Assembly (NCBI GenBank): GCA_023105745.1
Contig: JALGQZ010000001.1
Coordinates: 61,047,937 to 61,111,936 of the forward strand
Direction: 5' to 3'
Length of the DNA: 64,000 nucleotides
Source of the DNA: Austropuccinia psidii
Taxonomy: Eukaryota; Basidiomycota; Pucciniomycetes; Pucciniales; Sphaerophragmiaceae
The position numbers were made by a program, and so were the translations under genes. The first letter of the stretch is position 1. Each line of letters begins with the position of its first letter. The notes beneath the pieces were generated by a model. The model saw only the letters and a list, made by a program, of their open reading frames with translations. It searched no databases and was not told the DNA's origin. Below are positions 1 through 64,000 of this stretch, in pieces.

Positions 1-1850
1 ACCTCATACGTCCATACATAAGCCTTTGTATTTGATAAAGAAACATTTGAGGAAATAATTGGTCATGAAGTTGAAATTATTTTAAAAATTGTAAGGCCTT
101 ACACACCTCTCTGAAGGATGCCTGCATACCCAGCAAACCAAACAAAAACAGAAGCCCTTGAAATTCATTCTAAAGAACTCTTTGAACTTGCCTTTATAGA
201 AAAGGTTGGCAATAATTCAGAAGTAGAAATGACCACACCAGTCATAGTGGTGTGGCATAATGAGAAATTCAAAAGGGTTGGGAATTCAAGAGCTTTGAAT
301 ACTTACAAGGTCCCAGACAGGTATCCCATACCAAAAATCCAAATAAACTTACTCTAAACTCTCAAGAAGTTTACATCAGCACTTTGGATGCCATTCCAGG
401 ATTTGATTACAATGTATTGACACTCGTAGAAAATCATTATTTGAGAATTATTCTCCACTTTAGAGTGTAATATCAAAGGTTTTGTATCAATTTAAATAGC
501 TCTTTAAAGGTTTTGTGACAAGGATACAGTATTTAAGGTGACTGTTGATAGAGCCAAAGCCTTTGAATCCCTGTTACAACCCTTTAACACTGCTCCAATT
601 CTACTGATGCCATATTTTACACTACCCTTTAAGCATTAAATTGATGCCTCAAGAGATGGAGTAGGAGATACACCTCATCAAGTCAAAATTCTGAACAACA
701 AACCTGTGGGAGGACCCATAAACTTTATATCTAAGAAAATAAAACCAACTGAAGCCAGATATGGAGGAAGTAAGATTCAATGCCTAGGAATATTTTGGGA
801 CTTGGGCAAACTCCATTAATTTCTTCGCAGATGTTGTTTTGAAGTAATAACAAATTTCACCTCCGTAAAACTACTTCTAAATATGAAAACACCCAAAAGA
901 CATATCAAAATATGCAAAATGACAAAAAAAGAATATAGAGGTAGTATGAACATTGTACACAAAGATGGAAATATTAATAAAAGTGTAGCTCAATTGAAGA
1001 AATGGCCATTACCCAATGATATTGAGAGTCCTGGTTATGAGCCAGAAGAGGCTTCTCCACAAATTGTAATAGAAGGAATTATTTTTATAGCTCTAAATAC
1101 TACCTACTTTTAGGAATTGAAGAGCAGTCATACCCAAGAGAGGAATCACAGCATCTTATGCCAATTCCTTGCTAAAGATTTTGAATTAAACTCCTGAATA
1201 AATTACTTGGATGAAATATGGAGAAGTTAATATTATGAAGGAATATTTCACTTTCTTTGTGGAATCGTCTACCATAAAACAAAGCACAACTGGAATATTA
1301 CAGTTGTGGATAGGTCTTTAAGAGATTGTTTATTGCAATAATACCATGACAGCCCCTTCTCAGGAAACCTTCCTGAGCATAGGAAAAGGGAAATATTAAG
1401 ATATGCATATGGTTTCCAATGTGGCAAAAAGATTTTTCAGCATACTGAAAGAGCTGTGACAGATATAAGAAAGCCAAAACCTCCACTGAAAAAAAATTGA
1501 AATATAATAGAAATATAAGAACCTAGTAGACATTGGGAAATTGTCGATATGAGCTGGGTAACTGGTCTACCAGAAGGAGGCAATAGAAGCTATAATGCCT
1601 TCACAGTAATTTTTGACAGATTTAGTAATACTCCAATCTTTTTACCTTGTCCCAAAGATGATACATCCATGGATACCAGTCTTCTAATATGGAATGGAGT
1701 GTGTCATGAAATAGTATATCTATAAACATTATTAGAAACAGAGATCTGATGTTTACCTCAGAACTATGGACAAATCATATGAAACTTTGATTAAAAATCA
1801 GGTACTTTTCCTGTCCTCAAAAGTTGTATAAGGTAAGAAATCATTGAAAA
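1..1850 (+). pseudogene. Ty3/gypsy pol fragment (RT, RNase H, integrase remnants)
   Basis: Three islands of pol survive in order. At 118-357 the N-terminal RT segment can be read (VEMTTPVIVVWHNEKF, then ALNTYKVPDRYPIPKI). At about 600-1113 the RNase H and its tail remain (EYRGSMNIVHKDGNI, then KKWPLPND, where the family has SRWPLPN). At about 1330-1845 the integrase remains (HDSPFSGNLPEH zinc region, then SWVTGLPEGGNRSYNAF and a FTSELWTN block). Many stops and frameshifts separate them, the RT catalytic YxDD part is missing, and the second integrase Asp (SDRD in the family) reads RNRD. It belongs to the same broad rust Ty3 group as the integrase at the right end of the window. The 5' part lies outside the window. 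Product: none expected. Confidence 0.85.
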
Positions 1851-3525
1851 TAGTATGAAATAGTATTTTTAAGAGAAAACATGCCAATTTCATTGTCTTT
1901 AACTTTTTTAATTATAAAACAATAATATCATAAATATTTATTGTTTTACCAACAATAAAAATTTATCCAAAAATACTCTACAAGAGATATTTAAGGCTAC
2001 AAAAGAAATTTCAATTGGAATTAATTGAGAAAAGAACTGCAAGAAATTAATTAAAGAAAAAAGTCTTTAAAACAATTTTTAAAGAGAAAACACATCCAAA
2101 AGTGACCAGCGTGAATTTGGAAACAAAATGACAAAGTTAACAGTGATGAAATATGCTTTAATTCACTTATGGGGTGGTTCAAGGGGTAAAAATGATTATA
2201 AGAGTTACAAACAATGATTGTAATTATTTTTCACGTCGCTAAAAGGCTTAAAATGATTTAAAAAGGGTGGTTCAAATCTTTTATTGATTGGTTTAACAGT
2301 GTTTAAACTAATTATAAAAGGAAAAGATTCTAACATGAAGAGAAAAGTGGGGCAAAGAAGACATTCTTTTATAGCCATCAATTTTGTTATTCCAAAAGTA
2401 AATTCTACTCTTGTTAGTCGTGGAAAACACTCTGAAAACAGAAAAGCCAATTATGGCATCATTGAACCCACGTTTAGACCAAAAAGGGCTGGTTTTTAGC
2501 CATTTTTAGCTATTGTTAGCCAGTTTGGACCCTTAAATCAGCCATTACTATAGTAATACCTGGTCTAGAGCCTTCAGAACATGTCAGAATGTGTGTAAGA
2601 GATGTAGAATCCAGTTTAAACTGTTTTAACTTAAGGGTATTTTTACCCTCCTCGCAACAGTTAAAACTGCCCTGGTTGGTATCAAAACCTCATCATCAAT
2701 TGAGTCACAGACCCTGTGACTCAATTCCAGGCCAAAAGTGATGAACATTTGCATGGAATTTGACATCCCACTCCTGTCAGAAAGGATTTTGGGCCCTGGC
2801 TCCCCCTTGGAGCTAGAGTACCTTTCCCCCCCCAGAACTAATCTTTCCAATTTATTTTTCCTTTAATTCCTCATCATGTAACACACTTGAAATTTACACA
2901 TACAATTCAATTGAGTTTTACAGTACACAACTGTAATAATTGCTACCTCATATGTGAATTACAGCTCACTTATGTAATACACACACACATCTTGACATTT
3001 CAATTGAAAATACTTCAATTCCTCATAGCTTCTAAACTACACACAACGCCTCAATTTTAACACAAAAATTGATGGTTGATGCCACATGTGGTGTTAATTG
3101 AATTAAGGTTTTGAGTATTTTCAACTTTTGTACAGAAAGAACTAAAAACTTAATTTAAGGTTATTTGGAGTTGAGTTACAGAAATTCTACCCAAAGGTGA
3201 CCCCCCTTATTTTTTATGAGGACGCCAATGGTGAAATAGTTTTCTTAAGTTTATTTATTGAATAAGAATTTATAATATATTTCCGCAACTTTTTACCAAA
3301 AATATTTCAATTTCATTAATTTTATTAAAAATTTATTTTTACTTAGTTTTTTCAAGTAAAAATGCAATTTCACAATTTTTAAAATTTAATGTAATTTTGA
3401 TTTTAGATTACAATTAAATTTTTTATTTTTTTATATAAATTTGTATTTATATTTCAATTTTTATTTTGATAATGTAAATAAATTTATTTTATTTATATTT
3501 ATATCTTATTTTGGTATTTGTTGTC
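1851..3525. other. AT-rich spacer without recognisable gene
   Basis: The decayed integrase cannot be followed beyond about 1845. The rest is AT-rich sequence with short shadow ORFs only. The one structured item is the palindrome at 2698-2726. I see no LTR pair, RNA gene or coding block. Confidence 0.5.
2698..2726. repeat. Perfect 13-bp inverted repeat
   Basis: Two 13-bp arms, AATTGAGTCACAG and CTGTGACTCAATT, are separated by ACC. The core TGAGTCA is also an AP-1/Gcn4-type recognition sequence, so each arm contains that 7-mer. No gene lies close by, so function is unknown. Confidence 0.7.
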
Positions 3526-3561
3526 TTTTGGGTATATGAAAATACCTCTAAGGCTCACAAA
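3526..3561. repeat. Family A-like LTR terminus fragment
   Basis: TTTGGGTATATGAAAATACC followed by TCTAAGGCTCACA is a diverged copy of the terminus shared by the family A LTRs (TTTGGGTATGTAAAATATAC, then CTCAAGGCTCACA, as at 36301-36333). The upstream 1.9 kb does not resemble a family A LTR, so this is either a small fragment or a related family sharing termini. Confidence 0.45.
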
Positions 3562-4008
3562 AAGTACATTATATTTAATAAATTTTTTATATCCACAACT
3601 TACACTAATATATGGCTCTATCAAAAATAAAGCTGGGAGCTTTCGATCTTTGAGAACTGATACCAAACAATCATATTAATAATTCTAATTCAAATACATC
3701 CCTTGAATAAGTGGCTTTTGTAATGCAGAACCTTCTTTCTGGTTTAGCCACTTTTCTAATGGTTAAACCCAAAAGATCTAATTAACTGAGAGGTTTGATA
3801 CAAGTTTTGTCATCACATCCATACTAGAGCCCTTTCAAATACATGTCAATGCTCACTGATAATAAATTCAAGGCCTTGTTCAAGATATGTCCATGCTTCT
3901 GTGACTGCAAGTGGTCCTCAATACCTCTTATTCCTTAGGAAGTTTGAACCCTACTTCCCAAATGCCCATAATTATGGTTCTTAAGAATTTCCAATTTCTT
4001 AATGATGG
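3562..4008 (-). pseudogene. Decayed chromovirus C1 remnant left of element G
   Basis: Next to the insertion point of element G the minus strand reads KKLEILKNHNYGH. This resembles the start of the integrase zinc region in C3 (LEILQKHHDS, about 51260), and at DNA level ATTGGAAATTCTT is shared. With the ATGG duplication on both sides of G, it is best read as the downstream part of C1, separated from 18553 onwards by the 14.5-kb insertion. The rest of the stretch is too decayed to assign. Confidence 0.45.
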
Positions 4009-4130
4009 TGTGGTATGCCATACCATATCAGCTTAATAAATTTTTTTTTTTTGAGGGGAGCGAAAAGTAGAAGAACCCCTATGGGTAGCCTCTGTTGGAA
4101 ACAAAAGAAAAGGATCTCTGTCCCAGTTGG

Positions 4131-5158
4131 CACAGCGCGCATTTGACGGACATTGCACATGCAACGTCACCCTTTCGTTACAGTAGGGTATTCCCACGGA
4201 GCCCTGTCACTTGCCCCAACGACAATTCCCAATTTGAGAACGACAGACCCTCCAATGAGGTTTTGAGCAACGACAGCAACACCTCTTCACAATGGCTGCT
4301 CTTCATGCTCTTACAACATCAACTCACCACTTAAAAGACACCCCTCTTTGAAGCTGCTGGGTGATGCTTTTGGGCATAAACTTTTGCCCGACCTCAAGTG
4401 CCCATTAGCAAAACTCAAACCAGACCTATCTCTTTTGGCGGTGCAGCTGGTTAGTTGTGTATACATTAATTGCGCCCTTGAGCACAATATAGGTCACTTT
4501 GATAATCTAAAACCTTGCGCACACGTCCCATAAGATTCTGTTTGTTTATCCCAATTTATTTGGTTATCAAACAGGAAAAGCAATCAAATTTTGTAATTCA
4601 TTAATCATGAATTATAAACTTACTTCATTGAATTCTTCAATTATGGTTTTGATGAAGTTTATATAAGATATACAAAACATAGCAAAAAAAGACAGTTTCC
4701 TATTTTATGAATTTTAATAATATCTATATAAATAGATATTAACGAATATTTGAAAAGAACCAGGATCCCACTTGCACAGCCCAGGTAGACAATGTGTCAA
4801 TATTTTATTGCACCTCTACGGCTCTTATGTATTTAATGGGAGATATTAGGCTTTTATTTTGAAGATTCCCCGACTTTATTCTTTTCTAACAGACTATAAC
4901 TGGCCATTATACAGTAAGTCTCTGACTAACCCATAGCAGAACCAGATGGGTCTTTTAAGTGGTGAGGTGGTGTTGTAAGAGCGTGAAGAGCAGCCATTGC
5001 AAAGATGTGTTGCTGTCGTTGCTCAAAACCTCATTGGAGGGTCTGTCGTTCTCAAATTGGGAATTGTCGTTGGGGCAAGTGACAGGGCTCCGTGGGAATA
5101 CCCTACTGTAACGACAGGGTGACGTTGCATGTGCAACGTCCGTCAAATGCGCGCTGTG
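4131..5158. mobile_element. TIR DNA transposon (non-autonomous, CACTA-like), 1,028 bp
   Basis: Ends are CACAGCGCGCATTTG and its complement, with terminal inverted repeats of about 210 bp matching almost base for base. The direct repeat TGG flanks it (4128-4130, 5159-5161), and the 3' LTR of G shows the empty site (CCCAGTTGGTAAGG, about 17001). The middle is AT-rich and non-coding, so it has no transposase. CAC...GTG ends and a 3-bp duplication fit the CACTA/CMC group, but the TIR is not the canonical CACTA or CACTG, so superfamily is tentative. Confidence 0.88.
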
Positions 5159-5661
5159 TGGTAAGGTGATGCCTTGTGTCAAGGAAAATGGCCATGTCAT
5201 TGGTTCAAGCCACATTGAAGACATAAAAAAAAAAAAAAAAAAAAAATTAAAAATGTCAAAATTTTGGAAAATACTTTTAAAGTTTAAAAAATACCTGAAA
5301 CCTAACCCTAAAATAAAATTAGGTTTCAGCCCACAAATTGTCCTCAAAAATCAAAAATTCTAAATTCAAGACAGCAGAAGGAGGATACATAAACAGATTA
5401 CATAAGCAGGAAGGAGTTAAGAAAGTATTAGTAATCAGATTACTTGATTAGTAATACTTAGGGAGCTAAGGATTAGTCAGCAAGTCTAAGGATTAGTAAT
5501 CAAGTTCAAATAAGCACCAGCAAAAACACCTCAAATTAGTAAGCAACCCAACAAATGACATCATTTAGGTGGGACCACCAGAAAAGAATTTTCCCAGCCA
5601 AAAGAAACTGAAAAATTCTAAGTCCCTCTTTTTGAACACCTCCCATGGAGAGCCCAAAAAT

Positions 5662-5670
5662 TATAAATAG
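5662..5670 (+). promoter_or_regulatory. TATA box of element G LTR
   Basis: TATAAATAG followed by AGGGCC and a pyrimidine-rich stretch (CTCTCCCCC, TTTTCCTCTTTCCC) looks like an LTR core promoter. Start of transcription would fall near 5690-5700, giving U3 of about 0.65 kb (without the nested element) and R/U5 of about 1 kb. The same box is at 17519-17527 in the 3' LTR. Confidence 0.65.
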
Positions 5671-5789
5671 AGGGCCTCTCCCCCAAACTTTTCCTCTTTC
5701 CCTCATGTCTTTTATCCCCCCTAAAGTGGAAAGTGGATTTAAATTCATCCCTGACTATCAGGTTAACTAGTCTACAAATATATAATTCT

Positions 5790-5962
5790 ATTATATAAAG
5801 GATAAAAAGGCCTTATATAATAGTCTTATAATATAAAAAAAAAGTCTTAAAATAAAGAATCAGTCTTATAAAAAAAAGTCTTATAAAAAAAAAAGAAAAA
5901 AAAAAACTTTCTAATATAATTTTATTATATAAAGGATAAAAAGGCCTTATATAATAGTCTTA
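5790..5962. repeat. Duplicated palindromic block inside the G LTR
   Basis: A 40-bp segment occurs twice (about 5790-5829 and 5923-5962). Each copy has arms ATTATATAA and TTATATAAT around GGATAAAAAGGCC. Between them are shorter repeats of AGTCTTATAA. The arrangement is retained in the 3' LTR (about 17647-17820). Confidence 0.7.
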
Positions 5963-6696
5963 TGAACTTAAATTAAATAAAATAGTATTTTAAATGGATT
6001 TCACCTTATTATAAGCAATCAAAAGCTCTGAAGAAGGAAAAGAAGGGTCATTTAGTTATTTTTTTTAAGGAGTTAATATTATTATTTAATTTCATAAAGT
6101 CATACTTTGGTCACTACAAGGACATTTTATTAATGATAAAGGGAAAAAAAACCTATTATAAGAATACAATAGTGTTATTCTTATTAAAAAAGAAAGAATT
6201 ATTATCAAATTAAATTATCAAAGAGGGGCTATTAATTAGTCTGGTCATATCAGAATTTCATTATATAAATACATAATAAATCATTAACCATAAAAAAAGT
6301 GTTTGATTGTTTGTTCAGTATTATTATTAGTCTAGTGTCTCCATATTATATTGAGTTATTGTTGTAGTAGTATTTTGTGTGATTTGTGCTAGTCTTATTT
6401 CTTTTGGTTAATTAAATAGTGTTATATTTAAAAGGTTAAATAAATATTTTGAGAACAAGCAAAGTCTGATTGAGTCTGTTGAATACACTTTTCTGAATTA
6501 GCCACCATCAATAAATAAATTGATTGTGAACTCAAGTTAAGATAATTCAGCATTTTTCAGGAAGGGCAGTCTAGATTATTCTAGCACACAAGCAGAGCAA
6601 GGGTTACAAGCTTGAACAGCAATTCAAAACTGTTTTCTTGTAATTTCCCCTTCCAGGTACTGCCTCATTTTATCCCACACAAGAGGAGTTCCCACA

Positions 6697-6727
6697 TCTG
6701 GTGTCTCAACAGTGGCAGTCAGATAGG
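6697..6727 (+). promoter_or_regulatory. Candidate primer-binding region of element G
   Basis: Directly after the LTR comes TCTGGTGTCTCAACAGTGG, then CAGTCAGATAGG. A PBS normally begins TGG within a few bases of the LTR, so TGGTGTCTCAACAG (from 6699) is the candidate; I cannot match it to a tRNA by eye. It differs from the TGGGGGCCTGGC found in families A and B. Confidence 0.45.
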
Positions 6728-7059
6728 AATATCATCAGATTCAATTTAGCTTGATATCAAAATATATATATTTATTAAACCTGGAATCATATAATCACCT
6801 AAATAAACCATTTTCATCATCATCAAAATCTCATTCATCATCATCATCATCTGAATCTTATCATTACAAATTACTACTAAAATCAAAATCACCAGGACAG
6901 ACATCACAAGAAAGCTTGAGTAATTTGATATCAACACCAAATACAAGAAGAAAAGAAGAAGATAGGTTAAAGGAATTCTTCTTTAACCTAATCAAAGAGT
7001 ATAAAGAAAGAAAACAGGAAGAAGCAAAATTTGAAGGAAAAACATACAAAGTAGAAAAA

Positions 7060-10000
7060 ATGGATCAACAGTCAACATCAAAATTACCACCATTACCTGA
7101 AGATACTGTGGAAGGTCAGTATGAAGAAGAAGAGGGAGAAGAGGATCAAACTGTGAAAATACAGAGCTTTATGAAGCAAATGCAAGATTTTTTGTTAAGT
7201 CAAACCAGTAAAAAAGGAAAAAGAAGACAATCAATACCAAATACACCAGGGAATAGCCCTAGTGAATCAACATTACCAAGGCATATAAGACCAGAAGATT
7301 CACCAATATCACCAACACCTGGACCAAGAGCAACCCCTACTCCAGAAACAAATCCAAGAGTTAACAATATTCCAAGAAGAGCTTTTATCTCTACACCTAA
7401 TAACCCAAGTCCATTACAGCAGCAAGTGTTAAAGCAGGAAAGGCCAGTGGTTAAAATTAAAGCAAAAGATTATAATCTCAATTTTAATGGAGAGGAAGTA
7501 GAGAAGTTTATTAAGAAGGTTGAAAGAATTGCTCAAATTGAAGGAGCAACAGATGAAGATTTAGCAATGCAGATGGCATTTTGGACAACAGACTCAAGAA
7601 TTAGTGATACCATAGAAGCTATGCCAGGATATGAAGAAGGTAATTGGACACAACTGAAGAAGGACCTTATAACCAAATGGGGAAGAGTTGAACCAGAAAG
7701 AAGATATAGCATAGATTCCCTTATTCAGCTCTTCAATGATACACAAGATGAAGGAGGAATCAGTACTTTATCAGAGTATAAAAAGTTTATTGGAGAATAT
7801 GAAACTATCATTACTTACCTTTTAAGATACAAGTATATTCCCCAAGAGAATATGTTCCATGAGGATGTATTTGATTGTCTCTCTGCAGATATCAAAGGTG
7901 CTATCAGCAAGGAAATGATTAAAGATAATGTTATGGTTAGAGCAGAAGATGGAGGATATCTCATACCACCTATGAGAATATTAAAGAAGTATATTGAACA
8001 AGAATTGGAAGCAAGAATATTAGTCACCAAAAGACTATCATCCCCAAGAATTAAAACAGTAAAGAATGAATCAATCACCAAGGAAAATAATGTTAAATTC
8101 AAGGAAGAATTATTTCCAGGAATGCAGGAAGCTTTGAAGAAGATGAAGGAGCTTACCAAAACTCTCAAGGAACAGCAAGTAGTGGTTAATAAAGAAGTAC
8201 CTAGAGAAAAAGAAGTTTCTAAACAGTTTATGGAGCAACTGGATGAATTAAGTAAAATTGCTAAACCACAAAAGATAGCTTATGCTAACCCTCAAGCTGA
8301 AAATTCAGGATTCAGACCAAAAGAAAATTTACCACCAGCATCATCAAGATATGTGCCATATGCACCAGCTCAAAATGCACCAAAACCATTTGTTAGATGT
8401 TATTACTGTTCAGAAGAAGGAAACTCCACAGGAAGATGTAATGAGCTTATTGAAGACCAAAACAAGAAATGGGTAATAAGACAAGGGTTCAATTACTTAT
8501 ATCCTAATTGGGCAAGAATTCCAACTGATGGGAAATTATCACCAAAGCAATTGGTAAGGGAATTTCAGAAGGAACAAGAAGAATTGAAGAAGAAATTGGA
8601 AGAAAAAGCAAAAGAAGAGGAACAAAAGAAGAAAGAAAAGTCAACTGCCTTTATTACCATGGACAATTGGGAAGATTGGAAACCACCATCAATATCAACA
8701 GGAAGAGAACCCCTAGGATATGCCTATGGGTTAAGGAATACAAAGCAAAGAAGAGAAAGTGAAGACAGAGCTAAGGCTCAATCACAGCCATTACCTGAAA
8801 GAGAAGTAACTCAACCTCAAGAAATACTTAAGAAAAAGACTAGTATCCCAGGTGGATTTATTGATAATGATGATCAGGAAGAAGAAAAAGTAATTATACC
8901 TACAAGATATAAATCACCAAGGCCTTTAGAGATTAATAAGGAGGAAGAAGGAGCCATACATAAGAATAAAGCACCACAAAAGCAACCTATGGATGAAGTT
9001 AAAGCCATAATTAAAGCACCCAAAGAAGGTAGATCAGTTATCAAGCCAAAGAAAGAAGATAAAGAAGAAGTACTAATAGTTGAAAACGTTATTAACAAAG
9101 TCTTGGATCAGAAAATAAATCTTACTTTAGAGGAAATATTCACCATATCACCAAGGTTCATGAATGAATTAAAATTCCTTTCTGATAGAGAAAAGAAATA
9201 TTTAATGTCTCTTAAGTCAGTCAATAATGAAGAGAGAGTGGAAGATCAAGAAGCCAACCAGCAAGATATAATAATTGAAGAAAGAATGCATTATGCATGT
9301 CCACTTGGAATGATTGAAGTTTCCATTGGACTGGAAGGTCATAAAGTAAAAGCATTAGTAGATACTGGAGCAGAATTGAGTATAATACCAGAAGTTGAAT
9401 CCATAAAATCAGGAATACCAATGAGAGCACTAAACATGAGGTTGAAAAGAATTGGAGGACATAGTACAGCAATTGTTGGCTTATCTGAGAATACCTTACT
9501 TATTTTACCATCTGGTGATGAAAGAAAAATTCATTTCTTTGTAGCCAGAGGGGAAGTTCATACTGTTATTGGGAGACCATTTTTGGCTGACAATGGTATT
9601 AGACTTGAACACTCACAGACTCAGGGTGAAATTTTAAGTTTCAGGGAATTGGATGGAAGAAGATTATGCATACCTATATGCTCACCAGAAAGCAAAGGAT
9701 GGCATGCACAACCACCAAAGGGAATGGAGTTGTGTAATATGGCAAAAGTGGATAAAATGGAAGTACAAGATAATAATGTAGAATCAAGGTTTGAAGAAAT
9801 AAACTCAGGGGAAGTTCAAGAGAAGCAGAAGAAGAAAGAGGATAAATTTGGAAACATACCCAATATGGAAGAATATCCTAGCATAGAAAAGGGTTTAGAA
9901 CAGAAAAAGGACTCCAAGGCTAAAAGTTTATTCAAAAAGATCTCCAAGAAATATGGCAAACAGGGTACCATTTGGAAGAAGAAACAAAAAGATACTATTT

Positions 10001-11304
10001 CAAAAGAAGATCATCCCAGTGTTCCAAAAATGAATAATTCACCAAGAATCAAGGTATTTATTTCCAAAATTGTCAGTAAAATAAAAAGGAATCATCAAGA
10101 TTCAGTTAAATGGGATTTTAAATCCTCAGAGAAAGAACCAACCTCAGAAGAAGAATTAAGCAAGGAAGAAGAGTTAAATAATCAAATGAACCTTCAAGTC
10201 AACCGTATTACACCTGGAAAAGAACCAAGGCAGAAAGAACCAGAAATAAAAATGTCAGAAGGATTACCAAGTGAAACCCAATCTGAAGCCAACATAAACA
10301 ATGACCAAATGGAATTGAATAATATGGATTTATTAGAAGAAAGTACTGAAGAAAAAATCAAGAGAAATAAGAAAAGAGAAGCGATGAATTTTAATCTCAA
10401 TATATGTAACTTAGAAGGGAAAAAGCCCAGTGAGGAGGCTTCAACTGAAAATATAATTGCAGAAAATCATCTTGTTGGAATTGATCATAGCCTTAGAAAC
10501 TTTTCAACCACTTATATAAGGCTGGGATATGAGACAATACCAATTATGGCAATTTTGGATGAAACTTCACCTTTAAATATTATACCCATAAAAATGGCAA
10601 CAGAAATGGGTATAGGACTCAAGAATACTCAGATGCATATATGGAAGAATCATATTTTAAGGAATAAAACAGCTGGAAAGGTTTTGGTAACACTCACAGC
10701 TGGAGAAACTACTTATTTAAAATTTTCAGCAACAAGAATTGATTATGTTGTTTTGGGTCAACAATTTTGTGACTACTTCAATATAGTAAGAAGATTGAGG
10801 AATTACCCTCAAGAAAAAAGAAAGAATAAGGAATTAAGAGCCTCAAGATCAGGAATTGAAGAATACAAGGGTCATATCTTAGAAAAGGAAGACAAGGGAT
10901 ATGGAAATTTGGATTTGGAAGAATATGATAGATCATTAAAAAGACAGTATAATATGGGATACTACTATGATCAACAAAGAGAAGAGGAAAGTGCTGCAAG
11001 AGCAAAATTGGACTATGTCAATGACAGCATTAAGGAAATTAATGGCATAAATGAACCAATGGAAGGAACAGACTTAAAATGGACAGAAAGTCAAAGTAAT
11101 AAAGATGAAGAAGCTACAGAAGGCTATCAAGCATTCAATTTGGCCTTATCAGACTATAATGAAGAGGAAAATATGGAAATTAATGAGTATTCTTTGTTCA
11201 ATCAGCAAATATCTGAAAAGGAAGTGAACTGGGAAGAATTAATTTTTGGAAGAAACTTGGAAGATAAAAAAAAAATGTTACTAGAGCTTCAAGTCCAGCT
11301 CTGA
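7060..11304 (+). CDS. Gag-protease polyprotein of element G (1414 aa)
   Basis: The frame opens at 6751, but the first ATG is at 7060, before MDQQSTSKLPPLPED. Residues 1-100 are acidic with a basic patch, then Pro/Ser-rich. About 140-340 is a Ty3-type capsid region (YNLNFNGEEVEKFIKKVERI, then LSEYKKFIGEYETII). The zinc knuckle is at 447-460, CYYCSEEGNSTGRC, with Asn for the usual His. A Glu/Lys coiled-coil stretch follows. A retropepsin domain is at about 740-870 with active-site DTGAEL (Asp768), GGHST and a GRPFLAD block. Another protease-like domain lies near 1140-1240 (ILDETSPLNIIP) without the DTG. The coding frame is undamaged over 4.2 kb and stops just after an A10 run. It would form virus-like particles and self-process. 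No RT follows, unlike ordinary Ty3 elements. Confidence 0.88.
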   Translation: MDQQSTSKLPPLPEDTVEGQYEEEEGEEDQTVKIQSFMKQMQDFLLSQTSKKGKRRQSIPNTPGNSPSESTLPRHIRPEDSPISPTPGPRATPTPETNPRVNNIPRRAFISTPNNPSPLQQQVLKQERPVVKIKAKDYNLNFNGEEVEKFIKKVERIAQIEGATDEDLAMQMAFWTTDSRISDTIEAMPGYEEGNWTQLKKDLITKWGRVEPERRYSIDSLIQLFNDTQDEGGISTLSEYKKFIGEYETIITYLLRYKYIPQENMFHEDVFDCLSADIKGAISKEMIKDNVMVRAEDGGYLIPPMRILKKYIEQELEARILVTKRLSSPRIKTVKNESITKENNVKFKEELFPGMQEALKKMKELTKTLKEQQVVVNKEVPREKEVSKQFMEQLDELSKIAKPQKIAYANPQAENSGFRPKENLPPASSRYVPYAPAQNAPKPFVRCYYCSEEGNSTGRCNELIEDQNKKWVIRQGFNYLYPNWARIPTDGKLSPKQLVREFQKEQEELKKKLEEKAKEEEQKKKEKSTAFITMDNWEDWKPPSISTGREPLGYAYGLRNTKQRRESEDRAKAQSQPLPEREVTQPQEILKKKTSIPGGFIDNDDQEEEKVIIPTRYKSPRPLEINKEEEGAIHKNKAPQKQPMDEVKAIIKAPKEGRSVIKPKKEDKEEVLIVENVINKVLDQKINLTLEEIFTISPRFMNELKFLSDREKKYLMSLKSVNNEERVEDQEANQQDIIIEERMHYACPLGMIEVSIGLEGHKVKALVDTGAELSIIPEVESIKSGIPMRALNMRLKRIGGHSTAIVGLSENTLLILPSGDERKIHFFVARGEVHTVIGRPFLADNGIRLEHSQTQGEILSFRELDGRRLCIPICSPESKGWHAQPPKGMELCNMAKVDKMEVQDNNVESRFEEINSGEVQEKQKKKEDKFGNIPNMEEYPSIEKGLEQKKDSKAKSLFKKISKKYGKQGTIWKKKQKDTISKEDHPSVPKMNNSPRIKVFISKIVSKIKRNHQDSVKWDFKSSEKEPTSEEELSKEEELNNQMNLQVNRITPGKEPRQKEPEIKMSEGLPSETQSEANINNDQMELNNMDLLEESTEEKIKRNKKREAMNFNLNICNLEGKKPSEEASTENIIAENHLVGIDHSLRNFSTTYIRLGYETIPIMAILDETSPLNIIPIKMATEMGIGLKNTQMHIWKNHILRNKTAGKVLVTLTAGETTYLKFSATRIDYVVLGQQFCDYFNIVRRLRNYPQEKRKNKELRASRSGIEEYKGHILEKEDKGYGNLDLEEYDRSLKRQYNMGYYYDQQREEESAARAKLDYVNDSIKEINGINEPMEGTDLKWTESQSNKDEEATEGYQAFNLALSDYNEEENMEINEYSLFNQQISEKEVNWEELIFGRNLEDKKKMLLELQVQL

Positions 11305-11771
11305 AGGAAAATTTATATGAAGAAAGTGACATGAATTTTCCCCTTGATAATAATAAACAAATGAATGACAATAATATTTCAGATGAGGAAATATTAAGGC
11401 AAATAACAGAATTTTTGAAAGAAACCACCAATAAGGAACAGGATAAAATACCTCAAATACCTCAAGTTACAGAATTTCCCATGTGTAGAAATAAAAAGAA
11501 GTTGCAAAAGAGGAAATTCAAGCATAAAAGACAAAATAATACTTCAAAATTAATAAGAAAGATTAAAATGAATATAAATTTCACCTTGGAAATGAACCAT
11601 AAAAAGAACAAAAGGATGCCCTTAAATAAAAAAAATTTAAAGGAAGAAATATTTTCCTTTATGAATAATTTTTTCTTTAATGATAAAACAATGAATATAT
11701 ATAATAAAAATAAACATAAAAAAAGAAGATTTAAGGTCCAAAGGAAGGGAAAATCCTCCCTAGAGGCCTAA
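11274..11771 (+). CDS. Basic C-terminal frame of element G, probably joined by frameshift
   Basis: This frame opens at the ten-A run 11266-11275 and reads NVTRASSPALKENLYEES, then the first internal ATG (11331). About 165 residues, acidic at first (SDEEILRQITEFLKET) and then very Lys/Arg-rich, ending at TAA 11769-11771. It directly overlaps the end of the gag-protease frame, which terminates at 11304. A one-base slip at the A run would append it to the polyprotein. The basic tail could bind nucleic acid (inference). Whether this is programmed slippage or a recent indel cannot be decided from one copy. No known domain seen. Confidence 0.6.
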   Translation, partial: NVTRASSPALKENLYEESDMNFPLDNNKQMNDNNISDEEILRQITEFLKETTNKEQDKIPQIPQVTEFPMCRNKKKLQKRKFKHKRQNNTSKLIRKIKMNINFTLEMNHKKNKRMPLNKKNLKEEIFSFMNNFFFNDKTMNIYNKNKHKKRRFKVQRKGKSSLEA

Positions 11772-12916
11772 AATTTTCCATTTATTTGTATTATTAACTT
11801 TCTCTGTATAAAATAAAAAGTTATAAATAAAAAATAATATAATAAAATAAAATAAAACAATAAAAAATATAAAAAAAATATAAAATAAAAAAATAAAAAT
11901 AAAAATAAAAATAAATTTTAATAATAAAAATCAAAAATCAAAAATATATATATATTTGTATTATTATGTGGTTGGGCAATTCAGGCTCTTTTACCTTATA
12001 CAAGCATTTTATTGAATGTATTTTGTTTTTTGTAATTTTTATTTTATTTTTTATTATTTTATTATTGTTCTTTTTTATTCATGATCTTAGAAAATAATCT
12101 ATAAAATTAATTCAATATATAAATATATATGTATATATAAAAGTAATATAAAAAAAAGGTATATATACACAAATAATATATGATAAACTATTATGATGAT
12201 TCTTTTATCTTGTTTTTTTTTTAAATTTAATAAAAGTATTATTATTATTTTATTTATTTTTCTTTTTTTTCTTTTTTAACTAAATAAAAAAAATATATAA
12301 TATAAACTAAAAACTCAAGTATTTTTTAGTTTATAGTAAAAAAAAAAAAAAAAAAATTATTAAAAAAAATAAATAAATATATATATATATACTTAAAATA
12401 GAAGTTTAATGTCCTAAGTAAGACATTAAACTGCTTAAACTTAAATTGACACTTAAAACTTAGCTTTATTGAAATTTTACTTAAGTTTTTTTTAGCGCTG
12501 GTATCTACAGCCTAAAGGCTGTTTCTTTTTCTTAAAAGTGGGGCAGTTTATGGATCCGGGCAGACAGTTACATTTATAACTTCCAGCAGCAGTACCAAAA
12601 CACTTGATAAATAAAAATAAATAAATAAATGAATAAACAAATAATATAATAATAAAAAAAAACAATCAATTAAATAATAATAATAATAAATTGAAAGACC
12701 TGAGCAGAACTCAGGCACTAAAAGCAAACAACGATTCAGACATTAAGCGTTTATTTTATCGTTTACAACCTACATTACATGAATTATTTTTTATTTCATT
12801 TTTTGTTATATTATTTTTTTTAGTTCGTTTAGTAATGAATAAAAAAAAAAAGATAAAAGTAACTAAATAAGTCTAGTAATGGCGCTGGACGTGTTTGATA
12901 ATGAGCTTAAGAGCCA
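11772..12916. other. AT-rich spacer of element G
   Basis: Long A/T runs and (AT)n, with two GC-richer islands at about 12480-12600 and 12700-12770. These could be 3' untranslated or exon parts of the antisense gene. Contains the hairpin at 12405-12430 and a second hairpin ACAGCC-TAAA-GGCTGT at 12507-12522 followed by a T-rich run. No RT or integrase motif on either strand. Confidence 0.55.
12405..12430. repeat. Isolated copy of the G hairpin motif (9-bp stem)
   Basis: TTTAATGTC, 8-nt loop CTAAGTAA, then GACATTAAA, followed by CTG. Same design as the minisatellite at 15796-16367, 3.4 kb away, but with T-A instead of G-C at the third stem pair. Confidence 0.75.
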
Positions 12917-13763
12917 TCAGGCATGGAAGATCTCCTCGTACGGTCCGTTTGTCGGATAGTAAGTAGGCTCGGATGGTGGCTGCTGTTCAGAAATGAGGAT
13001 CGAAATCCTTGGTAAAAAAAAAATAATAATATAATAATTATTTAAATATAAAAAAAAACATAATAATAATAAGAATAAAAATAAAAAGTAAATGAATGAA
13101 GAGGACTTACTCCTCTAAATGAGTGTACCAAAGTACAATGGATCGAAGGGAGGCCATGATGATGTCGTGAGCATCGCGAAAAGTATCGTAGGCGGGAGGT
13201 GTGGTACCAAAAAATAGGTGCATGTTAGCACCGAGCTGATTCATCTCAGCGTCGAAAAGAAAAAAATAATAACCGAAGTCAATTTTCAACTCGTCAATTG
13301 TTGGAATTAAAGGAGGAGTCGGGATCTCAGATTGAGCCCAGGATGGTGTAGCAGGGGAGGCAACAGAAACGTTAGGTAAAATTGGGGGGGGAGAAGAGTC
13401 CTTCAAATCAGAAAACATATTCGAGAAGGGGGAAATCGCAGCTACAGGATAGGAATTAAGGTTTGGATCAACAGGGAAGTTCGGAACGGTTGTAGCTGCA
13501 GAAGAGGAATCGATTTTTGAGTTTGTACTATTATTTGTAGTACTGCTCGGTTCATCATCGTTATTCGGTGGAGGATTTTGGGAAGTGGGAGTAGGTAAGG
13601 GATTATAAAATGAGGGATGAAGAAAGTTATTTGACACCGTATATAAATTGAAAAAAGGACCGCTCGGAAGCGGTAAATTGAAACTATAACAAATGTTGTT
13701 GAAATGAATAACAACATTCTGCTCTTCAGAAGCGTTAGGGCAAACTTCGAGAGAAAAAGACAT
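12917..13763 (-). CDS. Spliced antisense gene inside element G, unknown protein (247 aa)
   Basis: Two coding exons on the strand opposite to gag: 13763-13111 and 13007-12917. The intron (13110-13008, 103 nt) starts GTAAGT and ends ACCAAG. Unspliced, the frame would stop at once (TAA in the donor). Spliced, it stays open for 29 more residues, ISILISEQQPPSEP then TYYPTNGPYEEIFHA, to TGA. ATG is at 13763-13761. The protein begins MSFSLEVCPNASEEQN. It has a Pro/Ser/Thr/Asn-rich middle and a hydrophobic C-terminal part near 150-217 (DELKIDFGYYFFLFDAEM, then FRDAHDIIMASLRSIVLWY). No family recognised and no catalytic motif. GC content is clearly above the surrounding DNA. It may be a captured cellular gene or an element accessory gene. 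Confidence 0.68.
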
Positions 13764-13905
13764 ACTGCACTATCCGTAGCAAAGAAATAAAATGGGCTTA
13801 TAACCAAAATAGAAAGGGCGACAAATATTAAAAAAAAAAAAAAAAGTTGGTCAGTATGAAGTAAAAGAATTAGATCAGCGAAGAGTGGGTAAGAAGGAAA
13901 CTTAC

Positions 13906-14067
13906 CTAAAAGTCGGCTAATCCCTCCTAATGCACCGGATACGTAAAAAAAAAGAAAACGTTAGTAAGGAACAAACAGAAAAGGGTAGATTAATAAAAAA
14001 AAACTTACATAGAGCAAGTGATGAAAGCATATGAGATCGGCCAGTTATTTTCTGCTGATTGACAACA

Positions 14068-14098
<31 letters not shown>

Positions 14099-14210
14099 AA
14101 CAAATAATAATAAATAAAAAAATTAAGATAACAAACAGACAAAATAAAATAAAATAAGAGAGACTTACGTAGAATTACGACAATACGATATGACATTGGC
14201 CAGTTTTCTT
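13906..14210 (-). other. Putative 5' leader exons of the antisense gene
   Basis: Upstream of the antisense ATG, three further GTAAGT donors lie on the minus strand (first bases at 14168, 14008 and 13905). They end GC-richer islands set in poly-A/T tracts. The intron 14008-13927 has a TTACTAACG branch site (13967-13960) and acceptor GCATTAG, giving a 21-nt exon (13926-13906). Two islands (about 14169-14208 and 14009-14051) look like diverged copies: both have ACTGGCC followed by TCATAT. The exact exons and any upstream coding are uncertain. Confidence 0.5.
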
Positions 14211-15390
14211 GCCGATCGATGACAGTAAAAAAAAAAAAATGATAATAAATTAAAAATAATTAATAAACAAAACATAAATAAATAAATAAAAGACAGAGAT
14301 GCGAAGAACCCCACAATAATGATCGGAATAAGAGAAATACGACACCACAATTAAAACGAAGAAAGCAAATAGCAGTCGTCAAGGTGGAAGTCAATCAATG
14401 ACGAAAGATAACGTAAAAAAAATAAATAAATAATAAAAATAATAAATAAAATAAAAAAAAAAAGAGGAAGAGAGTGGGTTTTTGGACAGGCGCGAGTCCA
14501 AACACCGTCGACAAGTAATGCAATGACGAAAACCACGCAGCTGCTGCGTAGCAGCCGCGCGACCTGTTACAGGACTTTTTTACATGTGCTACGTTGCATA
14601 TGTAAATGAATAATAATTTTATTATTTTTTTTTAATATTTTATTTATTATTGGTACATAAGATTACCATAAAAAAAAGAATTATTATAATAATTATAATT
14701 AAAAGAATAAAAAAATAATAAATAATATTATAATAATAAAAAAGAAAAAAAAAAAAAAAAAAAAAAAAATTAAAAAAAAAAAAAAAAAATTAAAATTAAA
14801 ATTCTACAAATATATATTAAGATTTAAAATTGAATATAGAATTATATATATAAAGATTAATTTAATATACATATAATTGAGTATTTATTTATTCTATTTA
14901 ATTTAATTTTTTAATATTTCATTTATTTCAATATATAAATATAAATATATATATATATAAAATAAAATAAAATAAATAAACATATGTTTCAATTTTATTT
15001 ATTTTCAATATTCAACATTAAAAAAAAAGAAATAAATCATTGAATAATATAAGTTTGGATTTATTCTTCATTTCTTTATTGAATACATTAAAAATATACA
15101 TATTGAAATTAAATAAATAAAAATATATATAATTTAGATATATATATATTTAAATATTAGTTTATTTAATTCTCAACAGCATCATCAAAAGAAAATATCA
15201 AAAGTGGTAAAGCTACATCAGATGTAGCATTTACATATAAAATTAATCCATAAAAGTTATACAAAAACAGAAATTCAATCAAAAGTCCTTAGTAAGACTT
15301 TAAAAGGCTAAATTTATACTAATTCATATAAAAAAAATGAATAATTAATCAGTATTCTCCACTTGTTTATTATCTATTAAAAAAAAAAAA
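14211..15390. other. AT-rich spacer with GC-richer islands upstream of the antisense gene
   Basis: Islands at about 14290-14410 and 14470-14600 stand out from the A/T runs. The second contains a hairpin GCTGCT-GCGT-AGCAGC and may hold the antisense promoter or first exon (inference). 14600-15280 is almost pure A/T. A hairpin copy AAAGTC-CTTAGTAA-GACTTT is at 15282-15301. No protein gene visible. Confidence 0.5.
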
Positions 15391-15412
15391 TGGAGAGGGG
15401 AATATTCCCCTC
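15391..15412. repeat. PPT-like palindrome, copy 1
   Basis: ATGGAGAGGGG continues into a perfect 18-bp palindrome GAGGGGAATATTCCCCTC (15395-15412). The left half repeats the polypurine tract found at the 3' LTR of the same element (16872-16886). Confidence 0.75.
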
Positions 15413-15593
15413 AATATCATAAATCTATAGCTATTATATGCACAATAATAATATACATTAAAGTCAAATTTGGCTTGTGTTTTTTTTATTATTATTTCAT
15501 TTTTTTTTCTGTAGAAGAGTAGAATTGCTCATCATTTTTATGGTAGTGCTATAAAAGAAATAAATAAAGTAAAAATAAAGAATAAAAAATGGA

Positions 15594-15609
15594 GAGGGGT
15601 TGAACCCTC
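15594..15609. repeat. PPT-like palindrome, copy 2
   Basis: AAAAATGGAGAGGGG again, with the palindromic form GAGGGGTTGAACCCTC. The inner bases differ from copy 1, but the GAGGG/CCCTC arms are kept. Confidence 0.65.
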
Positions 15610-15795
15610 AGCCATATAATCCATAATTAATGGAAATGGTTTTATTTCAGTTTCATTGCATATTATTTATATGTAATTTGAATATATACAATTTATTTAG
15701 CCTTTTTTATCTTATTTGGTCTGTAAATTTGGTTTGTGTATTGGATTATTGGTCATTTTATCAGTGTAGTCTTAGTGTATTTTTTAATAATCATA

Positions 15796-16367
15796 AAGGT
15801 CCTGGTCAAGACCTTAAACTGTCCAAATCATTTTTTTTATCTATCAACAAAAGGTCCTAGAAAAGACCTTAAACTGTCCAAATCATTTCTTTTTTTATAT
15901 CTATAAACAAAGGTCCTGGTCAAGACCTTAAACTGTCCAAATCATTTTTTTTATCTATCAACAAAAGGTCCTAGACAAGACCTTAAACTGTCCAAATCAT
16001 TTCTTTTTTTATATCTATAAACAAAGGTCCTGGTCAAGACCTTAAACTGTCCAAATCATTTTTTTTATCTATCAACAAAAGGTCCTAGACAAGACCTTAA
16101 ACTGTCCAAATAATTTCTTTTTTTATATCTATAAACAAAGGTCCCGGACAAGACCTTAAACTGTCTAAATCATTTTTTATATATACTTTATCAAAGGTCC
16201 TAGACAAGACCTTAAACTGTCCAAACCATCTTGTATTTATTTATTTTTTATCAAGAAACTTTAATAATTCAATCCAAGGTCCTTAGTATGACCTTAAACT
16301 GCCTCATAAAGATATTTGATTTCAATTATAGTCTCAGGGCAAAAACAGAGGTCCTGGGCAAGACCTT
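15796..16367. repeat. Hairpin minisatellite of element G (10 units)
   Basis: Ten units, each AAGGTC, 8-nt loop, GACCTT, usually then AAACTGTCCAAATCAT and a T-rich spacer. Unit starts are 15796, 15851, 15910, 15965, 16024, 16079, 16138, 16194, 16276 and 16348. Spacing alternates 55 and 59 bp through the first seven, so the array grew by two-unit (114-bp) steps. Loops vary (CTGGTCAA, CTAGACAA, CCGGACAA, CTTAGTAT) while stems are kept; the last has a G/T pair at the outermost position. No reading frame is maintained and spacers are not unique, so this is not coding or CRISPR. Confidence 0.85.
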
Positions 16368-16449
16368 AAATTGTACCAAATTATTTCTATTTATTTTTTA
16401 TAGAAAATTATGGTAGAAATAGGTAGCTGGAAGGAATTTATCAAATGGA

Positions 16450-16465
16450 GAGGGAAATTGCCCTC
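16450..16465. repeat. PPT-like palindrome, copy 3
   Basis: AAATGGAGAGGG with GAGGG-AAATTG-CCCTC. Third upstream relative of the polypurine tract, 0.4 kb before the true one. Confidence 0.6.
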
Positions 16466-16871
16466 AAATAGTAATTATGGTACTGGAACAGAAAAGAATT
16501 TTTTATAAAAAATAAGGGGTGGTACTTATTTCTTCTCATCACTCCTTATGATGTTAAGTTTTGGGGGAGTAGTGGAAAATATGTAGTTATTCAATAGCTT
16601 CATTAGCATTTATCTCATTTTTTCTATTATATAAAGCAAGAAGAATAAAAAAAAGAAATCAGACATTCAATCAGATATAAGAGCAGGGAGATTCAAAATC
16701 AATATAAAGAACCATCAACAGACAATCTCAACATAATTAAACTGTGAACATAAAATATGGCATACTTGCCATAATCAATCAAGATCAATATAAAAATTTT
16801 TTGGAAGAAGAAACAGAAAAAAAAAAAAATCATTAAGCTTCAGTTGGATAATGAATGCTGGGGACAGCATT

Positions 16872-16886
16872 AAATGGAGAGGGGGA
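16872..16886 (+). promoter_or_regulatory. Polypurine tract of element G
   Basis: AAATGGAGAGGGGGA lies directly against TGTGG, the first bases of the 3' LTR, where the plus-strand DNA primer is expected. It confirms plus orientation of the element, matching the gag strand. Confidence 0.82.
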
Positions 16887-18552
16887 TGTGGTATGCCATA
16901 CCATATCAGCTTAATAAATTTTTTTTTTTTGAGGGGAGTGAAAAGTAGAAGAACCCCTATGGGTAGCTTCTGTTGGAAACAAAAGAAAAGGATCTCTGTC
17001 CCAGTTGGTAAGGTGATGCCTTGTGTCAAGGAAAATGGCCATGCCATTGGTTCAAGCCACATTGAAGACATAAAAAAAAAAGAGAAAAAAAAAAAAAAAA
17101 AAATTAAAAATGTCAAAATTTTGGAAAATCCTTTTAAAGTTTAAAAAATACCTGAAACCTAACCCTAAAATAAAATTAGGTTTCAGCCCACAAATTGGCC
17201 TCAAAAATCAAAAATCAAAAATTCAAGACAGCAGAAGGAGGATACATAAACAGATTACATAAGCAGGAAGGAGTTAAGAAAGTATTAGTAATCAGATTAC
17301 TTGATTAGTAATACTTAGGGAGCTAAGGATTAGTCAGCAAGTCTAAGGATTAGTAATCAAGTTCAAATAAGCACCAGCAAAAACACCTCAAATTAGTAAG
17401 CAACCCAACAAATGACATCATTTAGGTGGGACCACCAGAAAAGAATTTTCCCAGCCAAAAGAAACTGAAAAATTCTAAGTCCCTCTTTTTGAACACCTCC
17501 CATGGAGAGCCCAAAAATTATAAATAGAGGGCCTCTCCCCCAAAATTTTCCTCTTTCCCTCATGTCTTTTATCCCCCCTAAAGTGGAAAGTGGATTTAAA
17601 TTCATCCCTGACTATCAGGTTAACTAGTCTACAAATATATAATTCTATTATATAAAGGATAAAAAGGCCTTATATAATAGTCTTATAATATAAAAAAAAA
17701 GTCTTAAAATAAAGAATCAGTCTTATAAAAAAAAGTCTTATAAAAAAAAAAGAAAAAAAAAGTTTATAATATAATTTTATTATATAAAGGATAAAAAGGC
17801 CTTATATAATAGTCTTATGAACTTGAATTAAATAAAATAGTATTTTAAAAGGATTTCACCTTATTATAAGCAATCAAAAGCTCTGAAGAAGGAAAAGAAG
17901 GGTCATTTAGTTATTTTTTTTAAGGAGTTAATATTATTATTTAATTTCATAAAGTCATACTTTGGTCACTACAAGGACATTTTATTAATTATAAAGGGAA
18001 AAAAAAACCTATTATAAGAATACAATAGTGTTATTCTTATTAAAAAAGAAAGAATTATTATCAAATTAAATTATCAAAGAGGGGCTATTAATTAGTCTGG
18101 TCATATCAGAATTTCATTATATAAATACATAATAAATCATTAACCATAAAAAAAGTGTTTGATTGTTTGTTCAGTATTATTATTAGGCTAGTGTCTCCAT
18201 ATTATATTGAGTTATTGTTGTAGTAGTATTTTGTGTGATTTGTGCTAGTCTTATTTCTTTTGGTTAATTAAATAGTGTTATATTTAAAAGGTTAAATAAA
18301 TATTTTGAGAACAAGCAAAATCTGATTGAGTCTGTTGAATACACTTTTCTGAATTAGCCACCATCAATAAATAAATTGATTGTGAACTCAAGTTAAGATA
18401 ATTCAGCATTTTTCAGGAAGGGCAGTCTAGATTATTCTAGCACACAAGCAGAGCAAGGGTTACAAGCTTGAACAGCAATTCAAAACTGTTTTCTTGTAAT
18501 TTCCCCTTCCAGGTACTGCCTCATTTTATCCCACACAAGAGGAGTTCCCACA
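16887..18552 (+). repeat. 3' LTR of element G
   Basis: 1,666 bp, TGTGGTATGCC to GTTCCCACA, uninterrupted. It shows the empty site for the TIR element nested in the 5' LTR. TATA box at 17519-17527 and inverted repeat CTGAAACCTAA / TTAGGTTTCAG from 17152. About a dozen substitutions separate it from the 5' LTR. Confidence 0.93.
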
Positions 18553-18556
18553 ATGG

Positions 18557-20560
18557 AACATCTGTAACCCAAAATTTCCCTGAAAAAAAAAGGCCAAAAG
18601 CTAAGTACAACCAAAGCTCTAATTAATTCAGATCTTACCATGGTAGAATAGGTGTAGTAAGTTAATACATTACCTCAGAAATGGTGGGAATTATATCAAT
18701 ATGCCAAGGATTTCCTTTTCAATAATCTCATAGTTGAGATATTCTTGAATATGCTTGCATCTATAAAATATAATAGGATGCTTTCCTGAGTCATACACCT
18801 GACTCAGTACAGTACCCAAGGAATACTCTGATGCATTGGCCTCTACAATAGTTGGCAGAGAAGGATTTGAGCAGTGGTGATGGCCTCTTTGAGTTTATCA
18901 AAATGACTAAGAGCTTCCACATTGAGGGGGGAAAATGAATTGTTCTTGAGGAACTTGTTGAGTGAACTGCTTGCCTTGGAATAACTCTTGACAAAATGGC
19001 AGTTGAAGATTGCAAATCCAGGGAATTATTGAAGAGCCTTGAGGGTTCTTTGAGGAGGCCAATTAAGAATTTGCTGGACTTTTTTTTGGTACATCTTGAG
19101 GCCTTCAGAAGAAGCCATATAGCCTAAATACTTCAAACTTGAGAAATGGAAAAGGCACCTTGATGCCTTAGGAAAAACGTTTATTGGCCCTAAGTCTTGC
19201 TAAGAAATAGGACAAATGAGTGACATGTTCTTCTTCAGACTTGAAAAGACTCATAATATAATCTAAATTAACAATGAAATCAACATCTGTAAGATGGGAT
19301 AAAATATTATTGACAAGATTCCTAAAGGAGGCAGGAGCATTGGTGACCCCAAATGGAATAACCATGTACTCATAACTACCATATTTAGTTCTAAATTCTT
19401 CCAAATGTTCATCACACTCCTTGATTCTGAGAAGCTTATCTGCACCATGCAAATCAATCTTGGAGAAGATAGAAGAACCATTAAAGACAGTAAGAAGCTG
19501 ATTCATAGGAGGAAAAGGATACCTGTTCTTCCTAGTAACAGAATTGAGTTTGGGGTAATAAAAAGACAAATGGAGGCCCCTATCTTTCTTTTTGACAAAG
19601 AGGGCAGGTGCTCCTGTTGAACAGGAGCTTGGCTATATGAAAAATTTCTTTACATTATCTGAAATGTAGGCCCTGATTATATCTTACTATTGGTTGGATA
19701 AAGAGTGGATCACCCCAACTGGAGGGAGAGACACCTCCAGCTCAATATGATGATCACAGGTGCGGTGAGGAGGAAGTTTTGCTGCTTTGACTTTGCAGAA
19801 CACAGCCAAATAAGCAGGGCAAAAAACGTTCATCACAGTTTCAATTTTTTCTGCATCTTCCTCTTCATCCAACAACTCCTTCAGGAAGTCATGTTAAGAT
19901 GCAGGAGGAAGGTCCACATTCCCAAGGAGGAAAGGAAGGGAGGATACAGAATTGTCTTCTCCAACATCTTGAATCCCTTTTAATAATTTATGTCTAGATG
20001 ATAGTTTTGATTCATGGGAATTAAGGGAAGTAATATGCACAGAAGACGGGAATGTTGGTGTTCTCAAATTACCAACAAGAGGCAAAAATTATTTGGCAGA
20101 AGAAAATTCATTAATGGGAGATTTACAAGTATCATAATTTTTCTTTTGATCAGCATTGAAACTTATCAGCCCTTGCCTCCAATAAATAGATGGAGCAAAA
20201 TGATTAAGAAAGTCAAAGCCCAGTATGAGGTCTTCTCCCTGGGGAGTATCAATGACTAAAAAGTCCCATTAAAAGCTTGGGAAAGAAGGGAGAACAACCA
20301 TACATTTAGTATTGTGAGTCACTCATAAATGAGGGAACTCTGAGGAGGCCAAAATGATAAGAAGAACCTGCTTTTGGAGCTCTGAAATGGTCAAAAAATT
20401 CTTGTGAACAAAATTCTTTGCAATAAATGGGTTGGTAGCACCAGAATCAATGGGAATACTGTCAAATACATCAGAAATAAAAGAAAAAACAAAAAAAATG
20501 GAGAATTTTGGACACCAGTATTCAGAATGCACAATTGTGCTCTGGGTGGAAAATAGGGAA
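18557..20560 (-). pseudogene. Chromovirus C1 protease, RT and start of RNase H (decayed)
   Basis: Read on the minus strand. Protease at about 20470-20400 keeps FDSIPIDSGATNPFIAKNF. RT spans about 20000-19100: NSVTRKNRYPFPPMNQL, KIDLHGADKLLRIKE and YEYMVIPFGVTNAPASF. Its catalytic YLDDIM reads NLDYIM, so it is inactive. RNase H remnants continue to 18760, where LPAELTHE-type sequence is scrambled. Several frameshifts break the frame. The 3' side ends where element G inserted (18553); the continuation is probably the decayed stretch left of 4009. Same family as C2 and C3. Confidence 0.85.
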
Positions 20561-20599
20561 GACCATTCAACACAGCATGATCTTCACTCAGGCTTTTCC

Positions 20600-21838
20600 A
20601 TGGCTGAGTAAGCTAATTCTGAGGCCTTTCTAAACAGGCCCCAAGACTCTTCTTCCCACCAAAATAAGCATACAAGTTCTCATTGGTTCTGCTTTCCTTT
20701 TCAGAACCAATCAGCTTGTGGCTCTTATTCAAGAGGGAAGAATGGGGCTTTTCCCTTTTCTGAACCCTGAAATTCTTCTTCTTGGGAATAGAGCCTGAAG
20801 AGTTTTGATAATGAGAAGGGCTTGTCTTTGAGGCTTCAGTCTTCTTTTTTTGATTATGATTCTCCTTCTTTTGCCTCATGGTACCTGCTATTGAGTTCTA
20901 TGGTAAAGTCCATGAAGTCTTGAAGATAATCAATTCATGAAAAATGGGAGGCCAATTGATCCATAATCCTGAATGCCAATCACTTCCTCAAAGTATGAAT
21001 AAGAGACCTTTCACCCCACTCCCCAATCTTAGCACTATGCTTTTTAAAATCAGCAATGTATAGTGATACATGCCCACCTTCTTTCATTCTTAGGACATCC
21101 AACTCCTCTTCAGCTTTGGGATTCAAACAAGGCCCAATTATTGAGGAGGTATTCTGGGTCTTGATTGGTGAGATTGGAAATATAAGGCTCAATTCATTTT
21201 TGCAGCCCTGCAAATGAGAAATGAAGTGACATAAAGAGCTTTTTTCTTGCCTTCAGAGAAATTTGCCTTGTCATTATGAAAGATAAGTTGGCAGGACTGG
21301 ATAAAACTTCTGAATTTAAAGGATTGAGTCCTTTCAAAGAAGTCTGGTTCCTTTATGGCTGGAGTCTTGAAGCTTCAGAAGATGAAGTAGCTTCAGTATT
21401 GGCTATAGTCTGGGTCATTTGTTACATAATGGCTAATTAAAATGGTCCAGGCTGATTAAACTAGGCTAGAGTTGGTCATTCAGTACCTTGAAATGTCCCA
21501 CAGGAGTAGAAGCAGCCTCAGTAATGTCAGACTCTTCCTCTTCCACAAACTTCTCTTCCTGCTCTGTATCATCTTCACCAGGACCTTTGAATGTGGTCCT
21601 GGAAATGCCGGGAAAAGTGCCAACTACTCCTCAAAATGAGCTTGATATTCTAAGCCCTCAACCTTCCTGGATGGATGGTGCTTCCCCTTCCATGACTGGT
21701 CCTGTGTCCAAATGGGCCCTCAGTTGAGGAGCTTCTGAGGTCCCCTAAAGAGGCAGTTGGGGTTGGAGGGAGTACAGCTTGATCTCTGGCCTGAGATCTG
21801 GTCTGTATTGCAGGAGGTGAGTTTTGAACAGGCATGAG
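20600..21838 (-). pseudogene. Chromovirus C1 gag (decayed)
   Basis: The start is visible at about 21838 as MPVQNSPPAIQTRSQARDQA, a gag N-terminus typical of this rust family. A capsid part follows around 21213-20980 (KEGGHVSLYIADFKKH, then KIGEWGERSLIHTL). A Lys-rich tail runs to 20613, with the knuckle degraded to AYFGGKKSLGACLERPQN. Frameshifts and stops separate the parts. The protease follows directly downstream, as in C2 and C3. Confidence 0.8.
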
Positions 21839-22572
21839 TTTCAAAATGAAAAATAAAATCAAATTTGAAGATAAATCAAAATCAAATTTGAAGAATTGAG
21901 GAAGTTTGGCAAGAATGCTTGAAATCAAATCAATAAATCAATATCTTGAGAATGACCACAAAGAAAATTGAAAACAAACTCAGGTCAATAAATCAATCAA
22001 CTGTCAATTGAAATCTTTGATTATAAATGAATCAATGAGTAAATATCTTGATGAACTCAAATCAATAAGTCCTGTGATTAATCAATCAATAATCAAAATC
22101 AATTCAATTCAAAATTCAAAAACAGTATCTTCAGGTCAATAAATATTGAGGTCAAAGTCAAATATGTCAAATAAATGAATCATCGAAATCAATCAAGTTA
22201 AAATCATTCTGTGAATCATAATTTTAGGCAAATATCTCAAACTTAATCTTGAAAAATGAAGATCTGTTTCATAAAAGAATTTTGAGACAAATTTGAATTC
22301 AAATTGAATCTAAGACCTGAAAAAAGACTGAGTGGAATAAGAATTCCTAAAAAGAATGGTCATTGGGAGACAAGAAAATTTTCATAAGATTAGGAGAAAA
22401 TTCATAAAGAAAGAATCAAGTTTCATGAGTGAAAGAGTGATTTGAAATGGAGAATTAAAAGAAAAGATAATTAAAGTCATAAAAGAGTAATGATTGATGA
22501 ATGGGTGATTTTAAGATAAAAAGAAAGAATAAACTATGAAAAGAAGCAATCTAGAGTTAATTAATATAATTT
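21839..22572 (-). other. Untranslated leader of C1
   Basis: Between gag and the LTR lies 0.7 kb of AT-rich DNA, much of it made of degenerate AATCAATAAATC-like repeats. No ORF of interest. A PBS next to the LTR at 22572 is not recognisable. Confidence 0.5.
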
Positions 22573-23300
22573 CACAGGGGCTCTTGTGGAAAATAAGGGT
22601 GGCCTGGAACTCATTAATCAAAAACTCACTTGGACTGCTCCAATGGATCAAGAAACTAAAAGAAGAATATATTTATTTAAGAGGAAATAAGAGCAAGTAC
22701 AAGATATGCCAAAGATAAGGAATAATCCAAGGTCCAAGGATAATACAGAAAGCCAAAGTCCAAGGAGCCAACCAAATGAATCCTCCTTTCACTGTTTCAA
22801 CCTTTCAGAGAGAACAATGGAATTAGTAAAGGATATGACCACCAATATTCATTGACAGGAAAGGAAAAGATTCAAAATACTGACTTCTAAATATTAGTCT
22901 TTTCTTTCAATAATGAAAAGGAAATAATAATGAAAATGAAACCAGAATATTAATTAACTGGAGGAAAAGGTCCCCAGGGGTGAAACAATGGCAAGTATAT
23001 GTAAAAATTGGAAAGACTGATCCTGGAGGGTTGATCACCCAGCTGTATATCTTGTTTTGGGTAAATACAGATCCAGCCATATTGAGAATCGAGCTGTGTT
23101 ACTGAAATTCCCACAGTGGAATATGAATTGACCCAAAAGGGTCAATGCCATACAGGTTTCCTGAATACAGCATGTATTGACCAATTGAGTTTTTCAAGGT
23201 GTAACAACAACCTCTTGAAAATTCCCATTTAAGAATGCTGGAATAGTATTACCTTGGCAAAGACTGTTGGATTGAAATTACCAACACCTGAAGGTCCAGG
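22573..23300 (-). repeat. Family C LTR (5' LTR of C1), diverged
   Basis: The lower end (CACAGGGGCTCTTGTGG) and many internal stretches match the LTR at 46381-47113. Examples are CACTGTTTCAACC, GGATATG plus CACCA, and TTAACTGG plus AAAAGTCCCCAG. In sense direction it ends CCCCTGTGAAA where the other ends CCCTGTGACA. The upper limit is uncertain because the TGTAACAATG start is not preserved. Confidence 0.6.
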
Positions 23301-23788
23301 TAATTGGTGCGCTCAAAGAGTTTTCTGGGAAAAAACATGACTTTCCAGCTTGAGTCCGTTGAGATCTTCCTTCAAATTGGAATGATGGACTGGTACGTGA
23401 CCTGACATGAAATAATTGGGTCTTGAAAAGGTCACCATTGAATTTTTGAGGTAAAATGGTGCATAATGATATATAATGCCATATATTTCCCCATTAAAGG
23501 GTCATTCAGCATTTGGGTCAAAGAATGGGGAAATGTCTTGCCTTTCCTTGAGGGGAAGGACATGGAGAAAGGTGTCTGATGGCCTGTGTTCATCTCCAGA
23601 GGCCAAGGCCAAATGTGGCCCAAAATGGCTTTATGGCCATTTATGGCCCTTGGGTATTGGTGGGCCAAAATGCAGTTTTGAACCCACCTGGGATTGGAGG
23701 CCACTGAGGTTCCCCCTTTGCACCTTTTGTCCTCATTGGATTTAGGCCAAAAATGGGCTAGGGTGTCCCACGGCCATAGGGGGCCTAC
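23301..23788. other. Unassigned spacer with an antisense ORF of a repeated rust type
   Basis: Non-coding on the plus strand. On the minus strand a Trp/Pro-rich reading (WPWDTLAHFWPKSNEDKR) runs from about 23780 to 23432. It resembles short ORFs that recur in repetitive DNA of rusts (from memory). No function suggested; it may be part of an LTR. Confidence 0.35.
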
Positions 23789-23866
23789 GTAAGATTTGTC
23801 TATGAAACTGTTGATAATATTACTATTAATCAAAAGTACTATGACTGTTCTTATGAAATATAATAA
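23789..23866. repeat. Truncated family A LTR (78 bp)
   Basis: Starts CGTAAGATTTGTCTATGAAA and follows the family A LTR terminus (compare 34416 and 60304) until AATATAATAA. It is cut there by the family B LTR at 23867. The remaining 1.84 kb of the LTR is not in the window at a matching position. Confidence 0.75.
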
Positions 23867-25946
23867 TGTCAGGCTGAGTATATGATGAAGCTTATTAATA
23901 ACTATTGACAAGCTTTAACTATGACTGTGACATGGTTAAAATAGTATAAAAAGCTTCTTTGAATGATAATGAAGGTTAATAAAAGAATATTAAGGGCTTT
24001 ACTATTGAGAAATAGTGGTGGTGAGAACTGTTGAAGGCCCTGGGTGCAGCTTTACCTGTTGTTTTACAATAATAAAGACAACAATAATTAAAATTGGAAG
24101 TTGACCTGATTATTTTGAAAGAGTATAACTGTTTTTTAAAGTTGTACTACATAAGAATTCAAGAGCAGGATGAGGAAACTTTTTCTGGTGGAGAAAAGGT
24201 CCTGTCACAGACGGTGGAACTGTGACCTATAATACCAGAAAAAGATCAAGGAAATTCAACCTTGATCTTGTAGCCTTTTCTGCTCAGTTGTGATGATTGT
24301 GCAATCAAGCAACCTAGGGTCTAGTCATGGTGGTGGTGGGGGACCGCCTGTTCCAACATGACCCTGAGTGGAGAGCTCAAGTGCTTGTTGATCGTTTCTG
24401 GCATCAATGTGACAGAAGATCAAGTTTTACTGTCATGGGTGGATTTCACAACTGTGAGGGATGAAACATTGCGAAATTTGGGGGTTTCAAACCTTTTGGC
24501 AGAAAGGGCTTGGGAGTGATGACCCCACAACCCTTATGGCTCCTTATGCCGGCCTGTTGTGCAGCTGATGCCCCTGATTGAGAGCAGGGTTTCCCATCTG
24601 TGTTAGTGCACTTTGGGAGGCAGTGCTTCCTACCCCGGGGGTACTGTCACAGATGGTGGAACTGTGACCTATAATACCAGAAAAAGATCAAGGAAATATA
24701 ACCTTGATCTTGTAGCCTTTTCTGCTCAGATGTGATGATTGCACAATCAAGCAACCTAGGGTCTAGTCATGGTGGTGGTGGGGGACTGCCTGTTCCAACA
24801 TGACCCTGAGTGGAGAGCTTGAGTTCTTGTTGATGGTTTCTGGCATCAATTTGACAGGTCCCTTTTTATGATGAAATTGGGTGAAAAAGGTTTATAGACC
24901 TTTCCACGTAGAGGAAGTGAGTATTTTTCACTTTCAAGAACTGGCTTGTGGTTTTCACAAGGCCTGTATAGCCTGTATGGGTCTCAGAAGTGGTTTTGAA
25001 ACCACATCTGGGCAGTATTCAACAATACAGGGTGAGAATTTTCATTGGGGAACCACATCACACTCTTCTGATGTGTATGACATGTAGAATGCTGTACAGA
25101 AATTGTACAGGACCCTAGTATTGACCAAACTATCAGATATTGAAGTATAAACCAGCTCCTTTGTCTGTTTGACACCTGATAATCATACTTATGGGAGAAT
25201 ATCCCACAGTAACGCTGTATCAGTTGAACTGTGGGATTTTGACCTTAAACCTGCCATAGCTTTGTCAGTTTTTGAGATATCAAGCTTGAAGTTGGTTCAT
25301 TTTGTACCCCTGGATGTTCTTTACACAATGGTTCCTCATTCATATGGAAAGGTTATGCCATGTACAAGATTTCTTGTACATATGTATGATTTGCATAAAA
25401 TATGTATGGAACTTGTTTTCCCCATAGCATTTTATATAGAGAAGATATGAGGAAATGGGTGGCACCATCAGATATTGCTGATTGTGCTCTTTCCAAAAAG
25501 ACCCCACTTTAGGTATCTCACACTAAAACTGTAGAGGTTGAATGAGAGGTGAATATTTTCTTCACCCTTATTTGACCTTATTTTGGTCATAACCTCTGTA
25601 ATTCTGGTGCTAGCTCAATTTGGTTAGTCCCATTGGATAGCCCTGACTTAGAGCTTCATATTGAATAACCATTTGATAGGGTTAAGCGTCTTCCTCTGGA
25701 TTTAAGATGAGAGGTGAAAAATAAGGTTAATGCTCAGCAGTAACTTTGAGCAGGAATAACTTTGTTATTCCTTGTCCTATGATGGCTGGACTTCTATATT
25801 TTGAAAGAGGAAATTTTCCTCTTTTTTTTGGTATTTATTCAGCTTATTTTTCTCAGATGCATGTTTTGGTGGTATTTTGGCTCTACCATTGGTTTATGGT
25901 ATTCAGCTGTTATGCTTGTGTTCTGGGTTTGAGTCACAGGCCAACA
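23867..25946 (-). repeat. 3' LTR of element B (with TRIM inside)
   Basis: On the plus strand it runs TGTCAGGCTGAG to GAGTCACAGGCCAACA; 1,421 bp without the TRIM and its duplicated 5 bases. The adjoining interior (25947-25964) reads TTTTTTAGAGGGAGTCTA on the minus strand, the likely polypurine tract, which makes this the 3' LTR. Confidence 0.85.
24203..24856. mobile_element. TRIM (miniature LTR element), 654 bp
   Basis: Two 212-bp direct repeats, 24203-24414 and 24645-24856, each start TGTCACAGA and end TTTGACA or TGTGACA (TG...CA). They enclose 230 bp without a gene. GGTCC is duplicated on both sides (24198-24202, 24857-24861), and the family B LTR at 38400 shows the empty site. Each LTR contains TGTGACC close to its start and an inverted TCAAGG/CCTTGA pair. 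The interior ends in TACCCCGGGGGTAC before the second LTR. It must use proteins of another element. Confidence 0.92.
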
Positions 25947-26025
25947 TAGACTCCCTCTAAAAAATACTTATCATTGATGAGACCATTCAGTCCTCCTAGA
26001 GGCCCTGAATCTCCTTAGAGGAAGG

Positions 26026-26505
26026 TTCCCATATCTTATGGCATCTTCTGCCAACCATTTGTCTGTATCTTATGTCTGGCTCTTACGTCTGACCAAGTAC
26101 TGTCTCCAGACTTTACCATTCAGCCTTACCTTCCTGGCCTTGATGATTTTCTTCACAGGGCCAGGGGAGTCTTCCACCTCCACTATTTCTGGTGGAGTGG
26201 GATTTTTCTTCCTGGAGGGGAACTTGTCCTCTTCTGTCTGTGGGTATGGCTTAACCAAACTCACTGGGAATACTGGGTGTTTCCTAGGAAGTTTCTCTGT
26301 GAGTTTTACCTCCACTGCATTTTTCCCTATCAACTTAATGATAGTGAAGCGCCATACAAATTATTCTCTTCTTTTCTTTTGTCCCCTAAGATTGTTAAAG
26401 TTGAGTATAGACACTAGCACTTGGTCCCCTTCTTTAAAGTCAGGTTCTATATTGGATTTTTCCCACCTCTGTTTGTTGTATTCCTTTGCCTCAGCCATGC
26501 ATTTT
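26026..26505 (-). pseudogene. Element B integrase C-terminus with GPY/F and chromo-like tail
   Basis: Minus-strand frames read AEAKEYNKQRWEKSNIEPDF, then EGDQVLVSILNFNNLRG. After a frameshift and stop they read IGKNAVEVKLTEKLPRKHPV and PVSLVKPY. The end has KKIIKARKVRLNGKVWRQYL, the start of the chromo-like C-terminus. It continues the integrase part at 27941-28226 across the solo LTR 26506-27940. DNA binding/targeting tail of the enzyme; non-functional here. Confidence 0.82.
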
Positions 26506-27940
26506 TGTCAGCCTGTGACTCAAAGCCAGAGCACAAGAATGACAGCTAAATACCATAAATCAATAGTATAGCCAGGATACCACTAAAAGATGGAGCTGAG
26601 ACAAATACCCTCAGAAAGGTATCAAACAAAAGAGGAAACTCACCCCTTTACAAATATACAAGTCCCATCACCATAGGACAAAGAGTAACAAAGTTCTTCC
26701 TGCTTAAAGTTGTTTCTGAGCATAAACGTTAATTTTCACCTCTTATCTAAAATAAAGAGAAAGAGGCTAAACTCATCACATGGGTATTCAAAATGGAGCT
26801 CTAGGTCAGTGCTATCCAATGGTACTAGCCAAACTGAGCTAGCACCAGAATTGCAGAAGTTATGACCAAAATAAGGTCAAATAAGGGTGATCAAAATATT
26901 CACCTCCCATCTGGCTTCTACAGTTTTGGTGTGATATACCCAAAGTGGGGTCTTTTGAAAAGTGAACAGTTAGGCCTATCTTATGGTACCATCAATTTTC
27001 CCATATCCTATCTAGAACAAAAGATATACAGCAAACAAGCTCCATACAGTTTTTGGCCAAATCATTATGTGTATAAGAAAACTTGTACATGGTGTATCTT
27101 TGCCATATTTGGTGATAACCATACCAAATGGGGAAGCATTGTGTAGAACAAATCCAGGGTTACTCAATGAGAAAACCTTGAGCTTCATATCTCAAAAACT
27201 GACAAAGGTATGGCAGTTTCCAGCTCAAAATCCCGCAGTTAGACCAATACAGTCCTACTGTGGAATATTATCCCATAACCATGATTATGAGGTGTCAAAC
27301 AGGTGAAGAAGCATGTTTACACTTCAATACCTCATAGTTCATTCAATACTTGCGTCCCATACAGGTTCTGTACAGCATTCAATGTGTAATACATGTCAGA
27401 ATCAGGCTATGTGGTCCCCAGATGGAAATTTTCCCCCTGTATTGGTGAAAACTGCCCAGATGTGGTTTCAAAACTACATCAAAGCCTAATACATGCTATA
27501 CAGGCCTTTTGAAAGCCACAAGCCAGTCCTTGGGAGTGAAAAATCTTCACTTCCTCCATGTGGAAAGGTCTAGAAGCCTTTTAACCCCATTTGAGGATAA
27601 AAAGGGGCCTTTTTACAGCCAGGAAAGGTTTCCTCATCCTACTCTTGGATTCCTATGTAGTACAACTGTCAAAAACAGTTATACTCTTGGAAAATAAACA
27701 GGCTATACTTTGAACTTAAGTATTGTAGTTCTCATTATAGTATACCAACTGGTAAGACTGCACCCTGGGCTTTCAGAAGCGCTCACCACCACTATATTAC
27801 TATAGTAAAGCCCTTAATATCTTATCTTAAACCATCTATCATCATTATCAAAAACCATTTGTATCATTTTCACTGTGTCACATTCATAGTTAAAGTTTTT
27901 AAATACCATTATACACCTTTATCATAGACTCAGCCTGACA
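26506..27940 (+). repeat. Solo LTR of family B in the integrase of element B
   Basis: TGTCAGCCTGTGACTC to CTCAGCCTGACA, 1,435 bp, in reverse orientation to element B's own LTRs. Flanks ATTTT (26501-26505) and ATTTG (27941-27945) are a 5-bp duplication with one mismatch. Integrase coding resumes on both sides, so it is an insertion followed by LTR-LTR recombination. Confidence 0.87.
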
Positions 27941-28232
27941 ATTTGGCAGCTGTGTCACAAGCCTTCTTCCACATATCATGGAAGTCCTTGGCTGTGGGGT
28001 GGACAGTTGAAAGATTCTTATTCAAGTGATTCACAGGCAATAGGGGGTTCCACCCTTTTTCTACCAGTGAAGGTGATTTCCCTGTGGCAAAATGCTGACT
28101 AGTATTATAGGCCAGTTGGACTGCTGGTAGAAGGGTAACCCAGTTTTGGGTGTATTCTTCATGGTCCTTGTATTCCATGCCATATGCACAGAACCTCCTA
28201 AGGATATTCTCCATTGTTTGGATCATGCTTTC
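27941..28232 (-). pseudogene. Element B integrase, segment after the catalytic core
   Basis: Reads MIQTMENILRRFCAYGMEY, then LLPAVQLAYNTSQHFATGKS and EKGWNPLLPV. This follows directly after the catalytic Glu segment (TDGLAES) at 30160-30279 once the solo LTR 28233-30154 is removed. About 95 residues are open. Confidence 0.85.
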
Positions 28233-30154
28233 TGTGAGCCTTGAGGTATATTTTACATACCCAAATAGGCCAAAATTATCTCAAAAATAAATTTTGAATT
28301 ATTCATAACTCATAAGTCATGCATATATCCAAAATTCATCATTTTTGATTTCAGAAAAGATGAATAACGTTTTATTGAGTAAGTAAATCCATGGATTTAA
28401 GACCAGATTTGGATTCTACACAAAAATTCACCTAGGGTAGCTCCATAGAGGGAATAAGTTCAAATTAACTCTTTGAGGTGGTAAAATGGAAAATAATTCA
28501 ATACCACATCATCAATACCACATAAAAGATCCGTGAAAATTTTTGTTTTTCTTAATTTCATGCCAAAATAATGGGAATGTGAGAAATCCCATGTTACATA
28601 TACACTAAAAATAGTGTTATCCATGTTTTGAGCACTTAATATCATGGTATTCTTTCATGGATGTTTGGTACATCCATAGTGGATATCTCACTTGAAGCTT
28701 AAATTTCTATTTTGACGTGAAAAATAAGCCAGGGGGACAAAAGACATCAAAGAGAGCCAGGGTACCCAACTTCTGAAGCCTCAGAGGCGTGGACAGCTAC
28801 AAAGCTTGGATCCATGGCTGATCTTGGCCTTGTTGGTAAGCTAAAACCTTTTGGGATCTTGGTTACCATGTTACAACTACAGTAAATCTTAAGAAAACAG
28901 CAAATAACCTGCTATGTTGACGTGCCAAGGAGGTAAAGAGCTACTTAGACTCCTGTAACCATGTCAATTCTTAGTGACTTTCCATGGATAAACCCCAAAA
29001 GAGTAATTAAAACCCTTTTTGGACTTGTATCCATTGATTTACCTCATAGCAACCAGTGAAACACTGATATTTGCAATTCTACGTAGAAATGACGTAAAAA
29101 CTTCAAGAATTCATTAAAAATACAATTCTTAATGAAGATTTCTGAAACTTTCATGACTAATATAGAACTTTAACATCTATGGTACAATCAAAAAGAATTA
29201 TGGTTTTACTAGTAAAATTAAAAGGTTTACTCACAGTCCATTTTTGGCTATTCTATGTCAAACACTGAATCTTCAAAATTTCACAGTAATTACAACCTGT
29301 GATGAAATTGGCAATAACATTGATAACTTTGAGAAATCAATCATTATTTTGCAATAAAAGAAGATTTACAGATGTTACTCCTTTTATTCTTAACCATATT
29401 GGGGTTGGTAGTCACATAAAAGCATTAATTAAGTAATTATGATAATCTTACGTGACAACTGATGATGCAATCAATAATCCAAAAGGGTTTATTGTTTTCT
29501 CACTCACTGGGTTTTCAGTTTTCTCCATGGCACGCCTCTGTGAGCTGTTGTTGACTTAAAAGAGGCCTCCTCTTGCTATTTTTTCTAAAGAATCATCTTA
29601 TTATCATTTAAGCCATTATTACCAACAAGTAAGTATTAGTTACAGCTATTCTTAAGTGTTTGAAATCTTTCAGAATCAATTAGAAAGACGTGAAATCATA
29701 GAATCCAACTATATATTGTTGTAATACTGTTATAAATTCATTTTGATCCTTAAAATCCACAATTCTACATCAAATCTCTCCATATTTTCTTTCAATAAGT
29801 TCTTTGGAATATTATTGAGTGATTTATTTTTAATTCTTAAAGTTTTTCTCTAAAATTAGCTTTCTTCAATAATTCTCATTATAATTACTCTTGCAAAAGA
29901 TAATTATATATTAACATAATTTTATTATTTTAATAAAAGAAGTTTTATTATTAAAATCTTCTTGTAATTGATTTTTGTAGACAATTACTTGCTCACTGTT
30001 AAAATCACTAGTAGTGCTTAACCTGTAAAAGAAATAATTCTTTAATTATTGAATTGTGGTTATAATAATATTTTATTATTATATTTCATAAGAACAGACA
30101 TAGTACTGTTGATTAATTGTACTATTATCATCAGCTTCATAGTCACATCTTACA
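28233..30154 (+). repeat. Solo LTR of family A in the integrase of element B
   Basis: TGTGAGCCTTGAGG to GTCACATCTTACA, 1,922 bp. Perfect 5-bp duplication CTTTC (28228-28232, 30155-30159). It splits the integrase exactly at the catalytic-Glu helix (AES / MIQTMEN). Only AT-rich shadow ORFs inside. Confidence 0.94.
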
Positions 30155-31000
30155 CTTTCAGCTAAACCATCTGTATGTGGGTGGTAAGCAGTGGAGGATG
30201 CAGCTTTAGTACCATGCTTTTGATACAAGTTTGTCCAAAATTCTGATGTGAACTTTGGGTCCCTATCACTAATTATCATTTTAGGGACTCCAAAGGTGGA
30301 TATTATGTTGTTTCAAAATAACAAGAAGTTTACATGGCTGTATCATCCTTGTGACATGGCAGGCACCTCATACTCTTGCTGAACCTATCAACTATGATGA
30401 GGCAAGCATCAAAGGTTTCTTTGCCTCCTGGGACAAGTTCTGTAATCCAGTCCATGTTGATGGTTTCCCATGGGTGTTTGGGTTCTTCTATGCGTTGAAG
30501 TAGATCAAAGTTTTTCCCATGTTTCCCATTTGCCTTCTGTAATCTTTCAAAAGTTTTGATATATTCACTAAACTCTTGTTCCCGTTTGGGCCACCAGGCT
30601 GTGCTTGCTACCCTTTCCTTGGTGCTGTCTTCACTCATGTGTCCCATATAGGGGCAGTCATGGCATTACTACAGGAGCAGGAATATATGGTCCCTGTCTA
30701 CTACTGTGAGTGCACTTGTATGCTTCTCTTGGAAGTAGAGTAGGCCATCTATAAGGAAAAACATGTTGTCCTTATGGTCCCTCAACCAGGGTTCCCCCAA
30801 ATAAGATTCCAGTTATGGGCTCCTGTATTTCTGTTGAAGTAGTTGCAACAATATACCACATTGTTTGTGTTTAGCATATGTCTTCATCACTACATTGAAT
30901 AACTCATTATGAAGTTCTGAGGAAATGATTCCCAATATGGAAGTTTCTGTTCCTTCTGATCCAGTGTCTCCACTGTCTGGGGTGCCACTTTCTGGTTCCC
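30155..31000 (-). pseudogene. Element B integrase zinc and catalytic domains
   Basis: The zinc region is partly seen at 30660-30510 ([20 protein letters not shown], then [10 protein letters not shown], with the CxxC lost). The core has [14 protein letters not shown] and [20 protein letters not shown]. After a frameshift it has [19 protein letters not shown] and [14 protein letters not shown]. The catalytic D, D and E are all present, but on pieces that are out of frame. The 30660-31000 part is a linker with stops. Confidence 0.85.
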
Positions 31001-32849
31001 ATTAAGAAAATCTGAAGTTTTTCCTCCTATCTATTTCCATGAAATCGATACGGATTGTGGCTGCTACTTCAGGGTCATAAGCTGGATTGCTTTTGACATT
31101 GTTCAGTGGCCATCTACTGAGTCCATCTGCATTGGTGTGGATTCTGCCTTCCTTTGATATGATGGTCATATTGCCTCTATACTCTTGGATGGCTATTTGC
31201 CACCTCAGCATGTGTCTATTGGTAGTCTTCATGTTCAGTAAAGACTTCAAGGCTGTGCAGTCTGTGTAGACTTCAAAGACTGCACCCTCCAAATGATAAT
31301 GGAGTTTCTCCAGGTCCCAGACTAGGCATAGGCCTTTAGTCTGGGTGGTCCCATAGCTGGCTTCTGAATCTTTCAGTTTCCTAGAGATGTAGCATATTAC
31401 TCCCTCTCGTGATTCACCATCTACAATTTGTCTCTGGCAAAGGGCTGCCCCTCAGCCTTGGCTACATGCTGAATCTATGTATACCTTGAATGGTAGTTCA
31501 ACGTCAGGTAAGATGAGCACAGGTGCATTTGTGAGTTCATTTTTGATCCTCTCATATGCATCCCTCCTTTCATTTGTAATTTCAAAAACTACATCCTTTG
31601 AACATAACTTGTACAGACTACTAGTTATTTGGGCAAATTTCTGATGTGGTTTCTGTAGTAGCTAGCAAACCCAAGGAAATATTGCATCTCTTTGATGTTC
31701 TTTGGTACTGGTTTTAGCAGTAATGCTGCTACTTTGTTTTGCTCTATGGCCAAACTAAGGCGTAAGACTTTGTGTCACAGGGCCAGTAATTCTTGTTGGC
31801 CCAAACTGCACTTTTTAAGTGAAATTTTCAGATTAATGGGCGTGCACTTCCTTCGTACTCTGTATATGTACTGCAAATGTTCTTCCCATGTTTCTGAGTA
31901 TATAATGATTTAATTAATATATACTACCATGAAGCCTTCCAATATTTCTTCTTGAAATATTGTGTCCATCATCCTTTGGAAGTGGGCTTTTGCATTTTTG
32001 ATGCCAAATGGCATCCTGGTATACTCATATATGACCATATGGTGTATTATTCTGCGTAGTTTCATGGATTTTTGGTTTAACTCCATCCTGGTGGAAGCCT
32101 TTAATACAATCCATCTTGGTTATGTATTTGGATTTTGCCAGTTTGTCTAGGGCATGGGGTATCCTTGGTATAGAGTACCTGTCAGCTTTTTTGTAGTTAT
32201 TCAGGGCGCTGAAATCCCCACACAACCTAGATTTGCCATCATGCCAGGTGATAAAGACAGGAGTGGTGTTTTCCACTATTTCATTGTGTCCTATCTTCCT
32301 GATGACATCCATTTCTAGGAGTTCATTGATGTGTTCCTCAATTTCCTTCCTTGTTTCCAGACTTGCTGGGTATGGAGGTCTTTTCAGCATGGGTGGATAG
32401 GGTCTTTCCACATCCAGATATAATTCTATATCTGGACCTCTTATTTTGCCTAAGGGTACTTCACCAATGGCAAATGCTGGTATATTTTTTCTCAGCATCT
32501 TCAGTAAACTGAGTTTCTGTTTACTGGTGAGGGTACTGCTGAATTGGCCCTCCCTGAACTCATTCAGTAATTCTTCTAGAGGTTCGTGGGAAGATATATG
32601 GTATATGTCAAGTGACAATTTCTTTTCCTTGTTTGTACCAATAGTAATATTCCTATTTTCACTGTTGTAAATATCAACTCCATACATCCTCTGGTAGTAT
32701 GTTTCCACTAAAAGCCCTTGGATGTGGGCATCTTCAAGTACAACAAACTCTGGGTTGAGTCTGATATTACCTTTTCTATGGGGCATAATTATTGCTTTGA
32801 TAATTGTCCCAATGAAAGTCATCTTCCCTGATGCACTTTTGAAGTTCAT
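31001..32849 (-). pseudogene. Element B RT and RNase H
   Basis: RT starts in the 274-residue frame at 32849: YPPMLKRPPYPASLETRKEI, TTPVFITWHDGKSRLCGDF and KYITKMDCIKGFHQDGVKP. It then shifts frame near 32030. The catalytic YIDD (31910-31921) reads YIN-stop, which kills the enzyme. RNase H is readable near 31480-31000 ([20 protein letters not shown], then [14 protein letters not shown]). Ty3-type order protease-RT-RH-IN is kept. Confidence 0.88.
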
Positions 32850-33062
32850 TGTCTTGGTTGGAAAGAGTTTCTTTTCTCAATTTGGGAAGTGATGATCCGG
32901 ATACTTTCTGGCCACTATTGAGCAGTGTGCTCCACTGTCAATGATCAATGGGTGTTGAGAATTGTCTATGCAAACAGTCATCTTGGTGGCTTTCCCATTT
33001 ATATATCCCATTCCTTTAGTTGGTGTAGCTGGGAGGGTTTTGTTGCATCTTGTGTGTGTTTA
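32850..33062 (-). pseudogene. Element B protease
   Basis: Minus-strand reading gives QHPLIIDSGAHCSIVARK around 32960-32905. This is a retropepsin active site with DSG intact. It lies between the zinc-knuckle region of gag and RT. Frame breaks upstream separate it from gag. Confidence 0.78.
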
Positions 33063-36000
33063 CAAAGGTTTTTTGTTCTCAGTGTCTTGTGGCATGCCTG
33101 CTTCTAACTGTATATCCCAAATTTCTCGTGATGTTTCCTCTTGGTACTCCACTAGAAATTCCTCTCTTGTGTCTTGGTCTTTATCATATTGTTCTCTGAT
33201 GGCATCAGCATAGAGTCGATTCAGAATCTTCTGTGGGGAATTCCTCCTGTGGGACTTTCTCAATGGAATAGACTTTCTTCTTTGCCTTTTGACAGTTATT
33301 AGAATACTGGTCTGTTGAACCACAATTGTGGCAAGAATTTTTATTCTTAGCCACTTCTGCCACCCCTCCACTGGGTTTATCCTTTAATTCCACCCTGAAA
33401 CATTTGTCTTTGAAACCACTGCTTTTTTATGGGGAATATTTCCCTATATTTGTTATTTTCCTTATATCTTGTAAGGTATTTGCAATGTCATCTAGAGTGC
33501 AATTTTGGTTGTTTTTGCATTTTACAGCATTCCCTAGTTCTCCTGGCATTTGTGTCAGGATTTTGTGATTCCTCATCTGAATATTCATTTGAGAATCAAT
33601 GGCTTTAAGTCTTTTAGACTGTCTGAGACACCACTCATATGGATCTTTGTTCAGAGATACTTTTTATTTTCAAATGACATGGCCTTCTGCAATATCCAAG
33701 TACCATTGCTTTACTTTTGGATTATTTGACTCTTCCATCATGGCCAGTTTCTTCTGCCATGGATTTCTTTCATCTATGTGTACCAAATACTATCATGTTC
33801 TTTGAATTCTGTGTTGAGTCTAGCAGTAATCCAGTAGTCTGCTATGCTTGGTACATCAGTGAAGGGTCTATCAATATAATCAATGAGCTACATGTGATAA
33901 TATTATCCTGTTCCACAGAATTTGGGCCAGCCTGAGGCCTCTGGAAGCTGTTTTAAGGCTTTCTTATCAGAATAAGAAATATTTTCTCCATCCTGGTATT
34001 TAGATGGATATATTGCCTTATTCACCAATATGGCATCTAGTTTGATGTCATCTTGGTGATATGGATTATCCATAACATGGCACTGTGGTTGGGGCTTCAT
34101 GTTATGGTAGACATTAAAAAGTTTGTTTATGTCTTGATCCAGACAATACCTTTCCCTTTTGCTGTGATATTGCTCTTGAAGGACTTGATTCAGTCTTTTA
34201 TTGGTCTCTTCAGAGGCTTTTCTCAATTGAGCATGTCCCTCTTAAAGAGTTTTGACAATTTTGTCCATGGAGGTTGTTAATGCTTTCATCCTCTTATGGC
34301 TTTCCTGAAGTTCTGCAAACTGCTTTGGAGTTTTCTCAGAAAATACAGAAATTGTTACCCACAGTTCATCACTCTTTAAGCTACCCTCAGGTGTAACAAC
34401 ATTATGTTCAATCTGTGTAAGATGTGTCTATGAAAGCTTTGATAATATTACTATTAATCAACAGTGCTATGACTGTTCTTATGAAATATAATAATAAGAA
34501 TTATTATAACCACAATCAAATAATTAAAGAAGTTTTCTGTTTCTGTGTTATACAGCATCAGTGATTATAAAAGTAAGCAGTAATTTTCTACAAGAATGGA
34601 TTACAAGAAGAATTTATTAATAAGAACTTCTTTTATTAAAATAATAAAATTATTTTAATATATAATTATCTTTTAAAAGAAAAATTTTAAATATAACTCT
34701 TGAAGAAAGCTATTACTAGAGAAAAACTTTAAGAATTATGATAAATCAGTCACTATCAATCCAATGAACCTTTTAGAAGATAATGGTAGAGAGATTTGAC
34801 ATAGAATTGTGGATTCAATGGATCAAAACTGATTTATAACAAGAATACAACAATATATAGTTTATTTCTATGATTTAACAGCTTTATGATTGATTTCTGA
34901 AAGAATAAAATACTTGAGAAAATTTTTAACAAATACTTACTTATTGGCACTAAAGGTATATTTGAATAATGTGATGATTCGAAAAAAACAGCAAGAGGAG
35001 GACTCTTTTAAGTCTAAGACAGCTCATAGAGGCATGCCATAAAGCAAACTGAAAAACAAGTGAGTGATAAAAAAATAAAACCTTTTGGTTTATTGATTGC
35101 ATCATCTGTTGTAACATAAGATTATCATAATTACTTAATTGAGGCTTTTACGTGACTACCAAGCCATTTATAGTTAAGAATAAAAGGAGTAACAACTGTA
35201 AATCTTCTGTTATTTCAAAATGATCATTGATTTCTCAAATTGATCAATGTTATTGAAAATTTCATCACAGAATGTATTTTCTGTAAATTTTTAAAGATTC
35301 TGTGTTTCACCTGGAATCTTCAATAATAGACTGGAAGTAAAAGTTTTAATTTTACATATAAACATGTAATTATTTTTGGTTATTATATGAATCATACAGC
35401 TCTCAATTGGTCCTGAAGGTTTCAGAAAGATTCATTGAGAATTGTATTTTGAATGAATCTTTGAAGTTTTTACCTCATTTCTATGTAGAATTGCAAATAG
35501 CAGTATATGGCTGGTTTCTATGAGGTAAATGAATGGATACTAGTCCAAAAAGGGTTTTAATTATTTTTTTGGAGTTTATCCATGGAAAGCCATCAAAAAT
35601 TGACATGGTTACAGGAGTCTAAGTTGCTCTTTACCTCCTTGGCACATCAAAATAGCAGGTTAATTGCTATTTTCTTATGATTTACTGAAGTTGTAACATG
35701 GTAACCAAGTTTGAAAAAGGTTTTAATTTACTAATTGGGCCAAGCTCAGCCATGGATCCAAGCTTGGGAGCTGTCCACGCCTCTGAGGCCTCAGAAGTTG
35801 GGTACCCTGTCTCTCTTTGATGTCTTTTGTCCCCCTTGACTATTTTTCATGTCAAAATAGAAATTTAAGCTTAAGGTAAGATATCCACTATGGGTCTAAC
35901 AAAAGTGCATGTAAGAATACCATAATGTTAAGTGCCACAAACATGTATAACACTATTCTTAGTGTATATGTAACATGGGATTTCTCACATTCCCATTATT

Positions 36001-37456
36001 TTGGCGTGAAATTGAGGAAAACAAACATTTTCACAGATCTTTGATATGGTATTGATGATGTGGTATTGAAGTATTTTCAATATTACTACCTCAAAGAGTT
36101 TATTTGAGCTTATTCACTCTATGGAGCTACCCTATGTGAAATCTGTGTATAATCCACATCTGGCCTTAAATCCATGGATTTACTTGCTCAATAGAATGTT
36201 ATTCATCTTTTCTGAAACCAAAAAGGATTAATTTTGAATATATGCATGACTTATGAGTTATGCATGGTTCAGAATTTATTTTCACGATAATTGTGGCCTA
36301 TTTGGGTATGTAAAATATACCTCAAGGCTCACAATCTGGGTGGTGGTAATATTTCTATTAATGGGGTTACTGATTCTAAAAGTATGTACAACTATTTTGG
36401 GCTCTTGTGTACTTCTCTCACCAAGTCCAACAGCTTCTGGATCATTGGGTCTGACTCTTTCTGCCTTTGATTAAAAGAGGTCTTGTTTTTGCCCTTGTAT
36501 CCTTTTCTTCTCCTGGAAGCTACCTGGGATTGTGAAGAATGGTGACTCTCGCCTTAACTGATGGTTCCTGAATGCTGTGAATCCACTGGAGAGCTGGTTT
36601 GGCCTGGTCCTTGTAATCCTGAAGAAATCTGAGTATTCCCTGTCTGGGTCAGCTGTTCTTCTATAGCTTGGATAGTGGCTTGATTCTCCCTGTTCCTTTT
36701 TGCCCTCACCTCTACAAGTCTGAACTGCCTGGTGGGATTGCAACCTTTGGTGAATACCATAAGGCCTTTGAAGTCTATCCTTTAAGTCATACTTTCTGAA
36801 AGCTTGCTCCAAGTTATTCCCAGTGGGATGCTGGGTTGAACCTCTTGTTGTCCATCCTCCATTGAAAATAGTCTTTGAGGAGTTGGTGAAGCTGAAGAAC
36901 TTGATCAATATCCTTCCAGTCCCTGGTCTGAGGTTTCTGTTGAATTGGAATGTGAATGGCAGAGTGTGTATGGTTTCCCACAATGTCTTGCCATCCACCA
37001 CTGTGTCCAAGGTGTCCTCCTCCAGGTCTTCTGGTTCTGGACAAGCCTTCTCTGTCCTCCGGCTGGTTCCTTTGGAAGCCAAGGTTTCTGAGGTGTACAG
37101 GTGAAATATCAGTGTTTGCAAGCAGTTAACCACTTCATGTTCTTAGGGTATTTACCTTTGCCTGTGACTTGTACAAATTTGTTATCTACTGCTTTTGGAA
37201 ATTTTTCTTTAGAGGTTACAACTGGGTTGATGATTGTAATCTTCCCTGTACAAGTTGTTAAGGTTGGTTAACCTTGTATTGATGCAGAGTTTTGTGATTT
37301 TCTCTTTCTCTGAGTGGAAATTGGTGTCCACTTTTTGGCTGTGATAAGGCCTTCACTGTGCCTCTTTCCTTTGCCCTTGCTGCCCTCTAGCTCTGAGGGT
37401 GTCACTGGTGTGTTGGCCTGTGACTGGGTTTCTAGTGGTATGCAGCTTTCTTCCAC
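33063..37456 (-). pseudogene. Element B gag (split by a solo LTR)
   Basis: N-terminus at 37456 (MEESCIPLETQSQANTPVTP). A basic, Gln/Arg-rich part at 36880-36471 includes STQHPTGNNLEQAFRKYDLK and SPFFTIPGSFQEK. After the solo LTR (34416-36333) the capsid-side coiled coil KASEETNKRLNQVLQEQY and KALKQLPEASGWPKFCGTG follow. Near 33380-33060 is the knuckle CHNCGSTDQYSNNC, whose His position is Gln, then an acidic tail. Several frameshifts occur. The wording matches a recurrent rust gag (from memory). Confidence 0.82.
34416..36333 (-). repeat. Solo LTR of family A in the gag of element B
   Basis: On the plus strand TGTAAGATGTGTC to CTCAAGGCTCACA, 1,918 bp. Perfect 5-bp duplication ATCTG (34411-34415, 36334-36338). 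Orientation is opposite to the solo LTR at 28233. No gene inside. Confidence 0.94.
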
Positions 37457-38075
37457 TGAATCAGACAGGAAGAGAGGGCTTGATGTCAGTTTATACTTCT
37501 AAGGCTGTTTGCACGTCTAAGAATGGCCTCTGGGCAGTATATATCTATATTATGCCCTTGTATTATGATCGTTCAATTGAAATTAACAATTACACATCAG
37601 AAATATAGCTTATGGATATCTGGTACACTGTTTGTATACCAGTATCTCACAGATTAACTTGTAATTAGCAAGTAAAATAAAAAAACGTGGTTCTATACAG
37701 GGCAATTGAAATTATCAATAAGCCCAACCACGCCTATAATACTGTTGATTTTACAGTAAGAGGTGTCCTTTTTAATTGAAAAATGGGCAGTATTGATTGC
37801 TTAAAGTTTCAAAATATGTAAAACACACCAAAAATAAGAGTTGTTGTGGTGATTAAACCACGCAACAAGGCAATTAAAACAAAAAAAGCACTGTGGTATA
37901 TAGCATATATCACTCAAAAAGCAAATATAAGATATCTATTTTAATTCATTTTTGAAAGAAATAATTGCTAAAAAAAGAAACAAGAATGTCAGAAATAAAA
38001 GAATAATAAGAAAAAACTCACTTTTATGTGTGAAAAGGTCCGAGAAATCCAAAAAACACAGCCAGGCCCCCAAAA
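37457..38075 (-). other. Leader and candidate PBS of element B
   Basis: AT-rich leader between gag and the 5' LTR. Reading the minus strand from the LTR end, TTT is followed by TGGGGGCCTGGCTGTG (38072-38057). That is a TGG-starting stretch at the proper PBS distance, and it is shared with family A at 44183. Nothing else recognised. Confidence 0.6.
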
Positions 38076-39511
38076 TGTCAGGCTGAGTCTATGGTGAAGC
38101 TTATTAATAGCTATTTACAAGCTTTAACTATGACTTTGAGATGGTGAAAATAGTATAAAAGGTTTATTTTAATGATAATAAAGGTTAATAAAAAAATATT
38201 CAGGGTGTTAATATTCAGAAATAGGGGTGGTGAGCACTGTTGAAAGGCCTGGGTGCAACTTTGCCTGTTGGTTCACAATAATAAAGACTACAATTATTAA
38301 AATTAGACATATACCAGATTATTTTCCCAGATTTTAACTGTTCTTTACAGTTGTACTACGTACTATTTCAAGAGCAGGATGAGGAAACTTTTTCTGGTGG
38401 AGAAAAGGTCCCTTTTTATCCTGAAATTGGGCCAAAAAGGCTTATAGACCTTTCCACATAGAGGAAGTGAAGATTTCTCCCTTCGAAAGGCTGGCTTGTG
38501 GATTTCAAAAGGCCTTTATAGCCTGTATTGGGCTCAGATGTGGTTTCAAACCACATCTGGGAAGTTTTCAGCAATACAGGGTGAAAAATATCATCTGGGG
38601 ACCACATAGCCCTCTTCTGACGTGTATGACGCATAGAATGCTGTACAGAACCTGTACAGGACCCTAGGATTGACCAGACTATGAGGTGTTGAAGTATAAA
38701 CAGGATTATTCCTGTTTTTGACACCTCAAAATCGTAGTTATGGGAGAATATCCCACAGTCAGTCTGTATTGGTCTAACTGTTGTATTTTGACCTTAAAAC
38801 TGCCATAGCCTTGTCATTTTTTGAGATATCAAACTCACGGTGGGTTCATCTTGTAGCCTTGGATGTTTTCTACAAAATAGTTCCTTCTTTCATATTGTTA
38901 TCATTAAATCTTTGAAAGCCATGCCATGTACAAGGCTTTTTGTATATATGTATGATTTGCTTAAAATCTGTATGGAGCTTGTTTGCCCCATACCTTTTGG
39001 CCTAGATAAGATATGGGGAAATAGATGGCACCATCAGGTAGCCCTTATTGTGCTCTTTCCAAAAAGACCCTTCTTAAGGTATCTCACACTAAAGCTGTAG
39101 AAGTTGGATCAAAGGTGAATATTTTATCAACCCTTATTTGACTACATTTTGGTCATACCTTCTATAATTCTGGTTCTAACTCAATTTGGTTAGTACCATT
39201 GGATAGCCCTGACTTAGAGCTTCATTTTTAATACCCAATTTTTGGGGTGAAGCGTCCTCCTCTGGATTTCAGATGAGGTGAAAAATAATGTTTCTACTCA
39301 GCAACAACTTTGAGCAGAAATAACTTTGTTATTCCTTGTCCTATGATGGTGGAACTTGTATATTTGGAGAGAGGCAAGTTTCCTCTTTCTTTTGATACTT
39401 TTTTTAGCTGATTTAGATCAGCTCAATGGTTTGGTGGTATCTTGGCTCTACCATTGGTTTATGGTATTTGGCTGTCATGCTTGTGCTCTGGTTTGGAGTC
39501 ACAGGCTCACA
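38076..39511 (-). repeat. 5' LTR of element B
   Basis: Plus strand TGTCAGGCTGAG to GAGTCACAGGCTCACA, 1,436 bp, no insertion. It shows the uninterrupted site of the TRIM found in the 3' LTR (AAAAGGTCCCTTTTTATCC, about 38405). The candidate PBS on its lower side fixes it as the 5' LTR of a minus-strand element. Confidence 0.87.
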
Positions 39512-42260
39512 CTCATTGAAGGTAAAGGGAGAGTGTTTTTTGAGAAGGGAAGTGAGTGCAGTGATTTTTTTAAGTTAATTCTTGATAAAACAAAAATAGA
39601 AATTGGCAAAGCCAAGGAAAGATTGAAGAGCCTCGATGTTCATGGGCTGAGGCCAATTGATAATTTGCTGAACTTTTGAAGAATACATCTTGAGGCCATC
39701 ACTTGAAACAACATAGCCCATATATTCCCCACTTGAGGCATGGAATACAAACTTTGGGGATTTGGAAAGCAAGTTATTGTCCTTCAGTCTTTGGAGGACA
39801 GAGCCCACATGTTTGACATTTTCCTCCTCAGATCTGGAGAAGACCATAATATCATCTAGATAAACTACAACAAAATTATCCAAGAAATATTCAAATATAT
39901 CATTCACAATATTCTGGAAACAAGAAGGAGAATTGGTAAGGCCAAATTGAATAACTACCTTATTTGGTTCTAAAGGCAGGCAAGTGCTCATCCCCCTCCT
40001 TGATTCTCAGGAGATTATATGCACCAAGCAGATCTATCTTGGAGAATATAGTGGGCCTGTTGAATATGGTATCAAGCTGGTTCATAGGAGGAACAGGATA
40101 CCTGTTCTTCCTAGTAACAGCATTAAGTCTGTGGCAGTCAACACACAAGCAAAGGCCTCCATCCTTTTTCTTTACAAAAATTACAGGTGCTCCTGTTGAA
40201 GAGGAACTGGGACTTATGAAACCTTTCTCTACATTCTTTGAGATGTAGGCCTGCAGTGTTTCTGACTCTTGATTTGATAATGAGTAGATAACACCAACTG
40301 GAGGTAGAAGACCCTCAGGTTCAATATGATTATCACATGTGTGGTGTGGAGTAAGTTTCTCTGCTTTCACCTTGGAGAATACATCCAAATATTGGTGATA
40401 AGAAGCAGGGACTATCTTCAACACAGTTTCAATTTCTTCTGGAACTTCCTCCTCATCCCATTGCTCCTCCAGGAAGGCATGCAAATATAAAGGAGGAAGG
40501 TCCATTTTCCCTTGAAAGAGATGAAATGAGGATATAGCAACATCTTCTCTGGCATCTTTTATCTCTTTGAAGACTTCAGTTCTTGATTGAAGTAATAACT
40601 AACAGGGCTTGATGGAAGGGATATGGACATAAGAAGGAAGGGAAGTTGTTCTGAGTTCACCAACCAGAGCAACACTGTTGACAGCCATGGCAAAGGCATT
40701 ACTAGCATAATATCTAATACCACTAAAATCCTTATGACTAGAATCATAGGTGATCAATCCATTTTTCCAATAAATGTTAGGAGTACAATGGTAGAGGAAA
40801 TCTTAGCCCAATCTCAGGTCTTCTCCTTTGGGTTAGTCTATTTTAAAAAAGTCCCAATCAAAGCTTGGGAAGGAAGGAAATTCATCTACCCACTTGGTAT
40901 GATGGGTGATTAACAAGGCAGGGGATTAAGTTTAATCCAGAATGAAAAGAGGAATCTTTTCAGGGAACTCTGAAATAGTCAATGAGTACTTGAGAAAAAA
41001 ATTCTTTGCAATAAAAGAGTTTGTAGCACCAGATTCAATAAGAATACTATAAAGAAATATCAGAGACAAAAGAAAAAATAAGAAACTTTACATATTTCTT
41101 GACACTAGTATTCAGAGTGCACAATTGCACTCTTGAAGGATATAAGTGAGAACCATTGAACACATCATGATTCCCACTCAGGCTTTTCCCTGCTTGCTAG
41201 GGAAGCCTCTTGATGGCCCATTCTTGTTCTGAGGCCTCTTGAAAAATCTTTCAATTGGGTTCTTGCTACCACAATAAGTACATAGCGCTTCTTTGATCCT
41301 CCTCTCCTTTTCCAAACCAATTAATTTATTGTCCTTATTAAGCAGAGCAGCATGGGGCTTGTCCTTTGAAACTTAAAATTGCTTGCCCTTCCTGTTCTTC
41401 TTATGTTGAGCCCTTGAGAAATTGGATCCAGTAACTAGAGGCCTCTTTTCTTGATTACTTCCATTCTCCTTCTGTCTCTCATGGTATCTGGTATTTAATT
41501 CCAGGGTAATTTGCATGAGCTCTTGAAGAGTATTCAAGCTACGAGGGTGGGAAGCCAAATGTTCCAAAAGTCTTGATGCCAGTCCTCTTACATAATTATG
41601 CATATAAGCCCTTTCCACCCAATCTCCAATTCTTGACATAAAGCTCCTAAAATCAGCAATATACAAGGATACATGACCACTTTCCTTCATCCTCAAATTG
41701 TCTGACTCCTTTTCAGCTTTCCTGACTTCATTGGGATCACCAAACAGAGTGAATAATTGTGTTTCAAATAACTTCCAATTATTGAGGAGGTAGCAAAGAT
41801 CTTAATTGGAAATAGTTAAGAGGTAGGGTTCAATACATTTGCCAGCTCTACCAGTGAGAAAAAAAGTTGAATACAGAACTTTCTTCCTGTCAGAAAAGAA
41901 ATTTTCCGGATCATTATGGAAAATCAATTGGCATAATTGGATATATCCTTCAAGTTTATGGGCTTGAGTACCATCAAAAGGATCAGCTGCTTTCATTTAT
42001 GGAGTCTTGAAAGCAGGGGCTTTGGAGTTGTCCCTAGGGGCAGCTGCTTGAGAGGGTTGCCCATGATAGTAGCCATTTGCTCCATTATATTGAGGAGACT
42101 TAGATCAGATTGAGAGACAAGATGTTGATTAGTAGGGGCTAGATTAGAAACCTTGAGTACCTCCAGAGCATTTTCCAAAGCTTCTACAACTTCAGTTTCC
42201 CTAGAATCTTTGTCTTCCACAGACTCCTTGCCCTCTTCATCTTCAACTTCTCCTAGTCTT
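39512..42260 (-). pseudogene. Chromovirus C2 gag-protease-RT (decayed)
   Basis: Gag N-terminal part at 42220-41802, capsid part at 41696-41373 (ESGHVSLYIADFRSFMSRIG). The knuckle near 41280 reads CTYCGSKNPIERFF, so His is Asn and the last Cys is Phe. Protease near 41040 reads LIESGATNSFIAKNF: the catalytic Asp is Glu (codon 41033-41035). RT is in two frames: 40505-39960 (PPVGVIYSLSNQESETLQAY, then TIFSKIDLLGAYNLLRIKEG) and 39991-39575, with FVVVYLDDIMVFSRSEEEN where the YLDD is intact. RNase H and integrase are missing. Element B cuts it at 39512 and a family A LTR at 42261. Confidence 0.87.
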
Positions 42261-44180
42261 TGTGAGCCTTGAGGTATATTTTACATACCCAAATAGGCCA
42301 TAATTATCTTGAAAATGAATTCTGAATTATGCATAAGTCATAGTCATGCATATATCCAAAATTCATCATTTTTGATTTCCAAAAAGATGAATAATGTTTT
42401 ATTGAGTAAGTAAATCCATGGATTTAAGGGCAGATTTGGATTCTACACAAACCTTCACCTAGGGTAGCTCCATAGAGTGAATAAGCTCAAATTCACTCTT
42501 TGACGTGGTAATATGGAAAATACATCAATACCACATCATCAATACCACATAAAAGATCTGTGAAACGTTTTGTTCTGCTTCATTTCATGCCAAAATAATG
42601 TGAATGTGAGAAATCCATTGTTACATATACACTAAGAATAGTGTTATGCATGTTTTGCGCACTTGATATCATGGTATTCTTACATGGACGTTTGGTACAC
42701 CCATAGTGGATATCTCACTTAAAGCTTAAATTTCTATTTTGACGTGAAAAATAAGCATGGGGGACAAAAGACATCAAAGAGAGCCAGGGTACCCAACTTC
42801 TGAGGCCTCAGAGGCGTGGACAGCTCCAAAGCTTGGATCCATGGCTGATCTTGGCCCAATTAGTAAACTAAAACCCTTTGGGAACTTGGTTACCATGTTA
42901 CAACTACAGTACATCATAAGAAAATAGGAAATAACCTGCTATTTTGATGTGCCAAGGAGGTAAAGAGCTACTTAGACTCCTGTAACCATGTCAATTCTTA
43001 ATGAATTTCCATGGATAGACCCTAAAAGAGTCATTAAAACCCTTTTTGGACTTTTATCCATTGATTTATCTCATAGCAACCAGTTAAACACTGATATTTG
43101 CAATTCTACATAGAAATGAAGTCAAAACTTCAAAAATTCATGCAAAATACAATTCTTAATGAATATATCTGAAACTTTTGAGACCAATGGAGAACTGTAT
43201 TATCTATTGTACAACCAAAAATAATGACAGTTTTACTAGTAAAATTAAAAGCTTTAATGACAGTCCATTTTTGACTATTCTACATGAAACAATGAATCTT
43301 CAAAAATTCACAGTAATTACAACCTGTGATGTAATTGCCAATAGCATTCATAACTTTGAGAAATTAATGATGCTTTTGAAATAAAAGAAGATTTACAGAC
43401 GTTACTCCTTTTATTCCTAACCATATTGGGGTTGGTAGTCATGTAAAAGCATCAATTGAGTAATTATGATAATCTTACATGACAACAGATGATGCAATCA
43501 ATAATTCAAAAGGGTTTATTGTTTTATCACTCACTGGTTTTTCAGTTTCCTCCATGGAACGCCTCTGTGAGCTGTTGTTGACTTAAAAGAGGCCTCCTCT
43601 TGCTGTTTTGTCCAAGAATCATCTTATTATCCACTTATATCATTGTTACCAACAAGTCAGTATTATTTAAACTATTCTTAAGTTTTTTAATTGTTTCAGA
43701 ATCAATAAGAAAGACGTGAAATCATAGCATCCAACTATATATTGCTGTAATCCTGCTATAAATCATTTTCATCCCTTAAATCCACAATTCTACGTCAAAT
43801 TTCTATACTTATATCTTTCAATAAGTTCTTTGCAGTATAAGTGAGTCATTTATTTTTAATTCTTAAAGTTTCTCTCTAAAGTTATGTTTATTCAAGAATT
43901 ATCTTTATAATTATTCTTGCAAAAGATAGTTTTATATTCAAATAATTTTATCATTTTAATGAAAGAAGTTTTCATTCTTAAATTCTTCTAGTAATTGATT
44001 CTTGTAGACAATTGCTGCTTACTGTTTCATTCACTAGTAGTGTATAAAAGGTAAAAGAAATAATTCTTTAATTATTTAATTTTGGTTATAATAAAATTTT
44101 ATTATTATATTTTATAAGAACAGACATAGTTTTGTTGATTAATAGTAATATTGTTATCAGTTTCATAGACAAATATTACA
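42261..44180 (+). repeat. 5' LTR of a plus-strand family A element
   Basis: TGTGAGCCTTGAGG to GACAAATATTACA, 1,920 bp. It is followed by a PBS-like TGGGGGCCTGGC and a gag start, so it is a 5' LTR and not a solo copy. Lower flank GTCTT; no duplication found because the element is truncated on the right. Confidence 0.88.
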
Positions 44181-44182
44181 TT

Positions 44183-44194
44183 TGGGGGCCTGGC
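44183..44194 (+). promoter_or_regulatory. Candidate primer-binding site of family A
   Basis: TGGGGGCCTGGC starts two bases after the LTR. The same 12-mer follows the 5' LTR of element B after three T's. A PBS pairs with the 3' end of a tRNA (CCA), consistent with the initial TGG. The tRNA was not identified. Confidence 0.6.
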
Positions 44195-44865
44195 CATGAT
44201 TTTAACTATAGATTTGGCTTTAATCATATTCTAGACTTCATTTTTTGTTCTAAAAACTACCATAACTACCCATATCTTATATTTGGAGGCTTGGCTGTGT
44301 TTTCTGAACCTTTTGCAATTAATTAATATATCTTTAAGCTCTAAAATATATCAATTTAATGATTTTTTTCTTTCAATTTGAAGTTAAAATATATTTTTAT
44401 CTTTGAAATTGTCTTGAACTCTTTTTCATTGAAGAATTTGGTTTATTTTTATACTGTTTTTACACGTGGCTTTTTAACGTCCAAAAACTTTTAAAATATT
44501 CTTTGAGTTAATCTGAATTAATTTTGATTCAAACTCTTAAATTTTATTTTTTTTTCTCTAAAAAGAATATTTTTTTAATATTAGAAAATATAAAACTTAT
44601 AAAAAATCTTTAAGAATATTTCAAAAAAAAGTATAAAAAATAATTTTTCTCGTTTATAATTTTTTCTACTGTCTTTAATCAAATACTGTGCAGCTGGCAA
44701 CAGACTCAGTAAAAGATATATCACTATTCCAGAATCTGAACACAATATTGGGGTGCGAATTGTTCAAAGAGGCACCTTATTTAACCGAGAAAAGAATAAA
44801 CTACCACCAAAAGGTGTGTGCTTTATCTTATATTTTTCACTTTTTATCTTTAAATTAACGTGAAA
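44195..44865 (+). other. Leader of the family A element
   Basis: AT-rich untranslated stretch between PBS and gag. It holds a second GGAGGCTTGGCTGTG-like copy at about 44284-44300, close to the PBS-side sequence. No other feature seen. Confidence 0.5.
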
Positions 44866-45699
44866 ATGGTGCATACCAGAAATGGAAGCAACTATTCAGT
44901 CCAACCAGCTGGATGTGGACAAGGAAGAGGCAAGACCAAATCCAGAAGTGCCAAGTCTTCCTCAAGAAAGACACATGTGGAGGATGCCAGAGTTGACCCC
45001 CATTCCCCAAGGTCTGTACCCACAAGATTTGATGTGAGGTATGAAACTGGACTGATTCATGCTAATATGTTAAGGGCTGAACCACTTTCAAGTGGCAGCA
45101 ATAGAAATTTATCAATGCCAGTAAAAAAATTGGTTCAGAGCAGCCAAAGAAGAGGAGTGGGAAATATGCCCAAGCCTTTGTCAGGGGGCCATGAAATCCT
45201 ACTTACACATAAAGAGCTTTCTGGGTCAGGAGAAGACCATAGAACTCTCAGGAGGTTGGTGCCCATTTTCTTGCAAAGACAAAGTCAAAAAGATGAAGAA
45301 TTGGTTGAAGAACAAAATTCTTTTATCCATAGACCAGAAGAAGGAACTGGAAATGACTCCAGCTTTGGAGACAGAAGGCCCGGTGGCATCTACCAGCTCC
45401 AAACCAGCTCCAGAAGTGTCCAAAGACAAGCAGAAAGGTCCCAAGAACCATCAAGGCAAGGGCAAAGGCAAAGCTAATTGGCACAGACCTTACCCACAAG
45501 GGTACAGGATACCCAAATTGGAGCCTTCAGCAGTGGACAGTGTCTTCAATATGGGCAGAGCTCCTATGCAATTTATGGCCAAAGAGCAGAAAAGGATGAA
45601 CAGAACTTTTCCACACAAAGAATAGATCAAATACACTTTGTAAAATCTAGTATTGAGCTTTCTTTTTATTATTTTACTATTGATATTTACAAGAAATAA
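44866..45699 (+). pseudogene. Family A gag N-terminal part, one in-frame stop, truncated
   Basis: First ATG at 44866 (MVHTRNGSNYSVQPAGCGQG). Basic, Ser/Gln-rich, 203 residues to a TAA at 45475-45477. The same frame then continues with LAQTLPTRVQDTQIGAFSSG and ends near IDQIHFVKSSIEL, after which homology stops. The TAA sits where Gln (CAA) would fit, a C-to-T type change (inference). This is a recurrent rust gag leader protein (from memory). No capsid, knuckle or pol follows; the rest of the element is deleted. Confidence 0.75.
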
Positions 45700-46380
45700 T
45701 TGAATTCCTCTCTTGATTCTTTGTTGAATGTACCTTCTTAATTCTAACAAATTATTATTATATTAAATTAAATCATAGATTAAGCTAAAAAAAATAGGGA
45801 TACCAGTTAAACTACTAGCTATTAGGCTGTACTCTTCCAAAACTTTGACATATTTAAGAATGGCTTCAGCAGAAAAATGAAATTGTGTTTCCAAATAATT
45901 ATATTATTATGAGCTTTGGATAACCAAATTAGAAATTATATCCAGCCCAAAGACCATTTAGGATATATTTAAGTAATAGTTTGATCTTTAAAACAATAAT
46001 TTTACCCCTTTTCCTGGTTTCTGGTGAAATGATTTTTCCCATCAATATGTCTCCTAAGCTTTAAAAATCCTCCCTTTTGTCACAAAAAAACAATTTCTGT
46101 CTTATTTGTTGTTTGAGACACTGATTTATCTTCCTGAACTTAACTTATTGATAAAGTCACATCTAGGTTTAATCATTATAGTTGATCAAAGCTCCTCTAA
46201 AAGATATTCTATTACCTTCTGAGCACAATAAATGCAATGTAAATAAAAGTTGATGGGTATTTTTCTAAAAGGAATTGTATTCTAAATAGGTTCATTTATG
46301 TAAGAGAGGGCTTCCTTTCTGTTACTAGTTGATAAATTCCATTTTCTGTAAGTAATAGTGAAAAAATAATAAGAAAATAA
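45700..46380. other. Spacer without recognisable feature
   Basis: AT-rich, no convincing ORF, no LTR ends. Marks the truncation of the family A element. The sequence just before 46381 is AAAATAATAAGAAAATAA. Confidence 0.5.
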
Positions 46381-47113
46381 TGTCACAGGGTCTCTTCTAA
46401 GTGAAGACGGCCTGGCACTCAGTAAACCGGGACTTACTTATGGAGGGCTCAAGATATGGTAAAATGGGATACACGTAAGAGTGTAATAAGATAAGATTTC
46501 TAATTAAAGAAATATAAGAAGAAAGCAGCAACAACAATAAGAGTAAGAAATGAAACAGCAACACACAAACAATTCCAAGTCCAAGTCCACTGTTTCAACC
46601 TGTCAGAAGGAAAGAAAAGGGTTCATAAGGATATGTCCACCACAACTCATACTGTACAGGAAAAGAAGAAATGCAAAGACTGACTTAATACCAAAAAATA
46701 AGGGTAAGAATATTCATAAAATAATAAATAAACTAAATTAGTTAACTGGGAAAAAGTCCCCAGTGGGAGAAAGAGAGGGTGGTATATGTGAGAATAACCA
46801 GCCCAGATCCAGACAAAGAATTTTCATGAGAGTAAGTGATGATTGAATTGAATTTGAACAATACAGGTCCTGTAAAAGAGTTGTGGTAGTATTGAGTGAT
46901 CATACAGTTTCAGGATGGTGGATCCAAGCTGTATTGGGTCAATCCAACCTGTACAAGAGCTGACAGGCTATATTGAGGAACCAAGCTGTATGCATGTTTC
47001 AGCAAGGAAGATTGCTGAAACTGATTGCTTCTACACACAATGGAATTTATGGTTTGATGTATTTGAGTGGGTGTAATATTGAATTCCCTTACCCCTGAAT
47101 AGTCATTGTTACA
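46381..47113 (-). repeat. Family C LTR
   Basis: Plus strand TGTCACAGGGTCTC to GTCATTGTTACA, 733 bp (TG...CA). On the minus strand, AAGAGGGGGATAC (47126-47114) abuts its start TGTAACAATG like a polypurine tract. It would therefore be the 3' LTR of a minus-strand element whose interior is to the right. Homologous with the region 22573-23300 next to C1, so this is the chromovirus C-type LTR. Confidence 0.72.
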
Positions 47114-48595
47114 GTATCCCCCTCTTGAGACTGGTGGGCTCCTGAGAACAATGATACCCTGCCACTGTTAAGTGGCATCTCAATATCCCCACATTTTTCT
47201 AAGAAATTCACTTTGAGGTTTCTTTCCCTCTTAATAATTATCCTGAAAATTCCTCTCCTCTTCTTCCTTGTCATCTTTCATTAAATGGTCCTTTCCCTTT
47301 TCCTTGAGTAAGTACATTCCAACTTTTGAATTATGCTTTCCTTTGAATTCATTCAGCAAGCTTTTATTTCATTTGTTGGTTTTGGGTTATATCCCAAAAA
47401 GAAGTCCATCAAGCGCTTCTGCTTGAAAAATGATGAATGATGAGTATATTAATGTATATTCCATTAAGATGTGGCCAAAATATTCATTTGGGCCCCTTCT
47501 TGCCTTCAGCCTCAATTATTCACTTTGATGTTTTAAAGGAGGGGTCTTGTCCCCATTTTTCTTGAAGACCTGGCCCAAAAATGGTTTTTGGAACTATTTT
47601 GGGCCATGTGGGTGCTCTTGGTCAATGCCACATCTGTGGCCATTTTTCAAAATTTTGCGTCCAAACCTGGTTTTGGCCATGTTGAGGCCTTAGGGAATTT
47701 TTGGGTCTCTACTTTCTGTGGTCCATGGAGGCTATTGGAGTCCCCCTGGGCCCAAATTTTCTGGGGCTGCAGGGGGTCCATGGGACAAAAAGGAATGCCA
47801 AATCCCAATGTTTACCTATATGGCCTGGGCCCATTAAGGGTGGTGCAGGACCATCAAGAAGAGTGACTTCCCCAGAGCTGAAGGGGAGCTCCTGGATTGT
47901 TGATTGGGGTGCATGAGGGCCTTGGAGCCGCATATTGAGGACCTTGAGGAGGCCAGAAAATGAGTTATGGCACCACAACCTTGAATTTTTCTTTAGGCTT
48001 GATGGGCATAACCTTGATGTCTTGAATTCTTCTTCTGCCATAATGTCTAGTCATGAGTTCCAAAATGACTGAAATCACTGAAACATTCCCTTCTGTGCCA
48101 CCATGGTCTGTTCTTTCGTGGCTCTGGAATCCTCAGTCAATTGGGTTTGCCTTTGTCAATGGCTTCTTATGGCCACTTTGTTCCCTCCCAAACATATGAT
48201 GGATACAAAGCAGTTTAATTGCTTGATCCTGCTTGTACCAAGTGTTTAATGAAGGGAAAAGAGTGCTTTTAGCATCTCAATCCAAAATATTCAAAGTTCC
48301 ATTCTGTTTTGTTGGGAAGAAGCCATATTGCTGCGCTGGAATGCCAGCTTCCAATGTCAGAAGATACTTGTGAAGCAAGAAGGATGGGCCTTTGGAGAAA
48401 TATTTCCCAGTTTATGAGGCCCCTACCCCTTATGGTACTTCAGGGTATTCTAGCTGTAAGTATAGTGATTTTCTTGATTGGTTGTGATAATGATATCTTG
48501 TATTGGTGACTGGCTCCAAGCAGAGGTAGTTGGCTAGGTGGACCAATGTTGGAGGGCCCATTTCAATTGCTGGTAGGCCAATTTATTCCAGCTAA
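47114..48595. other. Decayed interior next to the family C LTR
   Basis: Minus-strand reading 47274-47120 (EMPLNSGRVSLFSGAHQSQE) may be the very end of a polyprotein. From 47500 to 48040 both strands hold Gly/Pro/Trp-rich readings typical of repetitive rust ORFs (from memory). They have no start, domain or frame conservation that I can judge. No RNA gene seen. Confidence 0.4.
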
Positions 48596-49270
48596 GAGGT
48601 CTCCATCTCAAGGATCAACACTGAATTTGTGGTGAAGAGAATAAGACAAATTTCCAATTCACCCACCAATCCCAATGCTGAAGGTAGTGATGAACTGGAT
48701 GGTGAAGAAGTTGATGTGGTATGTAAATCTGCTGGACACCAATCCAGTACTTCACCTTCCCAGCCTTCTGACATAATATTCCAATGTCAAGTAATACCCA
48801 GTACCCCCAAAGATTCCCAACAAGTACTTTCCATCATTCATCCTCCTTCACCAAGTATTTCCACTGCTAGGCCTGCCTTGGTTTCAACAGTAAGACCATC
48901 ACCCATTCCTCAGCCCAGAAATTCCCTCATGGTCACCACCCAACAACTCCAACCTGTGGCCAGCTCCAGTAGAAGAAGAGAAGACCAATCTCCCTTTCCA
49001 TTTCCTGCCACACAAGTATTTCAGCAAAGGGAACATTGGCCCGTGTGGGATAAGAGAGAGGATCCAAATATGGCTAATGAAGGCCAAGATGCTGTGGCCA
49101 GGTTTTTTATGAGAGTTGATAGAAATAGTAGGGAGGTAAGTATGTATTTTAATGATAGAAATATTCCTGGTACTGGTTCAGAGGAGATGGCTGCCAAGTT
49201 GTCCTGGTATGAGGATGAATTGATCAATTACTTAAAGAGAACCTTTGATGACTTGGGTAGAGATAACTAG
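48596..49270 (+). CDS. Hypothetical repeat-associated protein, 5' incomplete (224 codons)
   Basis: Open from 48596 to TAG 49270. No ATG before residue 111, so the start is either upstream behind a splice site or lost. It reads EFVVKRIRQISNSPTNPNAE, then an acidic stretch (GSDELDGEEVDVV), a long Ser/Pro/Gln-rich low-complexity part and a more ordered C-terminus (DAVARFFMRVDRNSREVSMY, then EEMAAKLSWYEDELINYLKR). I recognise it as a type of hypothetical protein repeated in the A. psidii genome (from memory); no domain or function known to me. Strand is opposite to the surrounding chromovirus C3. Possibly an accessory gene of an unrecognised element. Confidence 0.55.
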   Translation, partial: EVSISRINTEFVVKRIRQISNSPTNPNAEGSDELDGEEVDVVCKSAGHQSSTSPSQPSDIIFQCQVIPSTPKDSQQVLSIIHPPSPSISTARPALVSTVRPSPIPQPRNSLMVTTQQLQPVASSSRRREDQSPFPFPATQVFQQREHWPVWDKREDPNMANEGQDAVARFFMRVDRNSREVSMYFNDRNIPGTGSEEMAAKLSWYEDELINYLKRTFDDLGRDN

Positions 49271-49894
49271 TTTCTTTGTTCTTGTTTGTGTTTTGTTTGG
49301 CGTTTATCCCCACTATTATAAATCCTAAAAATGAAAAATGAAAATAAATCAAACCTCCCAATACATGATATGGGAGGGGAGGATGCTGCTTTATAAATAA
49401 ATCAAATAAGAAAAATCATACAAGTAAAGAAAGAAAGTAACTTAAGAGAAAAATAGAGTAGAGAAAAGAAATAAAGAAATTTCTGAGGTTTTTCCTTCTT
49501 GTGGTTAGTTGCTTTATTTTGGCCATGAATTTTTTTAAAGATAAAAGACCAAGCATTTGATGCCCACAGAGCAGTCAAGGTGATGTTTTACAATACATAG
49601 AACCCTCAGAGATGAATTTCAGGAGATGGAACTTACTTTCATAGCTTCCATTCCCCACCAAGCACCATAAAACAGATAAAATTTGCCATAATTGACTTTG
49701 AAGTAATAAACGTCTTGAATAACTATAAATAGAATAATTGTGAAAAGCAAAAAATAAAAATAAAAGAAGAAATTTGACCATATCTTGACAAAAGGTCCAA
49801 ATTTGAGGGTATTGATGTTGCAAGGCCTTATGAATCTGTCCACAGGATTTACAAGTGCTCACAAAATGTCCCATTTGATTCTTACAACAACATT
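49271..49894 (-). other. Probable 3' LTR region of chromovirus C3
   Basis: On the minus strand the coding end of C3 is followed by CCTTTAAGGGGGTATTC (about 49912-49896), a polypurine-like tract. Then comes ACCCAAATGTTGTTGTAAG, where an LTR should start. The far end was not found. Segments 49616-49675 and 49922-49977 are diverged direct copies (GAGCTTACTTTCATA... ACCATAAA). Confidence 0.4.
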
Positions 49895-51340
49895 TGGGTA
49901 GAATACCCCCTTAAAGGGGCATTCCAGGAGAGGAGCTTACTTTCATAAAGTCCAATCCACACCAAACACCATAAATTCAAACTCTTGAGGTATTTTCCCA
50001 GGCCTGTCAGGATACAATGAATGGAAGTCCTTCAAAATATCCTGTGAATTTTTAAGGTTGGAAGCTTGCTCCCAAGTTGGTCTTTCTGGGTCTTCACTGA
50101 ATCCATTCAGCTATACAAGATACCACAATTTACCTCTTTTGAGTTTTGAGTCCAGAACCTGAGCCACTTCCCATTCTTCTTGCTCATCCACTACAGCTGA
50201 TGGGTGTGGCAATTGATTTCAATTTGGGATGCTTTACTGCTTGGCTGGTTCTAATAATGACACATGGAATATAGGGTGAACTGACTTCCTTTGCAAAGGC
50301 AACTTGAGGTGATATGCATGGCTGCCAATCTTCTTCAAGACTTAAAAAGGTCCCAGCCATATTTCTTAAAGTTTCCTTTTGGGTCTTTTAGTCTCGATAT
50401 TCTTTGAGGCTAGCCATACTTTGTCCCCAGGTTGGAAATCAGGTGTAATTTTCCTATTTCTATCTGCATACTTCTTAAAAGGCCATATTGCTGACTCTAG
50501 TTCTTCTTTGACAGCTTGCTGTACTGATTGTAGTTTTGTTTATAACTTCCCAGGAGGTGATTCTTGAGAAATATGGATTGAGGCAAAGCTGGTATTTCTT
50601 CAATAAATAGTGAAATAAGGTGATTTTTTTGTTGATTAATGTTTTAATTATTGTAGGAAAATTCAGCCAGAGGAAGCCAGGTGTGCCAGTCAGCTTGATG
50701 GTAGCTGACATACATCCAAAGATACTGTTCTAAAATCTGATTTACCCTCTCTCTCTGTCAATCTGTTTCAGGATGAAAAGCAGTGAAAGATCTCTTGATA
50801 TCTCAAGCTTCTGACATAAATTGGTCCGTAATGATGAAAAAAATAAATATCCTCTATTACTAACAATACTGACTGGAAGCCCATGTTTGTAAACAACATG
50901 GCTGATGGAGATTTAAGTCAAGTCCAGGCAAGTGATTTCTCCATAATTTGGAATGAATATTTACATTTTTAGAATCTGTCCACAGCAACCAAAATAGAAT
51001 CAAAGTTGTTTGACAGAGAAAATTGAGTTATAAAGCGCATTGATAATGAATTCCAAGGACCAGATGGAATTTGAAGAGGTTGGAGTAATCCAAACTTCTT
51101 CTGGTAAATGTGCTTGTTTCTTGAACATTTCTGAAATTAGGAAACATAGTCCTTAATGAATTGATTCATGCCAGCACAATAAAAATCCATCTTGATGAGC
51201 TTGAGGGTCCTATCCTGGCAAGAATGGCCAGCTAACAGTGAGTCATGATGCTTTTGAAGAATTTCCAATTAAGCTTCAGTATTTCTTGAAATGACTACTC
51301 TATCTTTGAATAATAGCAATTTGGCTTGAGGTTCAAGAGA
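49895..51340 (-). pseudogene. Chromovirus C3 integrase with chromodomain (decayed)
   Basis: Zinc region near 51270-51180 (EILQKHHDSLLAGHSCQDRT). Core end near 50770-50640 ([40 protein letters not shown]). C-terminal barrel (HAYHLKLPLQRKSVHPIFHV). A chromodomain is at about 50180-50040: EEWEVAQVLDSKLKRGKLWY, then NGFSEDPERPTWEQASNLKN. Numerous stops, including one inside the chromodomain. Chromodomains of this kind direct integration to methylated histone H3 in fungal chromoviruses (known for the group). Confidence 0.82.
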
Positions 51341-51346
51341 ATAATC

Positions 51347-51895
51347 TCAGACTGATTCACCTCTTGCTAATTTATTGAGGATTTCCATGTATTCTTTGTC
51401 CTGCCATACTTCTTTCTGAATTTGTTCAACTAAATCTGAAAAAATTTCCACTTTTATCAAGAAAAATCTTGACTCTTGAATTTCATCTTGCTGGATTACT
51501 TGATGGAAATTTTGAGGATTCTTGCTGATGAAGTCCACCCCCTTCTCTTGGTACATGTTTTCCCAATGTGACAAGGCATCTGGTAAAGTGGCCAGTCTTC
51601 CTGGGCAGTAATTGATAGTGAAATGAAACTCAGAGAGAAATTCATCCCAATGGGCTTGACAACAAGTAAGAACTTTGGAAGACATGAAATACTGAAGAGA
51701 AGAATGGTCTGTCAAGACCTCAAAAGAAATGGAAATAGAAATAATAAAAGCTTTCCAGCCCTTGAGAGCCCAATCTATTCCAAGGAGTTCCTTATCATGG
51801 ATTTCATGGGTAAGTTCAGCTGGGAGAAGCTTGTGACTATCAAATGCAATTGGATGCTTTCCTGAGTCATTCACCTGACTCAGTACAGCATCCAA
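51347..51895 (-). pseudogene. Chromovirus C3 RNase H
   Basis: 182 residues open. It reads MDAVLSQVNDSGKHPIAFDS, LPAELTHEIHDKELLGIDWA, FEVLTDHSSLQYFMSSKVLT and NYCPGRLATLPDALSHWE. This is a Ty3-type RNase H: the DKELL Glu and TDHSSL Asp are kept. It ends in the linker towards the integrase (LVEQIQKEVWQDKEYMEILN). Best-preserved domain of C3. Confidence 0.88.
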
Positions 51896-51918
51896 GTCAA
51901 AATCAAAATCATCAGTCT

Positions 51919-53196
51919 CTACAATAGGTTGTAGAGAAGGATTAAAGTGGGAAAGGATAGGAGCAGTGGTAAAGGCTTCTTTGAGTATCTGAAACTGACT
52001 AATAGCTTCCTCATTGAAGATAAAAGGTGAATATTTCTTGAGAAGAGAAGTGATAGCAGTGATTTTTTAGAGTAACTTTTAATGAAATGACAATAGAAAT
52101 TGGCGAATCCAAGAAAGGATTGATGGGCTTTGATGTTCTTGGGCTGAGGCCACTTGAGAATTTGCTGAAATTTTGAAGAATCCATCTTTACGCCTTCACT
52201 TGAAACAACATAACCCAAGTATTCCACACTTGTGGCATAGAATACACACTTTGAGGATTTAGAAAACAAATTATAGTCCCTCAGTCTTTGGAGGAAAGAG
52301 GCCACATGTTTGACATGTTCCTCCTCAGAACTAGAAAAGACCATAACATCATCTAGATGAGCTAAAACAAATATCCAATAAATCTAAAGATATATCAGTT
52401 ACAAGATTTTAGAATGAATAAGGAGCATTTTTAAGGCAAAATGGCATAACCACATACACATAACTACCATATTTGGCCCTAAAGGGAGTTTAGTGCTCAT
52501 CCCCCTCTTTGATTCTCAGGAGATTATATGCACCACACAGGTCCATCTTGGAGAAGATAGTGGAACCGTTGAATAAAGTAAGGAGCTGGTTCATAGGAGG
52601 GACAGGATACCTGTTCTTCCTAGTGAAAGAATTTATTTTGTAGTATTCAACACAAAATAAAAGGCCTCCATCCTTTTTCTTGACAAAAAGGAAAGGTTCT
52701 CCTGTTGAGGAGGAGCTTATCCTAATGAAACCTTTTGCTACATTCTCTGAAATTTAGGCCTGCATTTTTTCTGACTCTTGATTTTATAATTAGTATATAA
52801 CACCAACTCAAGGTAGAAGAACCTCTAGTTTGATATGATGATCACAGGTGCAGTGTAGAGGAAGTTTCTCTGCTTTCACCTTGGAGAATACATCCAAATA
52901 TTGGCTATAAGCAGGCGGGACCACCTTCAGCACAGCTTAAATCTCTTCTGGCTGTTCCTCCTCATCCCAATGCTCCTCCAGGGAGGCATGAAAGGATAAA
53001 GGAGGAAGGCCTATATCCCCTTGAAAGAGATGAAGTGACGATGTAGCAACATCTTCTCCAATATCTTCTATCTCTTTGAAGACTTTGTCTATTTATTGAG
53101 GTAATGACTTAGAGGTAAGGATGGAAGGGATATGGACAGAAAAAGAAAAAAAGGTGTCTTAAATTCACCAACCAGAGAAACACTGTTGAATGCAGT
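51919..53196 (-). pseudogene. Chromovirus C3 RT
   Basis: Connection and thumb at 52344-51919 (SSSEEEHVKHVASFLQRLRD, then SVEYLGYVVSSEGVKMDSSK). The catalytic motif just upstream reads AHLDDVM, with His for Tyr but both Asp present. Fingers and palm at 52760-52440 are frameshifted (NRYPVPPMNQL-type sequence at about 52610). The region is cut at 53197 by a solo LTR. Confidence 0.83.
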
Positions 53197-54619
53197 TGTC
53201 AGGGTGACTCTATGGTATAGCTTAAGAATGATAATAAAAGCTATAACTCTGAGTGTGACACAAAAATGATGATGATGATATTAGAGTGAGAATATGAGTG
53301 AAAGGGCTATACTAAAATAATTTAGTGATGGTTAGTACTACTGATAGCCCTGGGTGCAGTGTTTGCCTGTTGGTTTACAATAGCAAACCCTACAATACTT
53401 AAACTTAAAGTATACCTGTTAAATTCTAAGAGTATCACTTCCTTTTTTAGAAGTTATGCCACGTAAGAATATCAAGAACAGGATGCTTAATTTGCTTCCT
53501 GGTGAGGCAAAGCCTCCTTTTATCTTGTTCTGGGGTAGTGGGAGGTGGTTTACCTCTGCACACGACCACAGAGTGAAACTTTTCACTACTGTGGGCTGGT
53601 TTGTGGTTCTATACACTCAATACAGGCTGGTATTGGGTTGAAATATGGTTTTAGAACCACAAGTAGTCATTTTTACCCTATACAGGGTTACAACTTTCAC
53701 CAATGGAGTTTACAGGTGTGTTCTGGTGCTTCTGACGCGTCAGAAACTGTACAGAACCTGTATGGACCTCTATATTTGACTTGAATATGAGGTAGTGAAG
53801 TATAAATAAGCTTCAGTGTCTGTTTGACACCTCATAAGCAGAGTACAACTGTATCCTGTCATAATACAGCTGTATTGGCCATATTGTGGGATTATGGCCT
53901 TCAAATGGCCATACCTCTGTCCGTTTTTGAGATACCATACTCAAAGTTCATTTATTAGATAGCCCTGTATGGGCTCTACACAATGATACCCAATTTGGTA
54001 TGGCTATCATTAAATATGACAAAGTTATCCCATGTACAAGGTTTTTGTACATAGGCGTGGTTTGGGCAAAAAGCTGTATTGAGGTTGTTTGCCTCATAAC
54101 TTCTGTCATAGTTGAGATATGAAGAAGGGGATGGCACCATCAGATAGTCCTGATTGTGCTTTTTCCAAAAAGACCCCACTTCAAGTCTCCCACACTAAAA
54201 CTGTAGAAGTTAGATGAGAGGTGAATGTTTTGTTGACCCTTATTTGGTCTGAATTTGACCATACCTCAAGTAATACTGGTGCTAGCTCAGTTTGGCTGGT
54301 ACCATTGGATAGCCCTGGCTTAGAGCTTCATTTTGAGTACCTATTTGATAGGTTTAAGCCTCTCCTTCTAGATTTTAGATGAGAGGTGAAAATTGAGGTT
54401 TATGCTCAGCAATAACTTTGAGCAGGAATAACTTTGTTATTTCTAGTCCTATGGTGATGGGACTTATATTTTCAGGAAGAGGTGAGTTTCTTCTTTCTTT
54501 TGCTACCTTTTGAGCTAATTTGGCTCAGCTCCATATTTTGGTGGTATCTTAACTATACCATTGATTTATGGTATATTGGCTGTCATGCTTGTGCTCTGGT
54601 TTTGAGTCACAGGCTGACA
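53197..54619 (-). repeat. Solo LTR of family B in chromovirus C3
   Basis: Plus strand TGTCAGGGTGACTC to GAGTCACAGGCTGACA, 1,423 bp. Perfect 5-bp duplication GCAGT (53192-53196, 54620-54624). C3 continues on both sides (compare the uninterrupted C2 at about 40670). Confidence 0.94.
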
Positions 54620-55605
54620 GCAGTGGGCAAGTCATTACTAGTAGAAGAATTAATACCACTAGAATAATAGGTGAAAAATTCATCTTTCCAATCAAAAATG
54701 GGATCGAAATGGTAAAGGAAATCATAGCCCAATATTAGGTCTTCTCCATGGATGAATCTATGATAAAGAAATTCCCATTCAAAGCTTGCAAATGAAGGAA
54801 ATTCAACAATCCACTTGGTATAATTGGTGATAAAAAAGGCAGGGGATTCATTTCATTCCTGAATGAAAAGAGGAATTATTTCAGGGAGCTCTGACATAGT
54901 CAATAAGTACTTGAGAACAGAATTCTTTGCAATAAAAAAGTTTTTTTAGAACCAGAATCAATGAGAATACTATAAAACCTATCAGATACAGAATAAGAAA
55001 TAAGAAATCTCAAATATTCCTTGAAATTAGTATTCAAAGTGCACAATTTTTCTCTTGAAGGAAATAAGTGAGAGCCATTGAATAAATCATGATTCCCACT
55101 CAAGGTTTTCCCTGCTTTCTAGGGAAGCCTCTTGATGCCCCAGGCTTGTTCTGAGGTATCTTGAAGAATTTTTCAATTGGGTGATTCCCACCACAATAGT
55201 TCCACAACCCTGACTTAATCTTCCTCTCCTTTTTAGAACTGATTAATTTATTGTCCTTATTAAGGAGAGGAGAATGGGGCTTGTGCTTTGAAACTTGAAG
55301 ATTCATGCTCTTCTTATTCTTCTTGTGGTGAGGCCTCTTTGAAGATTATTCTTGAGGAGGTCTTGAGAAATCAGATCCAATGATAGAATTCTTCTTCTCT
55401 TGATTAGCACCTTTTCCTTCTGCCTTTCATGGTACCTGGTATCTAATTCCAAGGTTATGTCTGTGAGTTCTTGAAGAGTATCAAACGTACCAAGGCTAGA
55501 AGCCAACTGATCCAATAATCTTTATGCTGATCCTCTTCTGTAAACATGAATATAGGCCCTTTCTCCCCAATCTCCAATTGTTGACATTAAACTTCTAAAA
55601 TTAGT
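54620..55605 (-). pseudogene. Chromovirus C3 protease and gag C-terminal part
   Basis: Protease near 54990-54940 reads SILIDSGSKKTFLLQRILF, with the catalytic DSG kept. Zinc knuckle near 55200 reads WNYCGGNHPIEKFFKIPQN, first and last Cys lost. Gag capsid end at 55515-55303 (TLQELTDITLELDTRYHERQ). Broken at 55606 by the 4-kb TIR element; gag resumes at 59631. Confidence 0.82.
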
Positions 55606-58593
55606 AATCACCATGAGCAAGGTGGCTACACCTGGCAACAGGTGTTGCATTTATAATTTGACATTGTAGATAGATTGGATTCAGGCTGAACATAGGAAAG
55701 AAACTAAATTTCCAAATAGAAGCTTTGGAAGAAACTTAAGCTACATATGCAAGCCAGAAAGAATTAATTGACTTGGCTCAATATCAGTGTTTGGTAAGGT
55801 TGTCAAAGCTCGACAATTCAACAATACATGATGAACATATTTATTTTTATTTTCCCTTTGTTCAGATATTAACTATTAATTTTTATCATTTTATTTGCAA
55901 AAATTTCAACCTCTACATATTTTCCTATAAATTTTCACATATATAACACACTTTCAATATGTAATTTCTATCAAGCTCACTGATTGGAAAGATACATTAT
56001 TTTGAAATTGGAACCATTCAAGTTGAAAAGAATCTCATAATGAATATTAGAATTTCTTTGGGATTTTGCGACTATTTGAATATATACACATTATTAAAAA
56101 TATAGCATACCACTTAAAGCTTTTCTTTAATAAAAAGGTTTATTTTGTGAGGCATTATATGCCTTATTTTTTCTGTCTTTTAAGATCAACAGTTTAATCA
56201 AAATTGAAAAAATATTTCAATATTTAGGGCACATATTCATTTTCAGGAGAGGCCAATCAAAATGTAGGTTATATTGGAATAATAACACCCGCATTTGAGC
56301 CCATAAACTGTATTGAAGGAGACTCTTACCTTTATAGCTAGATCAAATAAATATTTAAAGTAGAATATTTGGTTTTACTATTATGATTCAGGAATTTTTT
56401 ATCATACTATTCCATGGTGTAAGCTAAAAACTATTCTTATCTTTATATTAAAAACTGTCTTAATAGTATAACCTCAAATCTTTATAACAATAGAAAATTT
56501 CAGATTTATGAATTCTGTGGAGAATTCAATTTTTATTTATTGATACAAATTTAGCTCAGGCTGGCATATTGCTGTGAAGAAATTATGAGTTCTAAAATAA
56601 CTATCTTGATCTGATGTTTTACTCAAATATGTGAAAACCAAGATCCTTTGAGATTCTACTATGGGGAGGTGAGGGTAGTATCTGTATAGAAAAGTTGAAT
56701 GAAGATAGGAGAATGCAAGTTTTTTTAAAAAATTTGAGGAAATCTAATCTTTATATGCCAATATGGCCAGCAATTCTTGTAATGTATCATTTAATTATGT
56801 AAAATAATCTTATTAATAAAACTTCTTAAATGATTATTGTGATAATTGTCACTGTATTCTTGCGCCTTTTTGGAGTTTGAATTCAACACACCTAATCTTT
56901 CAACAATTTCAAATAATTAGTATGTATAGAGAGCTCTCCATGAAATCAAAAGTTCATTATGTCATATGAAATTGATGGGCTTATAACTTTAACTATATTT
57001 AAATGGATTTTTTACCTTATAAATACTACATAATTCAAACTTGGATTATCGGGAGTAGTTTACAAATGAGTTTTCTAATTTCTCTAAGCTGAAATTTCCT
57101 CAAAATTAGAAGGGAGGCATTGTATGTTTTTATTTATCAATTAATTCAAACTGTTTTATATATTAAACATATATTGCAAATAATACAACTATTCAAATTT
57201 ATGAATACCTGAGACAACTCATTTATCTTTCTTTGAAACAATAATACCCCTATACAATATTAAGGAAAAAGAACTGGTATAAATAGGATGATTTAACAAA
57301 TTTATTTCTAAAATTATGTTTATAAAGCTCATCTGAGTCTCTTAACCTCATCATTATGTCATTAAAATCATAAAAACTAAAAGAATGATAAGTTCAGAAT
57401 AATGAGATATCTATAAGTTGGAGGTAAACAAAACATATACACAGCTCTTTCAAGTGGTTTCAAAGTATAATATGAGAAAATTTGGAGTTTTTCTTTGGTA
57501 TTTACTCTTTGCAAAAGGGTAAAAGTATTTATTAAATTCACATTTCAAAATTCGTGGCCACAGAAGTGATCTGGACCCTTTGGGGATGTAAGCTTTGAGT
57601 GGCACAAATATCACTTCAGAGCGCTGTCCACTCAGAATCAAAAAATGGTCTGAATCATGTCTCAAGTTTTTAATCTTAATTGTCAAGAGTTCATCCAGTA
57701 ATTTATCCATTGAAAAAAAATTTTATGATCAAAATATTTGAACAGTGTCTTTCCAGAAAATTACAAACCCATATTGTAATTTTTTCTTACAAACAATGAA
57801 TTGATTATTCAAAATAATAATGAAATATATGCTTTTATCAATGAAAATATGATAAAAATATGCAGATATATCTTTTTTAAAAGGAAGGAAAACCCTTTTT
57901 GAAACTTCAAAGAGTATAAAAATTTGATCAATCCAAATATTAACAATATTTGAACAGGGCTACAGGGAAAGAAATATTTTTTATATTTTTTGATTTAATT
58001 CTATTCTATATTGGCAGATAGCTATCAGATATTAAGTGAACTGGCCCTTTATTCTTGAAAAGATGTAAATAATTCTAAGTTTTTTATTGGTTTGATAAGA
58101 ATTCTATTGAGCTTGAAAGCTTTAACTGGTCTTTGCAAAGTTGTTTTATCATATGAATAATATTTGATTTGTTTGTTGAAAGAGAAATTAGAAACAAAGA
58201 AAAACACAAAAAATATCTCAAGAATATTTTTTTAGAAAAGATTTTGAATAAAATAACAGAACTACCTCAAAAGGAGAAGGATAAAGAAATTTCAAATTGT
58301 GCAGTTCATTTGTTGATATTATTTAAATCAAGATTTTATTAATATATTTTTTGAATAAAAGAAATAGGAAAAGTGTTTTTCCTTCTAGGCTAAATCAATT
58401 TCAACCATTTTTTTACGTTTTTGAGTGTTTCTAAATTTTTTTTAGATTGGTGTGTTATTTTTATGATTTTATCACTTTTTGTTTTTTTTGTTTTTTTGCT
58501 TTTATTGCTTTCTTTACTTTTTTCATTTTTCTCTCTTTTCTTTCCAATATTTTTAATTTTCTTTAATCTGTTTCTTTTAGTTTTCAATGAAAA

Positions 58594-58747
58594 TTACAGT
58601 AGCAGGCTTTGAAAGGCCTGCTACTGTAAAATTATTTACAAGTGTCAAGCTTGTTACAGTACCAGTCCTGTAATAGCCTGTACTGTGAATTTTTCGACGA
58701 TCATCAACAAATTTACAGTAGGAGCCATTACAGGCCCTGTACTGTAA
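58594..58747. repeat. Three tandem hairpins with TTACAGTA/TACTGTAA arms
   Basis: Hairpin 1 has perfect 14-bp arms TTACAGTAGCAGGC and GCCTGCTACTGTAA (58594-58607, 58616-58629). Hairpin 2 (58654 to about 58688) has TTACAGTAC and GTACTGTGA. Hairpin 3 (58713-58747) has TTACAGTA and TACTGTAA. All lie in the AT-rich interior of the 4-kb TIR element. Confidence 0.8.
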
Positions 58748-59148
58748 TTTACTTTGAAAGGTTTCATTTCCTCCAGTTTCAGGGGCTGTGATTCATAAAG
58801 CCCAGTAAATCTCTTGTAAACTAAAAAATACTATTCACAAAAATATCAAAACTAAGGTGTTTTCTCTTTGAAAAGAGAAATGTTGGTTTTTTTAATAAAA
58901 TTGATGCAAATTTTTGATGATAAAAAGAAATAATAAAGTGATAAAAGTCCAAAAAAACTTAACTCTCATAGAGTCATATCAATAAGAAGAAAAAATAGAC
59001 ACATTTTATATATTTTTTCAAAAGAGTTTTAGTGAAAGGGCTTGCAAAGACTTCTCATTTTGCTTCTGAGGTTCCAGAAGCATAGCTATTTTTGAAATAA
59101 ACATATTCAACAATTCAGTTTGATGAGAAGAGGATTCTGTGGAAAACA

Positions 59149-59152
<4 letters not shown>

Positions 59153-59180
<28 letters not shown>
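59153..59180. repeat. (AT)14 microsatellite
   Basis: Pure dinucleotide AT run, 28 bases, inside the 4-kb TIR element. No other meaning seen. Confidence 0.9.
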
Positions 59181-59183
<3 letters not shown>

Positions 59184-59630
59184 AGGAATTCTTTGAGATG
59201 GAAATAAGAAATAAATTTTTCAAAAGGTAATGATAGTTCATCAATCAATAAAGATAAGAGATTTATTAATTTTATAAATTTCCTTTTACTTCTTTTGGCT
59301 TTATGAAAAATGGAGTTACTTAAATTGAAAAAATACTTTCAGATTCAATGTTTTATCATAGAGAGTATTCACTTTAATATGGAAATATAAATGGAGCCAA
59401 TTTTCATATAATATACTATATACTTGGTATATCCCATTAAGAAACAAAGAAAATCTTTGGGCTTCTGTAATATTCCAGTGGCTTGGAATAACTTGGAATA
59501 CTAACAAACATTTAAATCCTGTGTTAAACCTAGTTCACAGGAAGGGTCCAAGCTGTGTCTATCAGAGGTCCAACCTAATTTCCCAATTCAACACCTGCTT
59601 TCAAGTGTAGCCATTTTGCTCATTGTGAAT

Positions 59631-60303
59631 GTACAAAGATACATGACCACTTTCCTTCATCCTCAAATTTTCCAACTCTTTTTCAGCTTTCCTGACTTAA
59701 TTGGGGTCACTAAACAGAGTGAATAATTGGGTTTCAAACAACTGGAAATCATTGTGGAGATAGGAAAGATCTTCATTGGAAATATTTGAGAGGTAGGGTT
59801 AAATTCATTTGCCAGCTCTACCAGTGAGAAAAGAAGTTTAGTAAAGAAATTTATTCCTCTCAGAGAAGAAATTTTCTGGATCATTATGGAATATCAATTC
59901 ACAGGATTGGATAAATCCTCTCAATTCATGGGCTTGAGTACCATCAAAAGAATCAAGTGCCTTTATTTATGTAGTCTTGAATTCAGGGGCTTTGGAATTG
60001 TCCCTGGTGGTAACTGCTTGAGTTAGTTTCCCCATGAATTTATTCATCTGCTCCATCATCTGGAGGATACTTGTTTCAGTCTGAGAGACAAGAGGTTGAC
60101 TATAAAGGGCTAGAGTAGAACTCTGAGCAACCCCTGGAGCATTTTCCAAAGCCTTTACCACTTCAGTTTCCCCAGAATCTTCCTCTTCCACAGGTTCTTC
60201 CCCCTCTTCATCTCTAACTCCCTATAGTCTGGCTCTTGCACCTTCAGAAATTCCAGGAGAATCACCCAACAGGCCAGAGAATGATCGTGATCTTCTTGAT
60301 TTC
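59631..60303 (-). pseudogene. Chromovirus C3 gag N-terminal part
   Basis: Continues gag after the TIR element: 59884-59663 covers a capsid part in decayed form. 60191-59967 reads MEEEDSGETEVVKALENAPG, then LVSQTETSILQMMEQMNKFM. It aligns well with C2 at 42220-41993. It ends against the family A LTR that starts at 60304. Confidence 0.8.
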
Positions 60304-62224
60304 TGTAAGATGTGACTATGAAACTGATGATAATATTACTATTAATCAACAGTACTATGTCTGTTCTTATGAAATATAATAATAAAAATTATTATAACCA
60401 CAATTAAATAATTATAAAATTATTTCTTTCACGTGTCATACACTACTAGTGATTATAACAGTGAGAAGTAATTGTCTACAAGAATCAATTACAAGAAGAA
60501 TTTAATAATAAAAACTTCTTTTATTAAAATAATAAAATTATTTTAATATATAATTATCTTTTACAAGAATAATTATAAAGATAATTCTTGAAGAAAACTA
60601 TTACGAGAGAAAAACTTTAAGAATTAAAGATAAAAGACTCACTAATACTCCAAAGAACTTATTGATAATAAAAGTAGAGAAATTTGACGTAGAATTGTGG
60701 ATTTAAGGGATCAAAAGGATTTATAACAGTATTACAGCAATATATAGTTGGATTCTATGATTTCACGTCTTTCTGATTGATTCTGAAAGATTAAAACACT
60801 TAAGAATAGTTGAACTAATACTTACTTGTTGGTAATAATGATTTAATAAATTGATAAGATGATGATTCTTGGAAAAAACAGCAAGAGGGGGCCTCTTTTA
60901 AGTCAACAACAGCTCACAGAGGCGTGCCATGGAGAAAACTGAAAAACCAGTGAGTGAGAAAACAATAAACCCTTTTGGCTTATTGATTACATCATTATTT
61001 GTCACGTAACATTATCATAATTACTTATTTGATGCTTTTACGTGACTACCAACCCCAATATGGTTAAGAATAAAAGGAGTAACACTTGTAAATCTTCTTT
61101 TATTCCAAAATAATCATTGATTTCTCAAAGTTATCAATGTTATTGCCAATTTCATCACAGGTTGTAATTACTGTGAATTTTTGAAGATTCAGTGTTTCAC
61201 GTAGAATAACCAAAAATGGACTGTAAGTAAAACTTTTAATTTTATTAGTAAAACTGTAATTCTTTTTTGTTGTACCATAGATAATACAGTTCTCCTTTAG
61301 TCCTGAAAGTTTAAGAAAGATTCATTAAGAATTGTATTTTTAATGAATTTTTGAAGTTTTTACCTCATTTCTACGTAGAATTGCAAATAGCAGTGTTTTG
61401 CTGGTTGCTATGAGGTAAATCAATGAATATGGGTCCCAAAAGGGTTTTAATTACTCTTTTGGGGTTTATCCATGGAAAGTCATTAGTAATTGACATGGTT
61501 ACAGGAGTGTAAGTAGCTCATTACCTCCTTGGAACGTCAAAATAGCAGGTTATTTGCTATTTTCTGGTGTTTTACAGTAGTTGTAACTTGGTAACCAAGT
61601 TCCCAAAGAGTTTTAGTTTACCAATTAGGCCAAGATGAGCCATGGATCCATGCTCTGGAGCTATCCACGCCTCTGAGGCCTCAGAAGTTGGGTACCCTGG
61701 CTCTCTTTGATGTCTTTTGTCCCCCTTGCCTATTTTTTACGTCAAAAGAGTAATTTAAGCTTCAAGTGAGATATCCACTATGGGTGTACCAAAAGTCCAT
61801 GTAAGAATACCATGATATTAAGTGCTCAAAACATGCATAACACTATTCTTAGTGTATATGTAACATGGGATTTCTCACTTTCCAATTATTTTGGCTAAAA
61901 ATCAAGAAAAACAAAAATTTTCATGAATCTTTTATGTGGTATTAATGATGTGGTATTGAAGTATTTTCCATTTTACCACCTCAAATACTTAAATTGAGCT
62001 TATTCACTCTATGGAGCTACCCTAGGTGAATTTTTGTGTAGAATCCAAATCTGGTCTTAAATCCATGGATTTACTTACTCAATAAAAAGTTATTCATCTT
62101 TTCTGAAATTGAAAATGATGAATTTTGGATATATGCATGACTTATGAGTTGTGCATAATTCAAAATTTCTTTTTAAGATAATTGTGGCCTATTTGGGTAT
62201 GTAAAATATACCTCAAGGCTCACA
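60304..62224 (-). repeat. 3' LTR of a minus-strand family A element
   Basis: Plus strand TGTAAGATGTGAC to CTCAAGGCTCACA, 1,921 bp. Outer flank ATTTC lies in C3 gag. The inner side touches a polypurine tract and the end of pol, so this is a true 3' LTR; its partner is outside the window. Confidence 0.92.
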
Positions 62225-62240
62225 TTCCCTCCCACCAAAA
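62225..62240 (-). promoter_or_regulatory. Polypurine tract of the family A element
   Basis: On the minus strand TTTGGTGGGAGGGAA directly precedes the LTR start TGTGAGCC. It sets the orientation and the LTR boundary. Confidence 0.78.
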
Positions 62241-62364
62241 AATAAAATTGTACTACAATTTTATTAGTGATAAAAGAATAAGGCCCCAAAGGGGGTTAAT
62301 GTCCACTGTCCAACCTCTTCACATTACTCAGATCAAGTAATTTAAAGCACATTTATAGACATAT

Positions 62365-64000
62365 TCAGGCTTGTGGCCTTCTTTCATGTCTAAATCTCCT
62401 CAAGAGTTTATCTGAGTCAGGTATTTCTGATTCTGCCATCCATTCATCTTCATGTACTGGATTTCTATATCTGACAAGATATTCTCTTTGATTTTTACCC
62501 CTAAGTCTCCTTTCTTTAATGACTTTCTTTATCTTTTTGTCTTCATTCTGTTCCACAGGTGGTACAGTTAAAGGAGTTGGGTTCCTCAAAGGAAACAATT
62601 CTTTATCAGCTAGTTGATAAGGTTTCAATAAGCTGACTGGAAAGGTGGGGTGTTTATTTTCTAATTCACCACTCAATTCCACTTGAACTGCATTGGTTCC
62701 ATGTAAAGCAACAATAACAAAAGGTCCTACATAAGAATCTTTAAGTTTCTTTGGGCCTTTGATATTATTAAAATTCAAGGTTGAAACTAAAACTAAGTCC
62801 CCTACTTTGAAGTCTGGTACTTTATGACTCTTGTCCCACTTCTGTTTTGCATAGTCAAAAGCATCATCCATACTTTGTTTTGCATGATGTTTTACTTTAT
62901 CAAGCATTATCTTGAAGCTGGAAGCTGTAGGATGAATGTCAATCAAGTCTTTCCTCAGTGTGTCTGCTGGGAGTCTTGGATTCCATCCTTTCTCTAACAT
63001 AGCAGGAGTTTGTCCTGTGGAAGAATGGACTGATGTCTTGTGTGCCAATTCTAATGCAGGTATCAGAGTGCACCAGTCATGGGTAAAGCCATCTGAGTCT
63101 TTGAATTCTAATCCATAAGCACAGAATCCCCTGATCATGTCTTCTAAAGTTTGAATCATCCTCTCTGCTAGCCCATCTGTTTGAGGGTGATATGCTGTAG
63201 AGAATGATAACTTAGTCCCAAACAATCTATGAAGATTGGTCCAAAGTGCAGATGTGAATTTGGGATCTCTGTAACTTATGATATTCTTAAATAATCCTGT
63301 ATTAGAAATGACTCTACTCCATAAAAGAAGAGCTGTATCCATAGCAGTGTCATCTTTATGACATGGTAAGAATATGGGAGTTTTGCTATATCTGTCTACA
63401 ATGACTAAGCAAGCATTATAACTTTTGTCACCACTTGGAGGAAGTGCTGTGACCCAATCCATGTGAACAACTTCCCAAGGGGATTTTGGTTCTTGAATAT
63501 GGATCATTAATCCAAATTTCTTGCCTGTACTCCTGTTTGCTTTTTGGCATCTATCACAGGTATGGCAATACTCAATGGTTTCTTTTCTCCAAGATGGCCA
63601 CCATGCACAGTTCTTCACTTTTTCAAGTGTCCTGTCTTCTGATAGGTGTCCAGAGTAAATGCTATCATGGCATTCATGAAGAATGGTATTGATGAGCAAT
63701 CTACTACACAGTGTCATCACACAAGAATGTTTTGTTCTATGGTAAATAATTCCATCAAACAAGTGAAATCTTCCTTCAGAATAGGAATTTTTCCAAACTT
63801 CATCTAGTGCATTAACCAAAGATGTGTCTTTGCAGTCTTTATCCAATAAAGAAGTCAAGATATGGCAATTCTTGTCTTGTTTATAAGAATCTCTGACCTC
63901 TTCAAAGAATTCAGTCCCAATATCAGTTATGTTAATTCCTTCAATTGGAATCTGTGGTTCAGCTTCTAAAGGTACATAAGCTGGTTTATCAGGAGTGTTG
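62365..64000 (-). CDS. Family A pol: RNase H tail and integrase, open to window edge (partial)
   Basis: Open on the minus strand from the window end to the stop at 62365 (545 codons). After a linker (AEPQIPIEGINITDIGTEFF) come the zinc region with its H, H, C and C residues (HDSIYSGHLSEDRT, then CHTCDRCQKAN) and the core with HMDWVTALPPSGDKSYNACL. The second block reads IISYRDPKFTS, where the catalytic Asp of SDRD is Tyr (TAC, 63273-63271). The third is TAYHPQTDGLAERM with the Glu. The GPY/F module is VGPFVIVALHGTNAVQVELS, followed by PVSLLKPY. A chromo-like tail ends it (REYLVRYRNPVHEDEWM). No stop or frameshift, unlike all other pol genes here. The Tyr should abolish strand transfer, unless complemented by other copies. 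RT lies beyond the window. Confidence 0.92.
   Translation of the reverse strand, partial: NTPDKPAYVPLEAEPQIPIEGINITDIGTEFFEEVRDSYKQDKNCHILTSLLDKDCKDTSLVNALDEVWKNSYSEGRFHLFDGIIYHRTKHSCVMTLCSRLLINTILHECHDSIYSGHLSEDRTLEKVKNCAWWPSWRKETIEYCHTCDRCQKANRSTGKKFGLMIHIQEPKSPWEVVHMDWVTALPPSGDKSYNACLVIVDRYSKTPIFLPCHKDDTAMDTALLLWSRVISNTGLFKNIISYRDPKFTSALWTNLHRLFGTKLSFSTAYHPQTDGLAERMIQTLEDMIRGFCAYGLEFKDSDGFTHDWCTLIPALELAHKTSVHSSTGQTPAMLEKGWNPRLPADTLRKDLIDIHPTASSFKIMLDKVKHHAKQSMDDAFDYAKQKWDKSHKVPDFKVGDLVLVSTLNFNNIKGPKKLKDSYVGPFVIVALHGTNAVQVELSGELENKHPTFPVSLLKPYQLADKELFPLRNPTPLTVPPVEQNEDKKIKKVIKERRLRGKNQREYLVRYRNPVHEDEWMAESEIPDSDKLLRRFRHERRPQA

Follow-up and report, generated by a model that had tools for sequence, protein, structure and literature searches.

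A predicted intron-bearing antisense gene in an apparently pol-less LTR retrotransposon of Austropuccinia psidii

Antisense genes of LTR elements have been described in plants and in retroviruses. In plant Retand elements, antisense frames are located between the sense genes and the 3' LTR, and about half of the elements carry tandem repeats in this region (PMC11963269). Some members of the Retand/Tat group are described as non-autonomous (PMC11963269, PMC7264820), and gene23 of Grande is transcribed from a promoter situated upstream of gene23 itself (PMC7264820). The word "intron" occurs nowhere in the main texts of PMC11963269 and PMC7264820, and the latter closes by asking for searches for antisense and spliced transcripts. 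In the retroviruses, HBZ of HTLV-1 and APH-2, APH-3, and APH-4 of HTLV-2, HTLV-3, and HTLV-4 are expressed from antisense transcripts that undergo splicing, and they influence expression driven by the LTR (PMC10186651). In the open-access literature that we searched, no spliced antisense gene was found in an LTR element of a fungus.

The genome of the rust A. psidii is reported to consist of more than 90% transposable elements (PMC8063080), and RNA-seq data, including a time course of infection, exist for this species (PMC12774611). We analyzed a stretch of 64,000 nucleotides of A. psidii DNA (the window; GC content 34%), in which an LTR retrotransposon carries, on its minus strand, a long open frame with splice-site-like signals. 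We tentatively read this frame, at somewhat below an even chance, as part of an element-borne, multi-intron antisense gene, the acidic product of which is likely a trans-acting regulator of the element.

The LTR element and its sense coding capacity

The LTR retrotransposon spans positions 4009-18552, and both of its ends lie inside the window (Table 1). Both LTRs show TG...CA termini at the limits given in the table, and a 4-bp target-site duplication is formed by the ATGG that precedes 4009 and the ATGG that follows 18552. Because a DNA-transposon-like insertion splits the 5' LTR, a plain repeat search puts the start of this LTR near 5159; the two pieces on either side of the insertion are 98.4% (122 nt) and 98.3% (1549 nt) identical to the 3' LTR. 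Judged by the LTR identity of 98.3%, the element is young. The insertion itself has 209-bp terminal inverted repeats, which start with CACAGCGCGCATTTGACGG and are 96% alike, and it is probably flanked by a 3-bp TGG duplication; we take these termini and the duplication to recall CACTA-type transposons. Two bases past the end of the 5' LTR at 6696 lies TGGTGTCTCAACAGTGG, a candidate tRNA primer binding site. The palindrome-like GTCCT...AAGACCTTAAA motif occurs in 12 plus-strand copies, including those at 12411, 15285, and 15799-16351, and the putative antisense gene sits amid this series, since the copies at 12411 and 15285 flank it. An Rfam search of 4009-18552 gave 0 matches.

Table 1. Positions of the features of the LTR element and of its predicted antisense gene in the window.
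Feature	Positions	Strand	Details
5' LTR	4009..6696	+	starts TGTGGTATGCC, ends TTCCCACA; terminal sequences identical to 3' LTR
Nested DNA-transposon-like insertion, 1028 bp, inside 5' LTR	4131..5158	.	inverted repeats
Gag-protease open frame, 1525 codons stop to stop	6727..11304	+	zinc-knuckle-like motif, RVP, DETS motif
Poly(A)-signal-like AATAAA	12790..12795	-	downstream of antisense stop; second at 12755
Predicted last exon, 91 nt	12917..13007	-	joined frame; last base of codon 218, 29 codons, TGA
Predicted coding intron, 103 nt	13008..13110	-	GTAAGT...ACCAAG; donor starts 13110; 13% GC
Predicted main coding exon, 653 nt	13111..13763	-	open frame; 217 codons from ATG (13763) + 2 nt
Predicted 5'-UTR intron	13765..13905	-	GTAAGT 13905; branch-like TACTGAC 13854; acceptor 13797, 13770, or 13765
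Predicted 5'-UTR intron, 82 nt	13927..14008	-	GTAAGT; TACTAAC branch motif 13964; TTAG acceptor
Predicted 5'-UTR intron	14052..14168	-	GTAAGT; acceptor 14055 or 14052; no strong branch motif
GC-rich island, inverted-repeat cluster, candidate antisense promoter region	14460..14612	-	folding and GC profile
Tandem repeats on GTCCT...AAGACCTTAAA	15795..16244	+	repeat comparison; alternating 55/59-bp spacing
Polypurine-tract-like GGAGAGGGGGA	16876..16886	+	abuts 3' LTR start 16887
3' LTR, 1666 bp	16887..18552	+	starts TGTGGTATGCC, ends TTCCCACA; ATGG directly after

The long sense frame contains an RVP aspartic protease domain (Pfam E 3e-6, above the cut-off), and three further protease families match it below their own Pfam cut-offs. 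A second protease-like motif, DETSPLNIIP, is located about 400 residues past the canonical DTGAELSIIP. The frame also contains a zinc-knuckle-like CX2CX4NX4C motif, in which N replaces the usual H. No Pfam gag model matches the frame, and we infer the "gag" label from the layout of the zinc knuckle and the protease. A gag-pro relative from A. psidii (P0012) shares 82% identity over 69% of the query, and the gag-pro frame has no match in the plasmid collection. In addition, a lysine/asparagine-rich sense frame of 146 codons (11331-11771) begins 26 nt past the gag-pro stop; its sole Pfam match is far under the cut-off (E 0.66).

Reverse transcriptase, RNase H, and integrase were not detected by Pfam in the long frame, which matches aspartic-protease families only, and tblastn gave no match in 6697-16886 at E 1e-3 when the queries were 32 frames lying outside the element, each of 100 codons or more. 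Because neither reverse transcriptase nor integrase was found, the element looks non-autonomous, and a strongly decayed pol may have escaped detection. The matching LTRs together with the Pfam and tblastn results agree with a preliminary description of this DNA, which had presented the element as one that lacks pol.

The antisense frame and its predicted introns

The antisense frame is placed on the minus strand between gag-pro and the 3' LTR. On re-reading the sequence, we found the frame and all of the coordinates assigned to it in the preliminary description to be exact. When the 653-nt region was shuffled 2000 times with its dinucleotide composition kept and was read in all six frames, no shuffle reached an open frame of 217 codons; the longest frame had a mean of 86 and a maximum of 181 codons. 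Base use in exon 1 varies with codon position (chi2 53, p 1e-9), and the remaining five frames of the same region contain 6 to 19 stops each. The GC content is 42% in exon 1, 13% in the predicted intron, and 51% in exon 2, and the joined exons would encode a product of 247 amino acids.

The preliminary description argued that a consensus donor at the end of the frame and an acceptor that restores the frame would rarely meet by chance. The donor part of this argument retains some force, as G/TAAGT ends just 4 of the window's 253 open stretches that are 60 codons or longer, the antisense frame among them. However, a phase-2 GTAAGT (xxG TAA GT) carries an in-frame TAA, so the end of the frame and the donor constitute one fact and not two. 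An acceptor of this kind is easily found: when the DNA downstream of the donor was shuffled 2000 times, 905 shuffles contained one yielding at least 30 codons (observed best 30, shuffle mean 31), and when the GC-rich island on the acceptor side was shuffled alone, 1475 of 5000 shuffles were open for 30 codons. Since frame-restoring acceptors are this common in shuffled DNA, the acceptor half of the chance argument has little weight.

Four other features lift the splice above chance: the position of the acceptor, the difference in GC content between exons and intron, the fit of exon 2 to the joined frame, and a cluster of donors on this strand. The predicted acceptor is the first AG downstream of the donor at 13110, behind which no strong branch motif was found. 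When exon 2 was scored with the codon-position frequencies of exon 1, the joined frame obtained a log-likelihood of 1.53, versus -4.71 and -7.84; the score was reached by 146 and the margin by 145 of 5000 shuffles. Splicing of the antisense gene is predicted from such splice-site-like signals. Extension of the N-terminus through upstream exons was rejected, with an in-frame TAG (13772-13770) located just before the open stretch 13107-13769 and a short exon before this TAG showing stops in the two joins inspected by eye. An open stretch of 36 codons seen by eye at about 12602-12491 was likewise rejected as a further coding exon, having no matching donor.

Upstream of the coding region, the minus strand is rich in donor-like hexamers. 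Within 12880-14600, GTAAGT occurs four times on the minus strand (14168, 14008, 13905, and 13110) and once on the plus strand, and four minus-strand copies in 1.06 kb compare with a shuffle mean of 0.13, four or more being found in 0 of 2000 shuffles. Over the whole 14.5-kb element, there are six copies on the minus strand and two on the plus strand. The four donors are not fully independent, because two of them sit in duplicated units 159-160 nt apart. The predicted leader exons 14029-14051 and 14188-14210 are 83% alike over 23 nt, lie 159 nt apart, and are each followed by GTAAGT, which suggests that a leader exon-intron unit was duplicated.

Altogether, the signals suggest an antisense gene whose leader holds three introns and whose coding region holds one. 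The spliced structure put forward in the preliminary description is plausible, although still a prediction, and the predicted introns outnumber those it listed. Poly(A)-signal-like hexamers are located on the far side of the antisense stop (Table 1). At the opposite end, the island at 14460-14612 has a folding z of -4.46, with 0 of 200 shuffles folding equally well, and shows no match to the rest of the window at E up to 1; we infer that it is a candidate antisense promoter region.

Protein relatives and tests for selection

Relatives of the antisense protein were collected in two protein searches, the first of which yielded 4 from 349 candidates, while the second scored the 7994 candidates sharing most words, at E up to 10. 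The 11 relatives found are all named Austropuccinia psidii MF-1 and differ from the window copy by 17-42%; the donor gene that the preliminary description had looked to among fungal proteomes was not found among them. Ten of the 11 are located on contigs of 1.5-5.9 kb, and P0004, on an 82-kb contig, is cut short. Identity per 20 residues is highest at 161-218 (0.75-0.79) and 21-40 (0.75) and lowest at 61-80 (0.55).

The full exon-1 frame is covered by P0001 only. Three relatives, P0001, P0005, and P0006, stay in frame up to the junction and have LEE-stop at the position of the 13110 donor, and the other eight are cut or frame-shifted before they could reach it in frame. Among these eight, P0008 crosses the junction frame-shifted and reads FRGVSPL, which equals the window's AGAGGAGTAAGTCCT in that frame, and seven stop, shift, or end earlier (all 11 read by eye). 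Conservation of the acceptor and of exon 2 could not be seen, because 0 of the 11 relatives contain exon 2. According to the preliminary description, copies with randomly broken frames in conserved flanking DNA would speak against a gene; at the protein level, to which this comparison applies, 8 of 11 are broken before the junction, as expected for dead copies of any element.

Before the selection counts, we removed the frame-shifted tails of P0007, P0008, and P0011 and residue 1 of every relative; residues that a relative has in excess of the window were left out of account. Purifying selection was not detected in the protein comparisons of the 11 relatives. The replacements are about as radical as those expected under an assumed neutral, transition-biased model, with z between -0.8 and 2.1 (8 positive, 1 zero, and 2 negative over the 11 relatives). 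Private changes at columns where the window agrees with the majority have a mean BLOSUM score of -0.89 versus an equal-rate expectation of -0.52 (n = 128) and are, by this measure, more radical than expected. Changes of the C>T/G>A type are over-represented, making up 40 of 104 single-step changes versus 102 of 783 possible ones; this excess fits the deamination of methylated cytosine that has been proposed for A. psidii transposons (PMC8063080).

Of the 176 columns with at least five relatives, 132 also have a 60% majority, and at 117 of these the window copy carries the majority residue of the family. The simplest view is that the window holds a young, intact copy near the source sequence of the family and that the relatives are older, dead copies. 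When neutral drift was simulated to the divergence of P0001, again under an assumed transition-biased model, 2 of 150 runs remained without a stop, a figure that argues weakly for past selection because database proteins are pre-selected for being open.

Proposed role, alternative readings, and known systems

The predicted 247-residue product contains 25 acidic and 5 basic residues, and P, S, N, and T account for 42% of it. This acidity is uneven in the relatives: D+E exceeds K+R in 8 of 11, equals it in P0009, and falls below it in P0004, and in several relatives the two sums differ by no more than one. None of the 12 sequences (the product and its relatives) matches any Pfam family at E up to 1, a PDB sequence search gave no match, and AlphaFold returned no confident fold for exon 1 alone (218 aa, 9 sequences; pLDDT 34.7). 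Because basic residues are few, direct nucleic-acid binding is disfavoured and a role in protein-protein interaction is favoured for the product, and a trans-acting regulatory role appears likely by analogy with the plant antisense ORFs and HBZ/APH.

In the reading that we prefer, transcription would start inside the element, at an antisense promoter near 14.46-14.61 kb, and the minus-strand gene, with one coding intron, three 5'-UTR introns, and a poly(A) signal, would give rise to the acidic 247-residue protein. The protein may then adjust expression from the sense strand, or the way in which a partner element providing pol mobilises this one, on the model of HBZ/APH and the plant antisense ORFs. 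Introns on the sense strand are lost once spliced RNA is reverse-copied. A backward gene has no splice sites in the sense genomic RNA, and its introns would therefore be kept through reverse transcription. A bolder version, in which fungal LTR elements independently evolved an HBZ-like system consisting of a non-autonomous gag-pro element, an antisense gene that has four introns and is equipped with a promoter and a poly(A) signal of its own, an acidic controller acting in trans, and introns surviving by virtue of their orientation, is in our judgment less likely than not.

A serious alternative is that an intron-bearing rust gene was captured in reverse orientation, promoter and poly(A) signal included, and rides as a passenger without benefit to the element. 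The presence of several introns, of poly(A)-like hexamers, and of GC-rich islands resembles what is seen in a genomic gene, and relatives without a signal of selection suit such a passenger; we nevertheless regard it as unlikely, as no donor gene was seen, the relatives are as divergent and as often cut or shifted as described above, nearly all of them lie on short contigs while the one on a long contig (P0004) is truncated, and the window copy, which is young, has kept its frame open. The gene might also belong to a separate mobile element inserted backwards in the LTR element. The insertion at 4131-5158 proves that nesting occurs here, but the repeats around the gene are AT-rich, low-complexity matches (the 25 longest of 174 inverted pairs), the GTCCT...GAC motif of the LTR element itself is present on both sides of the gene, and the 14460-14612 island has no counterpart elsewhere in the window at E up to 1. 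The repeat and island comparisons gave no support to a nested LTR or TIR element as the carrier of the gene, and we consider such an origin quite improbable.

Two further readings concern the transcript and not the origin of the gene. If the transcript were left unspliced at 13110, exon 1 alone would be used to make a 218-residue protein ending in LEE, and the remainder would be 3' UTR. The stops of P0001, P0005, and P0006 at exactly this point and the frequency with which a 30-codon continuation arises by chance are in line with this reading; these three sequences are, however, predicted proteins, the position bias of exon 2 is coding-like in the joined frame, and the GTAAGT donor is followed by an AT-rich stretch without AG, all of which leaves the use of exon 1 alone improbable. 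Very improbable, in our judgment, is an antisense transcript that acts as RNA, through pairing with the genomic RNA and silencing or copy control, with the frame being incidental. Antisense non-coding retrotransposon transcripts and dsRNA silencing have been discussed for plants and animals (PMC7264820), but a 217-codon frame with codon-position bias and protein relatives would be unexpected in a non-coding RNA.

If the antisense gene is expressed, it would add fungi to plants and retroviruses, where accessory genes in antisense orientation are known from LTR elements. It would also provide a clean case of an intron-bearing antisense gene that rides reverse transcription with introns invisible to the splicing of genomic RNA, and would point to a factor that may help an element with gag but without pol to persist in a genome rich in transposable elements.

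TR-GAG and LARD elements are non-autonomous LTR elements with a gag frame and without pol. The rust element is similar to them in its LTRs, in a gag assigned from layout, and in the failure to find pol, but its gag-pro frame is very long, and it carries the putative antisense gene in addition. With the Ty3-type Retand/Tat elements, such as Grande with gene23, RIRE2, and Retand, it shares an antisense ORF downstream of the sense genes and tandem repeats in the same region. Unlike these elements, it lies in a rust genome, has no detectable pol, and has predicted introns, and the TRP28 family (PF04195) is absent from the antisense protein and its relatives (0 of 12, Pfam E up to 1). As in the case of HBZ/APH, the predicted antisense coding gene belongs to an LTR element, and its sequence contains splice-site-like signals. 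There are also clear differences between the two systems. The antisense promoter of HBZ/APH is situated in the 3' LTR, whereas the candidate of the rust element is the internal island at 14460-14612, and HBZ possesses a bZIP domain, whereas the rust protein has no Pfam match. Compared with HBZ/APH, the rust gene further differs in its three predicted leader introns plus one within the coding region.
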